Virus record (IMG/VR): IMGVR_UViG_3300036985_002657
Span: 1-64,000 of that record
Direction: 5' to 3' (one strand)
DNA from: a virus
Length of the DNA stretch: 64,000 nucleotides
Under the pieces are notes generated by a model that did no database searches, was not told where the DNA came from, and worked only from the letters and a program-made list of their open reading frames with translations. Shown here piece after piece: positions 1 through 64,000 of this stretch. Within the stretch, counting starts at the first letter, position 1; the number at the start of each line of letters is the position of its first letter. Position numbers and translations under genes: made by a program.

Positions 1-105
1 CCTGCGTCGGTCTACACTCGCCTCGCTGCGAAGGCGAAGACCGACGCAGAGTACACGCAGGACGAACTTGACGCCGGTATCGAGCGCGGTGTCTGGATCT
101 GGTAA
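1..105 (+). CDS. C-terminal end of an unidentified protein (partial)
   Basis: An open frame runs from the first base of the window to a TAA at 103-105, giving the last 34 residues of a protein that begins outside the window. The tail is hydrophilic and ends in GVWIW. The stop codon is part of TAAGGAGG, which is the ribosome binding site of the helicase gene starting 9 bases later, so the two genes are probably co-transcribed and translationally coupled. Too little is visible to name it. Confidence 0.6.
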   Translation, partial: PASVYTRLAAKAKTDAEYTQDELDAGIERGVWIW

Positions 106-113
106 GGAGGACG

Positions 114-1403
114 ATGGCGAAGATTGAAGCATACCGACTCGAACCTGGCTTCGAGATCGCAGTGATCCTCTCAATGGTGAAGCGCCCGAAGTTCTACGGT
201 GTGATCGGGTATGCGCTCGAGCCGGACGCGCTCGGCTCCCTGACCCACACGCTGATCCTCAAGGCGGTGCGCGCCATCGTGAAGGATCTCGGGCACGCAC
301 CCAGCCACGAAGCGATCGTCGTGCAGCGTGTGAGCCGCTGGGTAGAAGATGGCACCGTGACTCAGGAGGAGCTCGACGAGGTGGTGGACTTCTTCCTCGA
401 TGCGCCCTCGCTGCCGCCCGAGGCTGAAGTGATCTCTGAGCTCGTCCCTGTGCTCAAGCGTCGCATGGAAGCCGACGCGGTGCGTATGGCGATGGACGAG
501 TACGCCAAGAAGGGCGACTTCGCGCAGGTGACGAAGATCATCCGTAGCGCGCAGGCGCTCGGGAAGCAGGACACCGGCGTTGGGCTTCGGCTCGGCGCTG
601 GCGCGTTCGAGGAGATCGAACGCCTGTCCAACATGGACAGGCTCTCCACCGGGATCGAGGAGCTTGATCTCGGACTCGACGGCGGACTACCGCGCGGCTG
701 CCTTGGCGTCTACGTCGGCGGGGCGGGCGGCGGCAAGTCGATGTTCCTCTCGTCGCTCGCAGCGATGGCGGTGCAGCAGGGCTACTTCGTCGTCGCCGTC
801 ACGCTCGAGTTGAACAGGGCTGCCTGGATGGCGCGTGTGCTCGCGAACCTCACTGGCGAGCCGATCAACAAGATCATGTCCTGCGACTTCGAGGTTACTC
901 GCCGCAAGGTCGAGAAGCTGTACCCGGTCCTCGGCACGTTCCTCGTCATGGATATGCCCGCCAAGCTGACCACGATGAAGGACATCACCGCCTGGTACAT
1001 GGCGTGTGCCGAGGAGGAAGGCAGCAAGCCACACATCCTGCTCGTGGACTACCCAGACAAGTGCAAGAGCCACCTGCGCGAAGATCAGGGCGAGTACGCC
1101 GGACAGAACACCGTCTATGAGACCATGCGCCTGTTCGCCCACGAGCAGAACATCTGGGCCTGGGGCGCGTCGCAGCCGCGCCGTGCGGCAGGCAAGGAGA
1201 AGCGCAGGCGCATCGAGCTCGATGATCTTGCCGACTCGCAGGGCAAGGCGCGTGTCGCCGACTTGGTGATCACTGGCAACAAGGACGCTAGCGGCGAGAT
1301 GCTCGACTACTTCGTGGCGAAGAACCGCTACGGCAAGAGCGACTTCAGCGTGGGTCCAATGCCCCACGACTGGGCGTGCGGAAAGATGGTGGCCGGTGTC
1401 TAG
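114..1403 (+). CDS. Replicative DNA helicase, DnaB/RecA-like ATPase
   Basis: This 429-residue protein is probably the phage replicative helicase that unwinds the fork and works with the primase encoded two genes downstream. The N-terminal 160 residues are helical. The C-terminal half is a RecA-like core with Walker A GGAGGGKS at 202-209, a Walker B strand ILLVDY around 308-313, and a GASQPRR segment near 351-357 typical of the DnaB sensor/arginine region. Length fits phage DnaB-like helicases (about 400-480). The start ATG has an excellent GGAGG four bases upstream. The next gene starts inside its last codons (GTG at 1396). The assignment to the DnaB group rather than another RecA-fold ATPase is inference supported by the primase neighbour. 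Confidence 0.85.
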   Translation: MAKIEAYRLEPGFEIAVILSMVKRPKFYGVIGYALEPDALGSLTHTLILKAVRAIVKDLGHAPSHEAIVVQRVSRWVEDGTVTQEELDEVVDFFLDAPSLPPEAEVISELVPVLKRRMEADAVRMAMDEYAKKGDFAQVTKIIRSAQALGKQDTGVGLRLGAGAFEEIERLSNMDRLSTGIEELDLGLDGGLPRGCLGVYVGGAGGGKSMFLSSLAAMAVQQGYFVVAVTLELNRAAWMARVLANLTGEPINKIMSCDFEVTRRKVEKLYPVLGTFLVMDMPAKLTTMKDITAWYMACAEEEGSKPHILLVDYPDKCKSHLREDQGEYAGQNTVYETMRLFAHEQNIWAWGASQPRRAAGKEKRRRIELDDLADSQGKARVADLVITGNKDASGEMLDYFVAKNRYGKSDFSVGPMPHDWACGKMVAGV

Positions 1404-1734
1404 TTACAGCGACTTCGCCGAGTACGACGAATGGGCGGTGCTCGAAGCGATCCTCGACAAGAAGGACATTCGCGTGCCGCACATGATGGAGCTGCTCGGC
1501 TTCGGGCGGCTCCGCTCCGCCTTCCGCACCGGGCGGGCGCTCGGTGTGTTGATCCTCAAGCGCACGATCCGAACAGGCAGCGAGGAGTGGGTGTTGGTTG
1601 AGCGGTGTGTGATCATCAGCGGTGTGCGCTTCCGCCAGTGGATCGCAGCGAACAAGCCGAGCGTGGAGCAGAAGCTCTGCGCCGTCGAAGTCGATCGGCA
1701 CTTCCGTGGTTCGCTAGGAGACCAGCGCGTGTGA
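1396..1734 (+). CDS. Small protein between helicase and primase, function unknown
   Basis: A 112-residue protein starting at GTG 1396 inside the end of the helicase gene and stopping at 1734, overlapping the primase start by a GTGA. It is mostly helical and slightly basic, with no motif I recognise; the middle (LLGFGRLRSAFRTGRAL) could be a helix-turn-helix-like stretch. Its position between helicase and primase suggests a replication role such as an origin-binding or helicase-loading function, but this is context only. The tight coupling on both sides is the main evidence that it is a real gene. Confidence 0.65.
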   Translation: MSSYSDFAEYDEWAVLEAILDKKDIRVPHMMELLGFGRLRSAFRTGRALGVLILKRTIRTGSEEWVLVERCVIISGVRFRQWIAANKPSVEQKLCAVEVDRHFRGSLGDQRV

Positions 1735-2609
1735 GCAAGCGAGTGCGGAACAACCAAGTCGAGGACGCGCTGCGGGGCGCGCGTTTCGGGCGGGAGTGGA
1801 TACGGATCTCCTGCCCCTTCTGCGCTGACGACGGGCACGTTGACCGCAAGCTCTCGCTCGGTGTCTCGGCATCGACGGGTTACTACCACTGCCACCGTTG
1901 CGCGACGAAGGGCCGACTCGAGAACGCGCCTGACCCGACAGCCGAGGAGTACCGCCCCGAGGCGAAGGTTGAGCGCGTGGTCGTGGAGCCGCCGCCCGAG
2001 TACGCCGCGCTCTGCTCACCCGCGCTGTCGATCGACCCTGCACGCGACTACATGAAAGCTCGCGGACTTGGCGCTCGAGAGCTGTGGCGTAAGTATCAGA
2101 TCGGCGCTGCCGCAGACGGCTTCTGGGCAGGGCGTGTGATCATTCCTATGCTCGCGCACGACAACGACGACTGGCTCGGCTGGATCGCGCGGCTGTGGTG
2201 CAAGTCCGCCCCGAACGCCGAGGGACGACACGCGATGAAATATCTCTACCCCCGCGGGATGCCGCGCGGCCAGACGTTCTGGAATCACCGCGCGTTGTTC
2301 CTCGACACCGATGATCCCGTGATGATTGTCGAGGGCGTGTTCGACGCGCTGCCGCATGGCGACAACGCGGTGGCCTGTCTCGGCAAGCCTTCGCACGCAC
2401 AGGTCGACTGGCTCTCGGAGACGAAGCGCCCGATCGCAGTCGTGCTCGACGGCGACGCATGGGGCGAGTCGTGGGCGCTGGCTGCGAAGCTGCGGTTCAA
2501 CGGGCAGCGCGCGGGCACGGTGCGACTCCCGCCGAAGACTGATCCCAACACAATCGACCCCGCGCGTCTGCTCGATGCGGCGCGCAAGTGCATAGGAGAT
2601 CCACTGTGA
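1731..2609 (+). CDS. DNA primase, zinc-ribbon plus TOPRIM
   Basis: A DnaG-type primase of 292 residues that would synthesise RNA primers for lagging-strand replication. The N-terminus carries a zinc-binding CPFC (Cys28, Cys31) and CHRC (Cys54, Cys57). The TOPRIM domain follows, with the acidic motif VEGVFDAL at 200-207 and LDGDAWG at 239-245, the metal-binding residues of the fold. It is shorter than bacterial DnaG and lacks the C-terminal helicase-binding domain, as in many phages. I chose GTG 1731 because it overlaps the upstream stop (GTGA) and has AGGAG upstream; the longer open frame from 1605 would run through the neighbouring gene. It ends overlapping the next start by GTGA. Confidence 0.85.
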   Translation: MSKRVRNNQVEDALRGARFGREWIRISCPFCADDGHVDRKLSLGVSASTGYYHCHRCATKGRLENAPDPTAEEYRPEAKVERVVVEPPPEYAALCSPALSIDPARDYMKARGLGARELWRKYQIGAAADGFWAGRVIIPMLAHDNDDWLGWIARLWCKSAPNAEGRHAMKYLYPRGMPRGQTFWNHRALFLDTDDPVMIVEGVFDALPHGDNAVACLGKPSHAQVDWLSETKRPIAVVLDGDAWGESWALAAKLRFNGQRAGTVRLPPKTDPNTIDPARLLDAARKCIGDPL

Positions 2610-2938
2610 CGATGAACGCCGAAGATACCCGCACCGCGCAGATCAGGGCGATGGAAGAACTCGCCGACAGCGACACCGCCCACTACATCGTCGCGGAGTG
2701 CCAAGCACTCTGCATCATGCTCCTCGAGAAGAACGCAGCCTATGGCGACTCGGCGCTCAACCCGCTGCGCCTGTTCAGCCAGGCGAACCCCACCGAACAG
2801 ATCAAAGTCCGCATCGATGACAAGCTCTCGCGCCTGATGCGCGGGCACGCGATGAGCGACGAGTCTCTCAACGACACCATTCAAGACCTGCTCGGCTATC
2901 TCATCCTGCTCCGCGTGGCGATGAACCAAGCCGCTTGA
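2606..2938 (+). CDS. NMAD1 (DUF1599) nucleotide-modification-associated protein
   Basis: A 110-residue protein whose core (KNAAYGDSALNPLRLFS, then IKVRIDDKLSRL) matches the conserved pattern of the DUF1599 family, also called nucleotide modification associated domain 1. That family is common in phages that carry modified bases, although its biochemical role is not settled. Start GTG 2606 has AGGAG seven bases upstream and overlaps the primase stop. It fits the rest of the window, which encodes a base-modification pathway about 11 kb downstream. Its own stop codon overlaps the -35 element of a promoter. Confidence 0.75.
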   Translation: MTMNAEDTRTAQIRAMEELADSDTAHYIVAECQALCIMLLEKNAAYGDSALNPLRLFSQANPTEQIKVRIDDKLSRLMRGHAMSDESLNDTIQDLLGYLILLRVAMNQAA

Positions 2939-2963
2939 CACCTAGATCGGGCGCGTCTATAGA
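2935..2963 (+). promoter_or_regulatory. Sigma70-type promoter
   Basis: A perfect -35 hexamer TTGACA (2935-2940), a 17-base spacer and a near-consensus -10 TATAGA (2958-2963). It overlaps the stop codon of the NMAD1 gene and lies about 75 bases before the lysine-rich protein gene. It is the clearest host-type promoter I see in the left arm and probably drives the middle replication genes. Confidence 0.75.
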
Positions 2964-2980
2964 TCATCGATCGTTGATCT
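2961..2980. promoter_or_regulatory. Imperfect palindrome at the promoter start site, possible operator
   Basis: The 20 bases at 2961-2980 form an imperfect palindrome (AGATCA at one end, TGATCT at the other, TCGATCG in the middle). It begins inside the -10 element and covers the expected transcription start. A repressor bound here would block the promoter at 2935-2963. The operator role is inferred from position; no dedicated repressor is recognised in the window. Confidence 0.4.
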
Positions 2981-3006
2981 TGCCGCGCTGCTAAACCACC
3001 GCAGAT

Positions 3007-3016
3007 CGCACAAGGC
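3007..3016 (+). promoter_or_regulatory. CGCACAAGGC spacer element, copy 1
   Basis: CGCACAAGGC within the longer match GATCGCACAAGGC, 20 bases before the start codon of the lysine-rich protein gene. The same element occurs in four other early-region spacers (3913, 7255, 7783 and 11277), always between an upstream stop and a downstream start. Function unknown; it could be a binding site in DNA or mRNA. Confidence 0.5.
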
Positions 3017-3036
3017 CAACTGAGCAGGAGGTTTGC

Positions 3037-3486
3037 ATGAGAGACGAAGACAACGAGCTGCCTACGCAGGCAGAGGAACAGGAGATCGAAGTGTCCATCA
3101 CCGAGAAGAAGCCCGCCAAGCCGACCAAGAAGGCAGCGACCAAGAAGCCGCTCGCGAAGGCCACGCGCGCCATCGGCAAGCCGCAGGCCAAGAAGGAGAA
3201 GGCCCCGAAGGCCAAGAAGGAGAAGGCCCCGAAGGCCAAGAAGGAGAAGGCCCCGAAGGCCAAGAAGGAGAAGAAGGAGCCAGGCGAGAAGAAGGTCCGA
3301 TCCGCGTTCGTGCTCAGCGGCACGCGCGAGTCGATCAAGATCGACAGCGTCTACCTGAAGCACCTTCAGGTGATCGCCAACGAGCTCGAGCTCCCGTCCA
3401 CCGGACACGCGCTCGACAAGGTCGTTGGCACGGGGCTCACGCGCCTCGCGGCGCTTGCGAAGTATGGAGCGAAGTCGAAGTCCTGA
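3037..3486 (+). CDS. Lysine-rich histone-H1-like protein
   Basis: A 149-residue very basic protein. An acidic 20-residue start is followed by a lysine/alanine/proline-rich tail (about 24-90) resembling histone H1 or AlgP tails, including three tandem AKKEKAPK units encoded by exact 24-bp DNA repeats. The C-terminal 60 residues look folded (KIDSVYLKHLQVIANEL). Such tails normally bind nucleic acid, so a DNA-condensing or genome-masking role is plausible. The gene has a strong AGGAGGT site and is the first gene behind the promoter at 2935-2963. The identity of the folded part is unknown. Confidence 0.8.
   Translation: MRDEDNELPTQAEEQEIEVSITEKKPAKPTKKAATKKPLAKATRAIGKPQAKKEKAPKAKKEKAPKAKKEKAPKAKKEKKEPGEKKVRSAFVLSGTRESIKIDSVYLKHLQVIANELELPSTGHALDKVVGTGLTRLAALAKYGAKSKS
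3187..3273 (+). repeat. Tandem 24-bp coding repeat (3.6 copies)
   Basis: Three identical 24-bp units start at 3187, 3211 and 3235, followed by a 15-base partial copy to 3273. Each encodes AKKEKAPK in the lysine-rich protein. Exact identity at third codon positions suggests recent expansion by slippage, so copy number may vary between isolates. Confidence 0.9.
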
Positions 3487-3516
3487 TCGCCCACCGCAAC
3501 ACCAACAGCAGGTCGC

Positions 3517-3551
3517 AACGCCTCTGCTCACGTCTCGTGTGCAGGGGCGTT
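3517..3551 (+). terminator. Hairpin between lysine-rich and HIRAN genes
   Basis: Arms AACGCCTCTGC (3517-3527) and GCAGGGGCGTT (3541-3551) pair over 11 positions with one G-T wobble and a 13-base loop. The tail TGTTCGTGG is only weakly T-rich, so this may be a weak terminator or an mRNA-stabilising hairpin. It lies seven bases before the GGAGGAG of the next gene, so it could also affect translation. Confidence 0.5.
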
Positions 3552-3568
3552 GTTCGTGGAGGAGAAAG

Positions 3569-3877
3569 ATGCCCAGAAAACTTCTGATCGATCATGCAAT
3601 CGCAGGCACCTATCACGCAGTCGACGCCGACTACCTTGCCAGTCTCGATGAGGGCGAGCCGCTCCGCCTGGTGCGCGAGCCCACCAACAAGTATGACCCG
3701 CACGCCGTCCGCATCGACCACGGCGAGCAGAAGCTCGGGTACGTCCCGGCACTCTACTCGCAGATGGTATCGGCGCTGATCGACAGCAAGCTCGTGCGCC
3801 TCACGGCGACTGTCGGCGACACGATCACGCCGAAGAAAGCACTCGTGCATTTCCAGCTCTGGCTGGACGTGCCGTGA
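3569..3877 (+). CDS. HIRAN-domain protein
   Basis: A 102-residue protein made almost entirely of a HIRAN-like domain: the pattern LRLVREPTNKYDPHAVRI followed by LGYVPALYSQ is the family signature. HIRAN domains bind DNA ends or damaged and stalled forks in larger SWI2/SNF2 proteins such as HLTF and Rad5; stand-alone versions occur in phages and bacteria. A role in recognising replication or repair intermediates is likely. I start it at ATG 3569 because GGAGGAG lies five bases upstream; the longer frame from 3425 overlaps the previous gene and adds unlikely arginine-rich residues. Confidence 0.75.
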   Translation: MPRKLLIDHAIAGTYHAVDADYLASLDEGEPLRLVREPTNKYDPHAVRIDHGEQKLGYVPALYSQMVSALIDSKLVRLTATVGDTITPKKALVHFQLWLDVP

Positions 3878-3912
3878 TCAATCTCGCGCGGTGGAACGAA
3901 AACACTGCGCTC

Positions 3913-3922
3913 CGCACAAGGC
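3913..3922 (+). promoter_or_regulatory. CGCACAAGGC spacer element, copy 2
   Basis: Second copy of the CGCACAAGGC element, in the 86-base spacer between the HIRAN gene and the next gene and 41 bases before its ATG. The upstream flank GAAAACACTGCGCTC resembles the flank of the other copies. Confidence 0.5.
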
Positions 3923-3963
3923 AGTAGAACACGCAGGCCCAATGAGGGCGGGAGTAGAAAGAC

Positions 3964-4536
3964 ATGACGATCAAGATCACTCAGTTCAGCACCAGCGACT
4001 ACCACGAGTCCGACGACAAGCCGACTGTCGCCGCCTCGATTCACTTCACCTGCGCGAGTCACGCCGAGGCGCTTGCGGCCTACACGCTGCTCGCGGGCGG
4101 TGCGGCGAAGGGCTGGAATCTCTCCGGCGAGGGCAGCGCGCAGGACGACAAGCCCGCCAGCAAGCCGACGAAGGTGCCGCCCGTTGCGGCGGTCGTGACC
4201 AAGCCGATCGTCGAGAAGCCGAAGGCGGAGCCTGCCCCGGAGCCCGTCGAGGAGGAAGACGAGGACGACGGAGACGACGAGGACGACGCCGAGGAAGCGC
4301 CGCCCGCGAAGACCAGCATCAAGATCACCGGCGAGGACATCAAGGCGCTCAAGGACGTGAAGAAGCTGCGCGACGTTCTCACCTACCTGATCAACACGAA
4401 GTCCATCAAGACGAAGAAGGGCCTCACGGCGACCTGCAACGCGATCAAGGACAAGGTGCCTGCGCTCGCGCGCATCGAAGACCTCGAGGACCGCGTCAAC
4501 AACGCGGTCGAGATCCTCGACCCGTCCATGAAGTGA
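3964..4536 (+). CDS. Acidic-linker protein, function unknown
   Basis: A 190-residue protein with two folded parts joined by a low-complexity linker. Residues 1-55 form a small alpha/beta region; about 60-115 are rich in Lys/Pro and then a run of Glu/Asp; about 116-190 look helical (IKITGEDIKALKDVKKL). The start has GGGAG nine bases upstream. The acidic stretch resembles tails of replication or DNA-mimic proteins. It sits directly before the DNA polymerase with a repeat-rich spacer between them. I cannot name it. Confidence 0.7.
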   Translation: MTIKITQFSTSDYHESDDKPTVAASIHFTCASHAEALAAYTLLAGGAAKGWNLSGEGSAQDDKPASKPTKVPPVAAVVTKPIVEKPKAEPAPEPVEEEDEDDGDDEDDAEEAPPAKTSIKITGEDIKALKDVKKLRDVLTYLINTKSIKTKKGLTATCNAIKDKVPALARIEDLEDRVNNAVEILDPSMK

Positions 4537-4540
4537 CCGA

Positions 4541-4637
4541 CTGCACTCCGCGGGCGCAAGCTCGTGGAGTGCAGGCTGCGCCTTGGCGCTCGCCTTCTCC
4601 TCCCCACCTGTGGCGTCGAGGCGCAGCCTGCACTCCA
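4541..4637. repeat. Long inverted repeat with a third competing arm before DNA polymerase
   Basis: Arms at 4565-4583 and 4619-4637 pair perfectly over 19 bases, and weaker pairs extend inwards. A third segment CTGCACTCC at 4541-4549 can pair instead with GGAGTGCAG at 4566-4574. The two structures exclude each other, which is the layout of an attenuator or translation switch. The right arm ends 13 bases before the polymerase ATG and six bases before its GAGGAA site. A GTG at 4564 could give a 29-residue N-terminal extension if used. Confidence 0.8.
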
Positions 4638-4650
4638 TGAACGAGGAACG

Positions 4651-7236
4651 ATGATCAGACTCGCGCTGTACCCCATGCTACCGCAGGCAGCGGTCTCGCT
4701 CGCGCATCCCACAGCGGTCGATCACGACTGCGAACGCTGCGAGCTACACCAAGGCAGGCGTACCGTCTGCATGGCAGCCGAGGGCGCGCCTGGCGGGCTG
4801 CTCGTCGTCGCGGAGTCGCCCGGCAAGATCGAAGATCAGATGGGGCGCGGCTTCGCAGGTGCGGCGGGCAAGTACGTTCGCTCGCTGGTGGCGAAGCACT
4901 GGGGCGGCCCGGTGGCTTACGACCACGGTGTTCGGTGTCAGTCCACCGACGCAGGCGAGAAGGAGATCGCCGCGTGCCGTGTGTTCGGCGCGCGCATCCT
5001 GCTCGACGTGCAGCCGACGCGCATCCTGTGTCTCGGCAACGCGGCGGTGGAGGCGGTGCTCGGACATCGGCCGCCGCTCGCCAGCGCGCAACGCGGTTAC
5101 GGCTTCGTCTTCACCGCGCTCGATGATGCGATCCCCGTGTTCTTCCTGCCTGCCGCCGCGTTCGCGCTGCGCAACAGGTTCGTCAAGGCGGACTTCGAGC
5201 GCGACTTCCAACACGTCCTGACGTGCCCTGCGCCGGAGCCAGACTTCGACGAGCAGACAAACCTGATCGAGACTCGCGGCGATGCCGAGCTCGCCGTGCG
5301 CGTGCTCCAACAGGCTCCTTGGTTCTCCTACGACGTGGAGACCTCGGGCAAGATGGGCAACCCCGACTTCCGCATCGAGGCGCTGACGGCGATGGGCTTC
5401 GGGCAGGGCGATGCCTACACTTGGACCCGCGAGGCTCTGCGCGATCCGAGCATGACAGCGAAGCTGACCCAACTGCTCGCCGATCGCACCGTCGGCAAGA
5501 CGACACAGAACGGCAAGTACGATGATCGCTCCGTTCTTTGCGCGCTGAGCGTGAACGTCGAGGGCACCCGCTTCGATACCCGCCTCGGGCGCAAGCTGCT
5601 CGCCCCCGAGTCCGACGCACGCTTGGACACGCTTGCCTACCTCGTTGGGCTCGGCGGGCACAAGGACGAAGCGGGCGACCAGCTCGCGATCATCTGCAAG
5701 GAACTGCGCCGCCTTGCCAACCCACCTGCGCAACTGACGCCAAAGGGCAACGTGCGGAAGATCAAGCCGCCGTTGTTCCGTGTCGAGGAGTCCGTGCTCC
5801 AGCAGATCCGCGATGGTGAGGACGCGATGGCGTTCGCCTTCCGCTACCTCGATCCCACAACGCTCTACCGCTACAATGCGCGAGACGTGCAGGTGACGCT
5901 GCGCTGCGGCGTCAAGCTCGAAGCCGAACTCGCTGCCGACCCACAGACCAACCGCGTCTGGCGAGAGCTCACCGTCGGAGCCAACACCGCCGTCCGAGCG
6001 ATGGAGCACTGGGGCATCGCGTGCGACCGCCGCGCCGTCGAGATGTTCTCGATCTACTGCGAAGCGCGCATCAAGGACGCGACGAAGACGATCGAGAAGC
6101 ACGTCCCGGGGCTGAACCCCAACTCGCCGAAGCAGGTCGGCGACTTCCTGTTCAACAAGCTCGGGCTCAAGTCGTGGAAGGAGACCAAGAGCGGCGCGCA
6201 GTCTACGGACAACGAGGTGCTCGAGTCGCTCGCCCACAAGCACCCTGCGATCAACGCGCTGGTCAAGAGTCGCAAGTACACCAAGCTCAATGGCACCTAT
6301 GCACGCGGGATGCTGATCCATATTCGCGAAGACGGGCGCATCCACCCAAGCATCCTGATCGACGGCACGCGCACGCTGCGCTTCTCCTGCACCGATCCCA
6401 ACCTCCAGAACATCCCGCGTGCGGAGGGCGACGATGCGGTGGAGGCGGCGATGGCGCGCAACTGCTTCATCGCCCCGCCCGGCAGTCTGCTGCTCGAGCT
6501 GGACTACGCGCAGATCGAAGTGAAGGTGGCGGCGATGTTGGCGGGAGACGCGGTGATGATCGCCGACATCAACTCAGGCATCGACATCCATATGAACAAC
6601 GCGACTGCCTGCTGCACCGTCGCCTGGGGCATCCCGCGCGCGCAGTGGGATGCGATGGACAAGGCGGCGCGCAAGCCCTACCGCTCCAAGATCAAGACTG
6701 CGACCTTCGCCAAGCTGTACGGCAAGACGACGAGTGCGCTCGCCCGAGAGTGGGGCGCGCCAAAGGCCGAGGTCGAGAAGATCGACGCGGTGATCTGGGG
6801 CCGCTACAAACGCCTGGCGAAGTGGTGCGAGGAGCAGATCGCACAGGCGCGCCGCGTCGGCTACGTCGAGACGTGGTGGGACGGGCAGGCTGCCTACCGC
6901 CGCCCGCTGCACAAGGTCGCCGACCCCGAGGAGAACGTGCGCAAGCACGGCGAGAACGAGGCCGTCAACACGCCGGTACAGGGCACGGCGGCGCACTTCA
7001 TGTCGGCATCCCTGCCCCGCGTGCTCGACTGGATACGAGACGACGGCGCGCCCGCCAAGCTCGTCCTCACCGTCCACGACTCGATGATGCTCGAGGTGAA
7101 GGAGAAGTACGTCGATGAGGTGGCGCACGCCGCCCGCGACATCATGTGCAGCCATAACAGCAGCGGTGTGAAGATCACCGCCGATGCGAAGGTCGGGACC
7201 GCGTGGGGCTCGATGCAGGACTACGTCTTCAAGTGA
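4651..7236 (+). CDS. Family A DNA polymerase with N-terminal UDG-like domain
   Basis: An 861-residue replicative polymerase. Residues about 25-195 look like a uracil-DNA-glycosylase-fold domain: CERC at 27-30, Cys40, and the motif AESPGKIEDQMGRGFAG at 54-70. A DEDD 3'-5' exonuclease follows: DVE at 228-230, NGKYD at 287-291, YNARD at 408-412. The polymerase domain has motif A ELDYAQIE (616-623), motif B with Arg678, Lys682, Tyr690, and motif C VHDS (808-811), where most relatives have HDE. UDG-like domains fused to family A polymerases are known, for example in phage SPO1. I chose ATG 4651 because upstream in-frame starts lie inside the inverted repeat. Confidence 0.92.
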   Translation: MIRLALYPMLPQAAVSLAHPTAVDHDCERCELHQGRRTVCMAAEGAPGGLLVVAESPGKIEDQMGRGFAGAAGKYVRSLVAKHWGGPVAYDHGVRCQSTDAGEKEIAACRVFGARILLDVQPTRILCLGNAAVEAVLGHRPPLASAQRGYGFVFTALDDAIPVFFLPAAAFALRNRFVKADFERDFQHVLTCPAPEPDFDEQTNLIETRGDAELAVRVLQQAPWFSYDVETSGKMGNPDFRIEALTAMGFGQGDAYTWTREALRDPSMTAKLTQLLADRTVGKTTQNGKYDDRSVLCALSVNVEGTRFDTRLGRKLLAPESDARLDTLAYLVGLGGHKDEAGDQLAIICKELRRLANPPAQLTPKGNVRKIKPPLFRVEESVLQQIRDGEDAMAFAFRYLDPTTLYRYNARDVQVTLRCGVKLEAELAADPQTNRVWRELTVGANTAVRAMEHWGIACDRRAVEMFSIYCEARIKDATKTIEKHVPGLNPNSPKQVGDFLFNKLGLKSWKETKSGAQSTDNEVLESLAHKHPAINALVKSRKYTKLNGTYARGMLIHIREDGRIHPSILIDGTRTLRFSCTDPNLQNIPRAEGDDAVEAAMARNCFIAPPGSLLLELDYAQIEVKVAAMLAGDAVMIADINSGIDIHMNNATACCTVAWGIPRAQWDAMDKAARKPYRSKIKTATFAKLYGKTTSALAREWGAPKAEVEKIDAVIWGRYKRLAKWCEEQIAQARRVGYVETWWDGQAAYRRPLHKVADPEENVRKHGENEAVNTPVQGTAAHFMSASLPRVLDWIRDDGAPAKLVLTVHDSMMLEVKEKYVDEVAHAARDIMCSHNSSGVKITADAKVGTAWGSMQDYVFK

Positions 7237-7254
7237 AGCGAAGACAACGCTGAT

Positions 7255-7264
7255 CGCACAAGGC
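7255..7264 (+). promoter_or_regulatory. CGCACAAGGC spacer element, copy 3
   Basis: Third copy, in the 48-base spacer after DNA polymerase, 20 bases before the next ATG. The flank GATCGCACAAGGC is identical to copy 1, and the further upstream AGACAACGCT resembles copies 1 and 5. Confidence 0.5.
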
Positions 7265-7284
7265 TACAGTTAGGAGGCAAGACG

Positions 7285-7782
7285 ATGGCGAAGAAAGAGA
7301 CAGCACACGAAGCGGTACTGGCAGCGGTGGCGATCGACCCGCTGGCGCTCACCGACGAGTTCACCAAGATCCCATCCCACCTGGCTCGCTATAACGAGCT
7401 CTACGCTGACGCGCTGCGGCTGCACCTGTCGGCGAAGGTGAAGGTGGATCGCGCCTACGCGGCGAGCTACATCCGGTGCCGCGCCGAAGCGGAGGAGACC
7501 GGGGCGAAGACGACCGAGGGCATGATCAAGTCGATGGTGGACAACGACCCGACCTACCACGCCGCGCAGGATCACAGTGTCGTCTGCGAGGCAGAGAAGG
7601 CTCGGCTGTGGGGCGTGCTCGACGCGCTCCGCGCCAAGCGTGACGCGCTGATCTCACTCGGCGCGCACCTCCGCGCGGAGATGGCAGGCAGCCCGAGCAT
7701 CCGTGGTGAGGCGCGCGGCGCTCGCGACGTGGCATCCAACTTCGAGAACGACGATACCTTCGGTGTCGAAGTGACCGAGTAA
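7285..7782 (+). CDS. Helical protein upstream of ssDNA-binding protein, function unknown
   Basis: A 165-residue, mainly helical protein. It starts MAKKET, as does the next gene, and its body (KARLWGVLDALRAKRDALISLG) suggests a short coiled coil. A TTAGGAGG-type site precedes the ATG. It lies between the polymerase and a gp32-like protein, so a recombination or replication accessory role is likely. I do not recognise a family. Confidence 0.75.
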   Translation: MAKKETAHEAVLAAVAIDPLALTDEFTKIPSHLARYNELYADALRLHLSAKVKVDRAYAASYIRCRAEAEETGAKTTEGMIKSMVDNDPTYHAAQDHSVVCEAEKARLWGVLDALRAKRDALISLGAHLRAEMAGSPSIRGEARGARDVASNFENDDTFGVEVTE

Positions 7783-7792
7783 CGCACAAGGC
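7783..7792 (+). promoter_or_regulatory. CGCACAAGGC spacer element, copy 4
   Basis: Fourth copy, directly after the stop codon of the upstream gene (TAACGCACAAGGC) and 46 bases before the ATG of the ssDNA-binding protein gene. Confidence 0.5.
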
Positions 7793-7838
7793 AGAGTTCG
7801 ACCGCAGCCAATCAAGGCTATAGGTCAAGGAGACAGAG

Positions 7839-8657
7839 ATGGCGAAGAAAGAGACGACGAGTACGAGCCTGGTCCAGTTCGGTGACTTCACCGCTGACGA
7901 AGCCTCGGAGATGAAGCGGGAGTCAGAGGCGGCGAGCGGCGGTGGGATCATCTTCAAGCTCAAGCCCGGACGGACGGTGGTGCGCCCCATCCCGCCGAAG
8001 AAGGGCGAGAAGCTGATGAAGGTCGCCTACGTTCACTACCTCGACGTGCCCGGCACTGGCCGCGTGTCGTTCAACTGCCCGCGCCTGATGGCGAAGCGCG
8101 CGTGCTCGGTGTGCGCCACGGAGACGAAGCTGCTCGCCACTGGCGAAGACAACGACTTCAAGAAGGCGAAGAAGTTGAAGGCGAAGCGCCAGCTCTACAT
8201 GAACATGATCGTTCGCGGCGACGAAGGTGTCGGCCCGCGCGTGCTCCGCTTCGGCAAGATGATCGAGGACCAGCTCATCGAGATCCGCCAGGACGAGGAC
8301 GACGGCGGCAACTTCTCCCACCCGACGGCAGGCTTCGATCTCAAGATCAGCCGCAAGGGTGAGGGCCAGAACGACACTGAGTACAAGGTGGTCGCCAGTG
8401 GCGCGCGGCCTTCCCCGCTCGCTGCCGACGCGGCGCAGATGCAGGAGTGGATCGACAACCAGCCCGACCTCTCCCGCTTCCTGCGCGTGATGAGCGACGA
8501 GCAGATCGAGCGCAAGCTCAACGGCGAGGAGGGCGGTGGCAGCGACGATGACGCCCCGCGACGCCGCCCTGCGATCGAGGCGACGGCGAGCACCAGCAAG
8601 CCGCGCTCGCGCAGCATTGAGTCCGAAGTGGACGCAATCGAAGTCGACGACGAGTGA
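7839..8657 (+). CDS. Single-stranded DNA-binding protein, gp32-like
   Basis: A 272-residue protein with the plan of phage gp32-type SSBs: a basic N-terminus, a central OB-like region containing a cysteine cluster (FNCPRLMAKRACSVC, probably zinc-binding), and an acidic, disordered C-terminal tail ending in EVDAIEVDDE that would contact replication partners. It would coat ssDNA at forks and during recombination. Its place between the polymerase and recA supports this. Start ATG 7839 has AAGGAGA upstream. A perfect UUCG hairpin follows the stop. I infer the SSB family from organisation and motif, not a database match. Confidence 0.75.
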   Translation: MAKKETTSTSLVQFGDFTADEASEMKRESEAASGGGIIFKLKPGRTVVRPIPPKKGEKLMKVAYVHYLDVPGTGRVSFNCPRLMAKRACSVCATETKLLATGEDNDFKKAKKLKAKRQLYMNMIVRGDEGVGPRVLRFGKMIEDQLIEIRQDEDDGGNFSHPTAGFDLKISRKGEGQNDTEYKVVASGARPSPLAADAAQMQEWIDNQPDLSRFLRVMSDEQIERKLNGEEGGGSDDDAPRRRPAIEATASTSKPRSRSIESEVDAIEVDDE

Positions 8658-8666
8658 GGTTGCGGT

Positions 8667-8688
8667 GAGCGGAGCTTCGGCTCCGCTC
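8667..8688 (+). terminator. UUCG-capped hairpin after the SSB gene
   Basis: GAGCGGAGC (8667-8675) and GCTCCGCTC (8680-8688) form a perfect 9-bp stem closed by a C(TTCG)G tetraloop. The following CTGCGCTCT is not a T-run, so it is an incomplete intrinsic terminator. It may partly terminate or protect the abundant ssb message. Confidence 0.7.
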
Positions 8689-8691
8689 CTG

Positions 8692-8802
8692 CGCTCTGCA
8701 CCATATGCCTCGCCAACACGGCAGCGCGGAGGGACTGATCACCTCGCTGCACTGTTCGCTAGAAACCCCTCTAAGGAAGGCGGTGGGATATGGTGCAGAG
8801 CG
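8692..8802. repeat. Perfect 15-bp inverted repeat around the recA leader
   Basis: CGCTCTGCACCATAT (8692-8706) and its exact complement ATATGGTGCAGAGCG (8788-8802) enclose 81 bases. The right arm contains an alternative ATG (8790) and touches the GGAGG (8802-8806) of the recA start at 8811. Pairing would partly hide the ribosome binding site. The enclosed DNA contains further short complementary segments, for example GCAGCG and CGCTGC. Confidence 0.8.
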
Positions 8803-8810
8803 GAGGATCG

Positions 8811-9866
8811 ATGGCACCGAAGAAGACGAAGAAGCCCGCAGGCAAGATGTCGCGCTACGTCCAGGCGCTCCAAGCGAAGTTCGGCAGTGAGTCTGCGCTG
8901 ACGGTGAGCGGGGAGCTCAACAGCGCGTCGGCGCTGACTGAGTTCCTCTCGACCGGCATCGACGTGCTCGACTACTACGTTCTCGGCGGCGGACTGCCTG
9001 TTGGTCGTATGTCCGAGTGGTTCGGGCAGGAGGGCTGCGGCAAGACGACGCTCGCATACTGCGCTATCGCCGCCACGCAACGCGCGGGCGGCATCGGTGT
9101 CTGGGGCGATCCCGAAATGAGCTTCGACGATGCGCGAGCGCGCACGTTCGGCGTCAACACCAACGACCTGCTGATCCTCCAGCCTGAGAACCTCGAGGAG
9201 TGGTTCGAGCAGCTCAAGCTCACGCTCAAGATGCACGACCCCGAGGAGGGGCCGATGCTGATCGCCTGGGACAGCATCGCGTCGATGGTGACGAAGGGCG
9301 GCATCGACAGGCCCGCTGGCGATCGCAAGGTCGGCGACGTGCCGCTGATCATGTCGGAGGAGTTGAAGAAGATCCTCCCGCTGCTCGCCAAGCACCGCGC
9401 GCACCTGTTCGCGCTGAACCAGATCCGCGCCAAGATCGGCGTGATGTTCGGCGACAACACCACGACGCCGGGTGGCAACGCACCGAAGTTCTACGCCAGC
9501 CAGCGTGTGCAGTTCCTCGGCGGCAAGGCAGTGAAGAACTCGAAGGACGAACACATCGCCAAGATCGTGACGTGCATCACGACCAAGAACCGGCTCGCTG
9601 CGCCTTGGATGAAGGCGCGCGTGCGGCTCGACTACAAGACGGGCTTCAACAACATCTGGTCTACGGTCTGGCACGCCAAGCGCATGAAGCTGATCAAGTG
9701 CCGCGCCGAAGGCTTCGCTGGGCCGAGCGTCGAGGGCCTGGCCGCCTACAACGAGGCGCTCGAGGCGCTGGGCTGGGAGTCGCGCGGTGTGCTACCGGAC
9801 GAGGAGCTCGACACCACTACAGAGGTTGAGGCTGATGCAGACGACGATGACTCCGAAGACGAGTGA
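8811..9866 (+). CDS. RecA/UvsX-like recombinase
   Basis: A 351-residue strand-exchange ATPase. It has Walker A GQEGCGKTT (72-80), a Walker B strand MLIAWDSIAS near 151-160, and the RecA L2-like region FALNQIRAKIGVMFGD followed by TTPGGNAPKFY. Length matches bacterial RecA and phage UvsX. It would form filaments on ssDNA and drive recombination-dependent replication with the SbcC/SbcD pair and the SSB nearby. The C-terminus is acidic (DADDDDSEDE), as in bacterial RecA. I prefer ATG 8811, which has GGAGG four bases upstream, to ATG 8790, which lies inside the inverted repeat. Confidence 0.9.
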   Translation: MAPKKTKKPAGKMSRYVQALQAKFGSESALTVSGELNSASALTEFLSTGIDVLDYYVLGGGLPVGRMSEWFGQEGCGKTTLAYCAIAATQRAGGIGVWGDPEMSFDDARARTFGVNTNDLLILQPENLEEWFEQLKLTLKMHDPEEGPMLIAWDSIASMVTKGGIDRPAGDRKVGDVPLIMSEELKKILPLLAKHRAHLFALNQIRAKIGVMFGDNTTTPGGNAPKFYASQRVQFLGGKAVKNSKDEHIAKIVTCITTKNRLAAPWMKARVRLDYKTGFNNIWSTVWHAKRMKLIKCRAEGFAGPSVEGLAAYNEALEALGWESRGVLPDEELDTTTEVEADADDDDSEDE

Positions 9867-10056
9867 CACCCACGGTGCTTGGCCGGACGAGATGCGCGCT
9901 CTCGACTTCCGGTTCGCCTACGACACGCTGCCCGACGGGCGTGTGATCTTGCCGATCACGATGACTGTGCTTGGTATGTTCTGCGGCTACCACAGCACGA
10001 TCTGCGTCACGACGCTGCATCGAATCCACGTCTATGCAGAAGGCGGTGATGCGTGA
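9835..10056 (+). CDS. Small protein overlapping recA end, function unknown
   Basis: A 73-residue protein starting at ATG 9835 inside the last codons of recA (a second ATG lies at 9847). It has a central hydrophobic segment (VILPITMTVLGMFCGY) and no recognised motif. The stop overlaps the next start as GTGA. The coupling on both sides supports translation; the start is uncertain. Confidence 0.55.
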   Translation: MQTTMTPKTSDTHGAWPDEMRALDFRFAYDTLPDGRVILPITMTVLGMFCGYHSTICVTTLHRIHVYAEGGDA

Positions 10057-10160
10057 CCTGGCAGTGGTGGCTCGGTGGCATCTGCCTGGGCAAGTTCTTG
10101 GGACTCACGCTCGGCGTGCGTCTGTGGATCTGGCTGACTGACCAACTGAGGCAGAAATGA
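10053..10160 (+). CDS. 35-residue tryptophan-rich putative membrane peptide
   Basis: A very short frame starts at GTG 10053, overlapping the previous stop as GTGA, and ends at TGA 10158-10160, overlapping the next ATG as ATGA. It encodes 35 residues with a hydrophobic span (WWLGGICLGKFLGLTLGV) and a charged end (TDQLRQK), consistent with one membrane helix. The four-base overlaps on both sides are the same signature used by the confirmed genes, so I consider it real. Function unknown. Confidence 0.6.
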   Translation: MTWQWWLGGICLGKFLGLTLGVRLWIWLTDQLRQK

Positions 10161-11263
10161 AGATCGCGTTCGTGGCCGATGTCCATCTGTCCAACCATCG
10201 CCGCTTCGGCGGCGAGATGATCGGCGGACTCAACACCCGCTTCCGGCAGTCGGTCGCCGTGCTCGACAAGGCGATCCGCGTCGCAGCGAACACCGGCGCG
10301 CGCACGCTCTACGTCCTCGGCGATCTGTTCGACAGCGCCAAGCCGACGCCGCAGGAGCTCACCGCCGTGATGGAGGTCTTCGATCGCAGCGAGGAGCTCG
10401 ACGTACACCTGATGCTCGGCAATCACGACCAGGCATCGAACACCGATGGCGATCACGCTCTTGGCCCGCTGACGGCGCTGCGCAACGTGACCGTCTACCA
10501 GCACCCGGTGGCTGCCTTCGGCATGATCGTTGTGCCGTTCCAAGTCGGCCCGGCGCGCGAGTGGCTGCCTGGTGTCGTGGCGCGGACTGTGCGCGGTAGC
10601 AACTCGCGCACGCTGCTGCTGCATATGGGCGTCGCCGATGACAGCACCCCGCCGTTCCTGCGTGGTGCGTCGGACTCCATTCCAGTCGATGATCTCGTGG
10701 AGATCATGGGCGCGCACGGTATCCGCAACGCCTTCGCGGGCAACTGGCACAACCCCCAGACGTGGCGGCGTACCGCGCCACAGGGCAGCGAGCATCTCGT
10801 CACCCAACTCGGGGCGCTGGTGCCAACAGGCTTCGACAACCCTGGCCTCGACTACGGCCATATGGCGATCCTCGACACCGAGACTGCCGCCGTGACTGAC
10901 ATCGAGCTCTCCGGCGGGCCGCGCTTCATCACCGCCCCATTCGAGGATCTGGATCTCGAGGACGTGGCAGCGACGGGGCTGCGGCACGAACTCTACCTGC
11001 GTGTCGCCGCGCGCCCCAAGAACGTGAAGCTCGCGCAGGCTGCGCTGAAAGAGCTACAGGCAGATGGCAAGCTGATCGCCTTCGAGGTGCTGCCCGACAA
11101 GGAGGCTGCGAGCGCGACGGCGAAGAACACCGCGCGCACCACGCGCAACGCGACCTCTGTGAACGACGCCGTCGCAGCCTATGTCGCCAAGACCGCGATG
11201 CCAGACGGCACAGATCGGCGCGTGGTACTCGAGCTAGTCAAGGACTACTTAGCTCGGGGCTAA
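10157..11263 (+). CDS. SbcD/Mre11-like (T4 gp47-type) nuclease
   Basis: A 368-residue calcineurin-like metallophosphoesterase, the nuclease subunit of a recombination complex. Metal-binding motifs appear in order: DVH near the N-terminus (10-12), GDLFDS near 55, GNHDQ near 94, and FAGNWHNP near 194. It would resect DNA ends together with the SbcC-like ATPase encoded 1 kb downstream, feeding RecA. The start ATG overlaps the stop of the small membrane peptide. Length is typical for SbcD and T4 gp47. Confidence 0.85.
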   Translation: MKIAFVADVHLSNHRRFGGEMIGGLNTRFRQSVAVLDKAIRVAANTGARTLYVLGDLFDSAKPTPQELTAVMEVFDRSEELDVHLMLGNHDQASNTDGDHALGPLTALRNVTVYQHPVAAFGMIVVPFQVGPAREWLPGVVARTVRGSNSRTLLLHMGVADDSTPPFLRGASDSIPVDDLVEIMGAHGIRNAFAGNWHNPQTWRRTAPQGSEHLVTQLGALVPTGFDNPGLDYGHMAILDTETAAVTDIELSGGPRFITAPFEDLDLEDVAATGLRHELYLRVAARPKNVKLAQAALKELQADGKLIAFEVLPDKEAASATAKNTARTTRNATSVNDAVAAYVAKTAMPDGTDRRVVLELVKDYLARG

Positions 11264-11276
11264 GACAGCGATCGAT

Positions 11277-11285
11277 GCACAAGGC
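11277..11285 (+). promoter_or_regulatory. CGCACAAGGC spacer element, copy 5 (variant)
   Basis: Fifth copy, TGCACAAGGC, with one mismatch in the first base. It lies in the 28-base spacer after the SbcD-like gene and only six bases before the next ATG, so here it would overlap the ribosome-binding region. Confidence 0.45.
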
Positions 11286-11291
11286 AGGCGT

Positions 11292-11642
11292 ATGAGATTG
11301 AAGCGCGTGTTCCATGCACGAACAACCGGCGGGCCAACTATCGGCAGCGGCAACCACAACGACCCTGAGTGGTTGCTCGAAAACATCACACTCGATCAGA
11401 TCGAGGCGATGCTCGCGTCGGTCGTTCCTGCACTCGATTCCGACGCGGTGAACGTTGAGCTAAGCGCAGTCACCCCGCTGTTTACCGACTGGGAACGCGA
11501 GCTCGTGATCAGCCTCAACGAGCAATATGACACGAAGCATCTGAAGGGCTATCACGATCGCCCGCTGTCGGGCCGCCAGTTGTTCTACCTCCACAAGTTC
11601 TACGCGCGGGTCGCGCTGGACACCGCCGCCGCGCTGAGATGA
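11292..11642 (+). CDS. Small protein between sbcD-like and exonuclease genes, unknown
   Basis: A 116-residue protein with a mixed alpha/beta composition and no motif I recognise (NITLDQIEAMLASVVPAL; LNEQYDTKHLKG). No strong Shine-Dalgarno is visible because the CACAAGGC element occupies the leader. It sits inside the recombination gene block. Function unknown. Confidence 0.65.
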   Translation: MRLKRVFHARTTGGPTIGSGNHNDPEWLLENITLDQIEAMLASVVPALDSDAVNVELSAVTPLFTDWERELVISLNEQYDTKHLKGYHDRPLSGRQLFYLHKFYARVALDTAAALR

Positions 11643-11658
11643 AAGGAAAGGTCCACTG

Positions 11659-12261
11659 ATGCCGAAGAAAGCTGCTGATCCCCGCCTCGTGTTTCTCGAT
11701 CTCGAGACGACTGGCCTCGAACCCGAACAGGACGCCATCCTCGAGATCGGCATGGTGGTCTGCGACATCCGTGAGTCGTTTGCGCCACTCGCGGAGTGGT
11801 CGGTGCCTGTGAAGACCAAGCCCGCGACGCTGGCGATGATGAGCGACTTCGTGCGCGGGATGCACCAGATGAGCGGCGTGCTCGTCGCGCTTGAGGGCGG
11901 CGTGTCACTCCGCGAGGCCGAATCGGCAGCGGCACACTTCCTCAACGAGCAGAACTTCACCTACGGCACCGTGACGATGGCAGGTTACGGGCCGCACTTC
12001 GATCGTGCGTTCTTGAAGAAGCATATGCCTACGCTGCACAACTTCTTCGACTACCGCATGGTGGACGTGAGCACGCTGCGCGGGCTAGTGCGGCGACTGG
12101 TCGATCCCGACATCGACTCGCATATCGCGCCGGTGCTCGCGGGCTATCAGAAGCACCGCGCGATCTCCGACTGCTACGCCGCGTGCGATGAGCTCGCCTT
12201 CTACAGCAAGTACCTGTTCGACGTGGACGGGCTGCGCAAGGCGATGATGGAGATCCTCTGA
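11659..12261 (+). CDS. DEDD exonuclease, oligoribonuclease/RNase T-like
   Basis: A 200-residue 3'-5' exonuclease of the DEDDh group. The first acidic motif DLETTGLEP gives Asp14 and Glu16; a central FDRAF supplies the second Asp; HRAISDC near the C-terminus gives the His and last Asp. Length and layout resemble oligoribonuclease and RNase T. Substrate could be small RNAs or DNA 3' tails in recombination. A GAAAGGAAAGG stretch precedes the ATG. The last base of its TGA stop is the first base of the next ATG. Confidence 0.8.
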   Translation: MPKKAADPRLVFLDLETTGLEPEQDAILEIGMVVCDIRESFAPLAEWSVPVKTKPATLAMMSDFVRGMHQMSGVLVALEGGVSLREAESAAAHFLNEQNFTYGTVTMAGYGPHFDRAFLKKHMPTLHNFFDYRMVDVSTLRGLVRRLVDPDIDSHIAPVLAGYQKHRAISDCYAACDELAFYSKYLFDVDGLRKAMMEIL

Positions 12262-13895
12262 TGCGTGTTTGCGAGATCGAACTGCTTGGCGTGATGACAC
12301 ACGCCCACTCCAAGGTCGCGCTGCCGCGCACAGGCATCGTCCTCGTCACTGGCCCCAACGGTGCGGGCAAGTCCTCGCTGCTCGAAGCCGTCAGCGTCGG
12401 CGGGTGGGAGGAGCCGCTGCGCCGCAAGCCAGTGTGGTCGGCTCCCAAGGCATCGATCACGCTGACCGCCGAGGTCGGGCGCGAGCAACTGGTCATCGAT
12501 CGCTCGCGGATCAAGAGCAAGAGCGCGCTGGTGTTCTCCTCGCCGACGGCGGTGCCCGTCACCTACGAGACGAAGACGAAGGCGCAGGCTGCACTCGAGC
12601 GCATGATCGGCTCGCATCTGCTCTGGCGCAGGACGTGTGTCTTCTCCTCGAGCGATGCCGATCACTTCACGCTCGCCACGGACGGGGAGCGCAAGAAGCT
12701 GCTCGAAGACATCCTCGGCTTGGAGCGATTCGATGCCGCGCACGCACTGGCGCTGAAGGCGAAGCGGGAAGCGGGCATCGCGGCGACGACTGCGGGCTCG
12801 ACGTTGGCGCTGGCTGCGGAGCGGCTTCAGGCCGGGCGCGACAGGCTGGCCGATGCCTTGGAACGACTACAGAGCCTTTCAGGGGGCAAGGACATGGCTC
12901 CAGGCGACCTTGCCCTGCTCGAGAAGGCACTCGAGCAAGCCGAACGTACAGTCACACGGAAACAGACCGCCTTCGATGAAGCGAAGGAGTCCCTCAACCT
13001 CGCCCATGCGGAGGTACGGGCAGCGGAGAAACGCGCGAGTCGCATCGAGGGACTGGACACCTGTACGCTCTGCGACCAGTCGATCAACTCCGCACACCAC
13101 GAAGCGATGCACGCGGAAGCTACGCGCGTGGTTGCGCACTGGGCTCCGATGATCGCAACGACCGAAGACCACATCGACGCGCTCCGCATCGAACTCCGCG
13201 CCGCCAACCAGCGTGTGATCACACTGAGCGAGAAGCGTGGGCGGCTGCACGCCGAGGCCCGTGCTGCGGCGAAGGTCGCCGAACAGCGTGCGACGGCTGA
13301 CGCGGCGGTGCTGGCGCTGCGCGAGAAGTGCGAGACGGCGGCTGACACGCTGGACGAATCGCGCGAGGCGCACAAGCTCGCCGAGGCCGAACTGATCAAC
13401 ATCACTGCTGCCGAGAAGGTGCTCTCGCTGACGGGCGTTCGATCCTACCTGCTCGGGCAGGCGTTGGCGGGCATTGAGGAGGTGGCGAACACCTGGCTTG
13501 CGCGCGTCGCGGGCGGCGGGCTCGAGCTTCGGTTGCAGCCCTACGCCGAGAAGGCAAGCGGCGGTGTGAAGGACTCGATCTCACTCGAGGTCGAGGGCGC
13601 AGGCGGCGGGCACGGCTACCGCGCTGCGTCGGGCGGAGAGCGGCGTCGCATCGACATCGCGCTGATGCTGGCGCTCGCGGAGATCGCGGAGGCCGCTGTC
13701 GGCACCACAGGCAATACGCTGTTCTTCGACGAAGTGTTCGACGCGCTTGACGGCGATGGCGTCGATGCTGCGTGTGCGGTACTAGACGAGCTCGCAGCGG
13801 ATCGCTGCGTCGTGGTCATCAGTCACAATATGGATCTCGCGGCTCGTCTGAATGTGACGAAGCACCTGACCATCAACAAAGGAACGATCTCGTGA
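12261..13895 (+). CDS. SbcC/Rad50-like (T4 gp46-type) ATPase
   Basis: A 544-residue SMC-like ATPase partner of the SbcD-like nuclease. Walker A GPNGAGKSS is at 31-39, the zinc-hook CTLC near 268-271 lies between two coiled-coil arms, and the C-terminal lobe has the signature GGERRRIDIAL and Walker B LFFDEVFDALD. It is much shorter than bacterial SbcC and close to T4 gp46, so the arms are short. It ends by overlapping the GTG start of folE (GTGA), directly linking recombination and modification genes. Confidence 0.88.
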   Translation: MRVCEIELLGVMTHAHSKVALPRTGIVLVTGPNGAGKSSLLEAVSVGGWEEPLRRKPVWSAPKASITLTAEVGREQLVIDRSRIKSKSALVFSSPTAVPVTYETKTKAQAALERMIGSHLLWRRTCVFSSSDADHFTLATDGERKKLLEDILGLERFDAAHALALKAKREAGIAATTAGSTLALAAERLQAGRDRLADALERLQSLSGGKDMAPGDLALLEKALEQAERTVTRKQTAFDEAKESLNLAHAEVRAAEKRASRIEGLDTCTLCDQSINSAHHEAMHAEATRVVAHWAPMIATTEDHIDALRIELRAANQRVITLSEKRGRLHAEARAAAKVAEQRATADAAVLALREKCETAADTLDESREAHKLAEAELINITAAEKVLSLTGVRSYLLGQALAGIEEVANTWLARVAGGGLELRLQPYAEKASGGVKDSISLEVEGAGGGHGYRAASGGERRRIDIALMLALAEIAEAAVGTTGNTLFFDEVFDALDGDGVDAACAVLDELAADRCVVVISHNMDLAARLNVTKHLTINKGTIS

Positions 13896-14611
13896 GCGAC
13901 GAACAAGAGCAAGGCCGCGAGCTGGAATCACTCGGCACGTCAATGCGCGCCACAATCAAGCGGCTCCAGAAGGAACTCAGCGAGTCGATGGAACTGCGCG
14001 AGCGCGAGAACGACGCTCGCGCCGAGCTCGCCCTCCCGGTGGAGCACGCGCACGAGGCGGTTCGCTTCCTGCTCCGGCACATCGGCGAAGACCCGACGCG
14101 CGAAGGGCTGCTCGACACGCCGCGTCGCTGGGTCGATGCGATGCTCGAGATGCGCAGCGGCAACAGCGTCGATATCGCGAAGCTCCTCAAGGTGACGTTC
14201 GATTCGGGGCACTACGATGAGATCATCGCCGTGACCGACATCGCATACACTTCGATGTGCGAGCACCACCTCTTGCCGTTCACCGGCAAGGCAGCGGTGG
14301 CGTACCTCCCGTCCGAGGACGCAGGCGGCTACCGCGTTGTCGGGCTGTCGAAGATCCCGCGCCTCGTAGACGCCTTCGCGCGCCGCTTGCAGATGCAAGA
14401 GCAGTTGACGACGCAGATCGCCGAAGCGTTCGATGAGTACGTCAAGCCGCGCGGCGTCGCCGTGCTGCTCACCGGCGAGCACTCCTGCGCCTCGTGCCGG
14501 GGCGTGCGCAAGTCGGGGATGGTGATGATCACCTCGATTCTGCGGGGCGCGTTCCGCAACAACGAGGCAACGCGCGCAGAGGTTCTGCGCCTGATCGGAG
14601 GAAGCAAGTGA
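13892..14611 (+). CDS. folE: GTP cyclohydrolase I (FolE)
   Basis: A 239-residue protein whose last 185 residues are GTP cyclohydrolase I: EDPTREGLLDTPRRW, the zinc-site SMCEHHLLPF, VGLSKIPRLVDAFARR, and the second zinc cysteine segment HSCASCRGV. It converts GTP to dihydroneopterin triphosphate, the first step to 7-deazaguanines. The N-terminal 45 residues are an extra charged helix. GTG 13892 is chosen because it overlaps the SbcC stop. In phages, folE next to queE and dpdA is a hallmark of DNA 7-deazaguanine synthesis rather than folate synthesis. Confidence 0.92.
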   Translation: MSDEQEQGRELESLGTSMRATIKRLQKELSESMELRERENDARAELALPVEHAHEAVRFLLRHIGEDPTREGLLDTPRRWVDAMLEMRSGNSVDIAKLLKVTFDSGHYDEIIAVTDIAYTSMCEHHLLPFTGKAAVAYLPSEDAGGYRVVGLSKIPRLVDAFARRLQMQEQLTTQIAEAFDEYVKPRGVAVLLTGEHSCASCRGVRKSGMVMITSILRGAFRNNEATRAEVLRLIGGSK

Positions 14612-14985
14612 CCACCCGCGCTACGAAGATCATCGCCACTGCGAGCATCGTCGGGTTCCACCGCTGGGAGGGCGCGCCGGAGGATGTGGCGTACCTCTCG
14701 CGCAACCACCGGCACGTCTTCACGTTCCGCGTCGAGCTCCTCGTCTCGCACGGCGATCGTGAGGCGGAGTTCCACACCGTCCAGCGCGCGCTCCGCTGGA
14801 TGCTCCCCCGGCTGGCGAAGGAGGCGCCGATGGCAAGCTGCCCCGAGGAGGCGTGGTTCGGCGGGCAGTCCTGCGAGATGCTCGCCGCGGCGCTGTTCAA
14901 CCAACTGGTCGCCTGCGGCTACACGCCGACCGCGATCGAGTGCTGGGAAGACAACGAGAACGCCGGGCGCGTGGAGTTCGCGTGA
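14608..14985 (+). CDS. QueD-like T-fold protein lacking the catalytic cysteine
   Basis: A 125-residue protein starting at GTG 14608 (overlapping folE as GTGA, with GGAGG upstream). Its layout parallels QueD/6-pyruvoyl-tetrahydropterin synthase: His18 in GFHRW and His34/His36 in NHRH fit the three zinc histidines, a strand FTFRVELLVSH follows, then a helix QSCEMLAAALFNQL and the strand AIECWEDNE with glutamates where the substrate-binding Glu sits. Position 30, where QueD has its catalytic Cys four residues before HxH, is Leu. A canonical QueD is encoded at 48941-49330, so this one probably does something else, such as processing carboxydeazaguanine. Family placement is by pattern only. Confidence 0.55.
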   Translation: MTTRATKIIATASIVGFHRWEGAPEDVAYLSRNHRHVFTFRVELLVSHGDREAEFHTVQRALRWMLPRLAKEAPMASCPEEAWFGGQSCEMLAAALFNQLVACGYTPTAIECWEDNENAGRVEFA

Positions 14986-15968
14986 TGCTGTGGGTGTTCC
15001 CCATCGAGCCGATCGAGGAACGGTACAGCGCGCAGTGGGCACGCTGGTGGCAGCGCGAGCTTGCACGGCTGCGTGTGCCGCACCGCTTCGTGATGCCGTG
15101 GCGGGACGTGGCGGCAATCCACACCGGACAGTTCCTCGACACGCGCCTCACCCACAAGTGGAAGGCGAACCAGCTGGCGATGTTCGTGAACGCGATCCTC
15201 GAAGGCGAAGTGCAAGACGGCGATTGGGTGATCCTACACGACGCCTGGAACCCGATGCTCGAGAGTCTCGCGTACATCAGAGACACCGAAGGGCCGAAGT
15301 TCAAGATCGCCGGGCTGTTCCACGCAGGCACCTACGACCCTCACGACTACCTCGCGCAGAAGGGGCTGGGCCGCTGGGCTGGGTCGATCGAGCGCGGGTG
15401 GCTCGAGGCGCTGGACCGCGTGTTCGTCGCCACCGACTACCATGCTGCGCTGATCAACCATCCCAAGGCGGAAGTGACCGGCTTCCCGTTCTACATCGAC
15501 GAGTTCGCCCGCCACTTCCGCCCGTGGGCTGAGCGGGAGAAGCTGGTGGTCTTCCCGCACCGGCTCGCGCCGGAGAAGCAGCCTGCGGTTTTCGATCAGG
15601 TGCGCGAACTGTACGCGCGGCGCTACCCCAGCGACGCGGTGCGCTGGGTGCGGACGCAGGACGTGTGCAAGTCGAAGGACGACTACTACTCGCTGCTCGG
15701 GTCGGCGCGCGTGTCGTTCTCCGCAGCCTTGCAGGAGACCTGGGGCATCGCGATGCTCGAGTCGCTGGCGCTTGGCGCTTGGCCGGTCGCGCCTGCGCGG
15801 CTCTCGTACCCCGAGACGGTGGGCTGGTTCAACCTCTACCCGCGCACCGCTGATTCAGTGGATATGATTCACGCACGCCTGCACGAGACAATCGCTTCGC
15901 CGTTCCGATACCCCGAAGGCGAGAACGCCATCGCTGCTATGATCGCTGCCATGCCAGGAGTCCTATGA
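14985..15968 (+). CDS. Glycosyltransferase, GT-B / group 1-like
   Basis: A 327-residue protein with features of retaining GT-B glycosyltransferases in its C-terminal half: VVFPHRLAPEKQP (the donor-site loop), then SARVSFSAALQETWGIAMLE and SLALGAWPVAP, the region with the conserved acidic residue for nucleotide-sugar binding. Within a modification operon it could glycosylate a modified base, as phage alpha/beta-glucosyltransferases do, though a receptor or capsule target cannot be excluded. Start ATG 14985 overlaps the previous stop by one base (TGATG); GTG 14982 is an alternative. The stop overlaps the radical SAM start as ATGA. Confidence 0.75.
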   Translation: MLWVFPIEPIEERYSAQWARWWQRELARLRVPHRFVMPWRDVAAIHTGQFLDTRLTHKWKANQLAMFVNAILEGEVQDGDWVILHDAWNPMLESLAYIRDTEGPKFKIAGLFHAGTYDPHDYLAQKGLGRWAGSIERGWLEALDRVFVATDYHAALINHPKAEVTGFPFYIDEFARHFRPWAEREKLVVFPHRLAPEKQPAVFDQVRELYARRYPSDAVRWVRTQDVCKSKDDYYSLLGSARVSFSAALQETWGIAMLESLALGAWPVAPARLSYPETVGWFNLYPRTADSVDMIHARLHETIASPFRYPEGENAIAAMIAAMPGVL

Positions 15969-16933
15969 CCGTCGAGAGCTACGTCCACGAAGAAGGCACC
16001 GCGTTCAGCGCGTTGCCAGAAATCTACCAGATCGAACTGACGAATCACTGCAACCTCGCCTGCCCCATGTGTTTGCGCACAACGGGCATGGTGCGGCGTC
16101 CGCAGTTCCTCGACCGCGGTCTGATCCAGAAGATGCTCGCGCGCGGCGACTTCGCAGGCACGGCGTACACCGAGCTCCAGATGGCGGGCGAGCCGACGCT
16201 GCACCCAGAGCTCGGCGGCATCATCGACGATCTCAAGACCTACGGGCTACTGGTGGGAGCCAGCACGCACGGGCACGAGATCCAGCGGAAGCCAGGCGTG
16301 CTCGAGGCGCTCCTCAAGCTCGACGCGCTGACGATCAGCGTGGACTCGGTGGACCCTGAGATGTACGCCGCGATGCGTCCGCCGACGCAGCTCGACCACC
16401 TCATCGCAGCGATCGATGCGTTCGTGGTGGCCGCGCGCAAGCTGCCCACCCGCCCGCTCGTCGAGCTCCAGCTCATCCAGACCGTGAAGGAGCGCGGACT
16501 CGGCGACGCAAACCTCGATGCGCTTCATCGCGTCATGCAGGAGCGGGGCTGGGGCGACGTGTGTACGGCGCGCGTGCAGGGTGACTGCTTCCCCGAGATG
16601 CAGAACGTCGTGCAACTCGGCACCCGCAAGCGGAACGCCGATCTCTGCATCAACCCCTGGTCGTCGGTCTCGATGCTGGCGAGCGGGCAGGTCGTGTCCT
16701 GCTGCTACATCTTCGAGGCTGCTACCGACGCCGTCAACAGCTACGGCAATCTGAGCACGAACACGCTGGCGGAGGTCTGGGCTTCCGCTGCCGTGCAGGC
16801 GATGCGCGTGTCGCAGAAGACCGGCGAGCTTCGCGACGCCTGCCGTAGCTGCTTCCTCAAGAGCCCCACGCTGATCCACCAGAACATCGTGGCGCGCCTC
16901 GTTCGCAATCGAGCCATGCAGGAGAGAACATGA
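15965..16933 (+). CDS. Radical SAM enzyme with SPASM domain
   Basis: A 322-residue radical SAM protein. CNLACPMC at 29-36 is the CX3CX2C motif binding the [4Fe-4S] cluster, followed by MAGEPTLHPEL (the GGE-like SAM site). The C-terminal part is SPASM-like: DLCINPWSSVSML, a Gly-rich strand with VSCCYIF, YGNL, EVW, and a final CRSC, which would bind auxiliary clusters. It could carry out difficult chemistry on a base, sugar or peptide. Being coupled by ATGA overlaps between a glycosyltransferase and a kinase suggests it acts in the same modification pathway. Its substrate is unknown. Confidence 0.8.
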   Translation: MTVESYVHEEGTAFSALPEIYQIELTNHCNLACPMCLRTTGMVRRPQFLDRGLIQKMLARGDFAGTAYTELQMAGEPTLHPELGGIIDDLKTYGLLVGASTHGHEIQRKPGVLEALLKLDALTISVDSVDPEMYAAMRPPTQLDHLIAAIDAFVVAARKLPTRPLVELQLIQTVKERGLGDANLDALHRVMQERGWGDVCTARVQGDCFPEMQNVVQLGTRKRNADLCINPWSSVSMLASGQVVSCCYIFEAATDAVNSYGNLSTNTLAEVWASAAVQAMRVSQKTGELRDACRSCFLKSPTLIHQNIVARLVRNRAMQERT

Positions 16934-17787
16934 TCAACGGCAAGAAGATGATCGCGCTGACCGGCGTAGAGAGCACGGGGAAGACGACGCTCACCACGGT
17001 GCTCACTGGGAGGCTGCGCACGCGCGGCATCTTGGCGGAGTCCGTGGGGGAGGCAGGCGCGGCGTCGCCCTTCCCCGGCGCGTTTCTCGACTCCGGCTAC
17101 GCAGGCTGGATGTACCTGATCGGCAACAAGATGGCGCTCGAGGTCACGAAGGCTACGCGCGCCAACGTCAACGTCGTGGTCTGCGATCGCACGCTGATGG
17201 ACTACGGGCTCTACTTCAAGACGCGCTTCCCAGGTCAGCCGATGGCAGAGGAAATCTTCGCACTAGCGCAGGAGTGGATCAGGCAGTACGACATGATCTT
17301 CTATCTGCCCCGCGCAGGCAGCACCTACCGGCAGGACGGCTACCGCGCTTCGCCCGCCGAGAACTACTGGCACGCGAAGGCGGACGCCGCCTACCTCGAG
17401 TTCTGGTCGGCGAACCCGCGCGCAACGTGCGTGCCGCAGGGCTTCGACTACCGGGAGCGCGGCGAGTTCGTCTACCACAAGGTCATTGAGAACCTGCTCG
17501 GGGAGACGAAGGCATCCCGCGCCTACGAGTACCTGCGCGAGTGGCTCAACGCGAACGGCGTGCGCGTGCTCGCCGTTCACCCGCGAGGCTCGCAGTCGAT
17601 CACAGAGACCAAGACGCCCCGCCCCGACAGCGATGCCGACGCGGTGATCATCGTGGACGGCGATGCCGACTACGCGCAGAGCGCCGCGACGATGTTCGCG
17701 CAGCATCGCGCCAACGTCGAGAAGGTGCTCCAGCACGATCTCGACCTCTGCTTCTCCCCTCGGCACCTCGCGGCGCACGAGCTCTGA
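16930..17787 (+). CDS. P-loop kinase, NadR/AAA_28-like, with C-terminal extension
   Basis: A 285-residue P-loop protein with Walker A GVESTGKT (12-19), VVVCDRTLMDYGLYF near 75-90 and a lid-like segment TYRQDGYR. This pattern fits the nucleoside/NadR-like kinase group (AAA_28). About 75 extra C-terminal residues (from VLAVHPRGSQ) are unusual. Phages that hypermodify DNA often encode a P-loop kinase that phosphorylates a base side chain; this could act with the radical SAM and glycosyltransferase neighbours. The overlap ATGA upstream and TGATG downstream link it to both neighbours. Confidence 0.75.
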   Translation: MINGKKMIALTGVESTGKTTLTTVLTGRLRTRGILAESVGEAGAASPFPGAFLDSGYAGWMYLIGNKMALEVTKATRANVNVVVCDRTLMDYGLYFKTRFPGQPMAEEIFALAQEWIRQYDMIFYLPRAGSTYRQDGYRASPAENYWHAKADAAYLEFWSANPRATCVPQGFDYRERGEFVYHKVIENLLGETKASRAYEYLREWLNANGVRVLAVHPRGSQSITETKTPRPDSDADAVIIVDGDADYAQSAATMFAQHRANVEKVLQHDLDLCFSPRHLAAHEL

Positions 17788-18743
17788 TGCGAGTCTATCT
17801 CGCCGCGCCTGCGCAACTGTACCAGTACCACACGCCGTTCCAGGCGCGGCGACTGCTGATCTCCTTCGTCAAGATGAGTTGGGGCGTGGAGAAGTTCCAG
17901 CTAGCTCTCGACAACGCGAAACCCACACACGGGTATTGCGTGGACTCCGGCGCGCACGTCTGGCTGTCGATGTTCTTCAAGAAGCAGGAGAAGCCGCCGA
18001 TGGCAAAGGTCGAACAGACCATCGAGCGGTTTCTCCCGATGGTGCAACAACTGTCGGGCGACCCGCAGTTCGTCGTCGATCTCGACATCCAGCGCATCTA
18101 CGGTCTGCCGGTGATCGACGGCTGGCGCAAGACCATCTGGCAGCCCTTCGAGCGCGCGTCCGGCATCCGAGTCTGCTACGTCTGGCACCCGTCCGACGGG
18201 GAGGCGCGCTGGGAAGAACTGCTCGCCGATCCTGACGTTCACTACCTGGGGATGGGCTCGAGCTTCAAGATGATGCCCGTCGAGGCGTGGGCTCGTCTCG
18301 TCTACCGCGCCTACCAGGCAGGCAAGCCGGTGCATGGCTTTGCGAAGATCAACGCGAAGTATCTGATGAAGGTTCCCTTCTACTCCGTGGACTCGACATC
18401 CTGGGCGTCAGGATCGTTCTTCGGCACCGTCCCGCATTTCAACGCAACAACCGGCGCGATCAATCAACGATCCGTCGGCGACAAGGCTCGGCAGAACGTC
18501 GGTGCAGCAGCGGTGCTGACTCGGTTGGCAGTCACCGCGCAGGGTAAGATCAAGGCAGACCTACTCCAAAGGGGTGCGTTCATTGGAAAAGATTACCAAT
18601 CGTTCTACCAAAACGGCGTCGATCAGTACACCCGGTTCGAGGCGTGGTTCACCGCCTACTGGAAAGCCCGAGGAGTCGACTGGGACGCCCAGCTCGCTCG
18701 CCACGGAAACCTCGGGCCTCCCGACTCTCTCGATCCCAGATGA
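17787..18743 (+). CDS. dpdA: DpdA-like DNA guanine transglycosylase (TGT superfamily)
   Basis: A 318-residue protein resembling phage DpdA proteins, which replace guanine in DNA with a 7-deazaguanine. Visible signatures are VDSGAHVW (52-59), VVDLDIQ (96-102), VHGFAKI (182-188) and YSVDSTSW (199-206), consistent with a TIM-barrel whose aspartates act in base exchange. The context is diagnostic: folE, a QueD-like gene and queE lie in the same operon, and there is no queuosine tRNA gene set. It follows the kinase with a one-base overlap (TGATG). I cannot tell which DpdA subfamily it belongs to. Confidence 0.75.
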   Translation: MRVYLAAPAQLYQYHTPFQARRLLISFVKMSWGVEKFQLALDNAKPTHGYCVDSGAHVWLSMFFKKQEKPPMAKVEQTIERFLPMVQQLSGDPQFVVDLDIQRIYGLPVIDGWRKTIWQPFERASGIRVCYVWHPSDGEARWEELLADPDVHYLGMGSSFKMMPVEAWARLVYRAYQAGKPVHGFAKINAKYLMKVPFYSVDSTSWASGSFFGTVPHFNATTGAINQRSVGDKARQNVGAAAVLTRLAVTAQGKIKADLLQRGAFIGKDYQSFYQNGVDQYTRFEAWFTAYWKARGVDWDAQLARHGNLGPPDSLDPR

Positions 18744-18768
18744 GTTCGGCGTCGTCCGCTTCGGCGAC

Positions 18769-19419
18769 ATGAGGCTCGGGATGGTCGAGACGACTCGGCT
18801 CGAGCAGCGCCGAGACAACCCGCGCGCTATGAGCACGTCGGAGTACGAGACCCTGAAGCGATCGATGGACAAGTTCGGCTTCAAGAGTTTCGTCGTCGCG
18901 GAGGAGATCGAGCCAGGCCGCTACGGTGTGATCGACGGCCACCACCGCTGGCGCGCTGCGACAGAGCGCGGAATGGCGCGCATCCCGGTCGTGCTGCTCG
19001 ATAGCGGCACCGACAAGTCCTGGGCGGACCTCGCCATGCTGACGTTCAACGTCACCGGCGACCCGCAGGAGGACAAGTACGTCGAGCTCCTCGCCGAGCT
19101 CACCACGCTGCTCGGTGCCGAGACAACGGCGCTGTTCACGGCGCTGGACACCAACTTCCTCGAATCCTTCGGCAAGAACATGGCGGAGACGATGGACGCC
19201 GCAGACGCCGCTACTGCCGCCGCAGGTGGCGAGGAAGCGGGCTGGCAAGGTCGCCCGATCCTCGTTGAGTTCCCGCGTGTCGATGATGTGGTGGCGCTGT
19301 TCGCCGAAGTGACTGCGCTGACTGGGGAGACAGTGCTTGGGCGTGCTGTACTCACCGCACTTCGCGAGTGGGTGAAGATCAAGCGTCCCGCACAAGACAC
19401 AGTGCAGGAGGTCGAATGA
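18769..19419 (+). CDS. ParB/sulfiredoxin-like domain protein, possible DpdB analogue
   Basis: A 216-residue protein with the ParB/Srx motif VIDGHHRWRAATERG and the preceding RRDNPRAMSTSEYETL and KFGFKSFVV. Bacterial Dpd islands pair the transglycosylase DpdA with DpdB, a ParB/Srx-like protein; here the gene follows dpdA directly, so a similar partnership is likely. The start is uncertain: the frame stays open back to GTG 18574 inside dpdA, and residues just before ATG 18769 (IPDEFGVVRFGD) look protein-like, so the true start may be further upstream or use a rare codon. The stop overlaps queE as ATGA. Confidence 0.7.
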   Translation: MRLGMVETTRLEQRRDNPRAMSTSEYETLKRSMDKFGFKSFVVAEEIEPGRYGVIDGHHRWRAATERGMARIPVVLLDSGTDKSWADLAMLTFNVTGDPQEDKYVELLAELTTLLGAETTALFTALDTNFLESFGKNMAETMDAADAATAAAGGEEAGWQGRPILVEFPRVDDVVALFAEVTALTGETVLGRAVLTALREWVKIKRPAQDTVQEVE

Positions 19420-20096
19420 TCAAGCTCCAGCGATACGCGGTCACAGAAATCTTCCACACCATCCAGGGCGAAGGGCATCACGCAGGCACGGCGGCGGTCT
19501 TCATCCGTTTTGCAGGCTGCAATATGTGGGGCGGGCACGTCGAGAACAATGGCCGCCGCGCAGCCGCCGAAGCGCAGGAGGCGCACTGCCCGCTGTGGTG
19601 CGACACGGACTTCCGCGTTCGCGAGGTGCTGACGAGCGCGGAGATCCTCACCCGCGTCGGCAAGTTGCCGGGCGCACAGATGGTGGTGCTGACCGGCGGT
19701 GAGCCGCTGCTCCAGCTCACCTACGAGTTGATCGAGGAGCTCTACCGCCTGTTCGGCATGGTCGCTGTCGAGACGAACGGCACGCTGACGCCGCCCGCCA
19801 ACAGCCGATCGCTGCTCTGGCTGACGATGTCGCCGAAGGTCGCACCAGCGAAGATCAAGCTGCGCAACCCCAACGAGATCAAGGTCGTGTTCCCTGACTA
19901 CAATCCGCTCGACTACCTGCCATTCGCGGGCAAGCAGACGCGGCTGTTCGTGCAGCCGCGTGCGACGTGCGAGACGCAGACCGTCGGTAGGAGCCTGCTC
20001 GCGCCGGACGTGATCGGTGCGGCAGCGAACTTCGTTCTCACCCACCCCGAGTGGAGACTGAGTCTCCAAACCCACAAGTTGGTAGGTCTGCCCTAA
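19416..20096 (+). CDS. queE: 7-carboxy-7-deazaguanine synthase (QueE)
   Basis: A 226-residue radical SAM enzyme that makes CDG from 6-carboxy-tetrahydropterin. It has FHTIQGEG near 13-20, FAGCNMW (Cys35), CPLWCDTDF (Cys58, Cys62), LTGGEPLLQ and VETNGTL, all typical of QueE. The cluster cysteines are spaced CX22CX3C, longer than the CX3CX2C of most radical SAM enzymes and than the CX14CX2C known in Burkholderia QueE. AGGAGG lies three bases before the ATG, which overlaps the ParB-like stop. It is the last gene of the modification operon. Confidence 0.9.
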   Translation: MIKLQRYAVTEIFHTIQGEGHHAGTAAVFIRFAGCNMWGGHVENNGRRAAAEAQEAHCPLWCDTDFRVREVLTSAEILTRVGKLPGAQMVVLTGGEPLLQLTYELIEELYRLFGMVAVETNGTLTPPANSRSLLWLTMSPKVAPAKIKLRNPNEIKVVFPDYNPLDYLPFAGKQTRLFVQPRATCETQTVGRSLLAPDVIGAAANFVLTHPEWRLSLQTHKLVGLP

Positions 20097-20123
20097 AGCA
20101 ACCCAATGTGTTAGGCTCTTGCG

Positions 20124-21005
20124 ATGCTAAAGAACTGCCGACGCTGTGATCAACCGTTTGAGGCGCTGCGCGCGATGGCGTACTGCTCGGACAACTGTCG
20201 TGATCAGTACGACCCAGATCGTTTCTGGGCGAAGGTCGATCGCAGCGCGGGGCCGCTGGCGTGCTGGCCGTGGCTCGGCTCGTGCGATCCCAAGGGCTAC
20301 GGTTGGTTCAGCGTGGGTAAGACCATGCGACACGCGCACCGCGTCGCGCTCGAACTGCATCTTGGCCGCCGACTCACGCCGACTGAGTACGCACTGCACA
20401 CCTGCGACAACCCACCATGCTGCAACGTGCATCCTGATCATGTTCACCAGGGAACCGCACTCGACAACTGCGCCGAGATGTACGCGCGCGGGCGGGATGC
20501 CAAAGCACGCGGAACAGCAAACGCGGCTACAAAGCTCACGGGTACACAGGTACGCGAGATCCGCGCCGTGCGGGCCGAGTGGCTAGCCGCCCACCCCGGC
20601 CGGGTGCGCGTGGAACGCGGCTCGCCAATCTCGACAGGTGTGCTGGCCGCCAAGTACGGTGTCAGCACCGCGACGATCACTGCTGTCGTAAAACAACGAA
20701 CCCACAAAGATCGGACTGCCCTGATGAAACAGCTATCCCTGTTCGCCCCCGGCGACAACACTGAGATCCTCCCCGCCAACACCCACCCGCTGCCCTACAT
20801 CCAAGTCGGGATGCGGCTGAAGCTGCGCAAGGGCGGAACGAAGTTCACCGTGACTTCGATCGATGAAGTCGAAGTCACGACGCGAGCTCTCTGCATCTGG
20901 GTCGGCGGTAAGCAGACGAGCGAGGACTGCCTGTACTTGCGCGAGCAGGCGTGGCTCGCCGAAGCGTTCGATCCGTCGTGCGCTGCGAGCGAAGCGCGCC
21001 GCTGA
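20124..21005 (+). CDS. HNH endonuclease with zinc finger and extra C-terminal domains
   Basis: A 293-residue protein. An N-terminal CRRC and CSDNC zinc finger precedes an HNH_3-type core: CWPWLGSCDPKGYGWF, HRVALELHLG, LHTCDNPPCCNVHPDHV. A helix-turn-helix-like segment (KLTGTQVREIRAVR, then TGVLAAKYGVSTATI) follows, as in homing endonucleases with NUMOD-like DNA-binding parts. The last 90 residues look like a small beta domain. It is not coupled to queE by overlap and may be a free-standing mobile endonuclease at the end of the left gene set. A strong terminator follows. Confidence 0.8.
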   Translation: MLKNCRRCDQPFEALRAMAYCSDNCRDQYDPDRFWAKVDRSAGPLACWPWLGSCDPKGYGWFSVGKTMRHAHRVALELHLGRRLTPTEYALHTCDNPPCCNVHPDHVHQGTALDNCAEMYARGRDAKARGTANAATKLTGTQVREIRAVRAEWLAAHPGRVRVERGSPISTGVLAAKYGVSTATITAVVKQRTHKDRTALMKQLSLFAPGDNTEILPANTHPLPYIQVGMRLKLRKGGTKFTVTSIDEVEVTTRALCIWVGGKQTSEDCLYLREQAWLAEAFDPSCAASEARR

Positions 21006-21029
21006 ACTCCCAACAACCAAAAGCAGAGA

Positions 21030-21059
21030 GGGCCGCGAGAGTGATCTCGCGGCCCTTTT
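21030..21059. terminator. Intrinsic terminator between convergent gene sets
   Basis: GGGCCGCGAGA (21030-21040) and TCTCGCGGCCC (21045-21055) form a perfect 11-bp stem with a GTGA loop, followed by TTTTCGTTT on the plus strand. On the minus strand the hairpin is followed by TCTCTGCTTTTGG, so it may also stop leftward transcripts. It lies between the plus-strand HNH gene and the minus-strand endolysin, where opposing transcripts meet. Confidence 0.92.
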
Positions 21060-21066
21060 CGTTTGG

Positions 21067-21750
21067 CTAGTAGAGCGCCGTCGCGCTCGGTTCCCACAAC
21101 GCCGGGATCTGCTTCCCGTCGCCGAACGTCTGTTGCGGGCGAGTCTTGAGCCCGAGGATCGGCACAGCGAAGTCGAGAACGACCGCGCGCCAGATACCCT
21201 CACCGGGGTCACTGGGCTTGCCGCCGTTGCTCTGCCGGTGCGCGTAGACGAACTCGATCGGCATCCCCGCCTTGCGCCCCTCCTCGACGAGAAAGCGCAA
21301 CGCCGCCTGCGCGGTGGCGATCGTGAGCTCGTCAAGCGGAGTCGGCTTGCCGCCCCACGTCGTCGTGATGTCCTCACGCTTCGGCGTTGTCGAGTCATCG
21401 AGCAGGCCGGGATACATCCCCTCGATCTCGAGGCCGAGAGTCGGGCCGTTCAACTCGTTGCCGTGGTAAAGATACCAGGGCAGCGGGGCAGTGATGACGT
21501 AGTTGCCGTCACGGAACGCGACTGCGTGGGCGGGAATCCCCATCGCCCGCAGGTGCTTCTTCGTCTGATCTGCGGGGCCGAAGACACAGGCGGTCTGGTG
21601 AACCGTGATCCCGGTCACGAGTTTCGGATCGCGCGAGTACGTCTTGCCCTTGACGATCCTGCTCGTGGCGACTATCGACCCATCGTTCTTGTGTTTGCGC
21701 GGGAACGGATCAGTCTGCTCTCCGCGCCAGTCGAGACAGACAGGCGTCAT
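21067..21750 (-). CDS. Endolysin, N-acetylmuramoyl-L-alanine amidase
   Basis: A 227-residue amidase_2-type enzyme that cleaves the amide between MurNAc and the peptide of peptidoglycan. ITVHQTA (His51) and YAHRQSNGG followed by SDPG give the likely zinc histidines and acidic ligand; TLGLEIEG is the central strand. No secretion signal is evident, so it should need the holin. I start it at ATG 21750, which overlaps the stop of the small membrane gene upstream (ATGA); the longer frame from 21807 runs through that gene. It is the last gene transcribed on the minus strand. Confidence 0.85.
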   Translation of the reverse strand: MTPVCLDWRGEQTDPFPRKHKNDGSIVATSRIVKGKTYSRDPKLVTGITVHQTACVFGPADQTKKHLRAMGIPAHAVAFRDGNYVITAPLPWYLYHGNELNGPTLGLEIEGMYPGLLDDSTTPKREDITTTWGGKPTPLDELTIATAQAALRFLVEEGRKAGMPIEFVYAHRQSNGGKPSDPGEGIWRAVVLDFAVPILGLKTRPQQTFGDGKQIPALWEPSATALY

Positions 21751-21863
21751 CGTCCGTGCCCGAGCGCACAGGCCGCGACGGTTGTGATGATCATCGCCAT
21801 CCCCCACAGCAGGCAGGCCGTGAGAACGAGGCGGTCGCGCGTCGCTGCGCTGTAGCGGGTCAC
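21747..21863 (-). CDS. 38-residue membrane protein in lysis cassette
   Basis: A short frame from GTG 21863 to TGA overlapping the endolysin ATG. It encodes a basic N-terminus (TRYSAATRDR) and one hydrophobic segment (LVLTACLLWGMAMIITTVAA). Both ends use four-base overlaps with neighbours. One-helix proteins next to holins often act as antiholins or pinholins, but that is inference from position. Confidence 0.6.
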   Translation of the reverse strand: MTRYSAATRDRLVLTACLLWGMAMIITTVAACALGHGR

Positions 21864-22045
21864 GACGCCACAGGCGGTTGCGCGCCCGGCTTGTGCGTGA
21901 ACGTCACGAGGATGACAGCGAGTATGCCGAGCGTCTGGCGAACCCACTCCGGCGTTTCGGGTGGCAGCACAGGCATCACGGCAGCGATGATCGCCACTCC
22001 TGCGACCGACCACGCGACGATCTGATTCGATGATGGCGCTTTCAT
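21860..22045 (-). CDS. Putative holin, two membrane segments
   Basis: A 61-residue protein with two predicted membrane helices (IVAWSVAGVAIIAAVMPVL and TLGILAVILVTFT) separated by a short polar turn (PPETPEWVRQ). Size, topology and location upstream of the endolysin fit a small class II-type holin that would release the endolysin to the periplasm. GGAG lies seven bases before the ATG. Confidence 0.65.
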   Translation of the reverse strand: MKAPSSNQIVAWSVAGVAIIAAVMPVLPPETPEWVRQTLGILAVILVTFTHKPGAQPPVAS

Positions 22046-22371
22046 GGCTTGATCTCCTTCGGGCAGTTACTCACTCGGCAACTCCGAAGTGCTAGGTCGC
22101 GCTCATCGCGCATCTTCTCGACGTTACCGCGCATCCGAACAAGTGCAATCTCCGAAGCAAAGAGCTTGTCTCGGAGCGCCTGCTTCGCCGCTTCGCTGTC
22201 TGCACGTTCGGTGTCGCGTGCGTTCTCGAGCATCGCGTGTTGCGTGCGAAGATGGTCGATCTCATCAGTGCGGGCTTGCCACGACGAGGACATTCGTGTT
22301 GCGACTGCGCGCACCGCGACTACCACCGATGGCGTCGCGGCGAGCGCGGTGAGGGCTTGCCATAACGTCAT
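22042..22371 (-). CDS. Probable inner-membrane spanin (Rz-like)
   Basis: A 109-residue protein with an N-terminal hydrophobic segment (ALTALAATPSVVVAVRAVA) followed by a long charged coiled coil (DHLRTQHAMLENARDTERAD and onward) and a C-terminal pair of cysteines. That is the architecture of i-spanins, which connect inner and outer membranes with a partner lipoprotein to finish Gram-negative lysis. A candidate lipoprotein is at 22983-23228. ATG 22371 lies after the stop of the preceding gene; its ribosome site is weak. Confidence 0.6.
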   Translation of the reverse strand: MTLWQALTALAATPSVVVAVRAVATRMSSSWQARTDEIDHLRTQHAMLENARDTERADSEAAKQALRDKLFASEIALVRMRGNVEKMRDERDLALRSCRVSNCPKEIKP

Positions 22372-22387
22372 GGCCCCGACTGTAGCA

Positions 22388-22795
22388 TCAGGGCAGGGAC
22401 CGCAACGAGGATTCAAGCACGAACGGACTGACCGGCATCACTGCGTCTCGCAGAGTGCCGCGCGCCAGCCAGATGTCGTAGACATACCGACCTGGGTCCG
22501 TGTAGCTGAACGCCGTTGCAGGTATCGAGAACACCGCACACCCGCTCAGTGGGGCGAAGACTACGGTGCCTGCGAGTACCAGAATCCGCTCGTCGCTGCT
22601 CGGTGTCCGCTTCACGGTGAGCTCGAGCGTGGCTCCTGTCAGGTCGATAGGAGCGCCGTCAGACCCGACCACGCGCAACGCCACGTCGAGTGTGCTGCCG
22701 CGCGTGTAGCGCAACGTCGTGCGAGGATTGACGGGCACGCCGGTATCCCGCGCGCCTGCCATCTCCACGACACCCGTGAGGCCGACGGCAGCCAT
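22388..22795 (-). CDS. Beta-rich tail protein, BppU N-terminal-like
   Basis: A 135-residue beta-rich protein. The pattern RGSTLDVALRVVGSDGAPIDLTGATLELTVKR resembles the immunoglobulin-like N-terminal domain seen in baseplate upper proteins (BppU) and similar phage structural proteins. It could attach to baseplate or tail components. The start overlaps the stop of the upstream small gene (TGATG). The function is uncertain. Confidence 0.55.
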   Translation of the reverse strand: MAAVGLTGVVEMAGARDTGVPVNPRTTLRYTRGSTLDVALRVVGSDGAPIDLTGATLELTVKRTPSSDERILVLAGTVVFAPLSGCAVFSIPATAFSYTDPGRYVYDIWLARGTLRDAVMPVSPFVLESSLRSLP

Positions 22796-22986
22796 CAGGT
22801 CGCGTGATGCTTCTTGTCGAGGTCCGCGTCAGTCTTGGCGCGCTCGACCGTCAGCGTTGCGTCGAGTACGGCGAGGAACTTGTCCCGTCCGCCGACCTTC
22901 GAGAACAGCGCGAACAGCGCGGGCGTCGCGTCGGCGAGTGCTCGAACGAAGTCGAGCGCGATGGTTCCTGCGCTGGTCGGCATCAC
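22795..22986 (-). CDS. 63-residue protein of unknown function
   Basis: A short helical protein (MMPTSAGTIALDFVRALADA, later VERAKTDADLDKKHHAT). It overlaps both neighbours by one or four bases, which supports translation. The mixed hydrophobic/charged helices do not form an obvious membrane segment. Located between the putative o-spanin and the BppU-like gene. Confidence 0.55.
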   Translation of the reverse strand: MMPTSAGTIALDFVRALADATPALFALFSKVGGRDKFLAVLDATLTVERAKTDADLDKKHHAT

Positions 22987-23228
22987 TGCGCTCCTTCGAT
23001 GGCGGCGAGCGCGGCGTCGCAGCGAGTACGCTCGGCGGCGAGGTCACTTCGATCCTGCTCCGCAGTCGTGCCCTGCCGGTCCACGATGGCGCGCTCGTTC
23101 TGCGTGCACTGCGTGACTTCTGTCGTGTACCGCAGCCGCAGTTCGGCGTTCGGTGTGCACGATCCGAGGACGATGAACGCCGCGCCGATGAGTGCCAGGG
23201 CCGCGTGCGTCGGTGTGATGTCTCGCAT
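22983..23228 (-). CDS. Small lipoprotein, possible outer-membrane spanin
   Basis: An 81-residue protein with a hydrophobic signal (HAALALIGAAFIVLGSC) ending in a lipobox-like LGSC, so the mature protein would begin at Cys24. The rest is a charged coiled-coil-like stretch. Size and layout match o-spanins, the partner of the i-spanin-like protein at 22042-22371, although the two genes are separated by two others rather than nested. Coupled to the next gene by ATGA. Confidence 0.6.
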   Translation of the reverse strand: MRDITPTHAALALIGAAFIVLGSCTPNAELRLRYTTEVTQCTQNERAIVDRQGTTAEQDRSDLAAERTRCDAALAAIEGAQ

Positions 23229-23250
23229 GGTGTTCTTCTATCACGGCCCG

Positions 23251-24057
23251 CTACGGGCGGCCAAGTCCGTTGAAGTAGACATCGGCGGTGTCCACCGCCG
23301 GAACACGAACACAGCGCCCGACGATGCGGTTGTTCGTGCCTGTCACGCGCGCAAACACCCCAGCGTCGGAGATATAGATCAAGTCGTTCAGCGTCGCACC
23401 GACAACGGCCTGATCGAACACGAGTCCGAACGCGCGGAAGTAGCAGAGCTTCCCGGCCGTGAGCGTGCCGCCATCCACGGCAGCGAGTAGCGCAAAGCAG
23501 TCTGTCGTCGTCACGTCGACTGACGTGGCGGCGAACAGGTAGAGCTCCGGCAACTGCTCCTCGCCAGGCAACCCTACTTTGATCGACACGATGGCAGAGA
23601 CACGGTGCACTGCGCCGACAGCGGAGTTCGCGTGAAGAACCCCGACGATCACGCCAGGGTCCGCGCGCCAGGCGTCGAGTGCGCGAAGCTGCCCGTTGAT
23701 CGCGGGCTCTGCCCAGCCTGCGATGCCTGCCTCGTCCGACTCACCCGCAGCCGGTACACGCTGGCGAGTCTTCAACTGCCGGATGCCGACTACGGTCTGG
23801 TCCCGCTGCTCGCTCGGAAGGCTCTGGTTGACGATCAACTGAAGCAGATACGTCCCCTCCTTGCGGGGCGTGAGCGTCGGGTTCTGAATCGCCACGTTCG
23901 ACAGAGCATCGCCGACACCCGGCGGCTGGCTGAGAATCGTCCACAGATATGTTACCTCCCCACCCGTGTTTGCGTTGTCGAGTTGAACTAGCGTGTTGAT
24001 CGGCAGGTCCGTATTCGGACCTGCGACCGTGTTGATCTTGATGAGTGCCTGCGTCAT
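23251..24057 (-). CDS. Tail protein with Ig/PKD-like N-terminal domain
   Basis: A 268-residue protein. Residues 1-95 look like a PKD/Ig-like beta domain (NTLVQLDNANTGGEVTYLW, then GTYLLQLIVNQ), the remainder is beta-rich and repetitive (LYLFAATSVDVTTTDCFALL). It lies at the distal end of the baseplate/fibre block and probably forms part of a tail fibre or its attachment. No enzymatic motif. Confidence 0.6.
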   Translation of the reverse strand: MTQALIKINTVAGPNTDLPINTLVQLDNANTGGEVTYLWTILSQPPGVGDALSNVAIQNPTLTPRKEGTYLLQLIVNQSLPSEQRDQTVVGIRQLKTRQRVPAAGESDEAGIAGWAEPAINGQLRALDAWRADPGVIVGVLHANSAVGAVHRVSAIVSIKVGLPGEEQLPELYLFAATSVDVTTTDCFALLAAVDGGTLTAGKLCYFRAFGLVFDQAVVGATLNDLIYISDAGVFARVTGTNNRIVGRCVRVPAVDTADVYFNGLGRP

Positions 24058-24060
24058 GGC

Positions 24061-25497
24061 TCAGTACCAGAACTTCGAGAGCTTGAGCGTGCAGGTCGAC
24101 GCGGCGTTCGGGATATTCAAGTCCACACCGAGCGTGAAGCTGCTGGACCCGTTCACTTTCGCGGACACGTCGAGGTCGAAGAACTGCGGTGACGCGACAT
24201 CGTCATCGACGTTCGCATACCCCTCATGAATCGCCAGCGACCCGATCGGTGAGGCGGCGACAGATACCGGCGTGAACCCGGCGGCGGCTCCTACCCAGTA
24301 CCCGTTGACTCTGTAGCGAGCGACGTTCGCAGGCAGGTTCGCGGGCGTGAGATTGTTCGCGCCCAGCACGGGCGGCGCGAGTGATGCGATCTGCACTGCG
24401 TTCGCGGTGCCGCCCAGATAGTCGAACTGCCGCAGATCGGCCGACTGCATAGGCACCCAGCCGGTGTTTGCTGCGTTGCGACGAATCGCCCCAATGAAAT
24501 ACGCGGTATCGGAGGCGGCGTCGGTGACGCCGTATGGCGACGGCAGTTGGATCGCGGCACCGTTTCGTCTCGCGTTTGACGATGGCGTGACGCTCGAGAG
24601 AACGAGTACACCCTCGACGGCGATCTGCGTGTCCATCTTGCGCACGGTATGCGATCCAGCCCACGGAGCCAGATACAGGTAATACCAAGTGCTCGCAGCG
24701 ATCGCCGTCGTGGGCGACAAGTAGGATGCGTTACTCGGGTCAATGGCGACCTGCGTCTGGATGACGCGGTGCCCGTACATCCCGTCGATGTCAGCGTCGA
24801 GCGTGACGACAGTAGGCGCTGCTGCCGTGACGATGAGCCGCCCACCGTTGACCTTCGGCGCGATGGTAGAGGGCGCGTCGAACGGCCCCTGCATCGGGCG
24901 GGCGTCCACGATGTCGGTGGCGACGAGTGCGCCGCCGCCTGCCGCGCGCCGGATCGCGCAGATCGGAACCCAGTTACCCCCGCTCGGTGCGGGCGCGTGC
25001 GCGGTCACAGTCGTCACGCACTGAAACACAAGCTGGCGCTCGACCTGCTTCGGCAGCGCCGTCGGCACGAAGTTGCCGGTCAGCGAGTTCAGAACATCAC
25101 GGCTCTCTGTCGTCGTTGTGACTTCGACCATCTGCGCTTCGATCAGAAAGATGCTGTCCACACCAGGCGTGGCGAGCGTCATCGTGTACGGCGCGCGAAG
25201 CACACCGATCCGGTAACTCGAGTCCAGCGCACCCGGCGCAGGCGCGAGAGTCGCGGAACTCTGAAGCAGCGCGCCCGCAGCGATGACGATGTTCGTCCCG
25301 CTGGGCGTGACCGTCAGCCCGCCGAGGACGCAGTTTCGTGGCGTGACTGCGAGCCCCGGTACACCGAGCAACTGCTGGATGCTGGCATAGTTGAGCAGGT
25401 CGAGCAGCGTGCGCGCCTGCATCGACTGAAGGTTGTTGAGGTCCGTCGAACTCGGGCGCTCGCGGACATTGATCGTGACGTGGTCTGCGCCTGACAT
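24061..25497 (-). CDS. Baseplate/tail-fibre structural protein
   Basis: A 478-residue beta-rich protein with little charge and no enzymatic motifs. The N-terminus (NVRERPSSTDLNNLQSMQAR) resembles baseplate-attached fibre adaptor proteins, and the rest contains repeated short strands (ASTWYYLYLAPW). It follows the second J-like baseplate protein and likely forms a fibre or adaptor. A GGAG-type ribosome site precedes the next gene. Assignment by position and composition. Confidence 0.6.
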   Translation of the reverse strand: MSGADHVTINVRERPSSTDLNNLQSMQARTLLDLLNYASIQQLLGVPGLAVTPRNCVLGGLTVTPSGTNIVIAAGALLQSSATLAPAPGALDSSYRIGVLRAPYTMTLATPGVDSIFLIEAQMVEVTTTTESRDVLNSLTGNFVPTALPKQVERQLVFQCVTTVTAHAPAPSGGNWVPICAIRRAAGGGALVATDIVDARPMQGPFDAPSTIAPKVNGGRLIVTAAAPTVVTLDADIDGMYGHRVIQTQVAIDPSNASYLSPTTAIAASTWYYLYLAPWAGSHTVRKMDTQIAVEGVLVLSSVTPSSNARRNGAAIQLPSPYGVTDAASDTAYFIGAIRRNAANTGWVPMQSADLRQFDYLGGTANAVQIASLAPPVLGANNLTPANLPANVARYRVNGYWVGAAAGFTPVSVAASPIGSLAIHEGYANVDDDVASPQFFDLDVSAKVNGSSSFTLGVDLNIPNAASTCTLKLSKFWY

Positions 25498-25506
25498 GAG
25501 AGCTCC

Positions 25507-26796
25507 TTACGGTCGGATCGTTTCGATGATGGCGGCTACGCCGATCGGCTTGATAGCTTGCAGGTCACTCCACAGCGCAGCATAGATCGCGGCGCGTGCG
25601 AAGTCCCAACCATCGTAGCAGGCAGGGTAGACCAGTGCGGCAGGGTCCGTCGAGGCACCGTCGTATGCGGGCGTCCCGCGTTGCTTGCCGGTGCTGGGAT
25701 CGCGGAAGTCAGACGGCCCACTGCCGGGGTCGTCGTAGGCGAACCCAACATCGAGGATCGTGAAGTCCTGCGGCACGATGACGAAGAACGCACCGCGATA
25801 CTCGACCTCGTCGAGATAGCGATTGCGGAACGGAGCGGGGTCGCGCGGGTCGTCGTAGACAAACACGCCCTGATCGTAGAGCGGATTCGCGGGCGGCACC
25901 GGCTGGTAGCTGATCGTGCCGATGTTAGGACTCGGCGCGTCGTAGCACTCCTGATAGCGGTGCTCCCAGACTTCGATGATGTCGAACGGGATGCCTGCGG
26001 GGGCGAGCCTGCGCTCAACGCCTCGGCGGATCGCGTCAGGACTGACCACGTCAGGCAGACTGCGCACGCGAACGCGCAACTGATCATCCGACTCTCCCGC
26101 TGCGCGAGCGACTTCGCGGTTCGCGCCGAGCCCGTCTAGGTCTGCGCTCTTGCCGAGGATCGTCGGAAACGAAATCTGCGCGACAGTGATGCTCGCGTCG
26201 CCGTAGACTGGATCGAGAATATATGTCTCGACGCTGTCGATCTCGCCCGTGAGCGTGATACCGCTCGAGGTAACAACCTCGCCCTGGACGTTGAACTCCC
26301 AGCCGGTTGCCTCGGCTTCGACAAGCCCGTTGACAGACAGCGCGACGTTGCTCAGGTACACGTCCTCGAGTAGCGCGAAGCGCCGGTTGTGGCGGCTGGC
26401 CTTGACGACAGTGCCCGCTTTGATCGTCACCGCCCCGCCCGCGACAGTCGGCCTCGAGAACTGAACAGGGATGATCGTTCGCGCGCCGCCTGTGGCGAAG
26501 ACGACGAACGAACTACACTCGAGCCTCCCGACTGCGGACGACAGGCGCGCGCCGAGCGCAGAGAACATCTGAAGGATCTCATACCCGGCGTTCTCCGACA
26601 GCTTCATCGGGGCCAGATAGTCGTACGGCAGCAGTCGATCGCACAGGTCGAGAAAGTGCTGCTGGTCGTACACGACGGCGTTACACGCCAACGCCGCGCC
26701 GCTGATCACGCCGAGTGTCGACGGGAACGCGGGCAGCATCCCGACTCCGCTGGTCGGTGCGCCGTACAGAAGTGTGAAGCTCAGCGAGACGGGCAT
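25507..26796 (-). CDS. Second baseplate J-like protein
   Basis: A 429-residue protein with the central plan of baseplate J/gp6 proteins: a beta domain around GTVVKASRHNRRFALLEDVYL and a later REVARAAGESDDQLRVRVR/SPDAIRRGVERRL, equivalent to the conserved region of J. The N-terminus and the aromatic C-terminus differ from the other J-like protein at 28281-29480. Two J-family proteins in one baseplate are unusual but known; this one may form a peripheral wedge or fibre-attachment element. Confidence 0.65.
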   Translation of the reverse strand: MPVSLSFTLLYGAPTSGVGMLPAFPSTLGVISGAALACNAVVYDQQHFLDLCDRLLPYDYLAPMKLSENAGYEILQMFSALGARLSSAVGRLECSSFVVFATGGARTIIPVQFSRPTVAGGAVTIKAGTVVKASRHNRRFALLEDVYLSNVALSVNGLVEAEATGWEFNVQGEVVTSSGITLTGEIDSVETYILDPVYGDASITVAQISFPTILGKSADLDGLGANREVARAAGESDDQLRVRVRSLPDVVSPDAIRRGVERRLAPAGIPFDIIEVWEHRYQECYDAPSPNIGTISYQPVPPANPLYDQGVFVYDDPRDPAPFRNRYLDEVEYRGAFFVIVPQDFTILDVGFAYDDPGSGPSDFRDPSTGKQRGTPAYDGASTDPAALVYPACYDGWDFARAAIYAALWSDLQAIKPIGVAAIIETIRP

Positions 26797-26805
26797 CTCA
26801 GTTCC

Positions 26806-27249
26806 TTACGGCGGTGGGATCGGATCGCCGCCACCACCGAGGGCTGCGAGTTCGTTGCCGGTCGTACTGAAGGCATAAGCGCGGAGCATCGGCGCGTCGG
26901 GCCAGACAGGGACACGGAGCACGGAGTACCGATACCCGCTCGTGATCGCGCTGCGTGTGCTGCTCTTTTCGTAGGCGACGGTGAACGCACTGCCGTCGTG
27001 AACAAGCTCAGTGAAACCAAGCCCTGCGAACTCCACACAGACGAGCGTGCGCAGATCGCCGAACAGCACGTCGAAGATGACAGGCGTCGTCGGGAGAACG
27101 GTCTGCTCGAGCGGGCCGACCAGTGTGAAGCTCGGAGTGATCACGACAGGCACGTTGTTCGTGTAGGCATCGAAGTAGTACGCGAGCGCCGAGGGCAGCA
27201 CCTCGGAGCCCAGGTCATTCGTCTGCACGACTGCGCCGATGTCAGCCAT
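26806..27249 (-). CDS. Tail protein of unknown function
   Basis: A 147-residue beta-rich protein (NNVPVVITPSFTLVGPLEQ; YRYSVLRVPVWPD) lying between two tail genes in the baseplate/fibre block, with short spacers. It ends in a Gly/Pro-rich tail (ALGGGGDPIPPP). Probably a small baseplate or fibre component. No recognised family. Confidence 0.6.
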   Translation of the reverse strand: MADIGAVVQTNDLGSEVLPSALAYYFDAYTNNVPVVITPSFTLVGPLEQTVLPTTPVIFDVLFGDLRTLVCVEFAGLGFTELVHDGSAFTVAYEKSSTRSAITSGYRYSVLRVPVWPDAPMLRAYAFSTTGNELAALGGGGDPIPPP

Positions 27250-27252
27250 CGA

Positions 27253-28281
27253 TCAACCGTGCGGCGAGGCAGTAGCCCCGTCCCAGAAGACGATCGACTG
27301 GTTGCCGCTGGCGAACTTCGCAAACGTCAGCGCAGAGAAGGTGCTGTACTGCGCGTGGGTCGTCATGCTGTAGCGGAACGACCGAGTCCAGCCCTTGCGC
27401 TCTTGATGCGCCGTCTCCTCTTTGATGATCAAGATGCGGTCAAGAAAGTATTTCGTCCCGGCCGAGTAACGGTCGAGCGCGATGGTATTTATGATCGACC
27501 CGGCGGTAGCGTACACGCTAATCGACCCAGAGCCGAACTGACTCCACGCGCCGTCCGCGCGGTATCCCCACCACGGGCCGCTCGTCCCGGTCGCCGAGTC
27601 CGTCTGCCATTCAGGAGCGAAGTCATACGACCCATAACTCCCGGTCGCGGAGGTCGCGCACTGGAACGCATACGGCTCTGGGTCCACGCCCTGCGTGGTG
27701 CAGTAGGGGTCGAGGATGGCGCACTTGAGCGAGTGCGCCCAAGTGTTCGCGCTGTAGGCGGGGCTGCTGCCGAAGATGAAAAACGATCCGCCGTCAGAGC
27801 CAGCTACGTCCTTGACTCCGATCTGAAGCACCCCAATCGTCTGTCCCGCGCCGCCCATCCAGGCTGCCCAAGCCGCCCCACTTCCGCGCAGGTAGCCTGC
27901 GGTCGCAGGGATAGTGCCGGGGTTCGTCGCGGTCATACCCGCGCTCAGCGCGAACTGGTCCGTGCTCTTGGCGATGATGATCTTACCGTTCCAGTTATCT
28001 GTGGTCTGACGCCACAGCACTATCTCAAACCCTAGCGTCGGGTTCCGCAGGCAGCACCATGCGCTCGGGGCCGCCGCCCCTCCCACCGGGTTCAGGCTTG
28101 TCCAGTAGTCCGTGCCCGATCCCGGCGTGATCGAGCCGACAGACGACCCGGCAAAGCTGACTCCGTCGCCGCACGCTTTGAGCTCGTAACCCGCGGCCAT
28201 CAGCTCCGTGCCGAGCTTCCAGATGGCCCACCAGGCATGGGTCTGGGCTGGCGCATAGTTCGTTAGGAATCGATCAGCCAT
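27253..28281 (-). CDS. Tail protein rich in aromatic residues
   Basis: A 342-residue protein, rich in Trp, Tyr, Ser and Gly (AWWAIWKLGTELMAAGYEL; WWGYRADGAWSQFG). Composition and location next to the first J-like gene suggest a surface-exposed tail or adhesion protein. The start overlaps the stop of the J-like gene by one base. Family not recognised. Confidence 0.6.
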   Translation of the reverse strand: MADRFLTNYAPAQTHAWWAIWKLGTELMAAGYELKACGDGVSFAGSSVGSITPGSGTDYWTSLNPVGGAAAPSAWCCLRNPTLGFEIVLWRQTTDNWNGKIIIAKSTDQFALSAGMTATNPGTIPATAGYLRGSGAAWAAWMGGAGQTIGVLQIGVKDVAGSDGGSFFIFGSSPAYSANTWAHSLKCAILDPYCTTQGVDPEPYAFQCATSATGSYGSYDFAPEWQTDSATGTSGPWWGYRADGAWSQFGSGSISVYATAGSIINTIALDRYSAGTKYFLDRILIIKEETAHQERKGWTRSFRYSMTTHAQYSTFSALTFAKFASGNQSIVFWDGATASPHG

Positions 28282-29480
28282 CAGACACCATCCGGGTTCG
28301 CGGAGCCTTGGAGCGCGCGGTCAGGCTGCATGGTAGACGCGACAACCATCCCGAGCGAGGTGCGCAGAACTTGCAGCGTCTCGGCCAGGACATCGCCGGG
28401 CGGCGAGAGCACTTCCCCGCCTCCGACGATCAGGCCAGGCACGACCTGCAATCCAGCGATGATCGCCGCCGTCGTAAGAGCTTCGCCAGGCGACAGCGCG
28501 TTGACAATCTGCACGACGCGGCTGCGCGCCTGAAGTGCGACCGAGTCCGCGTCGACTCCGGCTTGGAACGACAGGCCGAGGATCACAGGCTGCATCACAA
28601 CCTGCGCAACCATCACGTCGATATAGATCCCGATCGGGCGCGTGTCGCTAAGATTGCTGAACACCTGCGCCGCGAGAAGCTGACTCTGCGCCTGATAGGT
28701 GGCAGGCGTCGGCGTGACGTTCACCAGATCGCTCGTGAACGGATCGGAGATCACAAGCTGCGCCGCCTTCACAGGCCGCCCAAAGGCATCGACATACTCG
28801 AAGGTCTGCGCAGACTGGACACCGTTGGACTCGAGCGCAGCCGAGCGAACTGCCGCCGCCGTCCCACGCCGCACCGACCCGAAGAACAGCCGAGCGCGCG
28901 CACGATAGTTGTCGTCGCCCTCCTCATCTGCGCCGCCCGCAGTCGCCGTGAGATTCGTCACAGTGAGATCGGCAGGAGCGCCCGTGATGGTGTCGCGCAG
29001 TGACGTGATCGTGCCGATGGCGGCTTGCTGGCTCGCGCCCGCGAGTACCGACTGCACGGCAGCGTAAACCGGGCCGGTCGCGCCATAGGCAAACGTGGCG
29101 GATTGCGTGGTGACGAACTGCTTTCCATCCGGCGTCGAGAGCTTGGCTCCCTTCGGGATAGCGAACGCTGCGGCTGCGGGCACGGTTGTTCGGAACGCCA
29201 CTGATCCGAACGAAGGCGACGCAGACTTGCGCGGCATATTGAGCCGGTCGAACACGAGCCGGTCGAGCTGATCTCCTCGAGCGGAGTCGAGGAACAGCCC
29301 CGCTGCTACGCGCGTGAGTTGCCCCGTGACCTCGTCAGCCATCGCCGCGCCCGCAGCGACCATCACGTTCGCGTCGCTGCCTGGGCGCTCGATCACCTCG
29401 AGAGTCAGGCGCGAGTTCCTGGCGAGGATCTCATCGCGTGCGATCCGAAAGAAGTCTTGGAACGTCGGAAGATCAGCCAC
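28281..29480 (-). CDS. Baseplate J-like protein
   Basis: A 399-residue wedge protein of the phage P2 J / T4 gp6 family. It has the typical N-terminal helices (FQDFFRIARDEILARNSR), GDQLDRLVFDRL, a beta domain (AIPKGAKLSTPDGKQFVT), TAGGADEEGDDNYRARARLF and the later region with EYVDAFGRPVKAAQLVI. It would link the baseplate wedge to the sheath end. The gp25-like gene lies directly upstream in transcription, as in many contractile phages. Confidence 0.85.
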   Translation of the reverse strand: MADLPTFQDFFRIARDEILARNSRLTLEVIERPGSDANVMVAAGAAMADEVTGQLTRVAAGLFLDSARGDQLDRLVFDRLNMPRKSASPSFGSVAFRTTVPAAAAFAIPKGAKLSTPDGKQFVTTQSATFAYGATGPVYAAVQSVLAGASQQAAIGTITSLRDTITGAPADLTVTNLTATAGGADEEGDDNYRARARLFFGSVRRGTAAAVRSAALESNGVQSAQTFEYVDAFGRPVKAAQLVISDPFTSDLVNVTPTPATYQAQSQLLAAQVFSNLSDTRPIGIYIDVMVAQVVMQPVILGLSFQAGVDADSVALQARSRVVQIVNALSPGEALTTAAIIAGLQVVPGLIVGGGEVLSPPGDVLAETLQVLRTSLGMVVASTMQPDRALQGSANPDGV

Positions 29481-29487
29481 GAGAACC

Positions 29488-30270
29488 TCAGAGATTGACG
29501 AGCGTTGTCGGGAGCTCGAAGCTCACAGTCACAGCCGCTTGTGTCTTCGTCAGGATTGCGCGAACGGTAACAGTTAGCACGCCGCTCGTCGCCATCGCGA
29601 TGCCGACGGTTGCGGAATCGACTTCCGGCTCGTTGAGTGTCTGCATCTGGATCTCGGTTCGCAGCTTGACGAGATCAGGAGTTCGCATCGGCTCTTTGAG
29701 CTTGAGCCCGATGCCGTAGTTCGGCAGGTGAAAGAACTCCCCACGCGCGCTCATCAGTCGCCGGAAGATCAGCTTGCGCAGAAGGTCCGCGCCGCTGACT
29801 TCCTCGTAGTCGCCACTGCTCCCGACGTGGATCGTTCCGGCTGCCGCCGTCTCGTTGCCGAACGGCGGATTGCTGATGTCGATCGTCTGCGCGCTCTGCT
29901 GCGGTGTCTGGTAGAACACACCCGAGAAGGTGGCGCTGACTGGTAGGCTGATCAGCCTGCCGTCGAGTGCGCGGAGGAACGGCGCGGAGACTGTGAGCGT
30001 CTCGGGGTACGCGGGCAGCTTGCTCATCAGGAACAGTTCGACCTCGTCACCGAGGCTGACAACCATCGCCGCTTCGACGAGCACGGTTGACCCGTCCGCG
30101 CGAGTGACCGTCCACGTCGTCGGATCTTGCGCTATCGCCAGAGCGACTGACCGCGACAGCACGACACGCACACCGCGCGCGCTGGTGGCGTAGGCGCGCG
30201 TCATCGAGAGCTCGGCAGGGACACTGAACCCCCACGCGCTCGAGCCCCACGCTCCGGTTCCCCAGCCCAT
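29488..30270 (-). CDS. Baseplate wedge protein with gp25/W-like C-terminus
   Basis: A 260-residue protein. The last 125 residues match the gp25/W family: ADLLRKLIFRRLMSARGEFF, NYGIGLKLKEPMRTPD, then EIQMQTLNEPEVDSATV. The first 130 residues are an extra beta-rich domain (RVVLSRSVALAIAQDPTTW), so the protein is about twice the usual length for this family. Gp25 nucleates sheath assembly at the baseplate. It lies directly before the J-like gene. Confidence 0.8.
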   Translation of the reverse strand: MGWGTGAWGSSAWGFSVPAELSMTRAYATSARGVRVVLSRSVALAIAQDPTTWTVTRADGSTVLVEAAMVVSLGDEVELFLMSKLPAYPETLTVSAPFLRALDGRLISLPVSATFSGVFYQTPQQSAQTIDISNPPFGNETAAAGTIHVGSSGDYEEVSGADLLRKLIFRRLMSARGEFFHLPNYGIGLKLKEPMRTPDLVKLRTEIQMQTLNEPEVDSATVGIAMATSGVLTVTVRAILTKTQAAVTVSFELPTTLVNL

Positions 30271-30509
30271 CAGACGATGACTCCGATGCCTGCGCCCGGT
30301 CCCGAGACACCGATGCCGGGCGAGACAAGCGACACACTGGCGACCGTGACCGTGACCTGCGCGGTTAGCGTGATATGCGCGACGATCGCGTTCCCGATTG
30401 CGTGCCAGATCGCGGTACGCTGCTCTGGCGATGCAGCTTGTGAGCCTGCCACAGCAGAGTCGATCGCGGCGAGAATCTGCTCGCCGAGCAGGATACCATT
30501 CATCGCCAT
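30270..30509 (-). CDS. 79-residue baseplate-region protein, unknown
   Basis: A small protein starting at ATG 30509, overlapping the spike-like gene stop (TGATG), and ending at 30270, overlapping the gp25-like start. The first 50 residues are helical (ILAAIDSAVAGSQ) and the last 30 are beta/Gly-rich (SPGIGVSGPGAGIGV). Small proteins at this position in other phages can be spike tips or hub components, but I see no PAAR motif. Confidence 0.6.
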   Translation of the reverse strand: MAMNGILLGEQILAAIDSAVAGSQAASPEQRTAIWHAIGNAIVAHITLTAQVTVTVASVSLVSPGIGVSGPGAGIGVIV

Positions 30510-31138
30510 CAGGTTTTCCTCGCCATCACTCGAGAGCTCGCGTTCCCGAGAGCTCCGTACGTCAGACCCGTAAATGGGTCGATTCCCTGCGCCACCACCA
30601 CACCGTCCATGAGCGGCTGCATCGTAGCACCGCTGCCGAGATAGACATTCCCTGCGCCAGCGATCTCGATGACGTAAGAGCCGTCGCCCTCCACCTTCAC
30701 GTCGACACCATCGCCACCGCCCGAGGTGCGCAGCTTGAACTTCTGCCCTGGCTTGACGCGCAGGATGCGATCGGCAGTCGGTGCTTCGGTGTCGGTGGCA
30801 GAGCGCATCTCGGCGTAGGGCTTGTCGCCCGCGTTCCACGCACGACTCACAACCCAAGGACCGCCAGCGGCGTCCCCGTCAGGCACAGCGACAAGCACGG
30901 TATCGTTGAGCTCGAGCCCACACCAGTCGCCGAACTCCGCACCCGCGTAGTTGGACCCGATGAGACACGTCTCGGTGACGCCTGAAGGCTGGAACGTCAC
31001 GTCAGCGAACGCCCCGTGCGCCTCATCGAACCCGAGTTCCGTGACGACTGCGAGCGTGAGCCACACGCGCGGGTCGATGCCGGGGCGCGAGACTGCGCTC
31101 GAGAGTGCGCCCACGTCTGTTGAACCACGCACGGACAT
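30509..31138 (-). CDS. Baseplate spike-like protein (gpV/gp45-like)
   Basis: A 209-residue protein with an OB-fold-like centre (GLELNDTVLVAVPDGDAAGG) and a beta-helix-like C-terminal part (KFKLRTSGGGDGVDVKVEGD), the plan of membrane-piercing spike proteins such as P2 gpV. It lies directly after the hub-like gene, where spike genes normally sit. ATG 31138 overlaps the hub stop (TGATG); the longer frame from 31216 is not needed. Confidence 0.65.
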   Translation of the reverse strand: MSVRGSTDVGALSSAVSRPGIDPRVWLTLAVVTELGFDEAHGAFADVTFQPSGVTETCLIGSNYAGAEFGDWCGLELNDTVLVAVPDGDAAGGPWVVSRAWNAGDKPYAEMRSATDTEAPTADRILRVKPGQKFKLRTSGGGDGVDVKVEGDGSYVIEIAGAGNVYLGSGATMQPLMDGVVVAQGIDPFTGLTYGALGNASSRVMARKT

Positions 31139-33057
31139 CAGCGGCTCCCTCGTCTCGGGCCGAACGGCCCACCTAGTATCCCGATCGCTGGCGGTGTGCG
31201 ATGCGCTGGTGCCCACTCCGTCTCTCCGGGCGAGAGCCGTACACCCGTGATCGAGATCGGTTCAAGCGCCTGCACAGTCCCGCCCGAGTAGACCGTCACG
31301 ACACGCCGCCGCCGTCGCGGGTTCGCACCCGACGTAGACGCCGCGCCTGTCGCCGTCGCAGCCTGCGGCGCAGTGCCGAAGATCGGGATAACGTAGTTCT
31401 GAAAGTCGAAGTCGATACCGATCCCGGCGTCACACGACCATGTAAACTTGACATTCTGCACACGGAAGAACGCAGGTATCTCTTGGATCGCGCCACGACT
31501 TGTCGCCACGATGACGCGCGCTAGATTCTCGTCGCCGATGCGCGCCGCGATCAAAGCAACCTGCTCCTCGAAGCCGTTGCGAAGATGGTCCGTCAACGCG
31601 GAGATCAGCGGCGTTTGGATCGTCATGTTCGTCGTGTCCACGAGGAACTCGACACCATCGCCGGGCTTGAGTCGAAGCAGATCGGGGTCGGTGTTATCTC
31701 CACCGAAGCTCGCCAGGTTCTTCGTGCTGCACTGGCCGCCGATCTCGCGGCGTGCAATCTCCTCGTATGCGCCATGCGCAAGTTCGGTGAGCCGCTCGAC
31801 ACTGTTCGTGCCGGGGAAGAACAGCGGCAGGATGCTCTCCTGCGTGTCGGGCTTCGTTGCCGATGCCGTCTGCCTGCGCGCAGCCGTGTCGTCTTTGGGC
31901 GGCCATCTCCCCTCGAGCATCCTGCGATCTCCGCGCGAGTCGGAGTTCGAGTCGATCGAACGCGCCACGACAGTCTGCGGCTTAGCAAGCCCGGCCATCT
32001 TTCGGTCGAAGCTGATCGACTTGACATCGCGCCCATACGCGAGCCGCCGATACGCGAGCGGCGGTGTGATCGGAGTGCCCGCCTCAACATCGTGCGCGCG
32101 AACAGCCCCACCCGCGAATGGTGCCGGGTTCATGGGATTGCCAGCGTCTTGCTGATCATAGATGGTGCGCTGCGGGCGAATCCGAAGATCGAGCCCCTGA
32201 AAGTACGGCACTGCTGCGACTAGGTAGCAGAGCCGAACGATCATATCCCAGAAGTTGACTGTGCCGCCTGCCGATGGCGGTGTCGCTCTCCCGCCCGTGC
32301 GCCGTCCTCGAGCGCCCTGTCGGTGGCGAGGAACCGTCGCCGTCGCGCCAACTGCCGGGATGATTCCGTTCGGCCACTCCGCAGGATTGACGCGGATCAC
32401 GAAATCGCTGAACAGCGGATTGACGGCGAGCAGCGTGCCGATGAGCGTGTCGATCGGGAGGCTCAAGTCCAAACCTTCCATGATGCTTGCGGCGAGCTTG
32501 GGATCGTTCGTCAACGGCGTGTCCAGTAGGATGCCGCGCATATCGCGGCCCTTGATCGACACGATAGAACTGCTGTCGTCGTGCTGGACGTTCCACTCAT
32601 CCACAGTGCCGACCATCAACAGCGTGTCGGGGTTCGGCTCGTTGTCCGCAGTGCGAGTCCGCAGGATCGAAGGACGCCAGCCGTCGACTGCTGGCCCAAC
32701 CATCCCTTCCGCGAAGTCATCATCGGAGATCGCCCCGAGGTGTACGTCCACGGCAGCGGCGCGAACGGTGCGTGGGTCGATCGGCAGATCACGGAAGGGC
32801 AGATCAAACGAGAACTGCCCCGCCTGTCTGTAGCCGGGCAGTTCGATGTTCGCCTTGATCGGAACTCGCCCGAGGATGAACGACGCAGTCGGATGCCCGG
32901 CAGCGTCATGCTGCGGTGCGATGAGCGGGACAGGCCCAACTGCCACGTCGGGCACACCCGTCGTGGGCAGCGGCGGGCCGAGCGTGCGAACGTGCAACGA
33001 CTCGTCGAACACGAGGCGTAGGTTCACCACGCAGGACGGGCGGTACGCGCCGCTCAT
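31138..33057 (-). CDS. Baseplate hub-like protein
   Basis: A 639-residue protein between the LysM-containing gp53-like protein and the spike-like protein, the usual site of the hub (T4 gp27/P2 gpD family). Regions such as VDEWNVQHDDSSSIVSIKGRD and LKPGDGVEFLVDTTN fit a hub barrel domain that binds short peptides of other baseplate parts. It contains basic Arg/Gly-rich linkers (RHRQGARGRRTGGR and RRRRRVVTVYSGG). Function is inferred mainly from order. Confidence 0.65.
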   Translation of the reverse strand: MSGAYRPSCVVNLRLVFDESLHVRTLGPPLPTTGVPDVAVGPVPLIAPQHDAAGHPTASFILGRVPIKANIELPGYRQAGQFSFDLPFRDLPIDPRTVRAAAVDVHLGAISDDDFAEGMVGPAVDGWRPSILRTRTADNEPNPDTLLMVGTVDEWNVQHDDSSSIVSIKGRDMRGILLDTPLTNDPKLAASIMEGLDLSLPIDTLIGTLLAVNPLFSDFVIRVNPAEWPNGIIPAVGATATVPRHRQGARGRRTGGRATPPSAGGTVNFWDMIVRLCYLVAAVPYFQGLDLRIRPQRTIYDQQDAGNPMNPAPFAGGAVRAHDVEAGTPITPPLAYRRLAYGRDVKSISFDRKMAGLAKPQTVVARSIDSNSDSRGDRRMLEGRWPPKDDTAARRQTASATKPDTQESILPLFFPGTNSVERLTELAHGAYEEIARREIGGQCSTKNLASFGGDNTDPDLLRLKPGDGVEFLVDTTNMTIQTPLISALTDHLRNGFEEQVALIAARIGDENLARVIVATSRGAIQEIPAFFRVQNVKFTWSCDAGIGIDFDFQNYVIPIFGTAPQAATATGAASTSGANPRRRRRVVTVYSGGTVQALEPISITGVRLSPGETEWAPAHRTPPAIGILGGPFGPRRGSR

Positions 33058-34211
33058 CAGAACCCTACCGAGCCTGCGTGCGGCTCACGCTGCGGGCCAG
33101 ACTGCCGAGGCACCATCACTACCTGCCCGGCGGACAACTGCGGTCCACTAAGGTCGTTGAAGATCATCAGCGGACGCCAGTCGAACGGCGAGCCGTAGTA
33201 CAACTGGCTGACGGTGCGAAGATCATCACCCATCTTCGCCGTGTAGACTGCGAGCAGATCACTGTCGATCTGCTTGAGGAACTGCGCGCGGCGCGCGACA
33301 GCCACCCGCTGTAGCTTGCGCGAGTTCTGCATGATGCGGCGGAAGTACCACCCGTCGGCCAGGCGTTTCTGAAAGCTCTGGTTCGCAAGCGGCGTGACGA
33401 AATCGAACGCCCCATCGACTTGCGACGTTGCGAAATCGATCAAGTCTTCGGCGGCTCCGATGACGCGCGTGCAGAGACTCGTGATCCGCGCGATGACTGC
33501 GAAGGGCGTGTTGACGAGCTTGACGCCAGTCGCCACCGCACTGAGCACCTCGTTCACTAGCCCGTCGATGGTGTCGAGCAGCGAGAGCAGATCGAACTGA
33601 AACTCGGGGCTCGTCGGGATGGCGAGCTCGTTCACCGCGTCGCGCAAGTCCTCGTTCGCAGCGGAGATCGCTGACGCGGCACGACGCGGACTCTCCTGCT
33701 CGACAACGGCGGGCACGACTGCCTGCCCGCGAGAGATCCACGAGAACCCTAGAGTCCAGTCGAGATCGTGAAAGTTCTGCCAAGACTTCTCGAACTCGGT
33801 GATATGCCCATGCCGAACCTGCTCATCCCACGTCACTTGGAGCATCTGTCCCGCGCGCACAATGTCATCGACGATCGTCACAGCCTCGCGGACTGTCCCG
33901 ATAGGAATGTCATCGAGCGTGATCGGGTAGACTGCACCAGACGCGAGCGACTCAATGCTCGCGCCCTCCGACGAAATGAACTTGTCCTTCCACGCGCCGT
34001 GAATCGTGGTCGGTTCCTCGGTCGCGCCGAGTATGGTTGACGTGGCGATCGGATTGCCGGGATACCAGTTGATCTCAACACGCTGCTTCGTGGTGAGCGT
34101 GAACGGGCGATACGGTAGCCCGCGCCCGACAAGGCGCAGCTTGCGTTTCTGCCCCGTCGTCTCCTCGATGACGAACGCCCCGGCGGGCGCTTGCGCAGTA
34201 GTCCACGACAT
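33057..34211 (-). CDS. Tail protein with C-terminal LysM-like domain (gp53-like)
   Basis: A 384-residue protein following the tape measure. The C-terminus (AKMGDDLRTVSQLYYGSPFD, RPLMIFNDL, GQVVMVPRQ) is a LysM-like module, as in T4 gp53 and PBSX XkdP-type tail proteins. The N-terminal half is beta-rich and the centre is helical. It probably connects tail tube initiator and hub. Its start overlaps the tape measure stop by one base. Confidence 0.75.
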   Translation of the reverse strand: MSWTTAQAPAGAFVIEETTGQKRKLRLVGRGLPYRPFTLTTKQRVEINWYPGNPIATSTILGATEEPTTIHGAWKDKFISSEGASIESLASGAVYPITLDDIPIGTVREAVTIVDDIVRAGQMLQVTWDEQVRHGHITEFEKSWQNFHDLDWTLGFSWISRGQAVVPAVVEQESPRRAASAISAANEDLRDAVNELAIPTSPEFQFDLLSLLDTIDGLVNEVLSAVATGVKLVNTPFAVIARITSLCTRVIGAAEDLIDFATSQVDGAFDFVTPLANQSFQKRLADGWYFRRIMQNSRKLQRVAVARRAQFLKQIDSDLLAVYTAKMGDDLRTVSQLYYGSPFDWRPLMIFNDLSGPQLSAGQVVMVPRQSGPQREPHAGSVGF

Positions 34212-36178
34212 CAGCGGACTCCGAATATCGGCTCGAGGCCGGATTGTAGACGACGCTCACCCAACCTACCGAGGTCGGTGGCAAAGGCTGCTGCGATGCG
34301 ATCGGGATCGAAGCCTTCCTCGAACTTCTGTTGAATCGAGAACCGGCTGTTGCGGAAGTCCTGCGTGACTCCCCCGCCACGCCCGCCAGGAGTCGGGCGC
34401 GCTGCCGCGCCCGCCGCTACGCTGTCGCCGATGGCTGCGCCGCCCGCACCTTCGAGACTCGCCGTGAAGCCGTCGAGCATGGCGCGCATCGACCGCGTTG
34501 ACTCGGACTCCGGTGCGCCGCCAGCCATCCACGGTGTCATCGCAGTAGCAGCGCGCCCCAACAGGTCGCCGATGAACACCATGAACTGCCCAAGGGCATC
34601 CATGATCATTCCGAACCCGCCGATGAGCGCGTTGATCACAGGCATGAGAAGCCGCGTTCCGATGTCATAGATCCCGAGGAACAGCCCACCGACGAGTCGA
34701 ATGACAGGCGCGAGGATCGACCCGATACCGTGGACAACCGATCCGATCCCGCGCCCAAGCATCGCCAGTCCGGGGCTGAGCGTAGACGATATGCGATCCA
34801 CGATCGTCATCGCATAGGCGTAGAAGTTGAGCAGCGCGGTCGCTACCGCCGATACGCCGCCCATCAGTCCGGGCATGACACCCGAGATGAACCCGCCGAG
34901 CAGGTTGCCGAGCGATGAGAACGCGCCGACAGCCGCACCGATGAACGAGATGAGCGGTGTCACCATCTGCGACATCTGCGCCAGCGTTGCACTCACCGCT
35001 TCGGTGTTCGTGAGAAAGTTAGCGAAACCCATCGTCAGCGGAATGAGCACCGCGCCGAGCGGCCCAAAGATGGCGAGCTCTGCTGACGCGAGCCCGCTGA
35101 CCGCGACGCCTGCGCCGACGGTGCTGGCGGCGGTCCCGACAAGCCCCGCGCCGCCGTGCCGCGCAGCGAGCCCCTCACCCAGCTTGACCGCTGCGCCGCC
35201 GATTCGATCCAGCATCGCCACAACGGGGCTGTTAGCGAGCGAGTGCAGCCACGCCGTCGTGTGCGAAGTGAGCTCCTTCAACGCGGTAGCGATCGACTCG
35301 AGCGCCCCGCCGAGCACCGTCCCGATAGTCCCACCGATGTTGATCAGCGTCGTCGAGAACGTGGTCAGGTTGCCGTCCGCGTCAGCGAACAACGAGTTCA
35401 CGGTGTTGAGCGCGTTGCGCACACCGTCGAATATCTTGGCGGTCGAGAGGCGGGAAATCTTCGCTACGATGGACGCGAACGCGCCCGAGACTGCCGACCA
35501 TGTATTCGACGATGCGTGGATCATATCGCCGTACTGACCGACGAGTGCCTGCATGATCTCGACACGTTTCTCGAGCTTCATCTTGTTGAATGTGTCGGCA
35601 GTCACAGACGACAGCCCCGGCAACTGCTTCATCGAGTTCAACAGTTGCATCGTGTAGTCGTTGCCCATCTCGAGCATACCGCGCTGCGTGTTGACAGCGC
35701 GCGTGAGCTGTTGCGCCGTCTCCATGCTGTTGCGCCCGAGCGACGCACCGATTGCGGTCATGTTCTTGATCAGGTCGAACGACACCCGGTAACTGCCCGT
35801 CGCGCGCATCACGTCCGCGCCCGCCATCTGCAACGAAGTCTGATAGTCCTCGGCTTCACCAGGCAACGCGGCGGCAGCGGTGTTGATCGCGTCCATCGTT
35901 GCGTCGGCGGACTGAAGTGCCTCGTTGAAGTTCGCGCCTCCGCGCCCCATGAACCTCATGGTCTGCGCCATCTGGATACGCAGGTCTTCGTACTTCGATC
36001 CAGTCTGAACGATGCCCGCGAGCGCGCCGCCTGCTCCGATAGCAGTCATCGCCAGCGCCATCGGATTGATCATGCTGGTGAGTCTCCCAACCACGCCAGT
36101 CATGCCCGAGAAGGCAGAGGCGAGTTGAGAGACTCCCTGTTCGGAGAACTTGTACTTGACTTCCTCTTGAATCGCCAT
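34211..36178 (-). CDS. Tail tape measure protein
   Basis: A 655-residue protein with helical N-terminal region (EEVKYKFSEQGVSQLASAFS), many hydrophobic segments in the middle (GLASAELAIFGPLGAVLIPL, then several Gly-rich membrane-like stretches from about 390 to 560) and a polar C-terminus. These are the features of tape measure proteins, which set tail length and may enter the host membrane. The tape-measure chaperone genes with a frameshift lie directly upstream. A fairly short length suggests a tail of modest length. Confidence 0.85.
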   Translation of the reverse strand: MAIQEEVKYKFSEQGVSQLASAFSGMTGVVGRLTSMINPMALAMTAIGAGGALAGIVQTGSKYEDLRIQMAQTMRFMGRGGANFNEALQSADATMDAINTAAAALPGEAEDYQTSLQMAGADVMRATGSYRVSFDLIKNMTAIGASLGRNSMETAQQLTRAVNTQRGMLEMGNDYTMQLLNSMKQLPGLSSVTADTFNKMKLEKRVEIMQALVGQYGDMIHASSNTWSAVSGAFASIVAKISRLSTAKIFDGVRNALNTVNSLFADADGNLTTFSTTLINIGGTIGTVLGGALESIATALKELTSHTTAWLHSLANSPVVAMLDRIGGAAVKLGEGLAARHGGAGLVGTAASTVGAGVAVSGLASAELAIFGPLGAVLIPLTMGFANFLTNTEAVSATLAQMSQMVTPLISFIGAAVGAFSSLGNLLGGFISGVMPGLMGGVSAVATALLNFYAYAMTIVDRISSTLSPGLAMLGRGIGSVVHGIGSILAPVIRLVGGLFLGIYDIGTRLLMPVINALIGGFGMIMDALGQFMVFIGDLLGRAATAMTPWMAGGAPESESTRSMRAMLDGFTASLEGAGGAAIGDSVAAGAAARPTPGGRGGGVTQDFRNSRFSIQQKFEEGFDPDRIAAAFATDLGRLGERRLQSGLEPIFGVR

Positions 36179-36181
36179 CGG

Positions 36182-36777
36182 TCAGATCCCGTCCGTCTCT
36201 TGTCGAGAGCGCATCGCGTCGCTCTCGTCTTGGATCAGTTGGCCGACTTGCTCCGCGAGCGTGACGGCGTCGGAGATCGGCAGGCGCATCACTACGTCTG
36301 CGGGCTGGTGTCCGTACCTTCCGAGAAAGGCCACGAGCTTGAGAAGCTGCTGCCGATGATCACCTACGTTGCCGAGCGCGACAGCGAGGTGTCCGAAGGT
36401 CAGCCGACTCGAGCTTCGTGGCTCTCCAGAAAAGCAGCGTCCTCGTCTCCTTGCGGCTGATGCAGCAGGCCGTACCCGCGCATCACCAGTTGGCGGACCT
36501 TCGGGTGCAGAGTCGCCCACACACGGTCAGCGGACCCGTCGGCGGTGCGGACAACCTGCCCATCGACCAGTCGGAGACATTCCTTGCTGTACTCGTAGGC
36601 GAGGCGCACGGCGTCTCCGCGTGCGCGCTTCGTTGCGAGTAGCTCCTCCTCCATCGTGAGTTCGACGAGCCCGATCTCCTTGACTCCGTGCGCGGCGATG
36701 GCCTCGGGAATCTTGAAGATATGCACGACGCGATCTCGGAGCTTTGCAGCCCGCTCTGCCATCTGTTCTGCGATCAT
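36182..36777 (-). CDS. Tape-measure chaperone, -1 frameshift form (gpGT-like)
   Basis: If ribosomes slip back one base at T TTT (plus coordinates 36430-36433), residue 116 of the short form joins the -1 frame, which continues 82 residues to 36182, giving about 198 residues. The extension includes ALGNVGDHRQQLLKLVAFL and MRLPISDAVTLAEQVGQLI, a plausible globular T domain, and ends four bases from the tape measure ATG. The frame has no ribosome site or conserved start of its own beyond the overlap. The slip site is my inference. Confidence 0.6.
36400..36777 (-). CDS. Tape-measure chaperone, short form (gpG-like)
   Basis: A 125-residue helical protein (MIAEQMAERAAKLRDRVVHI) located between tail tube and tape measure, the place of lambda G and P2 E. 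It would bind tape measure during tail assembly. A second frame overlaps its end in the -1 register and has no good start of its own, which points to programmed frameshifting. The stop is at 36400-36402. Confidence 0.7.
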   Translation of the reverse strand: MIAEQMAERAAKLRDRVVHIFKIPEAIAAHGVKEIGLVELTMEEELLATKRARGDAVRLAYEYSKECLRLVDGQVVRTADGSADRVWATLHPKVRQLVMRGYGLLHQPQGDEDAAFLESHEARVG

Positions 36778-36812
36778 GGTGTCCCTCCTTCTGATGTTGA
36801 CCTAGCCTGCGA

Positions 36813-37244
36813 TCAGGCGAGGATGCTGGCTTCCATCGCCTCGAAAGAAATCGAGACAGAGCCGTAGTCCGACCGACTGCCGAAGTTGAGCGGAAGCTCC
36901 CCGAACTCCACGTCGGGAATGAGCACGCGCGGGCGGTCGCCGTTCGGGAAGTTCAGCGTCGCTTTGATGTTGACCTGCGTTCCCGGCGTGCGGCGTCGCG
37001 CCTTGTCGATCACGGCCTGATAGAACGTGAAGAACTCTGCCGTCTCGACGTGCGCCTCGAAGCTCCCGCTGACTCCCGAGAAGATCGAGTCACGACGGTC
37101 GCTCGTCTCGCCGAGATAGCCCTCAGTCTTGATCTCTTGCTTGAAAGCGATCTGAAAACTCTTGATGTCGAACAGCGATGTCTGCGGCACACCGTCGACA
37201 ACGATGAGCACTTCGACTTCCTGACCTTTGATCCGTTGGGCCAC
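36813..37244 (-). CDS. Tail tube protein
   Basis: A 143-residue protein typical of myovirus tail tubes: VEVLIVVDGVPQTSLFDIKS, then FEAHVETAEFFTFYQ and VSISFEAMEAS form the conserved beta scaffold. It lies between sheath and tape-measure chaperones, as expected. It starts at GTG 37244 with GGAGGT five bases upstream. A hairpin just upstream of this site may regulate tube versus sheath expression. Confidence 0.85.
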   Translation of the reverse strand: MAQRIKGQEVEVLIVVDGVPQTSLFDIKSFQIAFKQEIKTEGYLGETSDRRDSIFSGVSGSFEAHVETAEFFTFYQAVIDKARRRTPGTQVNIKATLNFPNGDRPRVLIPDVEFGELPLNFGSRSDYGSVSISFEAMEASILA

Positions 37245-37265
37245 TGTTACCTCCGAAAGAAGAAA

Positions 37266-37353
37266 GGTCCGCGACAGGCAAGCCGTAGCTCGCTGCGCGG
37301 ACCCTATCCCTCCCCGACGGGAGGTGCGGTCGCTTGAGCGAGGCGGCTCGCTC
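37266..37353 (-). promoter_or_regulatory. Three hairpins in the sheath-tube spacer
   Basis: The 144-base spacer between sheath and tube has three hairpins: GAGCGAG/CTCGCTC at 37336-37342 and 37347-37353, CCTCCC/GGGAGG with a CGAC loop near 37308-37323, and GGTCCGCG/CGCGGACC at 37266-37273 and 37296-37303. On the transcribed minus strand the last is followed by TTTCTTCTTT, so it could act as a partial terminator directly before the tube ribosome site, or stabilise the tube message. Confidence 0.6.
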
Positions 37354-37388
37354 GTGAGTCAGAACTCTACCGCAGACTCCCCACCGCT

Positions 37389-39449
37389 TCAAGCAGTGGT
37401 GACTACGCCCTCACCGATCTCACTCTGCACCACGATGAAATCCGCAGTCGGCGTCGTGCGAACGCGCGTGATGATCACGAAGATCCCTTGCGCTTCCATC
37501 TCCGGCGTGTTCCCGCCCTTGTCATCGATCTGGTAATCGGTGATGCGCTGCGCAGCGGGATTGTTCGTCGACAGCAGGCTCGAGAGGAACGCGTCCGTCT
37601 CACCCACAGCGCCGTCCTTCAGTTGATTCGTCAGCGGCAGCTTCGAGAACTGCACGAGTCGCTGCGCGAGACTGTCCTCGATGAAATCCGCCATCCGGCG
37701 ACGATTGATGTTCTTCTCCCCGCTAATGAGCGAGGTCGTCACTCCCGACTGAATGATCGGGCCAGCGGTGCGGTCCATGCGAATCGCGGCGACACCCTGC
37801 CTGCGCAGCGCGGTGTACTCGTTGATCCCGAGCCCCGACACGCCGCGCTGGAACCCGAGGATCGGCGCGAAGACCGACGGCACGGGCGACGCCGCCTGCC
37901 CAGGATTGCGCTCGGGCGCAAGGTTCGAGAGCAGACTCGCCAGCCAGTGATCCATGCTGTCGTCGAGTAGACCGTCAGCAGTGAACGTGCCGAGCGCAGT
38001 GCCGAGCAGGAACCCGACAGCTTCGGGAACCGAGTGCTGCACACCCGGCCAGGAGTAGAACACGCGCTCGTTGCGCTGCGCGCCGACACCGGGCGTCGTG
38101 CTGCCGATGATCGTGCTGAACGTCGTCGCATCGAGATTCGGCGCGATGACTGCGATTCGGCCCGACCCAACTTCCGACGCAGCGAGAACGTGCGACTTCA
38201 GCTTGGCGCGGATCGTCGCGCTCTTGCGCGCGGCGACCATGATATTGATGTCACGAACCGGATCATCTTCGCTGATACAGGCGTCGATGGCGGCGGCGTA
38301 CAGGGCGTCGATGGTGGCGTCGCTGGCCTTGTTGACCCCTTGGATCAACGTCGCGTAGTTCGTGGCGACCGTCGGGTGCGTCTGTCCTGCGAGGCCAGAG
38401 AGCGCACCGCACGAGTCGCCGGTCACGGCAGCCGGAACGACGGCGGGCGCGAGCAGCGTGCGCGCGGTGTACGTCCCATCGACCTGCGTGCCAGTCGCGC
38501 TCGTGATCGGGCGAAGCGGGACAACTGCGCCGCCCGCGTCTGCGCCAGCGTAGCCGCCAGGAACCGAACTCCCGATGACGCGCTCAGGCGCAGAGTCCGC
38601 GTCCGTCGAATGGTGCAGACGCCACGGCACAGTGCCCGCCGCCGCAACCCAGATGAACGAAGCACCGTCGAGGCGCTCGAGACTGATCGTGGTTCCCGCG
38701 CCCGGCGTGGTGGCGACACGGTACGTTCCGCCGCCGAGTGAGGTCGTCGGAAGCGGCTGCACGGCTCCGGCGTTGTTATTGCCGAGCACGAGGATGTCGC
38801 CCTTGCGCGCGCCAAGCGTGCCGTCACCACGGTCGATCAACGACCAGTCGGCAAGCCCCGTGAAGTTCTGGACTACGGCGCCTGCGGCGATTGCGATCGT
38901 GCCGCCGACACCAGTCGTGATCGGCTCGCGCGCCGTGAACTCCACGCGGGCTGCGTTGCGCACGCGGCCTACGCCGCTGCGGAACTCGCGGCCAGCGGCG
39001 ACCGTCCCACCCTGGACAGGCACGACGGGGTTCGTGTTCGTCTGCGAGGTGCAGAGCGGGAGTTCCCGCCAGCACCGCCAGCCCTGCGGACTGGCGAGAT
39101 TGACAGGGGCCACGACAAGGCGGCTGAACTTCTTGTTGCGCAGCGCAGCGAACCCGTTGCCGAGATCGCCACCGAACTCGCCGATCGTTTCGTCGAATCC
39201 GCCGACCTTGTTGATCATATCCTGCGCAGAGAAGACTTCGACGGGGCGGATCTTGGCCGTGATGTCGCCAGTGGTCCCGACCGTGGTTGCGAAGGTGCAG
39301 TTGGCGAACTCACCCACCATGCACACCACGCCCGACCCGACACCCTGGATCGATCCAGGCGGCGGCATATCCACGAGGACGACACCCTCGATCTGCGTGA
39401 CGACTTCGGTGCCGGGAAATGAACCGTACCGACGAATGAATCCAGCCAT
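37389..39449 (-). CDS. Tail sheath protein
   Basis: A 686-residue contractile sheath protein. The N-terminus (GSFPGTEVVTQIEGVVLVDM) and the C-terminal part with NPGQAASPVPSVFAPILGFQ, LGINEYTALRRQGVAAIRMD and RRRMADFIEDSLAQRLVQF are characteristic of the family core. It defines the phage as a myovirus. The middle (about 150-330) holds insertions forming outer domains. A strong TTAGGAGA site precedes the ATG. Confidence 0.9.
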   Translation of the reverse strand: MAGFIRRYGSFPGTEVVTQIEGVVLVDMPPPGSIQGVGSGVVCMVGEFANCTFATTVGTTGDITAKIRPVEVFSAQDMINKVGGFDETIGEFGGDLGNGFAALRNKKFSRLVVAPVNLASPQGWRCWRELPLCTSQTNTNPVVPVQGGTVAAGREFRSGVGRVRNAARVEFTAREPITTGVGGTIAIAAGAVVQNFTGLADWSLIDRGDGTLGARKGDILVLGNNNAGAVQPLPTTSLGGGTYRVATTPGAGTTISLERLDGASFIWVAAAGTVPWRLHHSTDADSAPERVIGSSVPGGYAGADAGGAVVPLRPITSATGTQVDGTYTARTLLAPAVVPAAVTGDSCGALSGLAGQTHPTVATNYATLIQGVNKASDATIDALYAAAIDACISEDDPVRDINIMVAARKSATIRAKLKSHVLAASEVGSGRIAVIAPNLDATTFSTIIGSTTPGVGAQRNERVFYSWPGVQHSVPEAVGFLLGTALGTFTADGLLDDSMDHWLASLLSNLAPERNPGQAASPVPSVFAPILGFQRGVSGLGINEYTALRRQGVAAIRMDRTAGPIIQSGVTTSLISGEKNINRRRMADFIEDSLAQRLVQFSKLPLTNQLKDGAVGETDAFLSSLLSTNNPAAQRITDYQIDDKGGNTPEMEAQGIFVIITRVRTTPTADFIVVQSEIGEGVVTTA

Positions 39450-39517
39450 GTCTCGTCTCCTAAATGCAGGCCGATGCTACACCATCGAATCTGTTGAAGC
39501 CACGGTCCTGCTAGGCG

Positions 39518-39886
39518 TCAGGCGACGCCGACTTCGCCCTCACCTTGGATCGACAGCGACGTGAGCGCGCTCGCGCCGCCGACGAGGAAATCCGCCGCGT
39601 CGAGGCGCAGCGAGCCGTACCAATCGACGTAGCTGTTCGCGGGCACGCTGAGCGCCTGTCCGATGACTTCGGTGCCCGCCACGTTGCCGCCGGTCGCGCC
39701 GAGCCAGAACGAACACGTCACTGCGCCTGCCGTCTTGTTCACGACGCGGATATGCCGCAGCAAGATGTACTGCGAAGCCGTGCCTGCGTTGACACCGCCC
39801 GATCCGACCGCCGGATTGAGAATGTTCGTCGTGAGCGTGTTCGTGAGCGCGACGGGACCGAAACGGAAAGCCTTGTTACTCGGCAT
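39518..39886 (-). CDS. Structural protein upstream of sheath, unknown
   Basis: A 122-residue beta-rich protein (YILLRHIRVVNKTAGAVTC, FWLGATGGNVAGTEVIG). The pattern resembles small phage virion proteins with a jelly-roll fold that recur in this window (compare the 92-residue gene at 60077). Placed before the sheath gene, so a tail-completion or decoration role is possible. A small hairpin overlaps its stop. Confidence 0.6.
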   Translation of the reverse strand: MPSNKAFRFGPVALTNTLTTNILNPAVGSGGVNAGTASQYILLRHIRVVNKTAGAVTCSFWLGATGGNVAGTEVIGQALSVPANSYVDWYGSLRLDAADFLVGGASALTSLSIQGEGEVGVA

Positions 39887-39910
39887 GGTGAACTCCTATG
39901 ATGAGACAGA

Positions 39911-40567
39911 TCAGTACGAAGTGACTTCGGCCCAGGTGAACGAAGCGCCCGTCTGCCAGGTGCCGGTGGCAGGAACCGTAGCACGCATCGCCACACCTTC
40001 GTTCTGCGCTGCGACGAAGGGCATCAGCGGTCCTATGTCCTCACCGAGTAGGATCGTCGGATTGAGATACTGGACGCTGACGAGGATACCGAACGACAGG
40101 CTGATGATGGCGATCGGGTCGGTGTCGAGCGTCTTCGTACCTGCGCCGAGCGCGGCAGTCGTGATGAACCGAGCGTCGGTAAGCAGCATCGTGCCCATCG
40201 AAGTTCGCATCTTGCCGTTGTTGCCGGTCAGTGTGCCTGCGGTGCCGCCCGTGCCCGATGCGCTGAACGAACGCGCAGGAACGAGATCGATCTTCCCGAA
40301 TCCCGCCGCGAACGCGGTCGCCGAGCCGGAAACGCCATCGATCGTGATCTTCTGAAGAACACCGAGGCGAGTCGCGTCACCCCAGCGCCACTGGCCGATC
40401 TCCGAGCCTGCGGCCAAGCCCGCCGCGATGGTGCCTGAGAGAAACGACTTCTTGTAAATGCCAAGCGCGCCGTACTCGAGAGGCTTCTGCGAAACGGTGA
40501 GCGCGCGGAAGCCGGTGCCACCGACCTCGGCCACGACGCCGCTGAATCCCTGAACTTGAATCGCCAT
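39911..40567 (-). CDS. Structural protein, unknown
   Basis: A 218-residue protein rich in Gly, Ala and Thr (SGTIAAGLAAGSEIGQWRW; FAAGFGKIDLVPARSFSA) with alternating strands, consistent with a virion structural protein. It lies among tail genes between the collagen-like fibre region and sheath. No family recognised. Confidence 0.6.
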   Translation of the reverse strand: MAIQVQGFSGVVAEVGGTGFRALTVSQKPLEYGALGIYKKSFLSGTIAAGLAAGSEIGQWRWGDATRLGVLQKITIDGVSGSATAFAAGFGKIDLVPARSFSASGTGGTAGTLTGNNGKMRTSMGTMLLTDARFITTAALGAGTKTLDTDPIAIISLSFGILVSVQYLNPTILLGEDIGPLMPFVAAQNEGVAMRATVPATGTWQTGASFTWAEVTSY

Positions 40568-40570
40568 CGC

Positions 40571-40840
40571 TCACCCACCCTTCATCTGCGCGGCGATCAT
40601 CGCAGCGAGGCGTGCAAGCGTGGTGTCGTCGAGCGTGGACAAGTTGACCTCGGGAGTAGTTACGGGCGCGGCAGGAGTCACCCGCTCGTCGGCCCCGTCC
40701 CAGAGCGTGTGAAGTCCATCGATGCCGGGCTCGCGGCACTCGGCGTGCGGATAGCTGCCATCAGCGATCACGCGAGCTTGCTCGGCGTGAACAGCGTCCC
40801 GATCTGCGCTTGCGAATATCTGAGTCGCCATCTCGATCAC
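40571..40840 (-). CDS. 89-residue protein, unknown
   Basis: A small protein (ASADRDAVHAEQARVIADG; DDTTLARLAAMIAAQMKGG) starting at ATG 40840 in an ATGA overlap with the upstream gene; MATQ at 40831 is an alternative. Mostly helical at the C-terminus. No recognisable motif. Confidence 0.6.
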   Translation of the reverse strand: MIEMATQIFASADRDAVHAEQARVIADGSYPHAECREPGIDGLHTLWDGADERVTPAAPVTTPEVNLSTLDDTTLARLAAMIAAQMKGG

Positions 40841-41085
40841 ACTCCCATCAGCACAGCGCGGCGAAGGTAGGATGCCAACTTCTGCGCGTCACCGAAGTCC
40901 ATGTCGAGCCGGAGCTTCGACAGCCCGCCCGCCATCGCGCGGTTGATCTCAGACTCCATCGCCTGCGCGAGCTCGAGCGCCGCGAAATAGTCGAGCTTCG
41001 CGCCATCGGGCATCGGCGGAACCTGCCCGCCTGTGCGCGCCAGTTGCCGTTCGAGTCCCGCCTTGTGATCGAGTTGTGAAGTCAT
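40837..41085 (-). CDS. 82-residue helical protein, unknown
   Basis: A charged helical protein ([35 protein letters not shown]). ATG 41085 overlaps the collagen-like gene stop as ATGA and the gene ends in another ATGA overlap. Its position downstream of a fibre gene would fit a small fibre-assembly chaperone, but this is only a guess. Confidence 0.6.
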   Translation of the reverse strand: MTSQLDHKAGLERQLARTGGQVPPMPDGAKLDYFAALELAQAMESEINRAMAGGLSKLRLDMDFGDAQKLASYLRRAVLMGV

Positions 41086-42566
41086 GCCCACATCCATCCT
41101 ACGTTCCACTTACCGTAGAGCATCGTACCTTGCCCACCGCGGCTCGGGAAAACGAAACCACGCGCGATGATAGGAGTCGGTTGAAACTTGCCGGGTCCGA
41201 CCGTCTCGAGCGGCTCGGAAATCTGGGACGTATTGTGCGCGCAGATCGTGAATCCGACACCCGCAATCACGAGCCCGACGCGGACTTCGATGGACTCGAC
41301 GAGGTGCTCATCAGCAGGGTGCTCGGCAGTGTCGGCTGCGAGTATCCACGCGAGCGCGACTGATGACGCAGTGATCCCTGCCGCTGCGACAGTGACGGTG
41401 GCATCGGAGCAGCCAGGAAACGCGCCAAAGTCGACAGTCGTGGTGCCGGTGTTCGCACCGCCCGAACCTGCCGGTCCCTGCGGCCCAGCGGGACCAGGCA
41501 TCCCGACACCATCTTCGCCGTCGGCTCCATCCCACCCAGCCGGGCCGTAACCTGCTGGTCCCTGCGCGCCTGTCGTGCCCGCAGCGCCATCGACGCCTCG
41601 GGCTCCGGGCGGCCCCGGCACACCATCGTCGCCATCGATGCCGTCGAACCCTACAGGGCCGGGCGGTCCCGCTGCGCCTGCGACTCCTGCGCTGCCCGCT
41701 GCTCCGGCGACTCCCGGCGGTCCAGGCCAACCCTCGTCGCCGTCAATCCCGTCCAGCCCCGCTCGACCAGTAGCGCCGAGAGCGCCCGCAGCACCAGTCG
41801 GGCCGACTGGCCCCGGTGCCCCGAGCGGTCCCTCCTCGCCATCCAGCCCGTCGAAGCCAGGCGGCCCGGCGACACCCGCCGTGCCTGGCGAACCTGGCGA
41901 ACCCGCGAGTCCTTGAATCCCCTGCGGACCAGGCGGGCCGATGTCGCCGTCGAGCCCGTCAGTTCCATCCTGCCCCGGCGATCCGACTGCGCCTGCGGAA
42001 CCCGCTACACCCGCCGTGCCCTGCGCACCTGCGACACCGGGCGGGCCGAGCGCGCCGTCCTCGCCGTCGTTCCCGTCGAGTCCGTTGAACCCAACCGGAC
42101 CTTGCGCGCCCGTCGATCCAGCGGTGCCTTGGATTCCTTGCGGTCCCTGTGCACCAGCGGGGCCGGGAAACCCGTCGTACCCGTCCAGCCCGTCGACACC
42201 GGGCGCACCGTCGCGCCCCGCTGCGCCAGCGGTCCCTGCGGTGCCCTGCGGACCTTGCGCGCCTGCGATTCCGGGCTGCCCGTCGAGTCCGTCAATCCCG
42301 TCCTCGCCCGGTGCGCCTCGAGGTCCGATCGCGCCAGCGACCCCGGCGATTCCCTGGACTCCCTGCGCGCCCGCAACACCAGGCGGTCCCATCTCCCCGT
42401 CTGCGCCGTCCTCGCCCTGTGGCCCAGGAACACCCGCACCTGCGACGCCTGCGTGCGTGTCGACGTAGTTCTTCGTCGCCGCGTCCTGCGGATCACTAGG
42501 ATCTGGCAGATTGATATTCTTGGCGACGTTCTCGAAGTCGAGATTCGTCTTGATCGGGCGACTCAC
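41082..42566 (-). CDS. Collagen-like fibre protein
   Basis: A 494-residue fibre protein. Residues 1-40 are an attachment region ([20 protein letters not shown], then DAATKNYVD). About 45-375 are collagen-like Gly-X-Y repeats ([20 protein letters not shown] and many more) arranged in longer similar blocks with a recurring DGLDG segment. The C-terminal 120 residues form a beta-rich tip. Such repeats form triple helices and give thin fibres. GTG 42566 overlaps the previous stop as GTGA with GAGG upstream; GTG 42572 is also possible. Confidence 0.85.
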
Positions 42567-43525
42567 ACACACCTCGCAGAGCCGGTACTTGCGGCGAGGA
42601 ACGTCACCGTCGCTTGCGTGATCGTGACGTTGAGCACGTCGGCCTCAACCTCGCGTCCGAGCGAGTCCCAGACTTCGATGCTCGGGAAGTAGCCCAGGTT
42701 ATGATTGATCGTCCAGACGAGTGCGGGCACCGCCTGAACGTGCGTGAACGCAGAGCCCGATCCGTCCCGCCCGTCACGACCCGACATACCAGCCGGGCCA
42801 GGCTCGTACACGACAACCACTCGCGGTCCCGCCGATGCGACGACTGAATGGACGATCACGAGATCATCATCGACCGACGACCCGATGCGCAGATCAAGCA
42901 TCGGCAGAACACCCGCGCGGCGAAGCTGCGTGATGTTCCCCGTGACTGCGAAGATCGCTTTTCGCCAACGCTTCTGCGAGTCGTCGGTCGAGTCCTCGTA
43001 ACGGAGTCCCGTCTTCTCGTAGGTAGCATGACTGCCGTGATAGTGCGGCAGGCGCAGACGCAGCCCGCTCATCCACTCGTGCGGATCAAGCGCGTCCTCG
43101 AGCATGGCGGCGAGCGCCATTCGCTCGACAGGATCAGTCGCCCAGACTTCGACCGTGAGCTCGAGCTTGACCTCGGCGATCTCGCGCAGGAACCGGCCAC
43201 TCCCCGCCAGCTTGATCGTCTTCGGTGTCAGAGTCGCGTCCTCGTACTGCCCTGCGTCGGTCGCGTAGACAACGGCGCTCGGAAAGACTGCGACCATCTC
43301 GGGCTCAGACCACGTCTGAAGCACGGCGAGAAAGCGGCTCTGCCTCCCACCGATCCACTCGATGCTGAGCGACTCGAGGTACTCCGCGAGCCCGCGCGTG
43401 AGCGCAGTCCGCGCGTCGGTTTCCCGATGATCGGTGAACTCCTGCCGAATGTCGGCGCGCTGGACTAGTTGCGTGCCGCGCTGCGGTGGCGGTGTCTGCG
43501 CACTGTCGGTGTCCGCGTAGCGCAT
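42563..43525 (-). CDS. Structural protein with short collagen-like stretch and fibre-tip C-terminus
   Basis: A 320-residue protein. The first 200 residues are alpha/beta (ALTRGLAEYLESLSIEWIGG; WATDPVERMALAAMLEDAL). A short collagen-like GPAGMSGRDGRDGSGS precedes a C-terminal 60-residue beta module (ALVWTINHNLGYFPSIEVWD, then VTFLAAS) found on many phage fibres. It may link the connector to the collagen-like fibre encoded next. ATG 43525 overlaps the upstream stop by one base; the TTG before it is not needed. Confidence 0.65.
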   Translation of the reverse strand: MRYADTDSAQTPPPQRGTQLVQRADIRQEFTDHRETDARTALTRGLAEYLESLSIEWIGGRQSRFLAVLQTWSEPEMVAVFPSAVVYATDAGQYEDATLTPKTIKLAGSGRFLREIAEVKLELTVEVWATDPVERMALAAMLEDALDPHEWMSGLRLRLPHYHGSHATYEKTGLRYEDSTDDSQKRWRKAIFAVTGNITQLRRAGVLPMLDLRIGSSVDDDLVIVHSVVASAGPRVVVVYEPGPAGMSGRDGRDGSGSAFTHVQAVPALVWTINHNLGYFPSIEVWDSLGREVEADVLNVTITQATVTFLAASTGSARCV

Positions 43526-44022
43526 CAAAACGCCTTCTTCATGGCTGCGCCGAGAATCTTCCGCGCCCCGTCACGAATGATCTTGCGGATCTTCGCGTCG
43601 GATGCAGAGCCCGATGACACGAAACGATTGCGCGCCACCGTGCCGCGCTTGGCGATGTTCGTGGCGATTCCCCAGGCGGCGTTGGCGTTGCCGAGCTTCA
43701 ACTGCGCCCATGCCTTCAGCCCTTCGATCGGCGGGCGTTTGCCCGGCCCGCGCCCCGCCTCTGCCCACTTCGCGTAGGGCACGTCGTTGAAGACGTGGTA
43801 CGTCCGAACTCCGGCCTTGCGAAGCTGCCAGCCGCGAACGTACTTTCCGAACGCCACGATCTTCTTGCGCCGCGCTGTGGTCTTGAGCATGGCGACTGTG
43901 GCCTTGGCCGCAGTCGCCAGCATCTTGTCGACTGTCGCAGGCAGCAGCCGAGCAAACTGCTTCTCGCTCAGCCCAAACCGGGCGAGGTTGATATTCTTCC
44001 GAATCTCGACGATGTCGCTCAT
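43525..44022 (-). CDS. Neck/head-tail completion protein (HK97 gp10-like)
   Basis: A 165-residue basic protein with the pattern of HK97 gp10/neck proteins: an N-terminal helix (SEKQFARLLPATVDKMLATA), KIVAFGKYVRGWQLRKAG, VPYAKWAEAGRGPGKRPP, and a basic C-terminal helix. It would close the head-tail junction. ATG 44022 overlaps the preceding stop as ATGA with GAGG directly upstream. Confidence 0.65.
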   Translation of the reverse strand: MSDIVEIRKNINLARFGLSEKQFARLLPATVDKMLATAAKATVAMLKTTARRKKIVAFGKYVRGWQLRKAGVRTYHVFNDVPYAKWAEAGRGPGKRPPIEGLKAWAQLKLGNANAAWGIATNIAKRGTVARNRFVSSGSASDAKIRKIIRDGARKILGAAMKKAF

Positions 44023-44606
44023 CCTCGTGGCTCCCCAGACCGCGAGCGATCCTGTTGCGCACGAACAAGATGAATCGTCCACTGAAACCGCAGCGGATCG
44101 AGGCCGGGAGCGGACACACAGGTAAACCGGCGGCGCTCACCCATCTCACCGGGCGATGCCTGACTGCGCACCTCCCAGTAGAAGTTCTCATCGAGCGGGA
44201 TGGCTGCGCCGCCCGCGTAGTTGCCGACAAGCTCATCCTCGCTATAGCGCGGGCTGATCTCGCTGACCGTGAGCGTGCCGACCTCGAGCATACCGACAGA
44301 GTAGTTCTGCGCCTGCAATCCACTGAGATCGCTGATCTTCGGAGTCGGCAGAACAGCGACATCGCTGGTGACTTCCTCGACACCGACGCCACGCTCCCCG
44401 CCTGTCCAGCGTGTACGGATCAACGCGACTTCGTACACCCGCGCGCCCAGGCAGGTATACAGGTCACGAATCTGATCAACGGCAGGGACTAGCGAGCGGA
44501 CTAGCGTGCGCCGAACATCCAACGTCCCGAGAGACGTGAACTGCTGGTGCCCGCAGCGGCAGGCCGAGAACCCGCACGATGAGCAGCAGGCCACACGATC
44601 ACCCAC
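44019..44606 (-). CDS. Head-tail connector region protein with cysteine cluster
   Basis: A 195-residue protein whose first 20 residues contain CCSSCGFSACRCGH, a likely zinc-binding cluster. The rest is beta-rich (YSVGMLEVGTLTVSEISPRY). It starts at GTG 44606, overlapping the previous gene by eight bases. Position suggests a head-tail connector or tail terminator. Family not recognised. Confidence 0.6.
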   Translation of the reverse strand: MGDRVACCSSCGFSACRCGHQQFTSLGTLDVRRTLVRSLVPAVDQIRDLYTCLGARVYEVALIRTRWTGGERGVGVEEVTSDVAVLPTPKISDLSGLQAQNYSVGMLEVGTLTVSEISPRYSEDELVGNYAGGAAIPLDENFYWEVRSQASPGEMGERRRFTCVSAPGLDPLRFQWTIHLVRAQQDRSRSGEPRG

Positions 44607-45015
44607 GCACGGTTAGGTTGCCCGTGCCGCCCTTGCTCTTGAATCGATCGGAGTAGGCGTACAGCGGCACACCGAGAATGTCGGCGAGGCGCTTCGCCCA
44701 TCGGACGTACTCACGCTCGAGCAGATCGGGGTAGGTGTTCCCGTTGTCTGCGCCGCGCAGCGTGATGTCGCCGAGCTTCTCCGCGACCAGTACACAGGTC
44801 GCGTTGCGCAGCTTCTCCTCGATGTCATCGAGCGTGAACAGAACACGCCGCACGCGGTCAACCGCGTCGGCGTTGTTCAACAGCCCGAGTGCCTGCTCGA
44901 GAAGAAAGACCGTCTGCACCGGGCGCGGGATACCGAACTGGAGCGACGCCGCGAACGACGTTTCCATGTACCCGAGATGATACCGACAGCGTTCCCTCTC
45001 AGAGTCGGTCAGCAT
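44599..45015 (-). CDS. Head-tail connector-like protein
   Basis: A 138-residue helical protein (TDSERERCRYHLGYMETSFA; LEQALGLLNNADAVDRVRRV; LREREYVRW-like LEREYVRWAKRLADILG). All-helical proteins of this size after the capsid gene are often head-tail connectors (adaptor). No motif is decisive. Confidence 0.6.
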   Translation of the reverse strand: MLTDSERERCRYHLGYMETSFAASLQFGIPRPVQTVFLLEQALGLLNNADAVDRVRRVLFTLDDIEEKLRNATCVLVAEKLGDITLRGADNGNTYPDLLEREYVRWAKRLADILGVPLYAYSDRFKSKGGTGNLTVRG

Positions 45016-45028
45016 CTAGGCTCCTGCG

Positions 45029-45388
45029 TTACCCTACCACCTTGCGGAACTCGACGCCTGCGTCGGCCATGCGCTGCTCGATGTTCGGCCCGTGCGACGC
45101 TTCCGAGAACAGCTTGCCCGGCTTGAGCGTGAGCGTCTGCCCGCCCCACGACACCGTGCACTGCGTCAGCACTTCGTAAACGGCCAGCGGCGCAGGCGCG
45201 GGCGGGACAGCCAGGGGCGGCTCGACAGGCGGCTTCGCCGACTTCTGTTTGCCTGCCTTGTCTGGCACAAGCACGGACGGAGGATCAGATGAGCTCTGCG
45301 ACTCACTCAGCGCGTCCGCAGCCCCGGTGTCGAGGGGGGAAACGGCAGCCGGAACCTTGTGCGCAGCGAGCGGGTCTTTAGAGCTCAT
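45029..45388 (-). CDS. Pro/Ala-rich small protein, unknown
   Basis: A 119-residue protein: the first 65 residues are a Pro/Ser/Ala-rich linker (PPVEPPLAVPPAPAPLAV), and the last 55 look folded (VLTQCTVSWGGQTLTLKPGK). GGAGG lies just upstream of the ATG. The ribosome site, start and next two codons form one arm of a perfect 22-bp inverted repeat whose other arm lies inside this gene. Confidence 0.65.
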   Translation of the reverse strand: MSSKDPLAAHKVPAAVSPLDTGAADALSESQSSSDPPSVLVPDKAGKQKSAKPPVEPPLAVPPAPAPLAVYEVLTQCTVSWGGQTLTLKPGKLFSEASHGPNIEQRMADAGVEFRKVVG

Positions 45389-45401
45389 CTGATCCTCCGT
45401 C
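45276..45401. repeat. Perfect 22-bp inverted repeat spanning a start codon
   Basis: Arms at 45276-45297 and 45380-45401 are exact reverse complements of 22 bases enclosing 82 bases. On the minus strand the 45380-45401 arm contains the GGAGG, ATG and codons AGC TCT of the gene at 45029-45388; the other arm encodes part of its Ser/Pro linker. If the inside were inverted, the frame would meet a TAG after about 30 codons. It could be an mRNA hairpin controlling translation or a site of inversion. Confidence 0.85.
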
Positions 45402-45633
45402 GTTGAAGAAGTAGCAGCGTGGCGAACAGCAATCGGATCTGCGTGTTTACGTCTGGATTCACGAGCCGACGAAGCTCGATGAGCAGGGATCGAAGTTCAC
45501 TCCACAGGCCAGTCAGCGCGAGTCCGAAGAAACGTGAAGACGTGATGCCCTTGATCGTGTTCCTGCGAAGGACCGTATCATGCCGCCGAAACAGGGTCGC
45601 GGTACTAGAGATCAGCCCAGCTAAGGGGGTCAC
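45385..45633 (-). CDS. Possible small protein, uncertain
   Basis: A frame of 82 residues from GTG 45633 overlapping the next start as ATGA. The sequence has a hydrophobic C-terminal stretch (IRLLFATLLLLQRRRIR) and is basic. The start lies within the structured spacer and has no good ribosome site. The ATGA overlap argues for it, the base composition and lack of pattern argue against it. Confidence 0.35.
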   Translation of the reverse strand: MTPLAGLISSTATLFRRHDTVLRRNTIKGITSSRFFGLALTGLWSELRSLLIELRRLVNPDVNTQIRLLFATLLLLQRRRIR

Positions 45634-45863
45634 TCAGGTTTGCGAACCCCGTTACAGAAGGCCATCAGTGGATCATGCCGAAGCAATCACTACCTTGTTA
45701 CCGAAGTAACGGCCTTCCTACAGGGGAACATCGGGAGCTTGGCGAGGTTCCAGACCGAAATCTGAAACAGGGCTCCCGACTCGTGGCGGGCCTCAATGCC
45801 TAGAGGCGGACCACAGAGACGGTGCGCGCCCGATGGCTTTCGCCGCCAGGCACGCGGCGGCGA
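45634..45863 (-). ncRNA. Structured spacer after the capsid gene, candidate structured RNA
   Basis: No convincing gene lies in these 230 bases. On the minus strand, a 7-bp outer stem (45711-45717 with 45657-45663) encloses two hairpins capped by C(UUCG)G loops: a 5-bp stem at 45697-45710 and a longer bulged stem at 45667-45691. Further stems are CGCCGCC/GGCGGCG (45841-45847 with 45856-45862, directly after the capsid stop), TCGGGAGC/GCTCCCGA (45731-45738 with 45772-45779), GCCTC/GAGGC (45790-45807) and GGGGT/ACCCC (45626-45650). UUCG appears only in the minus-strand reading, in line with transcription. It may stabilise capsid mRNA, terminate, or be an independent RNA. Confidence 0.6.
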
Positions 45864-47267
45864 TCACTCGCCGTGCTCGACACAGAGCGCGCGCTTGTAG
45901 CGCGAGGCGTCGCCAGTCGCGGCGTCGGAGCGCACCGGCCAGTCGCCGATGAACTTCCACGAAGTCGCCACCTGATCCTGCAACCGATTCAGCGGACCAC
46001 GGATGATCATCTGGATGCGGTCGGACATGATCTCGATGCCGTTGTTGACGATGCGGGGCTCGGCGACTGCGCCCATGATGCCCGCCTCAGTGATCAGCGC
46101 GTCGAGGTTCTGGTGATACTCCATCACGCCGCCCTGCGCCGTGAACAGCATCCGGTGAACCTTGACACCCGACGTGACGCCGCCCGCGTAGAGCTCGCCG
46201 ACGAATGGATCGCGCGCGTCGTAGGCCGCCGTGAGGCCGCCGACAACGGTGCTCGGGATCGGGCACTCGCTGTTTCGGAGGAACACCGTCGAAAGCATCT
46301 CGCCGAGGGCGAACTGCTTATACATATAGTAATCGGGCAGTGCCGTCAAAAGGCGCTGGAACTCGTTGTCGTTGAACACCTTGGCCTGCGACACCGGATC
46401 GATATGCGCGTGAAAGCGCATATCGGGATGCTCGGGCACGTTCTGCTCCCAGAAGTGCGAGATCGCAGAGCGAATGTCCGACAGCGTGGGAAGGTCGGTG
46501 TTGCCGACCGAATCGACCGAGTTGCCGCCGCCGACGCGCACGAGGTAGGTGCGGTCGTCCGACAGGACGTATGCACGGTCGAGCGCGTTCACGAGAGCCG
46601 CGTCGATCGTGACCGTGCCGGGGCCGTACTCGTCACCAGGAGTGTCGGGCGTGAACCCGATGATGTTGCGCGACTTCTCCGTGGCGTTGTCGAAAATCTT
46701 GATCCCGAGCGGATTGCTCGAGCTCACGAGATCGAACTTGACGACACTCGCGCCGCTGGTGTTCGGGTTGCGCGCGCGGGTGAACCCGTTGAGGCGCTTG
46801 AGGCGGATCGTCGTCACCGCACCGAACGCGCCGTCAAGGACAGTGTGCCCCGAGAGGCCCGCGCCATAGAGCACGTTGCGGACCTTGCGGTTGAGCGTCT
46901 GCGACGCCTGCATCCCGAGCTGATGCGCGTTGCGCATGAACAGGTCGACGATCGCGCTGATGCTGGTGGGCATATGCGTGTCGATCGATCCGCTGTACTG
47001 CTGAATCTGCGCCTGCCACTGTTCGACCGAGTAGGTCGTCGGGACCGGATCGGTGCCCGGAACCGTCGGCCTCATGTCCACCGGGATGAGCCCCGGCGCA
47101 CTGAAGATCATCGTGTCGCCGACGTTCTGCGGCCACTCGACCGGCGTCGCCTCACCCCGGAACAGCATCCGGGGAAAGAGCGCGTCATGGAAAGCGCGCT
47201 CGAGCATATTGCTCTGAACGACCGCGCGGACTTGCGGTGACTGTAGGATCGTTGAGAAGTCGGCCAT
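45864..47267 (-). CDS. Major capsid protein
   Basis: A 467-residue protein between scaffold and connector genes. It has the general pattern of HK97-fold capsids: an N-terminal arm (SPQVRAVVQSNMLERAFHDA), a P-domain-like region (RSAISHFWEQNVPEHPDMRF), and a late ALITEAGIMGAVAEPRIVNN. No N-terminal pro-domain is evident. Length and position after a coiled-coil scaffold make it the best candidate for the major head protein. A hairpin at 47315-47349 lies in its leader. Confidence 0.8.
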   Translation of the reverse strand: MADFSTILQSPQVRAVVQSNMLERAFHDALFPRMLFRGEATPVEWPQNVGDTMIFSAPGLIPVDMRPTVPGTDPVPTTYSVEQWQAQIQQYSGSIDTHMPTSISAIVDLFMRNAHQLGMQASQTLNRKVRNVLYGAGLSGHTVLDGAFGAVTTIRLKRLNGFTRARNPNTSGASVVKFDLVSSSNPLGIKIFDNATEKSRNIIGFTPDTPGDEYGPGTVTIDAALVNALDRAYVLSDDRTYLVRVGGGNSVDSVGNTDLPTLSDIRSAISHFWEQNVPEHPDMRFHAHIDPVSQAKVFNDNEFQRLLTALPDYYMYKQFALGEMLSTVFLRNSECPIPSTVVGGLTAAYDARDPFVGELYAGGVTSGVKVHRMLFTAQGGVMEYHQNLDALITEAGIMGAVAEPRIVNNGIEIMSDRIQMIIRGPLNRLQDQVATSWKFIGDWPVRSDAATGDASRYKRALCVEHGE

Positions 47268-47314
47268 CGTTCATTCCTCGATGCTGAGCCAGTGTCAGCG
47301 TGCTTGGTTGTAGC

Positions 47315-47349
47315 GTGAGCTCGAACAGAAATCCAGCCCGAGCTTACAC
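47315..47349 (-). promoter_or_regulatory. Hairpin in capsid leader
   Basis: GTGAGCTCG (47315-47323) and CGAGCTTACAC (47339-47349) pair over nine bases with a two-base bulge, in the 92-base spacer between scaffold and capsid. It could terminate partly, or separate and stabilise the capsid message relative to scaffold. No clear promoter seen. Confidence 0.45.
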
Positions 47350-47359
47350 TCGCGGCGGG

Positions 47360-48250
47360 CTACATTCCCAGAGTCGGATTCTTGATCCCGTACTGCGACA
47401 GGAGCTTCTGATACTCCGCAGGAGTCAGAGACTTCGCATCGACAGCGCCGTTGCTCGGCGCAGCCTGCACAGCGGGGCGGACAGCGGGCTTCGGCGCTTC
47501 GCGCACCGCGCCGCCTGCCGACGTGTTCGCGGGCTGCTCCGTGATCCCGTACAGGTACGGATGCGACGAGCGCAGTTCCTTGGCGAAGAAATCGTCTTCG
47601 TTGAACGTCTTGAGATCCTCGGCAGTCTTGCCGCCGACCTTGCGCTTGAGAAGCTCGAGCGCGTAGTCGATGTCCTGCACTCCGGCGCGGACTGCCGCCG
47701 TGCGCAGAGTCATCTCCGCTTCCATCGCGGACAGCCGACGCTCGGCGTCCTTCCGACGCTTCTCCTCGTTCGCGCGGGCGCGGTTCAGTCTCCGCACCTC
47801 CTCGAGCGCCTTCTCCCGGTCACGCTCGCTGCGCCGCAACGAGCGGTCCAGCGGGCGGGCTTCCAGCGGAGCCGGGGCGACCACCGCAGGCTTCGACTCT
47901 TGGCGCTGCGCGGACGCAGTCGCTTGAGGCCGCGCGGGACTCCCACTCTTGCTCGACCGCTTGAACTGCGCTGCTGCCTTCATCATTTCCTCCACAGACG
48001 AGAACCCAAGGCGCTTGGCCTGGGCTTCGAGTTCGATCGTTGCGCCCTTCTTGCCCTTCTCTCGCTCCTCTCGCTTGATCCGTGCCATCGCGTTGCTCGG
48101 GATGGTGAGAACCTTTGCGTTCGATGCGGGAGTCGTGTCGGGCGACGCCTCGATCTGTGGCGACGTGACTTGGCTGCTCGACTCTGCTTCTGCCTGACCG
48201 CCGGGCGGATCAGGTACTACCGTACTCATCGGGTTCGTCGTATTCATCAT
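47360..48250 (-). CDS. Capsid scaffold protein
   Basis: A 296-residue protein with a disordered N-terminus, a long charged coiled coil (SLRRSERDREKALEEVRRLN onward, about residues 134-185), and a C-terminal segment (YQKLLSQYGIKNPTLGM) likely to bind the capsid shell. This layout and its location directly before the major capsid gene identify a scaffold. No protease motif is visible within it. Confidence 0.8.
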   Translation of the reverse strand: MMNTTNPMSTVVPDPPGGQAEAESSSQVTSPQIEASPDTTPASNAKVLTIPSNAMARIKREEREKGKKGATIELEAQAKRLGFSSVEEMMKAAAQFKRSSKSGSPARPQATASAQRQESKPAVVAPAPLEARPLDRSLRRSERDREKALEEVRRLNRARANEEKRRKDAERRLSAMEAEMTLRTAAVRAGVQDIDYALELLKRKVGGKTAEDLKTFNEDDFFAKELRSSHPYLYGITEQPANTSAGGAVREAPKPAVRPAVQAAPSNGAVDAKSLTPAEYQKLLSQYGIKNPTLGM

Positions 48251-48358
48251 GCACCCCTTTGGGCCTCGAGCTCGTCTGGTGTCCGACTGTTTGACCGCCG
48301 TCGTGTTAGCGTGGCGACAAGAAATCGGCCTACAGAGCGTGCTGATGATCGTTGACTA

Positions 48359-48405
48359 GAGTAGGCGCATCCCTACGGCGAAGTCCGCAGATGGACCGCC
48401 TACTC
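48359..48405 (-). terminator. Hairpin before scaffold gene
   Basis: GAGTAGGCG (48359-48367) and CGCCTACTC (48397-48405) form a perfect 9-bp stem with inner GTCC/GGAC pairing. It lies ten bases after the stop of the upstream gene in the 164-base spacer before scaffold. No T-run follows on the minus strand, so the role is uncertain. The rest of the spacer has no promoter I am confident of. Confidence 0.5.
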
Positions 48406-48414
48406 CGAAGCTAC

Positions 48415-48894
48415 TCAGACGCTCGGCGCGTAGACCGTCGTCGAGATGTCGACAACCGAGCGCGGGCGGTAAACGAGCGTGAACGCCGTCACCGTGTTCG
48501 GGAACGTGAGCGTCTTGCCGTCGTCGCTGAGCTTGGCGATGCCGACTGCCACGCCTGCGCCGCCCGGCGGCAACAGCGCGGTGCCGCCCGTGTCGGTGAG
48601 AATGTACGTCCCGAGCGACGCCGCCGTGCCCGACGCAGTGACGCGGAGGGCGACGAGATCGCCAATCGGCGGGAGCATCTCGCCAGTCTCGAGGACAGCG
48701 CCCGTGACAACCGCCGCCGCGAGAACCGCCGCAGTGGTGATGTCGGGAGTCGCAGTCGCCGTGAGCGCCGTCACGACAGCCTTGATGATGCCAAGCTGCC
48801 GCGAGACACCGGCCTTCTTCAGCGCGTCGGCCAGCGTGTTCGGGTTCGCGTTGTCGAGTTCCTCTTGAACCGTGATCGTCTTCGTCGTCGTCAT
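48415..48894 (-). CDS. Probable head decoration or minor structural protein
   Basis: A 159-residue Ala/Thr/Gly-rich beta protein (TVQEELDNANPNTLADALKK; GTYILTDTGGTALLPPGG). It lies just before scaffold and capsid in transcription order, where decoration proteins are frequently found. No decisive motif. Confidence 0.6.
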   Translation of the reverse strand: MTTTKTITVQEELDNANPNTLADALKKAGVSRQLGIIKAVVTALTATATPDITTAAVLAAAVVTGAVLETGEMLPPIGDLVALRVTASGTAASLGTYILTDTGGTALLPPGGAGVAVGIAKLSDDGKTLTFPNTVTAFTLVYRPRSVVDISTTVYAPSV

Positions 48895-48940
48895 GTTAGC
48901 CTGCCTCTTGGAGAAACCTGCCCACAGGCAGGCGAACTTA

Positions 48941-49330
48941 CTACGCGCGCCACTCGGCCCAGGAACTCGCCGTCTCGGACACGCGAACTCGCGTGACGGT
49001 GATCTCTGCGCCAGCCCCGCGCTCTACGTTGAGCGGTGCCAGTAGTTGCGCGCCGATGATCTGCGCGATGAGACTAGCGAGCAGTTCCGCCGTCGGCTGG
49101 TCGCCGAGATCAGCGTCGTCGTTCAGATGCCGATGCTCGAATCGAGTCTTGATCACCGAGCTCAGTACGCCGTAGTCAACCAGCATATTGAACTGGTCGA
49201 GCTCGTGCCCGCGCAGGTCGATCTCGACGGTGTAGTTGTGCCCGTGTAGGCGCGCGCACTGGTGCTCGGGCGCAAGACGCGTGAGCTGATGCGACGCCGA
49301 AAACTCGATGGTCTTGCTGATGACGATCAC
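48941..49330 (-). CDS. queD: 6-carboxy-tetrahydropterin synthase (QueD)
   Basis: A 129-residue canonical QueD. It has the metal histidine His14 in SASHQL, the catalytic Cys25 and zinc histidines His29/His31 in CARLHGH, MLVDYGVL, the FEHRHLND segment and the substrate-binding SET. It converts dihydroneopterin triphosphate to 6-carboxy-tetrahydropterin, the step between FolE (13892) and QueE (19416). It is separated from them by about 29 kb on the other strand and lies inside the head gene block, starting at GTG 49330 as a GTGA overlap with a structural gene. Expression with late genes may mean continued supply during packaging. Confidence 0.9.
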   Translation of the reverse strand: MIVISKTIEFSASHQLTRLAPEHQCARLHGHNYTVEIDLRGHELDQFNMLVDYGVLSSVIKTRFEHRHLNDDADLGDQPTAELLASLIAQIIGAQLLAPLNVERGAGAEITVTRVRVSETASSWAEWRA

Positions 49331-49710
49331 GAAGTCCGCTCCCCGAGGAAAACCTGCACCGTGGTACTCGTGAGCGTGACTCGCGTCAAGTCGATCGCGG
49401 TTATGCCCACACTGAGGTCGATGAGCAGACAGAACGGATCGACAGGGACCGACTGCGCGCTCCCGTCTGCGCTCGTGATCCGCGCCCGAACCTTGCCGCC
49501 CGTCGTCTTGATCACGAGGACGTTGACTTCAGACAGCCCGCCAAGCGAGACGGACACGGGCGAGTCGGTGGCGAGAACGTAACAGCCGATGAGCTTGTTC
49601 TTCAGCGACACGCGCTCTTGCAGAAGCGCATCGACTTCGGGGTTCCCACTGAGGTTCCCCGAAGTCGGCTGCGTCTGGTAGCTGCCATCCAGTTTGAAGA
49701 CATCGCTCAT
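49327..49710 (-). CDS. Head-region structural protein, unknown
   Basis: A 127-residue beta-rich protein (ATDSPVSVSLGGLSEVNVLV; DLTRVTLTSTTVQVFLGE), similar in style to small jelly-roll virion proteins. The stop overlaps queD as GTGA. Probably a capsid accessory or fibre protein. Confidence 0.6.
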   Translation of the reverse strand: MSDVFKLDGSYQTQPTSGNLSGNPEVDALLQERVSLKNKLIGCYVLATDSPVSVSLGGLSEVNVLVIKTTGGKVRARITSADGSAQSVPVDPFCLLIDLSVGITAIDLTRVTLTSTTVQVFLGERTS

Positions 49711-49712
49711 GG

Positions 49713-49910
49713 TCAGCGCGATCCGCCGACACGACGCACGGACGCGAAGGGCTGCGGCGCGGGAGCCATCGGGAACGCGGCGAGCGGCAGCTTCGCCTCG
49801 AGCGGAGTCGCATCGACGGCGTCATGGTAGGTGCCGGTCGATGCAGTCGAGGCGTCTGCGGGATTCGGGTACTGACGGCCTTGGCCGACTTGGTCGATGC
49901 TGACGGGCAT
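49713..49910 (-). CDS. 65-residue protein, unknown
   Basis: A small protein (PVSIDQVGQGRQYPNPADAS) rich in Pro and Ala. GGAG lies seven bases before ATG 49910, which sets the start; the frame extends to 49925 but lacks a site there. It belongs to a run of four small genes in the head block. No recognised motif. Confidence 0.6.
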   Translation of the reverse strand: MPVSIDQVGQGRQYPNPADASTASTGTYHDAVDATPLEAKLPLAAFPMAPAPQPFASVRRVGGSR

Positions 49911-49921
49911 GGTGATCTCCT

Positions 49922-50161
49922 TCAACGCCCCTTGCGAAGCGTGGCAAACGGCATCGGGTTCAGCCCGACACTGGGCGCGGGCTGGATGACATTCTCGGCG
50001 AGATCGAGATACGTCTCCTGCGCGCCACGAATCGAGTCAGGCAACCCCGATGCAGGGGCGACACCGCCATCGACGAAGTTGGCGGGCACAGTGCCCACGT
50101 CCTCTGCGATGCCACGAAGCGGGCGCGGCTGCCCGCTCGGACGAACTCCCTTGAATGACAT
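49922..50161 (-). CDS. 79-residue protein, unknown
   Basis: A small protein (GIAEDVGTVPANFVDGGVAP; GAQETYLDLAENVIQPAPS) with a GAGGTGAG site before the ATG, the same leader style as other head-block genes. Probably a minor virion protein. No motif. Confidence 0.6.
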   Translation of the reverse strand: MSFKGVRPSGQPRPLRGIAEDVGTVPANFVDGGVAPASGLPDSIRGAQETYLDLAENVIQPAPSVGLNPMPFATLRKGR

Positions 50162-50164
50162 CGC

Positions 50165-50380
50165 TCACCTCTTGATGATCGTGATCGGACGGTACTGCGG
50201 GTCAGGATGGTTAGCGAAGCCGTCTACCGGCGTCAGCGTGGCGAAGCCAAGATTGCCGGTCGCGTCAGGCAACACCGGCCCAGGCTGGCGAAACCCGAAC
50301 GTCGAACCGTTCGGCATCGCCCGCTCGGACTGCGGATACGGCGCAGGGATCGACTGCATGAGCGGTAGCGTGTTCGCCAT
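50165..50380 (-). CDS. 71-residue protein, unknown
   Basis: A Pro/Gly-rich small protein (SIPAPYPQSERAMPNGSTFG; PVDGFANHPDPQYRPITII) starting at ATG 50380 with AGGATGAG upstream. Low complexity suggests an extended peptide. It may be a capsid-associated peptide. Confidence 0.55.
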   Translation of the reverse strand: MANTLPLMQSIPAPYPQSERAMPNGSTFGFRQPGPVLPDATGNLGFATLTPVDGFANHPDPQYRPITIIKR

Positions 50381-50416
50381 GATTCTCATCCTAGATGAAA
50401 CAACGCCCGAGAGCAA

Positions 50417-50983
50417 TCACTCCCCCTCGACGTACTCCTCGCCGTCGTCCTCGGACTCCTCGCCTTCGTCGGCGTCCTCGGACTCCCCGCCTTCGTCCTC
50501 GTCTTCGGCAGACTCGGTCGAGAGATCCCCCGAGTCGATGAGCTTGCCGATATGCGTGAGAAGCGCCGCGACCAGCGCGGCGTCATCGATCATGCCCTCG
50601 TCCTCGAGGTGCGCGACAAGCTCCTCGGCCTCCTCGGGAGTGACACCGCCGAGAGTCGCCATCATCTCGGCGAGCAGGTCGCCGGGCAGTGCCATCACAC
50701 TCTCGGTGAGGATCTCGAGATTGTCGCCCTCGAGCGCAGTGCCCGTGTCCGAGAGCGCCTCGGGATCGAGCTCGTCGCAGCAGGCCGCGAGTTCCTCGGC
50801 GTTGGCCTCGAGCAGTGGGATCAGTTCGCCGAAGCGACCCGCCCCGTTCTCCTGCATATCGTCACCGCCCTCGGCGGTGTCGCCGGGCTCGACCTCGGCG
50901 GTGTCGCCGCCAGTCGAATCCTCGGTGCCGGGCTTCGGACCTGCGCTTGCGAACGCCGCCATCTTGTTCGGGTCGATTGCCAT
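50417..50983 (-). CDS. Highly acidic protein in head block
   Basis: A 188-residue acidic protein. Residues about 45-145 are helical (EANAEELAACCDELDPEALS; LVAHLEDEGMIDDAALVAAL), flanked by acidic low-complexity tails (EDADEGEESEDDGEEYVEGE). It could be a scaffold-like or charge-balancing head protein, as some phages package acidic proteins. No family recognised. Confidence 0.65.
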   Translation of the reverse strand: MAIDPNKMAAFASAGPKPGTEDSTGGDTAEVEPGDTAEGGDDMQENGAGRFGELIPLLEANAEELAACCDELDPEALSDTGTALEGDNLEILTESVMALPGDLLAEMMATLGGVTPEEAEELVAHLEDEGMIDDAALVAALLTHIGKLIDSGDLSTESAEDEDEGGESEDADEGEESEDDGEEYVEGE

Positions 50984-51025
50984 CTCAGACTCTCCTCATG
51001 GGCTGTCGAGCCCGATGCTACTGGT

Positions 51026-51997
51026 TCACTGCTTTGGGCGCAAGTTGACACGCCGCCCATTCTGAAACACCCAGCCGGGAACTCCCCACGCCTTCAGCCA
51101 GGGCGTGAGGACTGCGCGATCGTTCGGGCGGTTCGGCGGCTGCGCCCACGACTGCCCGACCATATGCTGAAACCCGCGACTCGCCTTCTTGCCGTGCCCG
51201 ACTGCGGACCCGCGCGGGAGTCCGGGCGGCATGGTGAACTGCCCACCGATCGCCGCGACCTGCCCGTGCATGGCGAACGAATCGACAGCCACCCGGTTGT
51301 CGAATGGCTGCCCGGTAGCGTCATCGATCAGCTCAGTCCAGCGCATCTTCAACCCGCGCACACTGCGCGCGAGTTCCTTGATCCCGTCCGCCTGCGCGAC
51401 ATTGTAGGCGACAGCCGATTCGGTGCGGACGATCCGCTCAACCTGCCACCACTGGTTCTCGAGCTCGTCGTTGACCGCTGCGACCATGTCACGGACGCGC
51501 GCACCCTCGGTGTTTGCGACATCGTGTAGACGGCGCTTGATCTTCAACTCGACCTCGCGTGCGAGTCGAGTCATCGCTTGCTTGCGCGCGGCCTCGATCA
51601 GAGTGCGTCGGTGCGCGACGAGCGAGCGTACTACGGTGTCATCGTTGAGTGAGCCCGCGTCTCCGTTCACCCGCTCGACGAAGCCGCCGAGTCCTCGCAG
51701 CGACTCCTCGAGCGTGCCGCGCGTTGCGGACGCGAGTGCTGTGCCGATTCGATCGGTCATCGCGCGGACGTGCCCAGACACCGTGCCTTGCATCCGATGA
51801 ATGGCCGAGTGATCTGCCGGGAGCATCAACCGCCCCTTCTCCGACGCGCGGACTGCTCGGTGCATGATCCCGCCCTCGATGTTGAACGCAGAACGCGCGG
51901 GGCGCATCGCAGTGCGATCAATGACTCGGTCCATGCGCGCACGGGCACTGCGCACCTCGGTCACAGCGCGGGCTCGCGTCGGCGGCGGCTTAGCCAT
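51026..51997 (-). CDS. Head morphogenesis protein (SPP1 gp7/Mu gpF-like)
   Basis: A 323-residue protein: a long helical N-terminal part, then the conserved minor-head region VERIVRTESAVAYNVAQADGI-like (IVRTESAVAYNVAQADGIKE), KMRWTELIDDATGQPFDNRV, then VGQSWAQPPNRPNDRAVLTP. This is the Mu F/SPP1 gp7 pattern of portal-associated minor head proteins, with the Cys/His pairs often found there absent. ATG 51997 overlaps the upstream gene by eight bases. Confidence 0.75.
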   Translation of the reverse strand: MAKPPPTRARAVTEVRSARARMDRVIDRTAMRPARSAFNIEGGIMHRAVRASEKGRLMLPADHSAIHRMQGTVSGHVRAMTDRIGTALASATRGTLEESLRGLGGFVERVNGDAGSLNDDTVVRSLVAHRRTLIEAARKQAMTRLAREVELKIKRRLHDVANTEGARVRDMVAAVNDELENQWWQVERIVRTESAVAYNVAQADGIKELARSVRGLKMRWTELIDDATGQPFDNRVAVDSFAMHGQVAAIGGQFTMPPGLPRGSAVGHGKKASRGFQHMVGQSWAQPPNRPNDRAVLTPWLKAWGVPGWVFQNGRRVNLRPKQ

Positions 51998-52448
51998 CCA
52001 CAGACTCCCAACGGGCGCAGGACGCGAGTGCTTCCACAACCGCGTCAGCAGTCGCAGTGATGTCCTGCACCGCAGCACAGGTGCCCTCAGAGCCGTTGCG
52101 GGGCTGGTAGAACGTGCAGCGGTCGCAGACTCGGCCACCACTGCCGACTTGGGCGAGCCCGCTGAACTCGGGCCGGATGAACGCTGCGCGGTCTGGCGCA
52201 GGATGCACGGCTACGATCGGCGGGCCGAAGACGTGGTACGCGCAACAGGCGTCCTGCGGCGCGACGGTGTCGGGATCGTGCACGACACAGTTCTCATCGT
52301 CAGCACACCACAGCAGACAGTTCCCGCAGAACTTCCGTGATCGGTCGGTGTTCGCTTGCGCGTACATCACCTGCCCGAGAGTCGGGCGCGGGATCGAATC
52401 TGCGAGTGCTGCGTTCGGGTCAGCGAAGATGGCGAGGAATCGGCTCAC
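51990..52448 (-). CDS. Cysteine-rich protein with two metal-binding-like clusters
   Basis: A 152-residue protein starting at GTG 52448 (GTGA overlap). Two similar clusters are visible: FCGNCLLWCADDENCVVH followed by CCAYH, and VCDRCTFYQPRNGSEGTC followed by SCARW. Spacing suggests two related zinc- or Fe-S-binding units from an internal duplication. Located between head morphogenesis and a small membrane-like protein. Function unknown. Confidence 0.6.
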   Translation of the reverse strand: MSRFLAIFADPNAALADSIPRPTLGQVMYAQANTDRSRKFCGNCLLWCADDENCVVHDPDTVAPQDACCAYHVFGPPIVAVHPAPDRAAFIRPEFSGLAQVGSGGRVCDRCTFYQPRNGSEGTCAAVQDITATADAVVEALASCARWESVDG

Positions 52449-52762
52449 AGCACACCTCGGGTCAGAACAGACAGCGACCAGTTCCACAGGCGGGTCTTGA
52501 GGCCGCAGACGGTGGCGATAACCCACCACCGCCAGAGAACGAACCAGGCGAGTCGAAGTGCTGCCTGCGGTGTGATCGACAGCACGACCGGCGAGCTTCG
52601 CCCGTAGTACAGGTCGAAGGCGTCACCGCGCGAGATCACCGTCAACCGCCGCCCGTCGAGTTCGACGTGACTCCACGCCTGCGCCGCACCGGGCGGGCGC
52701 AGCGTGCCGCCGTCCTGCACAACGAGCTTCTGCGACACCCACAGAGCGACCCGCTCACTCAT
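52445..52762 (-). CDS. 105-residue protein with hydrophobic C-terminal segment
   Basis: The N-terminus is a beta-like domain (AWSHVELDGRRLTVISRGDA), the C-terminus has a Trp-rich hydrophobic segment (LRLAWFVLWRWWVIATVCGL), which could be a membrane anchor. ATG 52762 overlaps the HNH gene end by eight bases. Function unknown. Confidence 0.6.
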   Translation of the reverse strand: MSERVALWVSQKLVVQDGGTLRPPGAAQAWSHVELDGRRLTVISRGDAFDLYYGRSSPVVLSITPQAALRLAWFVLWRWWVIATVCGLKTRLWNWSLSVLTRGVL

Positions 52763-53156
52763 CGTTCTGCGCACGGTCGGCGTCATGCACGGTATCGTGA
52801 CACGACTTGCAGATCGTGACGATGCTGTTCGGGTCGTTGGAGTGATCCTTCTTCTTCAGCCAAGCCGACGCAGGGTTCTCGAGTCCGCCCTTGTGGTGTA
52901 ACTGAATCCCGCCCGTATCGGCCCCGCCCTTGCGCCCGCAGACTTTGCAGGTGTAGTCGTCGCGCCGGAAGACGAACAGCACGAGTGACGGGCTCAACCC
53001 CCCGCGTCCCGCGCTGGCGAGGACTACGCCCTTCGCCTTGGCTTCCATGCGCAGCTTGTGGAGCGCGTGACGCTCCTCGCGCGAAAGCTCCGGCTTGCCG
53101 CCCTCTCGATCCTTATTCCGTTTCCAGACCTCGAGTGCGCGCGCCACAGTGATCAC
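52755..53156 (-). CDS. HNH endonuclease in head/packaging block
   Basis: A 133-residue HNH nuclease: CKVCGRKGG, then LHHKGG, NSIVTICKSCHD form a zinc-bound beta-beta-alpha-metal fold. HNH proteins near portal/terminase genes often assist DNA cutting during packaging in cos phages, which would hint at cohesive ends here. GTG 53156 overlaps the upstream stop. Confidence 0.8.
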   Translation of the reverse strand: MITVARALEVWKRNKDREGGKPELSREERHALHKLRMEAKAKGVVLASAGRGGLSPSLVLFVFRRDDYTCKVCGRKGGADTGGIQLHHKGGLENPASAWLKKKDHSNDPNSIVTICKSCHDTVHDADRAQNDE

Positions 53157-53617
53157 CCTTTGACGTAGCGTTTCTTACCGCTCTTGCTGATCACGAACTC
53201 GCCGCCCTTCTTGCCAGTTTGGACGGCTTGGTGCATGGCCTGATCATGCGGAGTAGCGCGGCCTGCGGTGCCATGCGACGCAGAGTGCATGGCGCGGGCG
53301 CGCTCGGCTGCGTGAGTGCGCTCCATCGACTCACGCATCGTCATCATACCTTGGCGGCGACTCTCCTGCGCCATCGGCGCGTGCATCGCTTCCGAACGCT
53401 TCCTCATCGCCTCGGCCTCGTGACGCGCCGCGTCGGCGTGGTGCATGTCAGCGATGCCGGGAGAGAGCCGCGCCTGCTCGCGATGATAGGTAGCGACGCG
53501 ATCGTGCTGATCAGGCGTCATCGCGGCATCGCGCTCGGCGTCGCTCATCTCCGAAGCACGACGACGAGACGACATTCCAAACGAACCACGAACCGGACCA
53601 CGAGATCGCATGACCAT
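53153..53617 (-). CDS. Met/His/Ala-rich protein with KGG..KSGKKRYV tail
   Basis: A 154-residue basic helical protein with many Met, His, Ala and Arg residues (SRRQGMMTMRESMERTHAAE). It ends in TGKKGGEFVISKSGKKRYV, a tail shared almost exactly with the next gene (53628). AGGAGGTGAG precedes the ATG. The tail resembles a short C-terminal module seen on various phage head proteins. Confidence 0.65.
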   Translation of the reverse strand: MVMRSRGPVRGSFGMSSRRRASEMSDAERDAAMTPDQHDRVATYHREQARLSPGIADMHHADAARHEAEAMRKRSEAMHAPMAQESRRQGMMTMRESMERTHAAERARAMHSASHGTAGRATPHDQAMHQAVQTGKKGGEFVISKSGKKRYVKG

Positions 53618-53627
53618 CGCTCACCTC

Positions 53628-53885
53628 CTAGACGTATCGCTTCTTGCCGCTCTTGCTGATCACGAACTGGCCGCCCTTCTTGCCAGTCTGGGTGACATAA
53701 GCCTTCCCGCCGACCGCCGTTGACCCAGCACTAAGCCGCGCAGCTTTCTCGCCGATTGATTCTGTTCGAGCCTGCCCACGGTGCGTCGCTCGCGCCGCAG
53801 CCACTCGGGCCTTGTGCGCGGTAGCCGACTCGCCAGGTCGCCGGATTACATACCGTGTATCAAAACGTCCAGCTCCTACAGCCAT
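53628..53885 (-). CDS. Small basic protein with KGG..KSGKKRYV tail
   Basis: An 85-residue basic protein (ATAHKARVAAARATHRGQAR) ending in TGKKGGQFVISKSGKKRYV. Its DNA over this tail is about 90 percent identical to that of the previous gene, showing a duplication. The two proteins differ elsewhere. The tail may direct proteins to the same target, for example portal or prohead. Confidence 0.65.
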   Translation of the reverse strand: MAVGAGRFDTRYVIRRPGESATAHKARVAAARATHRGQARTESIGEKAARLSAGSTAVGGKAYVTQTGKKGGQFVISKSGKKRYV

Positions 53886-53898
53886 CGCTCATCTCCTC

Positions 53899-54306
53899 TC
53901 AGGTGCCGGGACCGGCAACGATCTTGTCAACGCCGGGACCACGATTGATCTCGACGATGCAGTGACTCGGTGCCTTCGCCAACTGCCGCTCCATCTGCGG
54001 AGTGCAGGACTTGCAGGCGTAGACGACCGACACGCGGAAGTAGGGCTTCGCCATGCCTTCGCTGTCCTTGATCTGGACGATATGGGGCATGAGCTCCTCC
54101 GGCCCCATCGCGGCGATCGCCTGCACCGCCGGGTTCTTCATCGCCTCTTTGATCTCCATCATCACGAGCGCCCGAGTCATCGGTCGCATCCCACAGCCGG
54201 AGCAGCGCGCGTTGATCGGGAAGGCGTACCTCGCGTGAACTTCCTCGGCAGTGCGACGCCCGCCAAACAGCTTCTGTCGGTGTATCGGAGTCACGGTGCT
54301 CATCAT
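53899..54306 (-). CDS. Zinc-ribbon-like protein
   Basis: A 135-residue protein with CSGCGM near residue 35 and CKSC near residue 98, which together could form one zinc site. The rest is alpha/beta (VMMEIKEAMKNPAVQAIAAM). It starts at ATG 54306 or 54303, overlapping the HAD gene stop. No family recognised. Confidence 0.6.
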   Translation of the reverse strand: MMSTVTPIHRQKLFGGRRTAEEVHARYAFPINARCSGCGMRPMTRALVMMEIKEAMKNPAVQAIAAMGPEELMPHIVQIKDSEGMAKPYFRVSVVYACKSCTPQMERQLAKAPSHCIVEINRGPGVDKIVAGPGT

Positions 54307-54752
54307 GCCCTCATCGTAGTTGGCTCAGCCGCGCCGTACAAGTCCACCATGCCGCGCCAGCCGTCTTCGTTGAACGGTGCGGCGCGGTCATCGATGAACA
54401 CGTCGGCTCCTGGCTTGCCGGAGTGTTCCCACACCAGCGCGAAAACGCCAGGCAGTTCCTTCTTCACGAAGGCGAGCATCTGGTCATAGCGTGCCTGGTT
54501 GATCTGCCGACTGCGCTCCGCAGTCGCCTTGTGCGCCTTGCGGACTCCTGCCGCTACCAACGGGTCGATCACACTGGCATCTCGCAGCCACGGGCTCGCT
54601 CGCCCGCTGAACAGGATCAGAACGTGGCCCGCCGCCTTCATGCGCAGCAGGGCCGACTTCGCGCCAGGCAGGAACCGCAGCGGCGTCGTCGTGTCGTCGT
54701 AGGGCTGAGCGTCGCTGACGATCGTGCCGTCGAAGTCGATGGCGATGATCAT
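54303..54752 (-). CDS. HAD-superfamily phosphatase
   Basis: A 149-residue HAD hydrolase with motif I DFDGT (Asp6 nucleophile, Asp8), motif II LFSGRAS, a Lys in the middle and motif III-like DVFIDDRAAP. This resembles phage HAD proteins related to the phosphatase part of polynucleotide kinases. It might process nucleotides or DNA ends. Its place between portal and head genes is unusual for metabolism. The ATG overlaps the upstream stop as ATGA. Confidence 0.75.
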   Translation of the reverse strand: MIIAIDFDGTIVSDAQPYDDTTTPLRFLPGAKSALLRMKAAGHVLILFSGRASPWLRDASVIDPLVAAGVRKAHKATAERSRQINQARYDQMLAFVKKELPGVFALVWEHSGKPGADVFIDDRAAPFNEDGWRGMVDLYGAAEPTTMRA

Positions 54753-55177
54753 CGGCGCTTGCCCTTCCGCACCGTCAGCTTCGTGTCCACAGCGAGCGCG
54801 GCGATCACTCGATTCTCGTCACGACACCTGAACCGCTTGACCGCGCTCTGCTCCTCAACCGCTGCGTCAAGCCAGCCGCGTTGAACGAAGGTGCGCAGCG
54901 TCGGCCAGTCGGTCTTCCACCGCGCCAGCCAGAAGTCGGCAGTGCGCCAGCCCTCGAGCGGGTTCAGCGCGCCTTGCCTGACAGCGCGGTACTCGAGCTC
55001 GTCGGCAGCATCGTAGGCGGGCACACCGGCTCTGTAGGGGCTGTCGGGCGAACTCGGGTCCACGCGCTCGTCCTCGAGCACGCTACCGTCCTTGCGGCGC
55101 GGTAGCGTGGGCGCGGGGCGGCTCAGGCGTCCTGACGCCCACGCCACACGTCCGCCGAGGATGACGCGAGTCGCCAT
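54749..55177 (-). CDS. 142-residue protein after portal, unknown
   Basis: A protein of 142 residues (GWRTADFWLARWKTDWPTLR) with a helical middle and basic ends. ATG 55177 has GGAGGA directly upstream and overlaps the portal stop (TGATG). Could be a portal-associated accessory. No motif. Confidence 0.6.
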   Translation of the reverse strand: MATRVILGGRVAWASGRLSRPAPTLPRRKDGSVLEDERVDPSSPDSPYRAGVPAYDAADELEYRAVRQGALNPLEGWRTADFWLARWKTDWPTLRTFVQRGWLDAAVEEQSAVKRFRCRDENRVIAALAVDTKLTVRKGKRR

Positions 55178-57108
55178 CACTCCTCCTCGGGCAGCGCCGG
55201 TTCTCCGGGCGCTGCGGGCTCCTTACCAGTCTCCGGCGTTGCGTCGGTAACAGGCTTGACCGTCGGCTTCTCCGACATCATTCGAGTGACGCTCTCCTCG
55301 CTGACTTGCGGGAAGGCGTTGAGGATCACTTCGGCTGCTGCCACTGCGGGCAGCGTGCCTGCGTAGACTTGCGACAGCACACCGATCAAGGCGTTGACCT
55401 GCGCGCCGTTCAGGGTGTCGGAGACTTCGCCAGGAACCGGCCACTCCTCCTCGGCGAAAGGCTCCTCGACAGGGATCTCCTCCTCGACAGGCTCCTCGTA
55501 TGCGGTGTCGTAGGCTGCCGCAGGATCGGCTGCCGCAGTCGCGGCCGCGAGCTTCTCGACGAGTGCCGCCGTGTCCTCGATGCCGAAATAGTGCGCGATG
55601 AAACGAACACCGTGCTCGAGATCGGTTAGGCCGTAGTTCATGGCCTTGCCTGCGGCGTCCACAGCACTCGTGATCTCGGTCAGCGTAGGCTCAGCCCAAT
55701 CCGGCCAGTCGAGCTCGAGCATCTGGCCCTTGCCGATCTGATGCTCGGTGCCCTCCTTCGTACGCGGCAGTCGAATGACAGAGCGCGTGATGCGCGGCAG
55801 ATCGCCGCCACGATCCACGACAGGCGTGCTGAGCTTGCGCGCTGCGCGGAGCAGCATCTCGAGCAGTCGCTTGACTCCGCGCTCGCCGTACTGCTCTCGC
55901 AGAATGTCGGCCTGCTCGATCATGTTCGAGTAGTTCTGCGTCACCTCGGCTTCGGTGCGCGCGGGTCCGCTGAAGTTATCATCGAGGACGCAGCGCGTGA
56001 TTCGGAGCACACGCTTCTCGAGCTCTGCGGCGAACTCGAGTGCTGCCTTCGGACCCGCGCCACTGATCTCCAAGTACGACACGCTGCCACCGCTGCTCGT
56101 CTTGATCGCGTTGTCGCTGCCCTTGCGCAGCCCGTCGGGAATGTCGTCGTCGGTCGAGATATGCAACGTCGGATCGCAGTTCGACAGGATGCCGCGATTC
56201 GCCTGCGAGAGCAGCGAGTCGATCGTCTCGATATTGTCGTACACGCCATGGCAGTCGGGGTCGCCATCGATGTCGTCCTGCACTTCGTTGTTCTGCACCC
56301 ACACCACAGGGCAGAAGCCGAAGTCGTGAGTCGTGACGATCGACTTGTGCTGCGTCCAGCGCGGCTCCTCGCCTGCGTTGACAGGGACACGCGGCCAGAG
56401 CGTGTCGTCAGTCTCCGTGATGATCCGGCGATACCAGAACCAGCCTTCGACCATCAGCCCCGTCTCAGCGTCGCGGGTCATGTCGGGATACTGATACCGC
56501 TTCTCGATCTTCTCGAGCACGAGCTCCTCACGGTCGGCGAAGTGCGGGAAGCACCAGCGCGGATCGTGAACTTCGATCTTCGGCTTGCCGTCGCGGAACA
56601 CGAAGCCGACGGCGACAGTGCCCATCGCGCCGCCGTAGCTGCGGGCGAGCACCATTCGGGACCACAGCCGCGTGCTCTCGATCACAGCGGTCAACCAGGC
56701 GTCGGTGTCGGGGTCGTCTACGACAACGAGCTTCGGGTGATGCTGCGAGCCGAACAGCAGGCCGGTGAACCGATTGACGATCACCTTGGCAAGATAGTAC
56801 GGCGCAGTCGGCTTTCGGAACTTGAGCGGCAGAGTCGAGTTCCCTGCGTCGTAGAACCCGCCGGGAATGAACCCCGCCGTGGCGATGGCTTCGTTCTCGA
56901 TATGCCCCGTCGCCTGACGCCCGTCCCAGTCGGTCTGCCGCTGGTGATAGTTCATGCAGCGATAGAACGCCCACAGGTGCCCGAGCAACTGCTGCCGCTC
57001 AGTGAGCGCGTCAGTCGGCCCACCGCCCTCCTGCACGAGTCCAGGCGCGGAGGGGCCGCGAAGCATCTGACCGACCTGACCGACGTTGGCGCGCGTTCCA
57101 GAGCTCAT
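55177..57108 (-). CDS. Portal protein
   Basis: A 643-residue portal, the ring through which DNA enters and leaves. It shows an N-terminal portal-like pattern (YLAKVIVNRFTGLLFGSQ), the wing beta region with HDPRWCFPHF, and the stem/crown helices (NYSNMIEQADILREQYGERG). An acidic extension (VEEEIPVEEPFAEEEW, about 540-560) and a helical C-terminal domain follow. Located after terminase, as expected. Confidence 0.85.
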   Translation of the reverse strand: MSSGTRANVGQVGQMLRGPSAPGLVQEGGGPTDALTERQQLLGHLWAFYRCMNYHQRQTDWDGRQATGHIENEAIATAGFIPGGFYDAGNSTLPLKFRKPTAPYYLAKVIVNRFTGLLFGSQHHPKLVVVDDPDTDAWLTAVIESTRLWSRMVLARSYGGAMGTVAVGFVFRDGKPKIEVHDPRWCFPHFADREELVLEKIEKRYQYPDMTRDAETGLMVEGWFWYRRIITETDDTLWPRVPVNAGEEPRWTQHKSIVTTHDFGFCPVVWVQNNEVQDDIDGDPDCHGVYDNIETIDSLLSQANRGILSNCDPTLHISTDDDIPDGLRKGSDNAIKTSSGGSVSYLEISGAGPKAALEFAAELEKRVLRITRCVLDDNFSGPARTEAEVTQNYSNMIEQADILREQYGERGVKRLLEMLLRAARKLSTPVVDRGGDLPRITRSVIRLPRTKEGTEHQIGKGQMLELDWPDWAEPTLTEITSAVDAAGKAMNYGLTDLEHGVRFIAHYFGIEDTAALVEKLAAATAAADPAAAYDTAYEEPVEEEIPVEEPFAEEEWPVPGEVSDTLNGAQVNALIGVLSQVYAGTLPAVAAAEVILNAFPQVSEESVTRMMSEKPTVKPVTDATPETGKEPAAPGEPALPEEE

Positions 57109-57148
57109 GCGTCTCCTCTATCACGAGCCATCGCTGAACGCGAGTCGA

Positions 57149-57748
57149 TCAGAACTGCGGAGCGAACTCCACGTCGATCATAAACCCAGCGCCGCCGGTC
57201 GGCGCAGTGATCCCCTGCGCGTACAGATAGTCGCCAGCCTGAAGCGTGCGCAGCGCGAGAGTCGCGGGAACACCCGTCGCCGTGCTGAACGCACCGCCGC
57301 CCTGAACGAGCGTGATCGTGAGAAGCTGCGTCATCGCGCCTGCGCGTCTGCGCCAGACTTCGACGACAGCGGACCCGGTGCCGTCGGCCATCTGGTGCAA
57401 GTCGATCGCAGTGATGACTCGAGCAGCCGCGATGTTCGAGTTGCCCCAGAGAGCCATCGCCGCCGTCGACACGACGCCTGCGGACCCGAGCGTTGTGGGG
57501 AACGGGCCGCGCGGATTGAAGTGCACGGCGTCGGGCGCTTGATCGGTCATCCCGAGATACGCGGTGTCGAACGGCCCTGCGGCAGACGCGGACTCCTCGA
57601 CCATCAGCGCGCCGTTGCTGCCGAGCAGCGCGAGAGCGCGAGCGGCAGTGATGTTCAGACAGATCGCTTGGCGTCCGCGCAAAACACCCATGAACGGATA
57701 CGGCAGCGCGACAGGCTCGATCGACGGATTGCGAATGATGGCGGGCAT
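57149..57748 (-). CDS. Virion structural protein, unknown
   Basis: A 199-residue beta-rich protein (VITAIDLHQMADGTGSAVVE; TLRTLQAGDYLYAQGIT-like strands). Probably a jelly-roll virion protein, perhaps a head fibre part with the neighbouring 654-residue protein. A short spacer of 40 bases separates it from portal. Confidence 0.6.
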   Translation of the reverse strand: MPAIIRNPSIEPVALPYPFMGVLRGRQAICLNITAARALALLGSNGALMVEESASAAGPFDTAYLGMTDQAPDAVHFNPRGPFPTTLGSAGVVSTAAMALWGNSNIAAARVITAIDLHQMADGTGSAVVEVWRRRAGAMTQLLTITLVQGGGAFSTATGVPATLALRTLQAGDYLYAQGITAPTGGAGFMIDVEFAPQF

Positions 57749-57750
57749 GA

Positions 57751-58083
57751 TCAGGCCAGATCCCCTGGCGTGACGCCAGCCATCGCGTTGAACACGCCTT
57801 TGATCTTACTCGTCACCACAGCGTCGTCGGCGACTGCCGCCATGTTCACGTCACTGAAGTCGAGCGCGACGTTGCGCACGAGACAGCCGACGAACGCGCT
57901 GCTGCGGTCACTGACCCACGACAGCGCGAGATTGCTGCGCTTCGCCGTGACGTTCGGGTGCACGGCGTCGAGAGGCTCATCGCAGACCTTCAGCGCGACA
58001 CGGATGCCGAGCAGCGTGACTCGCCGGATGAACGCCGCGTCGTTGAACAGGGCTTCTGCTTGATCGAGAGTGATGAGCGCCAT
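57751..58083 (-). CDS. 110-residue protein, unknown
   Basis: A small alpha/beta protein (LDQAEALFNDAAFIRRVTLL; GCLVRNVALDFSDVNM). Separated by two bases from the next gene. Could be a virion protein related to head-fibre assembly. No motif. Confidence 0.6.
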   Translation of the reverse strand: MALITLDQAEALFNDAAFIRRVTLLGIRVALKVCDEPLDAVHPNVTAKRSNLALSWVSDRSSAFVGCLVRNVALDFSDVNMAAVADDAVVTSKIKGVFNAMAGVTPGDLA

Positions 58084-58108
58084 AGTCGTCCGTCCTTGTC
58101 AGTCGCAC

Positions 58109-60073
58109 TCAGGCGACGAGAATCCGTGCGTTGAGTCCGAGCGCGCGTTCGATCGACTGCATCTCGCCAGCGGAGAGAGCGCGGTTGTAGATGAGGACGC
58201 GATTGAGCGAGCCGGGCCAGAAAAGCGCGGGTCCATTTCGAGCGAACAGGTCAAGCGGGTAGCTGCCGAACACGCCTGTATTGTTCGCCATGATCACCGG
58301 AGTCCCCGCTACGGTGGAACCGTTGCGCCTAAACGTCACCTCTGGACTGGGCGCAGAGAAGTCGTTTTGCTGCGTGTAAACGATGCCAGCCGCCAGCGTC
58401 TCTGTAATGGAATACTGGTTATAGCCGACGTTACCGCCCGCTGTCCCGGTGATAACGGCGGCGCTGCCGTTGACAGACGCCTCAAAGATTCCGTTGGCCG
58501 AGGGGATAGCGGAAGACGCGCCGAGAGACATAACCGCGCCAACCGCAGCGCCTGCAAACGCATCCTTGATGACCATGACCACCGTGATCGCCTGCGCGCC
58601 AGCCAACTGCGAGATCGACGCCGTGCTCGTCAGCACGTCACCGACGCCGTTGCCCGTGTACGTCGGCTGCCCGTTGATCGCGGCGTCGCGCGTGATCGTG
58701 CCGTTGAAGATGTAGCCGTTCTTTCGGTCGAGGATGCTCGTCAGCGCACCCGCAGAGTCGAGCGCGGGGTTGATGTCGATGACCAGGCCGCTGATGCTGG
58801 CGGGGTCGAAGGGAGCTGTGACGGGGAGGGCGTATGGCTCACCGATGCGGGCGTTGGCGTAGTACAGCGGGCCGAGGGCGTATCGCCCGCAGTACAGAGC
58901 AGCCTGCGTCTGCGTGACTGCGATCCCCTGCGGTCCCGTGCCGTTGCCAGCGGCAGCGCCAGTGACAGTCATATGCGCGGCGGGTCGGTCGCTCTCAGCG
59001 GTCATCACTATGTTGCGGCCGAACGTGAGCCCGTTGGAACTGAACTGCCCGACGTTCGCTACCTGCTCCGTGATCACGGCAATGCCGGGGCGACTGTCTT
59101 GCCCATTGTAGGTCGCGTTCCCGATCGTGTAGTACGCGCTCGCAGAACTCGCCTCACCAGTGCCATAGATCGGTGAGAAGCGAAACGACGTGCGGCCCGA
59201 CAGCATCGCAGTCGGCGTGACCGGCCACGTCATATCGTCGCCTGCGCGGAGCACTGCGAGGTTCGTCGTGCGGACGTAAGAACTCGGCGCGTTGAACGCG
59301 GAACCGCCGATCAGATTGCTCTTGACATCGAAGCCCCAGACTTCGACCGATTGCGCGGTGCCCGCTGCGTCGTTCTGAACCCCGATCGCCGGGACCGTCG
59401 CGCCCGTGCCCCAGTTACGCAGATCCTCGATGCGAGTCCACGTCGTCCCAACCGCCTTGTCCACGGTGATCGGAGCGGTCGCGTCGCGGAGCAGAAACGA
59501 TATCCTGACGTTTCCCGGTCCCGCTGGGCGGCGCACCCAGACGGTTGTGACGTAGAACGCGGCGTCGGCGGTGCCCGCGATGGTGCGAGTTACCTTGTCG
59601 GTGGCGACCGACGTGAACGTGACGGTCTTGCAATCGACCTGTCCATCGGGCGCAGTCGTGACACCGGCCCCGACCGTCGCGCCGGTCTTCGTCCAACTCG
59701 CGTCGTCGAGCGCCTCCGAGTACAGGCACAGGTTCGTCTGCGGTGCCTCAAACAAATACAAACCCGACACCCCATCGCGCTTGTCCTCGCGGATCGTGTC
59801 GTTGCCAGCCCACGAGAGGAACCCACCCGCCGTGTTCGGCGGCGCGGTGTAGTAGCTGGCTTCGGTGGCGCGCGTGAAGGTGCCACCGCCGCCGGGCTTG
59901 AACGACACGAGCGGGCGCAGCCCACCGGCACCTGACGATCCGCCGTCAAAGAAGTTTCGCTCGAGTACGTCGAGAAAGCTCTGCTGGTACAGACTCGACC
60001 CGTGGCACAGGCCGCGATTGCGGCGTGCGTGACGCCGCACCGTCTCGAGCTCGTCAGCGGCGTATCGGATCAT
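58109..60073 (-). CDS. Large fibre-like protein with lectin-type C-terminal domain
   Basis: A 654-residue protein. The region near 60-130 (GGTFTRATEASYYTA, EAPQTNLCLYSEALDDASWT) is a module common in phage fibre and appendage proteins. The last 230 residues resemble a concanavalin/LamG jelly-roll (GVFGSYPLDLFARNGPALF, LNRVLIYNRALSAGEMQSIE), likely binding carbohydrate. Its location between terminase and portal suggests a head-attached fibre rather than a tail fibre. Confidence 0.7.
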   Translation of the reverse strand: MIRYAADELETVRRHARRNRGLCHGSSLYQQSFLDVLERNFFDGGSSGAGGLRPLVSFKPGGGGTFTRATEASYYTAPPNTAGGFLSWAGNDTIREDKRDGVSGLYLFEAPQTNLCLYSEALDDASWTKTGATVGAGVTTAPDGQVDCKTVTFTSVATDKVTRTIAGTADAAFYVTTVWVRRPAGPGNVRISFLLRDATAPITVDKAVGTTWTRIEDLRNWGTGATVPAIGVQNDAAGTAQSVEVWGFDVKSNLIGGSAFNAPSSYVRTTNLAVLRAGDDMTWPVTPTAMLSGRTSFRFSPIYGTGEASSASAYYTIGNATYNGQDSRPGIAVITEQVANVGQFSSNGLTFGRNIVMTAESDRPAAHMTVTGAAAGNGTGPQGIAVTQTQAALYCGRYALGPLYYANARIGEPYALPVTAPFDPASISGLVIDINPALDSAGALTSILDRKNGYIFNGTITRDAAINGQPTYTGNGVGDVLTSTASISQLAGAQAITVVMVIKDAFAGAAVGAVMSLGASSAIPSANGIFEASVNGSAAVITGTAGGNVGYNQYSITETLAAGIVYTQQNDFSAPSPEVTFRRNGSTVAGTPVIMANNTGVFGSYPLDLFARNGPALFWPGSLNRVLIYNRALSAGEMQSIERALGLNARILVA

Positions 60074-60076
60074 GGC

Positions 60077-60355
60077 TCACGCCTCGGCGACGATGCGGAC
60101 GACAGGTGTGCCCGCGCCGCGTCGGACCCAGACCTTCTTGACGGTCTGCGCGAACTTCATCGCGCTCACCTGTCCAGGGGTCAATCGCCCGTGCACGTCC
60201 ACGCCGTCGAAGCTGACCTCGACGTAGTTCGCAGTCGTCGCGTCCTCGTTGATCACGATGATGCTGCGCGGCTCGAATGGCACAGTGAAGTCCGGCGCAC
60301 TGACGGCAGCGAACGCGGCGGGCGCAGTCACGGAAGTCGAATAGATGCTCGGCAT
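60077..60355 (-). CDS. 92-residue virion-type protein, unknown
   Basis: A small beta protein (FEPRSIIVINEDATTANYVE, GQVSAMKFAQTVKKVWVR) typical of small phage jelly-roll proteins that form trimeric knobs or attach fibres. It lies three bases before the large lectin-like gene. Confidence 0.6.
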   Translation of the reverse strand: MPSIYSTSVTAPAAFAAVSAPDFTVPFEPRSIIVINEDATTANYVEVSFDGVDVHGRLTPGQVSAMKFAQTVKKVWVRRGAGTPVVRIVAEA

Positions 60356-60399
60356 GGCGCGAGTCTATCGCGCCGCGCAGCAGAGCGCCAGAGGGCGCG

Positions 60400-61926
60400 T
60401 CAGCGTGTGTGCGTGTCGATGCGGAACGTGCTCGCGCGTTTCTTCTCGGGCTGGCGACTGCCCTCTCGAGCGAACCACAGCGACATCAAGTGATCGCTCG
60501 TGTGCTGGTTCGGATCATAGTAGACCATGCCGGTGACGAGCGCGCCGATCTCTGCGTTGGCTGGCTTGCCGTTGATCGACGGTATGATCCACTTACCGTT
60601 CGCCATCTCGGTCGCCAGCGACTCGACACCGAACTCGGGGCTCATCTTGTTCTTGCCCGTGAAGAACGCGCGCACCGGCACAGCACTCTCGCTCTTAGTG
60701 AAGTCGACGATGAACTGTTGCGCCGCGTTGTTCTCCACGATCACGATGCTGCCGAATCGCCGATGCGTGTCGATGATGCGGTCAACGATGTCGCGCGCTG
60801 CCCACCGACCAGACTCGACGCAGAGGATCTCGCGGTCCTCATTCGGGTGCACGATGATCGTACTGAGCACCGTCAAGTCTGCGCCATGCTTGGCGCGGAC
60901 GCCGAGATCGACTCCGGTGTAGACGCGAAAGCCGTTCGGGATCTGCGACAGCGCATAGCTCGGGACGTGTCCATCGCCGCGCCGCAAACACGCCTCGATC
61001 CACTCACGCTTGAACCGCGACTGCGATTCGTCACGGGGGATGCAGAGCAGGAGCCGGGCGAACTCGTGCGGGTGTAGCTCGCCGCGCTTTCGCTCGATGC
61101 GGTCCTCGGGCCAGCGGTCAGGCCAGGTGCTCCGGTGGGTGGTGGGATCGAGCACCGGGAACTTGCGCCAGGTGTAGGTGCCGCTGCCTGCGAGCTCGTG
61201 CATCAGGTCTTCGGGATGGTAGGCGTTGCCGAGCAGGCGCACTCTGCCTTCGGGCGTCATGCGGGACATGGGGACGCCGAAGTACCAGTCCTTCGCGTCC
61301 TGGCGGCGGACGGGCGAGCTGGTGTTGTTCTGGTTGAGCAGATCGTCGCCGATGAAGCGATCGGTGCGCGCGCCCATCAGCGAGGCGATGCCGACGCTGG
61401 TCGCCTGCACGCTGGGGTCTTTCGGCATCCCCTTACGGCCTGGGATGTCTACGGCGATCATCGTCGCGGCCCACACCGGCCCCGGCTTGAGGTCGGGGAA
61501 GACATCGTGGATCGGTCCCGGCTGTTGGATGTAGCGGCGGAGGGCGGAGACGATACGCGAGGCGTACCGCGAGGTCGCCGACGCGATCACGAAGCGGAGG
61601 CGCGGGTTGCGCCCGAGCTCCCATAGCGTGTGACCGATCGAGAGTTGGACCGTCTTGCCGCTCTCGACGTGGCCCCAGATGATCAGCCGATCGTGCTGGC
61701 AGGCGAGATTCTGGAACTGCTCGTGCATCGCCGACTGGACGATTGGGATGCCGCGCTCCTCGTCGCGAAGCACGAGCTCGCAGAACTCGTTAGGGTCTTC
61801 GCGCGCCAGGCGGACGCGCTGCCAGTAGAGCGCCTCACGGATGGCGGTCGCCTCCTTCGGGTTCTTGCGAATCCAGTGGGCGAGTTCCGCCTTGGGCATC
61901 TGGCGGAGGATATTGAGCTCGATCAC
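60400..61926 (-). CDS. Terminase large subunit
   Basis: A 508-residue packaging motor. The ATPase domain has Walker A GHVESGKT (85-92), a Walker B FIGDDLL (191-197) and a coupling motif region near 231 (LLGNAY). The nuclease domain shows YTGVDLGVR (Asp340) and GADLTVL (Asp350) and a late acidic region (NAEIGALVTGMVYYD). It would cut concatemers and pump DNA through the portal. Length fits the family. Confidence 0.9.
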   Translation of the reverse strand: MIELNILRQMPKAELAHWIRKNPKEATAIREALYWQRVRLAREDPNEFCELVLRDEERGIPIVQSAMHEQFQNLACQHDRLIIWGHVESGKTVQLSIGHTLWELGRNPRLRFVIASATSRYASRIVSALRRYIQQPGPIHDVFPDLKPGPVWAATMIAVDIPGRKGMPKDPSVQATSVGIASLMGARTDRFIGDDLLNQNNTSSPVRRQDAKDWYFGVPMSRMTPEGRVRLLGNAYHPEDLMHELAGSGTYTWRKFPVLDPTTHRSTWPDRWPEDRIERKRGELHPHEFARLLLCIPRDESQSRFKREWIEACLRRGDGHVPSYALSQIPNGFRVYTGVDLGVRAKHGADLTVLSTIIVHPNEDREILCVESGRWAARDIVDRIIDTHRRFGSIVIVENNAAQQFIVDFTKSESAVPVRAFFTGKNKMSPEFGVESLATEMANGKWIIPSINGKPANAEIGALVTGMVYYDPNQHTSDHLMSLWFAREGSRQPEKKRASTFRIDTHTR

Positions 61927-62747
61927 TTCGTCGCCTTCCGCTTCTTGCGGCGCTTGCCGGTGTGTAGCTCGATCACTGTAGCTCCGTCGTCGGTGCCGTC
62001 CTCGAACGCCTCGTCAGGGATGTTGATCTCGATGGTGCCGTCGGCGCGGGTGTAGCTCACCGTCTGCCCCGCCGTCTGCACCACGGCCCGGCGCAGCGTG
62101 CGCTCGATGCCGAGGAGCTCCTCGACAGCCTCCTCCGCAGTCACCTCCTCGAGCTGAGACTGGATGCCGATGATGTCGGTCGGCTCGCCAAGTCGGATGC
62201 GTTCGATCTCGAGTGCAGTGCGGATACTGTCGTTCGTCGATCGGACGATGAAGGCGGTGTCACCGATCGCCTTGATCGTCTCCTTGGCGGTGAGGTTGGA
62301 CTTCTCGATCAGCTCGGGCAGTTTCTTGAGCAGCGGCAGCAGAGTGCGGATCAACGACTGCGCAACGCCGCCCATGGCGATCGCGCTCGTGCGGGCGACG
62401 GCGGCGGCCTGTGCCTCCTCACCGGCGCTCTTGACGGCGTCCTGTCGAGCGCGGCTGCGTTCGAGAGCAACCGCCGCTTTCTCTTGTTCTTGCAGGCGTT
62501 GGCGCTCTGCGCGGGCGCTCAGCATCTCGTTCTTGATCACATCGCGAATGGGGACTGCCCATTCGTGGTTCTTCAGATCGAGCCATCCTTTGCCCCACCC
62601 ACGCGCTGCCGTGCGTCTATCGCACCCTGCGGCTCGTGCTGCAAAAGAGGCGTTCCCAGGCTGTTCTCGATACCCATCTACCAGCAGGTCGTACATCTCC
62701 TTCGTGACGGGCCTTCGCCCACGCCGGGTTGAGTTCACATCACTCAT
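61923..62747 (-). CDS. Probable terminase small subunit
   Basis: A 274-residue protein directly before the large terminase, overlapping it as ATGA. The first 70 residues look like a helix-turn-helix (VTKEMYDLLVDGYREQPGNA, ARAAGCDRRTAARGWGKGWL), followed by a long coiled coil (LQEQEKAAVALERSRARQDA) and a C-terminal acidic then basic segment (TGKRRKKRKATK). DNA-binding plus oligomerisation fits the packaging-site recognition subunit. Confidence 0.75.
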   Translation of the reverse strand: MSDVNSTRRGRRPVTKEMYDLLVDGYREQPGNASFAARAAGCDRRTAARGWGKGWLDLKNHEWAVPIRDVIKNEMLSARAERQRLQEQEKAAVALERSRARQDAVKSAGEEAQAAAVARTSAIAMGGVAQSLIRTLLPLLKKLPELIEKSNLTAKETIKAIGDTAFIVRSTNDSIRTALEIERIRLGEPTDIIGIQSQLEEVTAEEAVEELLGIERTLRRAVVQTAGQTVSYTRADGTIEINIPDEAFEDGTDDGATVIELHTGKRRKKRKATK

Positions 62748-62952
62748 CGTGGACCTCGATGGTGATGTCCTCTGCGGCGTCTGCCTGCTGGGTGATGGGC
62801 ACAGGGTGTAGCTTCTCGGCCATCGCTTGTCGGATCAAAACGGCTGTGGGCAGATTCACTTGCTTGGCGTAGCGAGTGAAGTCTGCCCACAGTCGATCGT
62901 TGTATCGGATGGGACGCGGCGTTGACGGGCCGCGGGTGTAGCGATCGGGCAT
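62740..62952 (-). CDS. Small ribbon-helix-helix-like protein
   Basis: A 70-residue protein: PIRYNDRLWADFTRYAKQVN followed by LPTAVLIRQAMAEKL looks like a strand plus two helices of the ribbon-helix-helix fold, a DNA-binding fold used by many small regulators. The inverted repeat at 62960-63008 ends seven bases before the ATG and could be its operator. It overlaps the small terminase start by eight bases. Confidence 0.6.
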   Translation of the reverse strand: MPDRYTRGPSTPRPIRYNDRLWADFTRYAKQVNLPTAVLIRQAMAEKLHPVPITQQADAAEDITIEVHDE

Positions 62953-62959
62953 CACGGGA

Positions 62960-63008
62960 GACGGAAGCTACACCTGCGCGGTGTAGCTCGCAAGGTGTAG
63001 CTTCCGTC
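62960..63008. repeat. Perfect 16-bp inverted repeat with a third copy in the loop
   Basis: GACGGAAGCTACACCT (62960-62975) and its exact complement at 62993-63008 enclose 17 bases. Inside, GGTGTAGCT (62980-62988) can pair with AGCTACACC (62966-62974) instead, giving a 9-bp stem with a five-base loop. Two mutually exclusive hairpins are possible. It sits between the lipoprotein gene and the ribbon-helix-helix-like gene, directly before the latter's start. Confidence 0.85.
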
Positions 63009-63022
63009 GGGCGACTCGTGCG

Positions 63023-63655
63023 CTACGGGCGGCGGTAGAAATCGTTGGCGGTGTTGCCACAGGAGACGGGGATCAGGCCCAACCGGACTGCGCGATGGTG
63101 GTCCATGTCGCCGCCCCAGTCCTCAACCTCGCCTGCGCACGGGCTCCACCCGCGCACGTCCTCGAGCGTGCGCTGAACGACCTCGCGCGCCTTGGCGAGC
63201 ACTGCGAGCCATCGTGCGCGGAAGCTGCTCCACGGTGTCGCCGGGACCATCCTCACCACGCCGCCGCGCGGCCCGCTGAGCCTTGGCGCAGTCGGCCAGT
63301 GCGCGGGCGCGCTGCCGTCTTCAGCAAGCTCCGCAACCCACTGGCGCGGCGAAGTCGGCGCATACGCGCGCTTGCCGAGTGTCGCTCCGGCGTAGGCGCG
63401 AGCGAAGCCGACATAGCTCATGCGCTGCCGTGCGGCCCCACGCAGGATGACTTCGTGGATTGCATAGCCGTCGCCGCGATCGAAGCACTGCCAGTCTGCT
63501 TCACTGACGCAGATCCGCGCGAGCGCGACTGCTGGCGAGATCGGGCGGGTCTGCGCGTCTGCCGTCGAACAGGCAGCGAGGATCAACGCGGCGATCACTG
63601 CGAGTAGCAGAAGATCGCTGGCGTCGAGATTGTCTTTCGGGTGTAGCTTGTCCAT
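63023..63655 (-). CDS. Lipoprotein with possible cell-envelope role
   Basis: A 210-residue protein with a signal (LLLLAVIAALILAAC) ending in a clear lipobox LAAC. The mature part (ICVSEADWQCFDRGDGYAIH, MSYVGFARAYAGATLGKRAY, WRARWLAVL-like FRARWLAVLAKAREVVQ) is not recognised, though the pattern with two Cys and aromatic helices recalls secreted hydrolase-like domains. AAGGAA lies four bases before ATG 63655; the ATG at 63673 is an alternative start. Phage lipoproteins may block superinfection. Confidence 0.65.
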   Translation of the reverse strand: MDKLHPKDNLDASDLLLLAVIAALILAACSTADAQTRPISPAVALARICVSEADWQCFDRGDGYAIHEVILRGAARQRMSYVGFARAYAGATLGKRAYAPTSPRQWVAELAEDGSAPAHWPTAPRLSGPRGGVVRMVPATPWSSFRARWLAVLAKAREVVQRTLEDVRGWSPCAGEVEDWGGDMDHHRAVRLGLIPVSCGNTANDFYRRP

Positions 63656-63672
63656 CGGATTCCTTAGCCTCA

Positions 63673-63990
63673 TCACTCTGTCTGTGCCAGCGCGTGCGCC
63701 ACGCGCTTGACGAACTCGGCCTCACTGATGATCTCGATCGGCAGGCCCTTGGCGCGGTACGCCTCGGCCTTCTTCTTCTTGCCGCTCGCCGTGCCTGCTG
63801 CGATTGCGCTGTCGCTGATCACGAGGATGTTGGTCTCCTTCGTCAACGTGCCTGGCGTGCTCCCGCCGTGCTCGGTGACAAGCGCCTGTGCGACCATGCG
63901 ATCCATATCGGCAAGCGCGCCGGTGAAGACGACCTTCTTGCCTGCGAAGCAAGACCACGCCGCGCTGCCCTCCGTGAGCGCAGCAATCAT
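63673..63990 (-). CDS. BRCT-domain protein, possibly partial
   Basis: At least 105 residues containing a BRCT domain: FAGKKVVFTGALADMDRMVA, VTEHGGSTPGTLTKETNILV, KAEAYRAKGLPIEIISEAEF. This matches the BRCT of NAD-dependent DNA ligases and related small phage proteins. The frame stays open to the window edge, so it may be the C-terminal end of a larger protein such as a ligase or exonuclease fusion rather than a stand-alone domain. Its stop overlaps the start region of the lipoprotein frame. Confidence 0.75.
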   Translation of the reverse strand: MIAALTEGSAAWSCFAGKKVVFTGALADMDRMVAQALVTEHGGSTPGTLTKETNILVISDSAIAAGTASGKKKKAEAYRAKGLPIEIISEAEFVKRVAHALAQTE

Positions 63991-64000
63991 CGTCGCCGTG

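Follow-up and report, generated by a model that had tools for sequence, protein, structure and literature searches.

An eight-gene phage operon that probably produces a decorated 7-deazaguanine and places it in phage DNA

We describe an operon of eight genes that, with a probability we put at roughly two in three, makes a decorated 7-deazaguanine and inserts it in phage DNA, with a glycosyltransferase (GT) adding a sugar. The operon lies in the window, that is, the 64,000-base stretch analysed here (bases 1–64000 of a 77,136-base IMG/VR virus record). Taken on their own, some of the guanines in the phage DNA are very probably replaced by a 7-deazaguanine, and the decoration is most likely a sugar. 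That the GT, a radical SAM/SPASM enzyme and a P-loop kinase take part in the deazaguanine pathway has good support from the linkage of their genes to those of the pathway, and it is from this same linkage that we infer the identity of the sugar and the order of the steps.

The original prediction placed eight genes in a given order at positions 13892–20096, and all eight open reading frames are present there, on the plus strand. In particular, folE (13892–14611, GTG start), which encodes the GTP cyclohydrolase I of the first step from GTP (PF01227, 1e-63; TIGR00063, 6e-60, over the cut-off), is followed by the gene for a short QueD paralogue, PTPSx (14608–14985; phrog_17812, 1.8e-15), and by genes for a GT4-like GT (14985–15968; PF00534, 4e-5), a radical SAM/SPASM enzyme (15965–16933; PF04055, 1.1e-11; SPASM PF13186, 3.9e-10), a NadR/TMK-like P-loop kinase with a C-terminal fusion domain (16930–17787; AAA_28, 5e-11), a DpdA-like DNA guanine transglycosylase (17787–18743; phrog_887, queuine tRNA-ribosyltransferase, 7e-19; phrog_7068, 0.002), a ParB_N-domain protein (18769–19419; PF02195, 5e-9) and the 7-carboxy-7-deazaguanine synthase QueE (19416–20096; TIGR04508, 4.5e-45; phrog_2076, 5e-27). 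The near-complete chain of one- to four-base overlaps that had been predicted is also there: successive genes from folE through the DpdA gene overlap by 4, 1, 4, 4 and 1 bases, the ParB gene and queE overlap by 4 bases, and the ParB gene alone follows a gap, of 25 bases. An SbcC-like gene upstream overlaps folE by 4 bases. The operon had no near nucleotide match among 50,697 phage records. The same combination of genes is found again on dozens of divergent viral contigs, and the grouping is therefore more than chance. Family matches bore out the predicted assignments of the folE, queE, DpdA-like, ParB-like, radical SAM/SPASM and kinase genes and agreed, below the curated cut-off, with that of the GT gene; the gene called QueD-like proved to be a paralogue of QueD.

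Profile searches identified clear members of the FolE, QueD and QueE families, which completes the gene set for 7-carboxy-7-deazaguanine (CDG). The true queD (6-carboxytetrahydropterin synthase) maps not to the operon, as had been supposed, but to positions 48941–49330 on the minus strand (PF01242, 1.6e-28, 95.2 bits, over the cut-off; TIGR03367, 3.7e-21). QueE scored 154 bits against TIGR04508, below the cut-off of 240, and its copy in another viral locus, L005, is 57% identical; its CX3C cysteine spacing is common to its relatives (including those in loci L013 and L178) and is thus an ordinary feature. A match to QueC (PF06508) was found nowhere in the 77-kb record, which suggests that the precursor is CDG and not preQ0; a search of 52 related records found QueC in only two, and the isolates ACP17, Phosso, PA5oct and BUCT-ZZ01 are among those without it. 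Judging from what is known of these families, FolE, QueE and the QueD whose gene lies 29 kb from the operon would convert GTP to CDG, and without QueC no preQ0 would be formed.

The product of the gene at 14608–14985 can be excluded as QueD itself: it has no PF01242 match, and the catalytic cysteine is not conserved. PTPSx matched no Pfam or NCBIfam family, and aligned by hhalign with the QueD profile (95.7%, E 9.8e-9). The top PDB match of its AF2 model (pLDDT 93.5) is E. coli QueD (4ntk; TM 0.70, E 4.6e-6), so that PTPSx, as modelled, has the QueD fold (T-fold). Across 53 PTPSx sequences, H18, H34, H36, R35, R51, E54, S88-C89-E90 and E114-D115 are invariant; the metal-site histidines are thus retained, and no conserved cysteine occupies the catalytic position of QueD, whereas in a comparison set of QueD sequences C25 and H66 are invariant and D65 nearly so. 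We regard PTPSx as a putative zinc-type T-fold enzyme with a deazaguanine or pterin substrate. It would remodel CDG, possibly by removal of the carboxyl group, and may belong to the DpdL (CDG decarboxylase) family. Decarboxylation would count against our preferred reading, however, since the resulting 7-H base would offer no hydroxyl for ordinary O-glycosylation.

Insertion in DNA is the predicted role of the DpdA-like enzyme, given the known family to which it belongs. Its TGT-like residues D53-S54-G55, D100, H134, H183 and D202 (numbered as in the window protein) are nearly invariant among 57 relatives, and it would exchange guanine in the phage DNA for the product of PTPSx, with the ParB-like protein assisting. 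The ParB_N-domain protein is probably a DNA-binding accessory of DpdA; the two also adjoin in Fusobacterium phage phiFN37 and in loci L005, L013–L015, L017, L018 and L200. Note that scans of viral contigs with DpdA or with the radical SAM enzyme as a single protein returned no relative, and that alignment queries were needed for both.

The GT4-like enzyme, a putative deazaguanine glycosyltransferase, would then add a sugar to the base already inserted. It scored 23.7 bits against PF00534 (curated cut-off 26.4), and a profile of its family matched group-1 GTs in the PDB at 4e-4. Relatives are encoded on at least 393 viral contigs, as counted in one pattern scan. From 80 viral loci fetched with the GT (62 clusters at 70% identity), we found a deazaguanine gene within 5 kb in 78; in both exceptions the GT lies near the contig end. 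Counted by cluster, at least one of FolE, QueD, QueE, DpdA and PTPSx is encoded within 5 kb in 60 of 62, and at least three in 45. DpdA was recognised in only 47 of the 62 clusters, which counts against the preferred reading. In the reverse query, with PTPSx, the GT was found within 5 kb in 57 of 80 loci and FolE in 53 of 80.

The radical SAM/SPASM enzyme would carry out an additional carbon-centred step, on the base or on the sugar. Its CX3CX2C motif (C29-C33-C36) and its SPASM cysteines are invariant among its relatives, and the family is almost confined to viruses, with 1 match in 84,980 genomes; its members were found on 20 contigs from viruses and on a single MAG contig. DpdA or the GT is encoded on 20 of these 21 loci, and the remaining one (L182) ends 227 bases upstream. 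When mapped on a GT tree, presence of the SPASM enzyme must have changed at least six times to satisfy the branches with good support, a pattern that would be expected if the decorating step is exchangeable. Against the preferred reading, no extra radical SAM enzyme was recognised within 5 kb of the GT in 37 of the 62 clusters, and ACP17 carries the GT and PTPSx without one, which argues that the radical SAM enzyme is dispensable for some products.

The kinase, for its part, would phosphorylate and activate the added group. Structural matches of its AF2 model (pLDDT 75) were NadR and TMP kinase. Its C-terminal domain is a candidate nucleotidyltransferase, to judge from a pol-beta-type motif (G220-S221-x-S223 ... 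D235-x-D237), whose GSxS and DxD elements are invariant in five sequences, and from sub-threshold matches to NTP_transf_2 in the motif region (E 0.066 at residues 227–273, and 0.45); the fusion may build a donor instead of acting on the base. All seven contigs that encode the fusion also carry the deazaguanine cluster. By tblastn, neither the radical SAM enzyme nor the kinase matched any of the 50,697 phage records, so that both families were seen only in uncultured viruses. The original idea that GT, radical SAM enzyme and kinase decorate the same base survives as regards membership of the pathway, although each may act on the base, the DNA or the sugar donor. The substrate would be derived from CDG and not from preQ0, QueC being missing, and the kinase is a fusion protein.

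The presence of the three decorating genes could nevertheless be incidental. The phage might insert plain CDG or 7-deazaguanine by means of FolE, QueD, QueE, PTPSx and DpdA, while GT, radical SAM enzyme and kinase share the transcript and serve an unrelated purpose, such as virion protein or surface glycan chemistry. Indeed, the core is able to occur by itself: L005 shares this neighbourhood (SbcD, exonuclease, SbcC, QueD, FolE, PTPSx, DpdA, ParB and QueE) without GT, SPASM radical SAM enzyme or kinase, and Cellulophaga phage phiST has FolE, QueD, QueE and PTPSx without the GT. We consider this explanation unlikely, however. The original prediction would have failed had homologues of the three enzymes always occurred apart from dpd genes; family-by-family queries gave the opposite result, with relatives of all three found almost only beside DpdA, FolE, QueE and PTPSx. 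In other phages, where a search for the same gene order had been proposed, the GT and SPASM families accompany deazaguanine genes on divergent contigs in many gene orders, and such company would not be expected of unrelated passengers.

Decoration might instead come first, with GT, radical SAM enzyme and kinase acting on the free base or nucleoside and DpdA inserting the finished product. The small pockets of the TGT fold are at odds with this order, which we think quite improbable. Free bases are the substrates of DpdA and TGT enzymes, and DpdA groups differ by base (PMC6884629); in mannosyl- and galactosyl-queuosine, in contrast, the base is part of the tRNA when it receives its sugar (PMC12518689). 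It is very unlikely that the GT acts on another base, for instance a hydroxymethylated pyrimidine, with the deazaguanine genes as mere neighbours. The substrates of the well-known phage DNA glycosyltransferases are hydroxymethylpyrimidines or hydroxycytosine (PMC12783734, PMC13390438); but thymidylate synthase/hydroxymethylase (PF00303) is absent from this record, as from 30 of the 35 GT-bearing records searched, and the cluster contains no such gene. That the pathway merely raises queuosine in host tRNA, without DNA modification, is highly improbable: some phages do carry preQ0 genes without DpdA (PMC6884629), but here QueC, required for preQ0 and queuosine, is consistently missing, and the transglycosylase matches a phage group (phrog_887) and adjoins a ParB-domain protein. 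Scarcely credible, finally, is a viperin/nucleotide-kinase-like unit making a modified nucleotide: certain viperins are kinase-associated, but the radical SAM enzyme matches PADLOC viperin models only weakly and generically (4e-11, against 2.6e-17 for SPASM maturase models), its SPASM domain with invariant cysteines leads us to reject a viperin (pVip) identity, and the pair tracks the deazaguanine cluster.

Our preferred reading, a sugar-bearing deazaguanine in DNA, has partial counterparts in known systems. It shares FolE, QueD, QueE, a DpdA-type transglycosylase and the expected escape from restriction with phage 7-deazaguanine DNA modification (Hutinet et al. 2019, PMC6884629), but differs from the systems with QueC in lacking that enzyme and in having PTPSx, GT, radical SAM/SPASM enzyme, kinase fusion and ParB built into the operon. 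Mycobacterium phage Bipper likewise has FolE, QueD, QueE and DpdA and no QueC, with no decorating genes reported there (PMC6884629). In the glycosylated queuosine of animal tRNA (PMC12518689) a sugar is also carried by an inserted deazaguanine-type base, but on cyclopentene hydroxyls and in tRNA, whereas the present pathway concerns DNA and makes no queuosine. Stepwise decoration of a DNA base, including glycosylation, is known from hypermodified phage pyrimidines with 5-hydroxymethyl-dU/dC handles (PMC12783734); here the base is a purine analogue, and the record has no thymidylate synthase/hydroxymethylase member. We found no report of a glycosylated deazaguanine in DNA in the open-licence literature, which is weak evidence of novelty.

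Known 7-deazaguanine bases in DNA bear small groups: cyano, amido and aminomethyl, and also carboxyl, methyl and formyl. Cui et al. in 2023 reportedly described dCDG and dDG in phages, with the enzymes DpdL, DpdM, DpdN and DpdA3/DpdA4 and with CDG as the last common precursor, as here; to our knowledge, that work includes no glycosylated derivative, GT or SPASM radical SAM enzyme. On balance, we lean towards a widespread class of phages that make a glycosylated 7-deazaguanine from CDG, without QueC, by way of PTPSx, DpdA and a dedicated GT, in which exchangeable modules (the SPASM radical SAM enzyme, a second radical SAM enzyme, a PAPS-reductase-like enzyme and the kinase-nucleotidyltransferase fusion) diversify the sugar or the base; in the phage studied here the final base would bear a radical-SAM-derived group and a sugar. 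Candidate functions would follow for several orphan families of phages, namely phrog_17812, the SPASM family and the kinase fusion. Because the core and the GT occur together in cultured phages such as Acidovorax ACP17, Pseudomonas PA5oct and Paride, Xanthomonas X1 and Sinorhizobium Phosso, the hypothesis is testable now. If true, a sugar-deazaguanine would be the guanine counterpart of the glucosyl-hydroxymethylcytosine of T4 and would, by its bulk, protect the DNA from restriction and CRISPR. Since hundreds of uncultured phages have related gene sets, such protection by a sugar-bearing deazaguanine may be common among phages and have gone unrecognised.

All eight genes of the operon (folE, PTPSx, a glycosyltransferase (GT), radical SAM/SPASM, a kinase fusion, dpdA, a ParB-like gene and queE) are present on the plus strand at 13892-20096 in the order originally predicted. 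The first five junctions are overlaps (4, 1, 4, 4 and 1 bases); a gap of 25 bases then precedes the ParB-like gene, which itself overlaps queE by 4 bases, so that the 1-4 base overlaps claimed for nearly all junctions are interrupted only by this gap. Directly upstream are SbcD-like, exonuclease-like and SbcC-like genes (10157-13895), the last overlapping folE, and an HNH endonuclease gene (20124-21005; phrog_1872) directly follows queE. The SbcD-like/exonuclease-like/SbcC-like order also precedes the cluster in related locus L005, and SbcC-like frames lie upstream of it in L017 and L018. The window forms most of a 77,136-base IMG/VR virus record whose terminase, portal, major head, tape-measure, baseplate, tail-fibre and own replication genes establish the source of the operon as a tailed phage; a repetitive collagen-like tail fibre gene lies at 41082-42572 (minus strand).

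On sequence grounds, the folE family assignment is unambiguous. QueE matched TIGR04508 (4.5e-45, under the model cut-off) and phrog_2076 (5e-27), and DpdA matched phrog_887 (queuine tRNA-ribosyltransferase) at 7e-19, with D53-S-G, D100, H134, H183 and D202 (our numbering, counted on the window protein) common to 57 aligned relatives. QueC was found neither in the 77,136-base record nor in 50 of 52 related records, the only two matches coming from the remaining two (one in G046, slightly above cut-off across 74 of 210 positions, and one below cut-off); because QueC is absent, the last common precursor is 7-carboxy-7-deazaguanine (CDG). A frame in L005 (7221-8018), judged by eye from its translation, is a putative YhhQ-like queuosine-precursor transporter, and this cluster has no decorating genes.

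PTPSx (14608-14985), originally read as QueD-like, matched no Pfam or NCBIfam family and belongs to phrog_17812. Profile comparison related it to true QueD with 95.7% probability, the nearest structure to its model (pLDDT 93.5) was E. coli QueD (TM 0.70), and three metal-site histidines and a glutamate near the C-terminus are kept. We rejected its identity as QueD since the family comparison revealed no conserved cysteine at the QueD catalytic position. The true queD lies at 48941-49330 on the opposite (minus) strand, 29 kb away from the other pathway genes, and both proteins also occur in L005 and Acidovorax phage ACP17. Cui et al. 2023 reportedly predicted a CDG decarboxylase, DpdL; the presence of PTPSx without the GT in Cellulophaga phage phiST, which we take to be a phage from that study, would fit PTPSx as a DpdL-type enzyme.

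The GT (14985-15968) gave a group-1 glycosyltransferase match just under cut-off, and its family profile finds group-1 enzymes in the PDB. It adjoins deazaguanine genes in the cultured phages ACP17, Phosso, X1, PA5oct and BUCT-ZZ01. A scan with the GT alignment detected 393 relatives in IMG/VR, 80 of which formed the linkage set; in 78 of these a deazaguanine gene lay within 5 kb, and in the other two (L063 and L066) the GT was near a contig end. PTPSx, FolE, QueD, QueE, DpdA and sometimes ParB accompany it in many gene orders. After clustering at 70% identity, 60 of 62 clusters contained at least one deazaguanine gene and 45 at least three (PTPSx in 53, DpdA 47, FolE 47, QueE 44, QueD 38), these being raw counts, without random background, from profiles iterated on the same loci. 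Conversely, the GT was present in 57 of 80 PTPSx loci. Such co-occurrence is informative because loci were picked by sequence similarity to one gene, irrespective of gene content. For scale, a 2019 GenBank survey listed 182 viruses with any such deazaguanine gene (PMC6884629).

The radical SAM protein (15965-16933) combines a SAM with a SPASM domain, and the cysteines of both are conserved. Its family occurs on 20 viral contigs, and a search of 84,980 genomes of bacteria and archaea added a single contig, L198. This 12.8-kb MAG contig encodes GT, DpdA, QueE and PTPSx, and it probably derives from a phage whose sequence was binned with bacterial DNA. DpdA or GT accompanies 20 of 21 SPASM loci, the exception (L182) beginning 227 bases ahead of the SPASM gene. 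The predicted P-loop kinase (16930-17787) does contain a NadR/TMK-like part (~190 residues), fused to a putative nucleotidyltransferase-like C-terminal domain (~90 residues; Pfam scores sub-threshold) in which a GSxS...DxD motif, characteristic of pol-beta nucleotidyltransferases, is invariant; the cluster accompanies the fusion on all 7 contigs found. Homologues of the three enzymes standing always apart from deazaguanine genes were thus not seen, nearly all loci being linked.

Other loci carry different genes beside the GT: another radical SAM in 27 (Pfam PF04055, up to 2e-14) and a PAPS-reductase-like gene in 6. A second radical SAM family, non-SPASM and with no match among the phage records searched, occupies the PTPSx-GT interval in many relatives (L031:8685-9980, L035:8688-9998 and L053:8676-9983). 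The PAPS-reductase-like gene, which encodes an ATP-pyrophosphatase and adjoins the GT/DpdA cluster of several phages (L074:7663-8730, L008:6332-6862), perhaps provides an alternative decorating or sulfur/amide step. On a GT tree built by a quick method, on which some 'none' labels may conceal divergent radical SAMs (for example, L018), 11 changes of SPASM label are needed, at least 6 of them forced by well-supported branches, which indicates that clusters alike in other respects have exchanged the decorating step. Between the GT and kinase fusion, L018 (10782-11264) and L013 (4945-5517) encode a related-looking protein of ~160 residues for which no Pfam family was found.

FolE, QueD and QueE convert GTP to CDG, and DpdA exchanges guanine in DNA for deazaguanine (PMC6884629). 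We propose that PTPSx would act on CDG and the GT would then add a sugar, which could be attached as a carboxylate ester, at C7 or through an amine. The ACP17 set (QueD, FolE, a phrog_10773 protein, GT, PTPSx and QueE) has no extra radical SAM, so by gene content the GT is independent of one; its unannotated phrog_10773 protein shares that family with an annotated queuine tRNA-ribosyltransferase of X1. Least certain in the scheme are the two remaining roles: the radical SAM enzyme is likely to add carbon to the base or the sugar, or to rearrange it there, and the kinase fusion is likely to activate a precursor.

To our knowledge, deazaguanine bases known from DNA bear small substituents only, and we found no glycosylated example among the papers searched. 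The closest precedent for a sugar on deazaguanine is mannosyl- and galactosyl-queuosine (PMC12518689), there in tRNA rather than, as proposed here, in DNA. Thus the deazaguanine system is already known and the decorating module, as far as we have checked, is new.

Follow-up and report, generated by a model that had tools for sequence, protein, structure and literature searches.

To our knowledge, very few large structured phage RNAs have been described, and almost none has an assigned function. GOLLD is a large phage RNA with a conserved 3′ region and a variable 5′ region that contains or adjoins tRNAs (PMC12286853). Other points of comparison are ROOL, an ornate phage RNA with pseudoknots that occurs near tRNA islands and whose function is unknown; HEARO, the omega RNA of IscB-type nucleases, a structured RNA that co-occurs with an HNH protein; and the phi29 packaging RNA (pRNA). 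The window analysed here, a 64,000-nucleotide stretch of an IMG/VR virus record (IMGVR_UViG_3300036985_002657), carries a 475-nt gap between the gene for the major capsid protein (467 aa, 45864–47267, minus strand; PHROG 1357 major head protein, E 9e-7) and the next gene, which encodes a 119-aa protein with no Pfam match and no assigned function (45029–45388, minus strand) whose DPLEAAK-type homologue follows the RNA in relatives. The existence of an RNA between these two genes is near certain. It reaches from the capsid stop codon to the next gene start (45389–45863, minus strand), its exact ends not being determined, and dozens of metagenomic relatives have in the same gap an RNA of 400–670 nt with two conserved landmarks, a hairpin and an H-type pseudoknot. 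This is a new class within the broad kind of large structured phage RNA, for which structure, sense strand, ancestry, single location, repeated loss and co-occurrence with an HNH gene are established.

No described family accounts for this RNA. Rfam 15 gave no match at the gathering score in the window or 20 relatives and none at E <= 1 in nine relatives; limits relaxed to between E <= 1 and E <= 10 likewise brought up nothing, apart from a chance snoRNA match below the cut-off in the window. A 2017 survey reportedly listed 224 bacterial RNA candidates, families that should be in Rfam. No capsid-linked RNA of comparable kind was found in the open-access PMC literature searched (PMC2864571 and PMC12286853 included). 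The HNH protein that accompanies this RNA, at ~130 aa, is too small for RuvC + HNH and is encoded kilobases away, in contrast to the HEARO arrangement; the RNA's neighbours are the capsid and the 119-aa protein, not an IscB-type RuvC + HNH protein, and in 6 records a comparison of the RNA with the genome that encodes it gave no guide-like match above shuffles (the apparent L050 match is its own unmasked copy). The phi29 pRNA, to which the new RNA would be akin as a phage RNA of head or packaging if our preferred explanation holds, is unrelated in size and architecture, and here such a role is only inferred. Further candidates were rejected: a group I or group II intron (no Rfam match, with capsid and next gene intact on either side), a Pistol-like ribozyme, suggested by a pseudoknot followed by UUAAA (no Rfam match), and a tRNA or tmRNA (none found by ARAGORN in the window). 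A T-box riboswitch was considered because UGGAACCGC resembles the T-box UGGNACCGC by eye; there was no model match and no aminoacyl- or tRNA-related gene downstream.

In form the RNA resembles GOLLD, which invites the reading that this too is an abundant late RNA that oligomerises, as GOLLD or ROOL would, without a dedicated protein partner. Size, phage host and the conserved 3′ and variable 5′ parts are similar, and tRNA genes lie in the variable part in L074, L076, L077 and L116, as for GOLLD (PMC12286853). Yet the RNA matches no such family in Rfam, is usually 475 nt where GOLLD often exceeds 800, keeps to a fixed spot behind the capsid gene, whereas ROOL is found near tRNA islands, and co-occurs with an HNH gene, a link that an RNA-only assembly leaves unexplained. 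We consider this reading quite unlikely.

The RNA begins with variable 5′ arms (all minus strand). Folding places a hairpin beside the capsid stop codon (45824–45855), which differs between relatives; a second stem (GUCUCUGUGG..CCAC.., 45780–45820), whose counterparts in L001 and L003 look alike by eye; and a third stem (45730–45780) with the conserved loop ..GAACCUCGCCAAGC.., of which CCAAGC and a UUCG-capped hairpin are retained in L001, L003 and L116. Next comes a three-way junction (45657–45717), in which a 7-bp outer stem, GAAGGCC/GGCCUUC, encloses two UUCG-capped hairpins. Relatives form this outer stem from different base pairs, as seen in L001 (GGAGAGA/UCUCUCC), L022 (GGUGCCG/CGGUACC), L116 (GGUGGU/ACCACC) and L003 (GGG..GAUC/GAUC..CCC). 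The flanks UGUAGG...C[CU]GUAA surround it in the window, L001, L022 and L116, and in L003 with an altered 3′ flank; the UUCG caps are common to L001 and L003. Support for the two-hairpin element comes from only five sequences, which makes it a feature of the window's own branch. A sequence-only reading of the window had proposed the junction, with stems on both sides of it, and the fold bears it out on both. The 230 nt that it allotted to the feature are indeed structured, but the RNA continues through 45405–45633 to a total of 475 nt; that account missed the downstream half, which holds the conserved hairpin and the pseudoknot, as well as how deeply the RNA is conserved and that an HNH gene accompanies it.

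Within this downstream half, a gene-like 82-aa ORF overlaps the RNA (45385–45633, minus strand). It is not a gene: stops break its frame in L001, L003 and L116. Nucleotide blocks such as CUGAUCUCUNGNACCGCNNNCCUGUUUCGGCGGCAUGAU persist across the same region in relatives, so the RNA fills the whole gap. Neither an intrinsic terminator nor a sigma-70 promoter was found in the window spacer, and termination was rejected as the purpose of the 3′ domain, as a hairpin followed by a T-run occurs in the last 60 nt of just 9 of 58 spacers and not in that of the window.

The first landmark is the conserved hairpin, termed element A (45592–45650, minus strand), in which GC AAA CC [stem] GG NACC GC stands inside a covarying outer stem, the internal loop being GCAAACC...GGAACCGC. 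From an alignment of 35 loci, with the window left out, a model (R1) was built; these loci have in common the order outer stem-GC-AAA-CC-C-[stem]-U-GG-AACC-GC-outer stem. Covariation reached 0.549, against 0.137 +/- 0.019 in shuffled alignments (0/500) and no more than 0.138 in slid controls, and changes on both sides in some sequences were seen at 6 of 8 outer pairs and at all pairs except CC/GG and GC/GC. Searched against both strands of the 64-kb window, R1 returned element A as its top match (45592–45649; 16.4 bits, E about 0.12). Taken by itself this match is weak, yet its position is exactly the homologous one; the apical arm is longer in the window copy, which has UAGUACCGC in place of UGGAACCGC. 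A loose hairpin pattern run over 2.9 million IMG/VR contigs gave 122 matches, 39 of them with paired stems, and 38 of these 39 follow this capsid gene at a distance of 170–800 nt and in the same orientation, the remaining one being cut by a contig end. The records tested hold one copy each.

The second landmark is the H-type pseudoknot CGAGC-UU-CGUC-G-GCUCG-UGAAUCCA-GACG (45450–45478, minus strand), about 90 nt ahead of the next gene. Both of its stems covary (0/500 shuffles): across 14 loci, window included, 97.5% of cells pair, with covariation of 0.317 against 0.091 +/- 0.024. Under the same search rules, strong pseudoknots occur in 16 of 56 spacers (29%) and in 0.4% of shuffles. Other relatives carry a second version, CCC-UA-CGNNN-GGG-UA-NNNCG; as these were chosen for their pairing, an unbiased test is provided by the first set alone. 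The 3′ domain should be closed by a helix whose 5′ strand is the conserved GGCGGC at 45582–45587 (minus strand), pairing with GCUGCU at the 3′ end; this helix is plausible, although a cross-locus test of GGCGGC/GCCGCC was not significant (16.3 versus 15.5 +/- 0.4). The 3′ end is marked by GCUGCUACUUCUUC (45405–45418, minus strand; GCCGCCACUUUU in relatives), conserved 17–30 nt ahead of the next start codon.

Could an untranslated gap simply fold this way by chance or through its GC content? Judged on folding energy alone, nothing sets the full 475-nt window spacer apart (z about -1.3), a point in favour of such an explanation, while a 301-nt stretch of the window has z = -2.95 with no shuffle equally stable and homologous long spacers have a median z of -6.0 (n=58). 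The covariation refutes chance folding, the invariant loops and strand-specific UUCG caps also speak against it, and we regard it as practically ruled out. The opposite strand of the long spacers folds equally stably, so energy alone does not give the strand. A UUCG cap gives a hairpin its special stability only in RNA of the sense that carries it, and such hairpins number 67 in the capsid sense against 3 antisense across 52 spacers (p about 1e-16), compared with 5 and 3 in a control, the coding DNA just downstream. The window itself has three in sense and none antisense, in line with the sequence-only reading, which saw stable UUCG loops in that sense only; its broader proposal of a branched functional RNA in the capsid sense after the capsid gene is likewise supported, covariation and conservation both being strong.

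A capsid protein search yielded 80 IMG/VR loci, to which more were added by alignment. Beyond IMG/VR there were L127, a contig of a bacterial MAG filed under Armatimonadetes, and only three distant isolates (25–28% identity). In that MAG the capsid gene occurs on two separate contigs, C338 and C172, which may hint at a host or merely reflect the binning of phage contigs. Both isolates that were checked lack the long gap (Streptomyces phage Kromp, 58 nt; Komagataeibacter phage phiKX1, overlapping genes). Within the metagenomic group the gap is bimodal: one form measures about 80 nt and in many cases holds a simple hairpin, the other 400–670 nt. On the capsid tree the long form appears in all branches, the deepest included, so the RNA is old and has been lost repeatedly, with a gap of ~80 nt left behind; the short form requires about 6 changes, at least 4 of them forced by well-supported branches. 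(This count of changes mistakenly took L123, L057 and L054 as long, whereas the count of contrasts given below scores them as not long.) Model R1 found no RNA relocated elsewhere in short-spacer phages, but at that threshold it also misses the divergent window copy. A subgroup, L070–L073, has spacers of a different appearance, 250–360 nt long and clearly structured, that lack the conserved hairpin; the HNH match in L073 is no more than weak.

In several relatives, the stretch from the capsid gene to the RNA core has received insertions of HNH-type or other genes or of tRNA-Met and tRNA-Tyr genes (L068, L074, L076, L077, L085, L116, L121). The tRNA genes in the spacer, 5′ of the core, are at 6641–6714 in L074, 2567–2641 in L116, 4531–4617 in L076 and 2881–2967 in L077. 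From such insertions it may be inferred that the RNA could be released from the capsid mRNA by RNase processing. The distance from hairpin to capsid gene varies, that to the following genes is tight, and no clear insertion between RNA and next gene was seen. A cis-acting role would also suit an RNA that never leaves its position ahead of the next gene: as the 3′ end of the capsid mRNA, the 5′ leader of the next gene or both, it would set the ratio of capsid to downstream protein by affecting mRNA processing, stability or translation, and a ligand or protein might act at the hairpin or pseudoknot. The strict position in every phage, a pseudoknot that in the parsed loci lies 63–151 nt (mostly 70–120) before the next start codon, and insertions on the 5′ side (L068, L074, L085, L116, L121) with no clear case on the 3′ side are all in its favour, as is a Shine-Dalgarno sequence slightly less open with the RNA than without it (0.44 versus 0.55, p = 0.009). 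However, short-spacer relatives cope with a gap of ~80 nt, a multi-domain RNA of 475 nt is excessive as a leader, and the HNH link is again unexplained; on balance, a cis-acting element seems rather unlikely.

That link emerged from gene content. Seven records with the RNA, the window included, were compared with four without it from two separate branches. Sixteen window ORFs had relatives in all seven, three of which were antisense shadows, and of the 13 real core genes only one was present in 7/7 records with the RNA and 0/4 without: the gene for a 133-aa HNH protein (52755–53156, minus strand). A 359-aa family that had also seemed linked to the RNA was discarded as the antisense shadow of the gene at 54303–54752. 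The protein carries an HNH domain only, a C-terminal HNH zinc finger (PHROG HNH families, E down to 1.6e-10), together with a conserved N-terminal GGLPPSLVLGVMRRD block; no RNA-binding domain was recognised in it. When 50 records were searched by profile, 26 had it, and each of these carries the long RNA. Fragments with too little sequence upstream were left out of the counts; the gene was missing from the seven RNA-less records whose upstream sequence reaches 7.5 kb or more and from three minimal-RNA records with pseudoknot and no hairpin (L004, L016 and, in a second batch, L112). All six records of this second batch with the full RNA and enough upstream sequence had it (L011, L001, L131, L110, L096, L127), as did every other such record, down to the deepest branch, L083. 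The genes keep a constant order (portal - g135 - HNH - g371 - ... - scaffold - capsid), and RNA-less phages retain portal, g135, g371 and the rest without HNH. Fisher's test, ignoring kinship between phages, gives 2e-7 for the association. On the capsid tree the independent contrasts number just 2 if supported branches alone are used and at most 4; they all agree but are too few for significance; because related phages are not independent, the link is a strong lead and not proof.

HNH proteins are often homing nucleases, and nuclease and RNA might instead spread and vanish together as a homing module, without forming a complex, if the enzyme cut at or near the RNA-less gap. Other HNH-like genes are indeed inserted beside the RNA in relatives. 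Sporadic homing genes, however, do not keep to one conserved slot, here 3.9–12.9 kb from the RNA, nor are they universal in full-RNA phages down to L083, and the strong covariation reveals selection on the RNA itself. We judge a homing module distinctly improbable.

Because the RNA is lost only where HNH is also absent, the two probably work together. The protein shares two traits with phage packaging HNH proteins, an HNH domain and a gene within the head and packaging cluster, between portal and capsid; small HNH proteins, of about this size, have been described as parts of the machines with which phages package DNA (PMC5304195). The explanation we favour, tentatively and at less than even chance, is a new class of large structured phage RNA that partners the small HNH protein in a ribonucleoprotein of head assembly or of packaging and genome cutting. 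One RNA per genome, encoded in the late (head) operon directly after the capsid gene, would be co-transcribed with the capsid mRNA at capsid level and released by processing, both steps being inferred without expression data. It folds into variable 5′ arms, the conserved internal-loop hairpin and a pseudoknot domain, and might bind the HNH protein of the same operon through that hairpin; the resulting particle would then act in head assembly or in DNA packaging and genome cutting. Since the minimal, pseudoknot-only RNAs occur without the HNH gene, dependence on HNH would lie with the hairpin and the large 5′ arms. Partnership and role alike are inferred, with no expression or binding data; co-occurrence is not interaction, and the four RNA-less genomes were the discovery set. 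Going further, the large RNA may recruit or control a miniature HNH nuclease in capsid assembly or packaging, as an unknown phage ribonucleoprotein that has been a two-part module since the origin of the group and has been lost as a unit; this is possible but doubtful. If the partner is right, a structured RNA would be linked to a small HNH nuclease outside the IscB/Cas9 lineage. With the RNA tied to a single place in the head operon, inferred to be highly expressed, and a partner candidate in hand from co-loss, its function is directly testable.

Several other genes of the window merit mention. Beside the HNH gene, the gene at 54303–54752 (minus strand) encodes a 149-aa HAD-like protein with weak Pfam matches to HAD and PNKP phosphatase domains; present in 7/7 records with the RNA but also in 1/4 without, it is a second, weaker candidate member of the same module. 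A 154-aa protein (53153–53617, minus strand) has an VISKSGKKRYVKG-type tail that matches Pfam PBCV_basic_adap just above the cut-off, and the neighbouring ORF at 53628–53885 has a nearly identical tail. In the tail region, a 496-aa protein (41082–42572, minus strand) contains collagen-like G-X-Y repeats (Pfam Collagen, E 3.5e-48).
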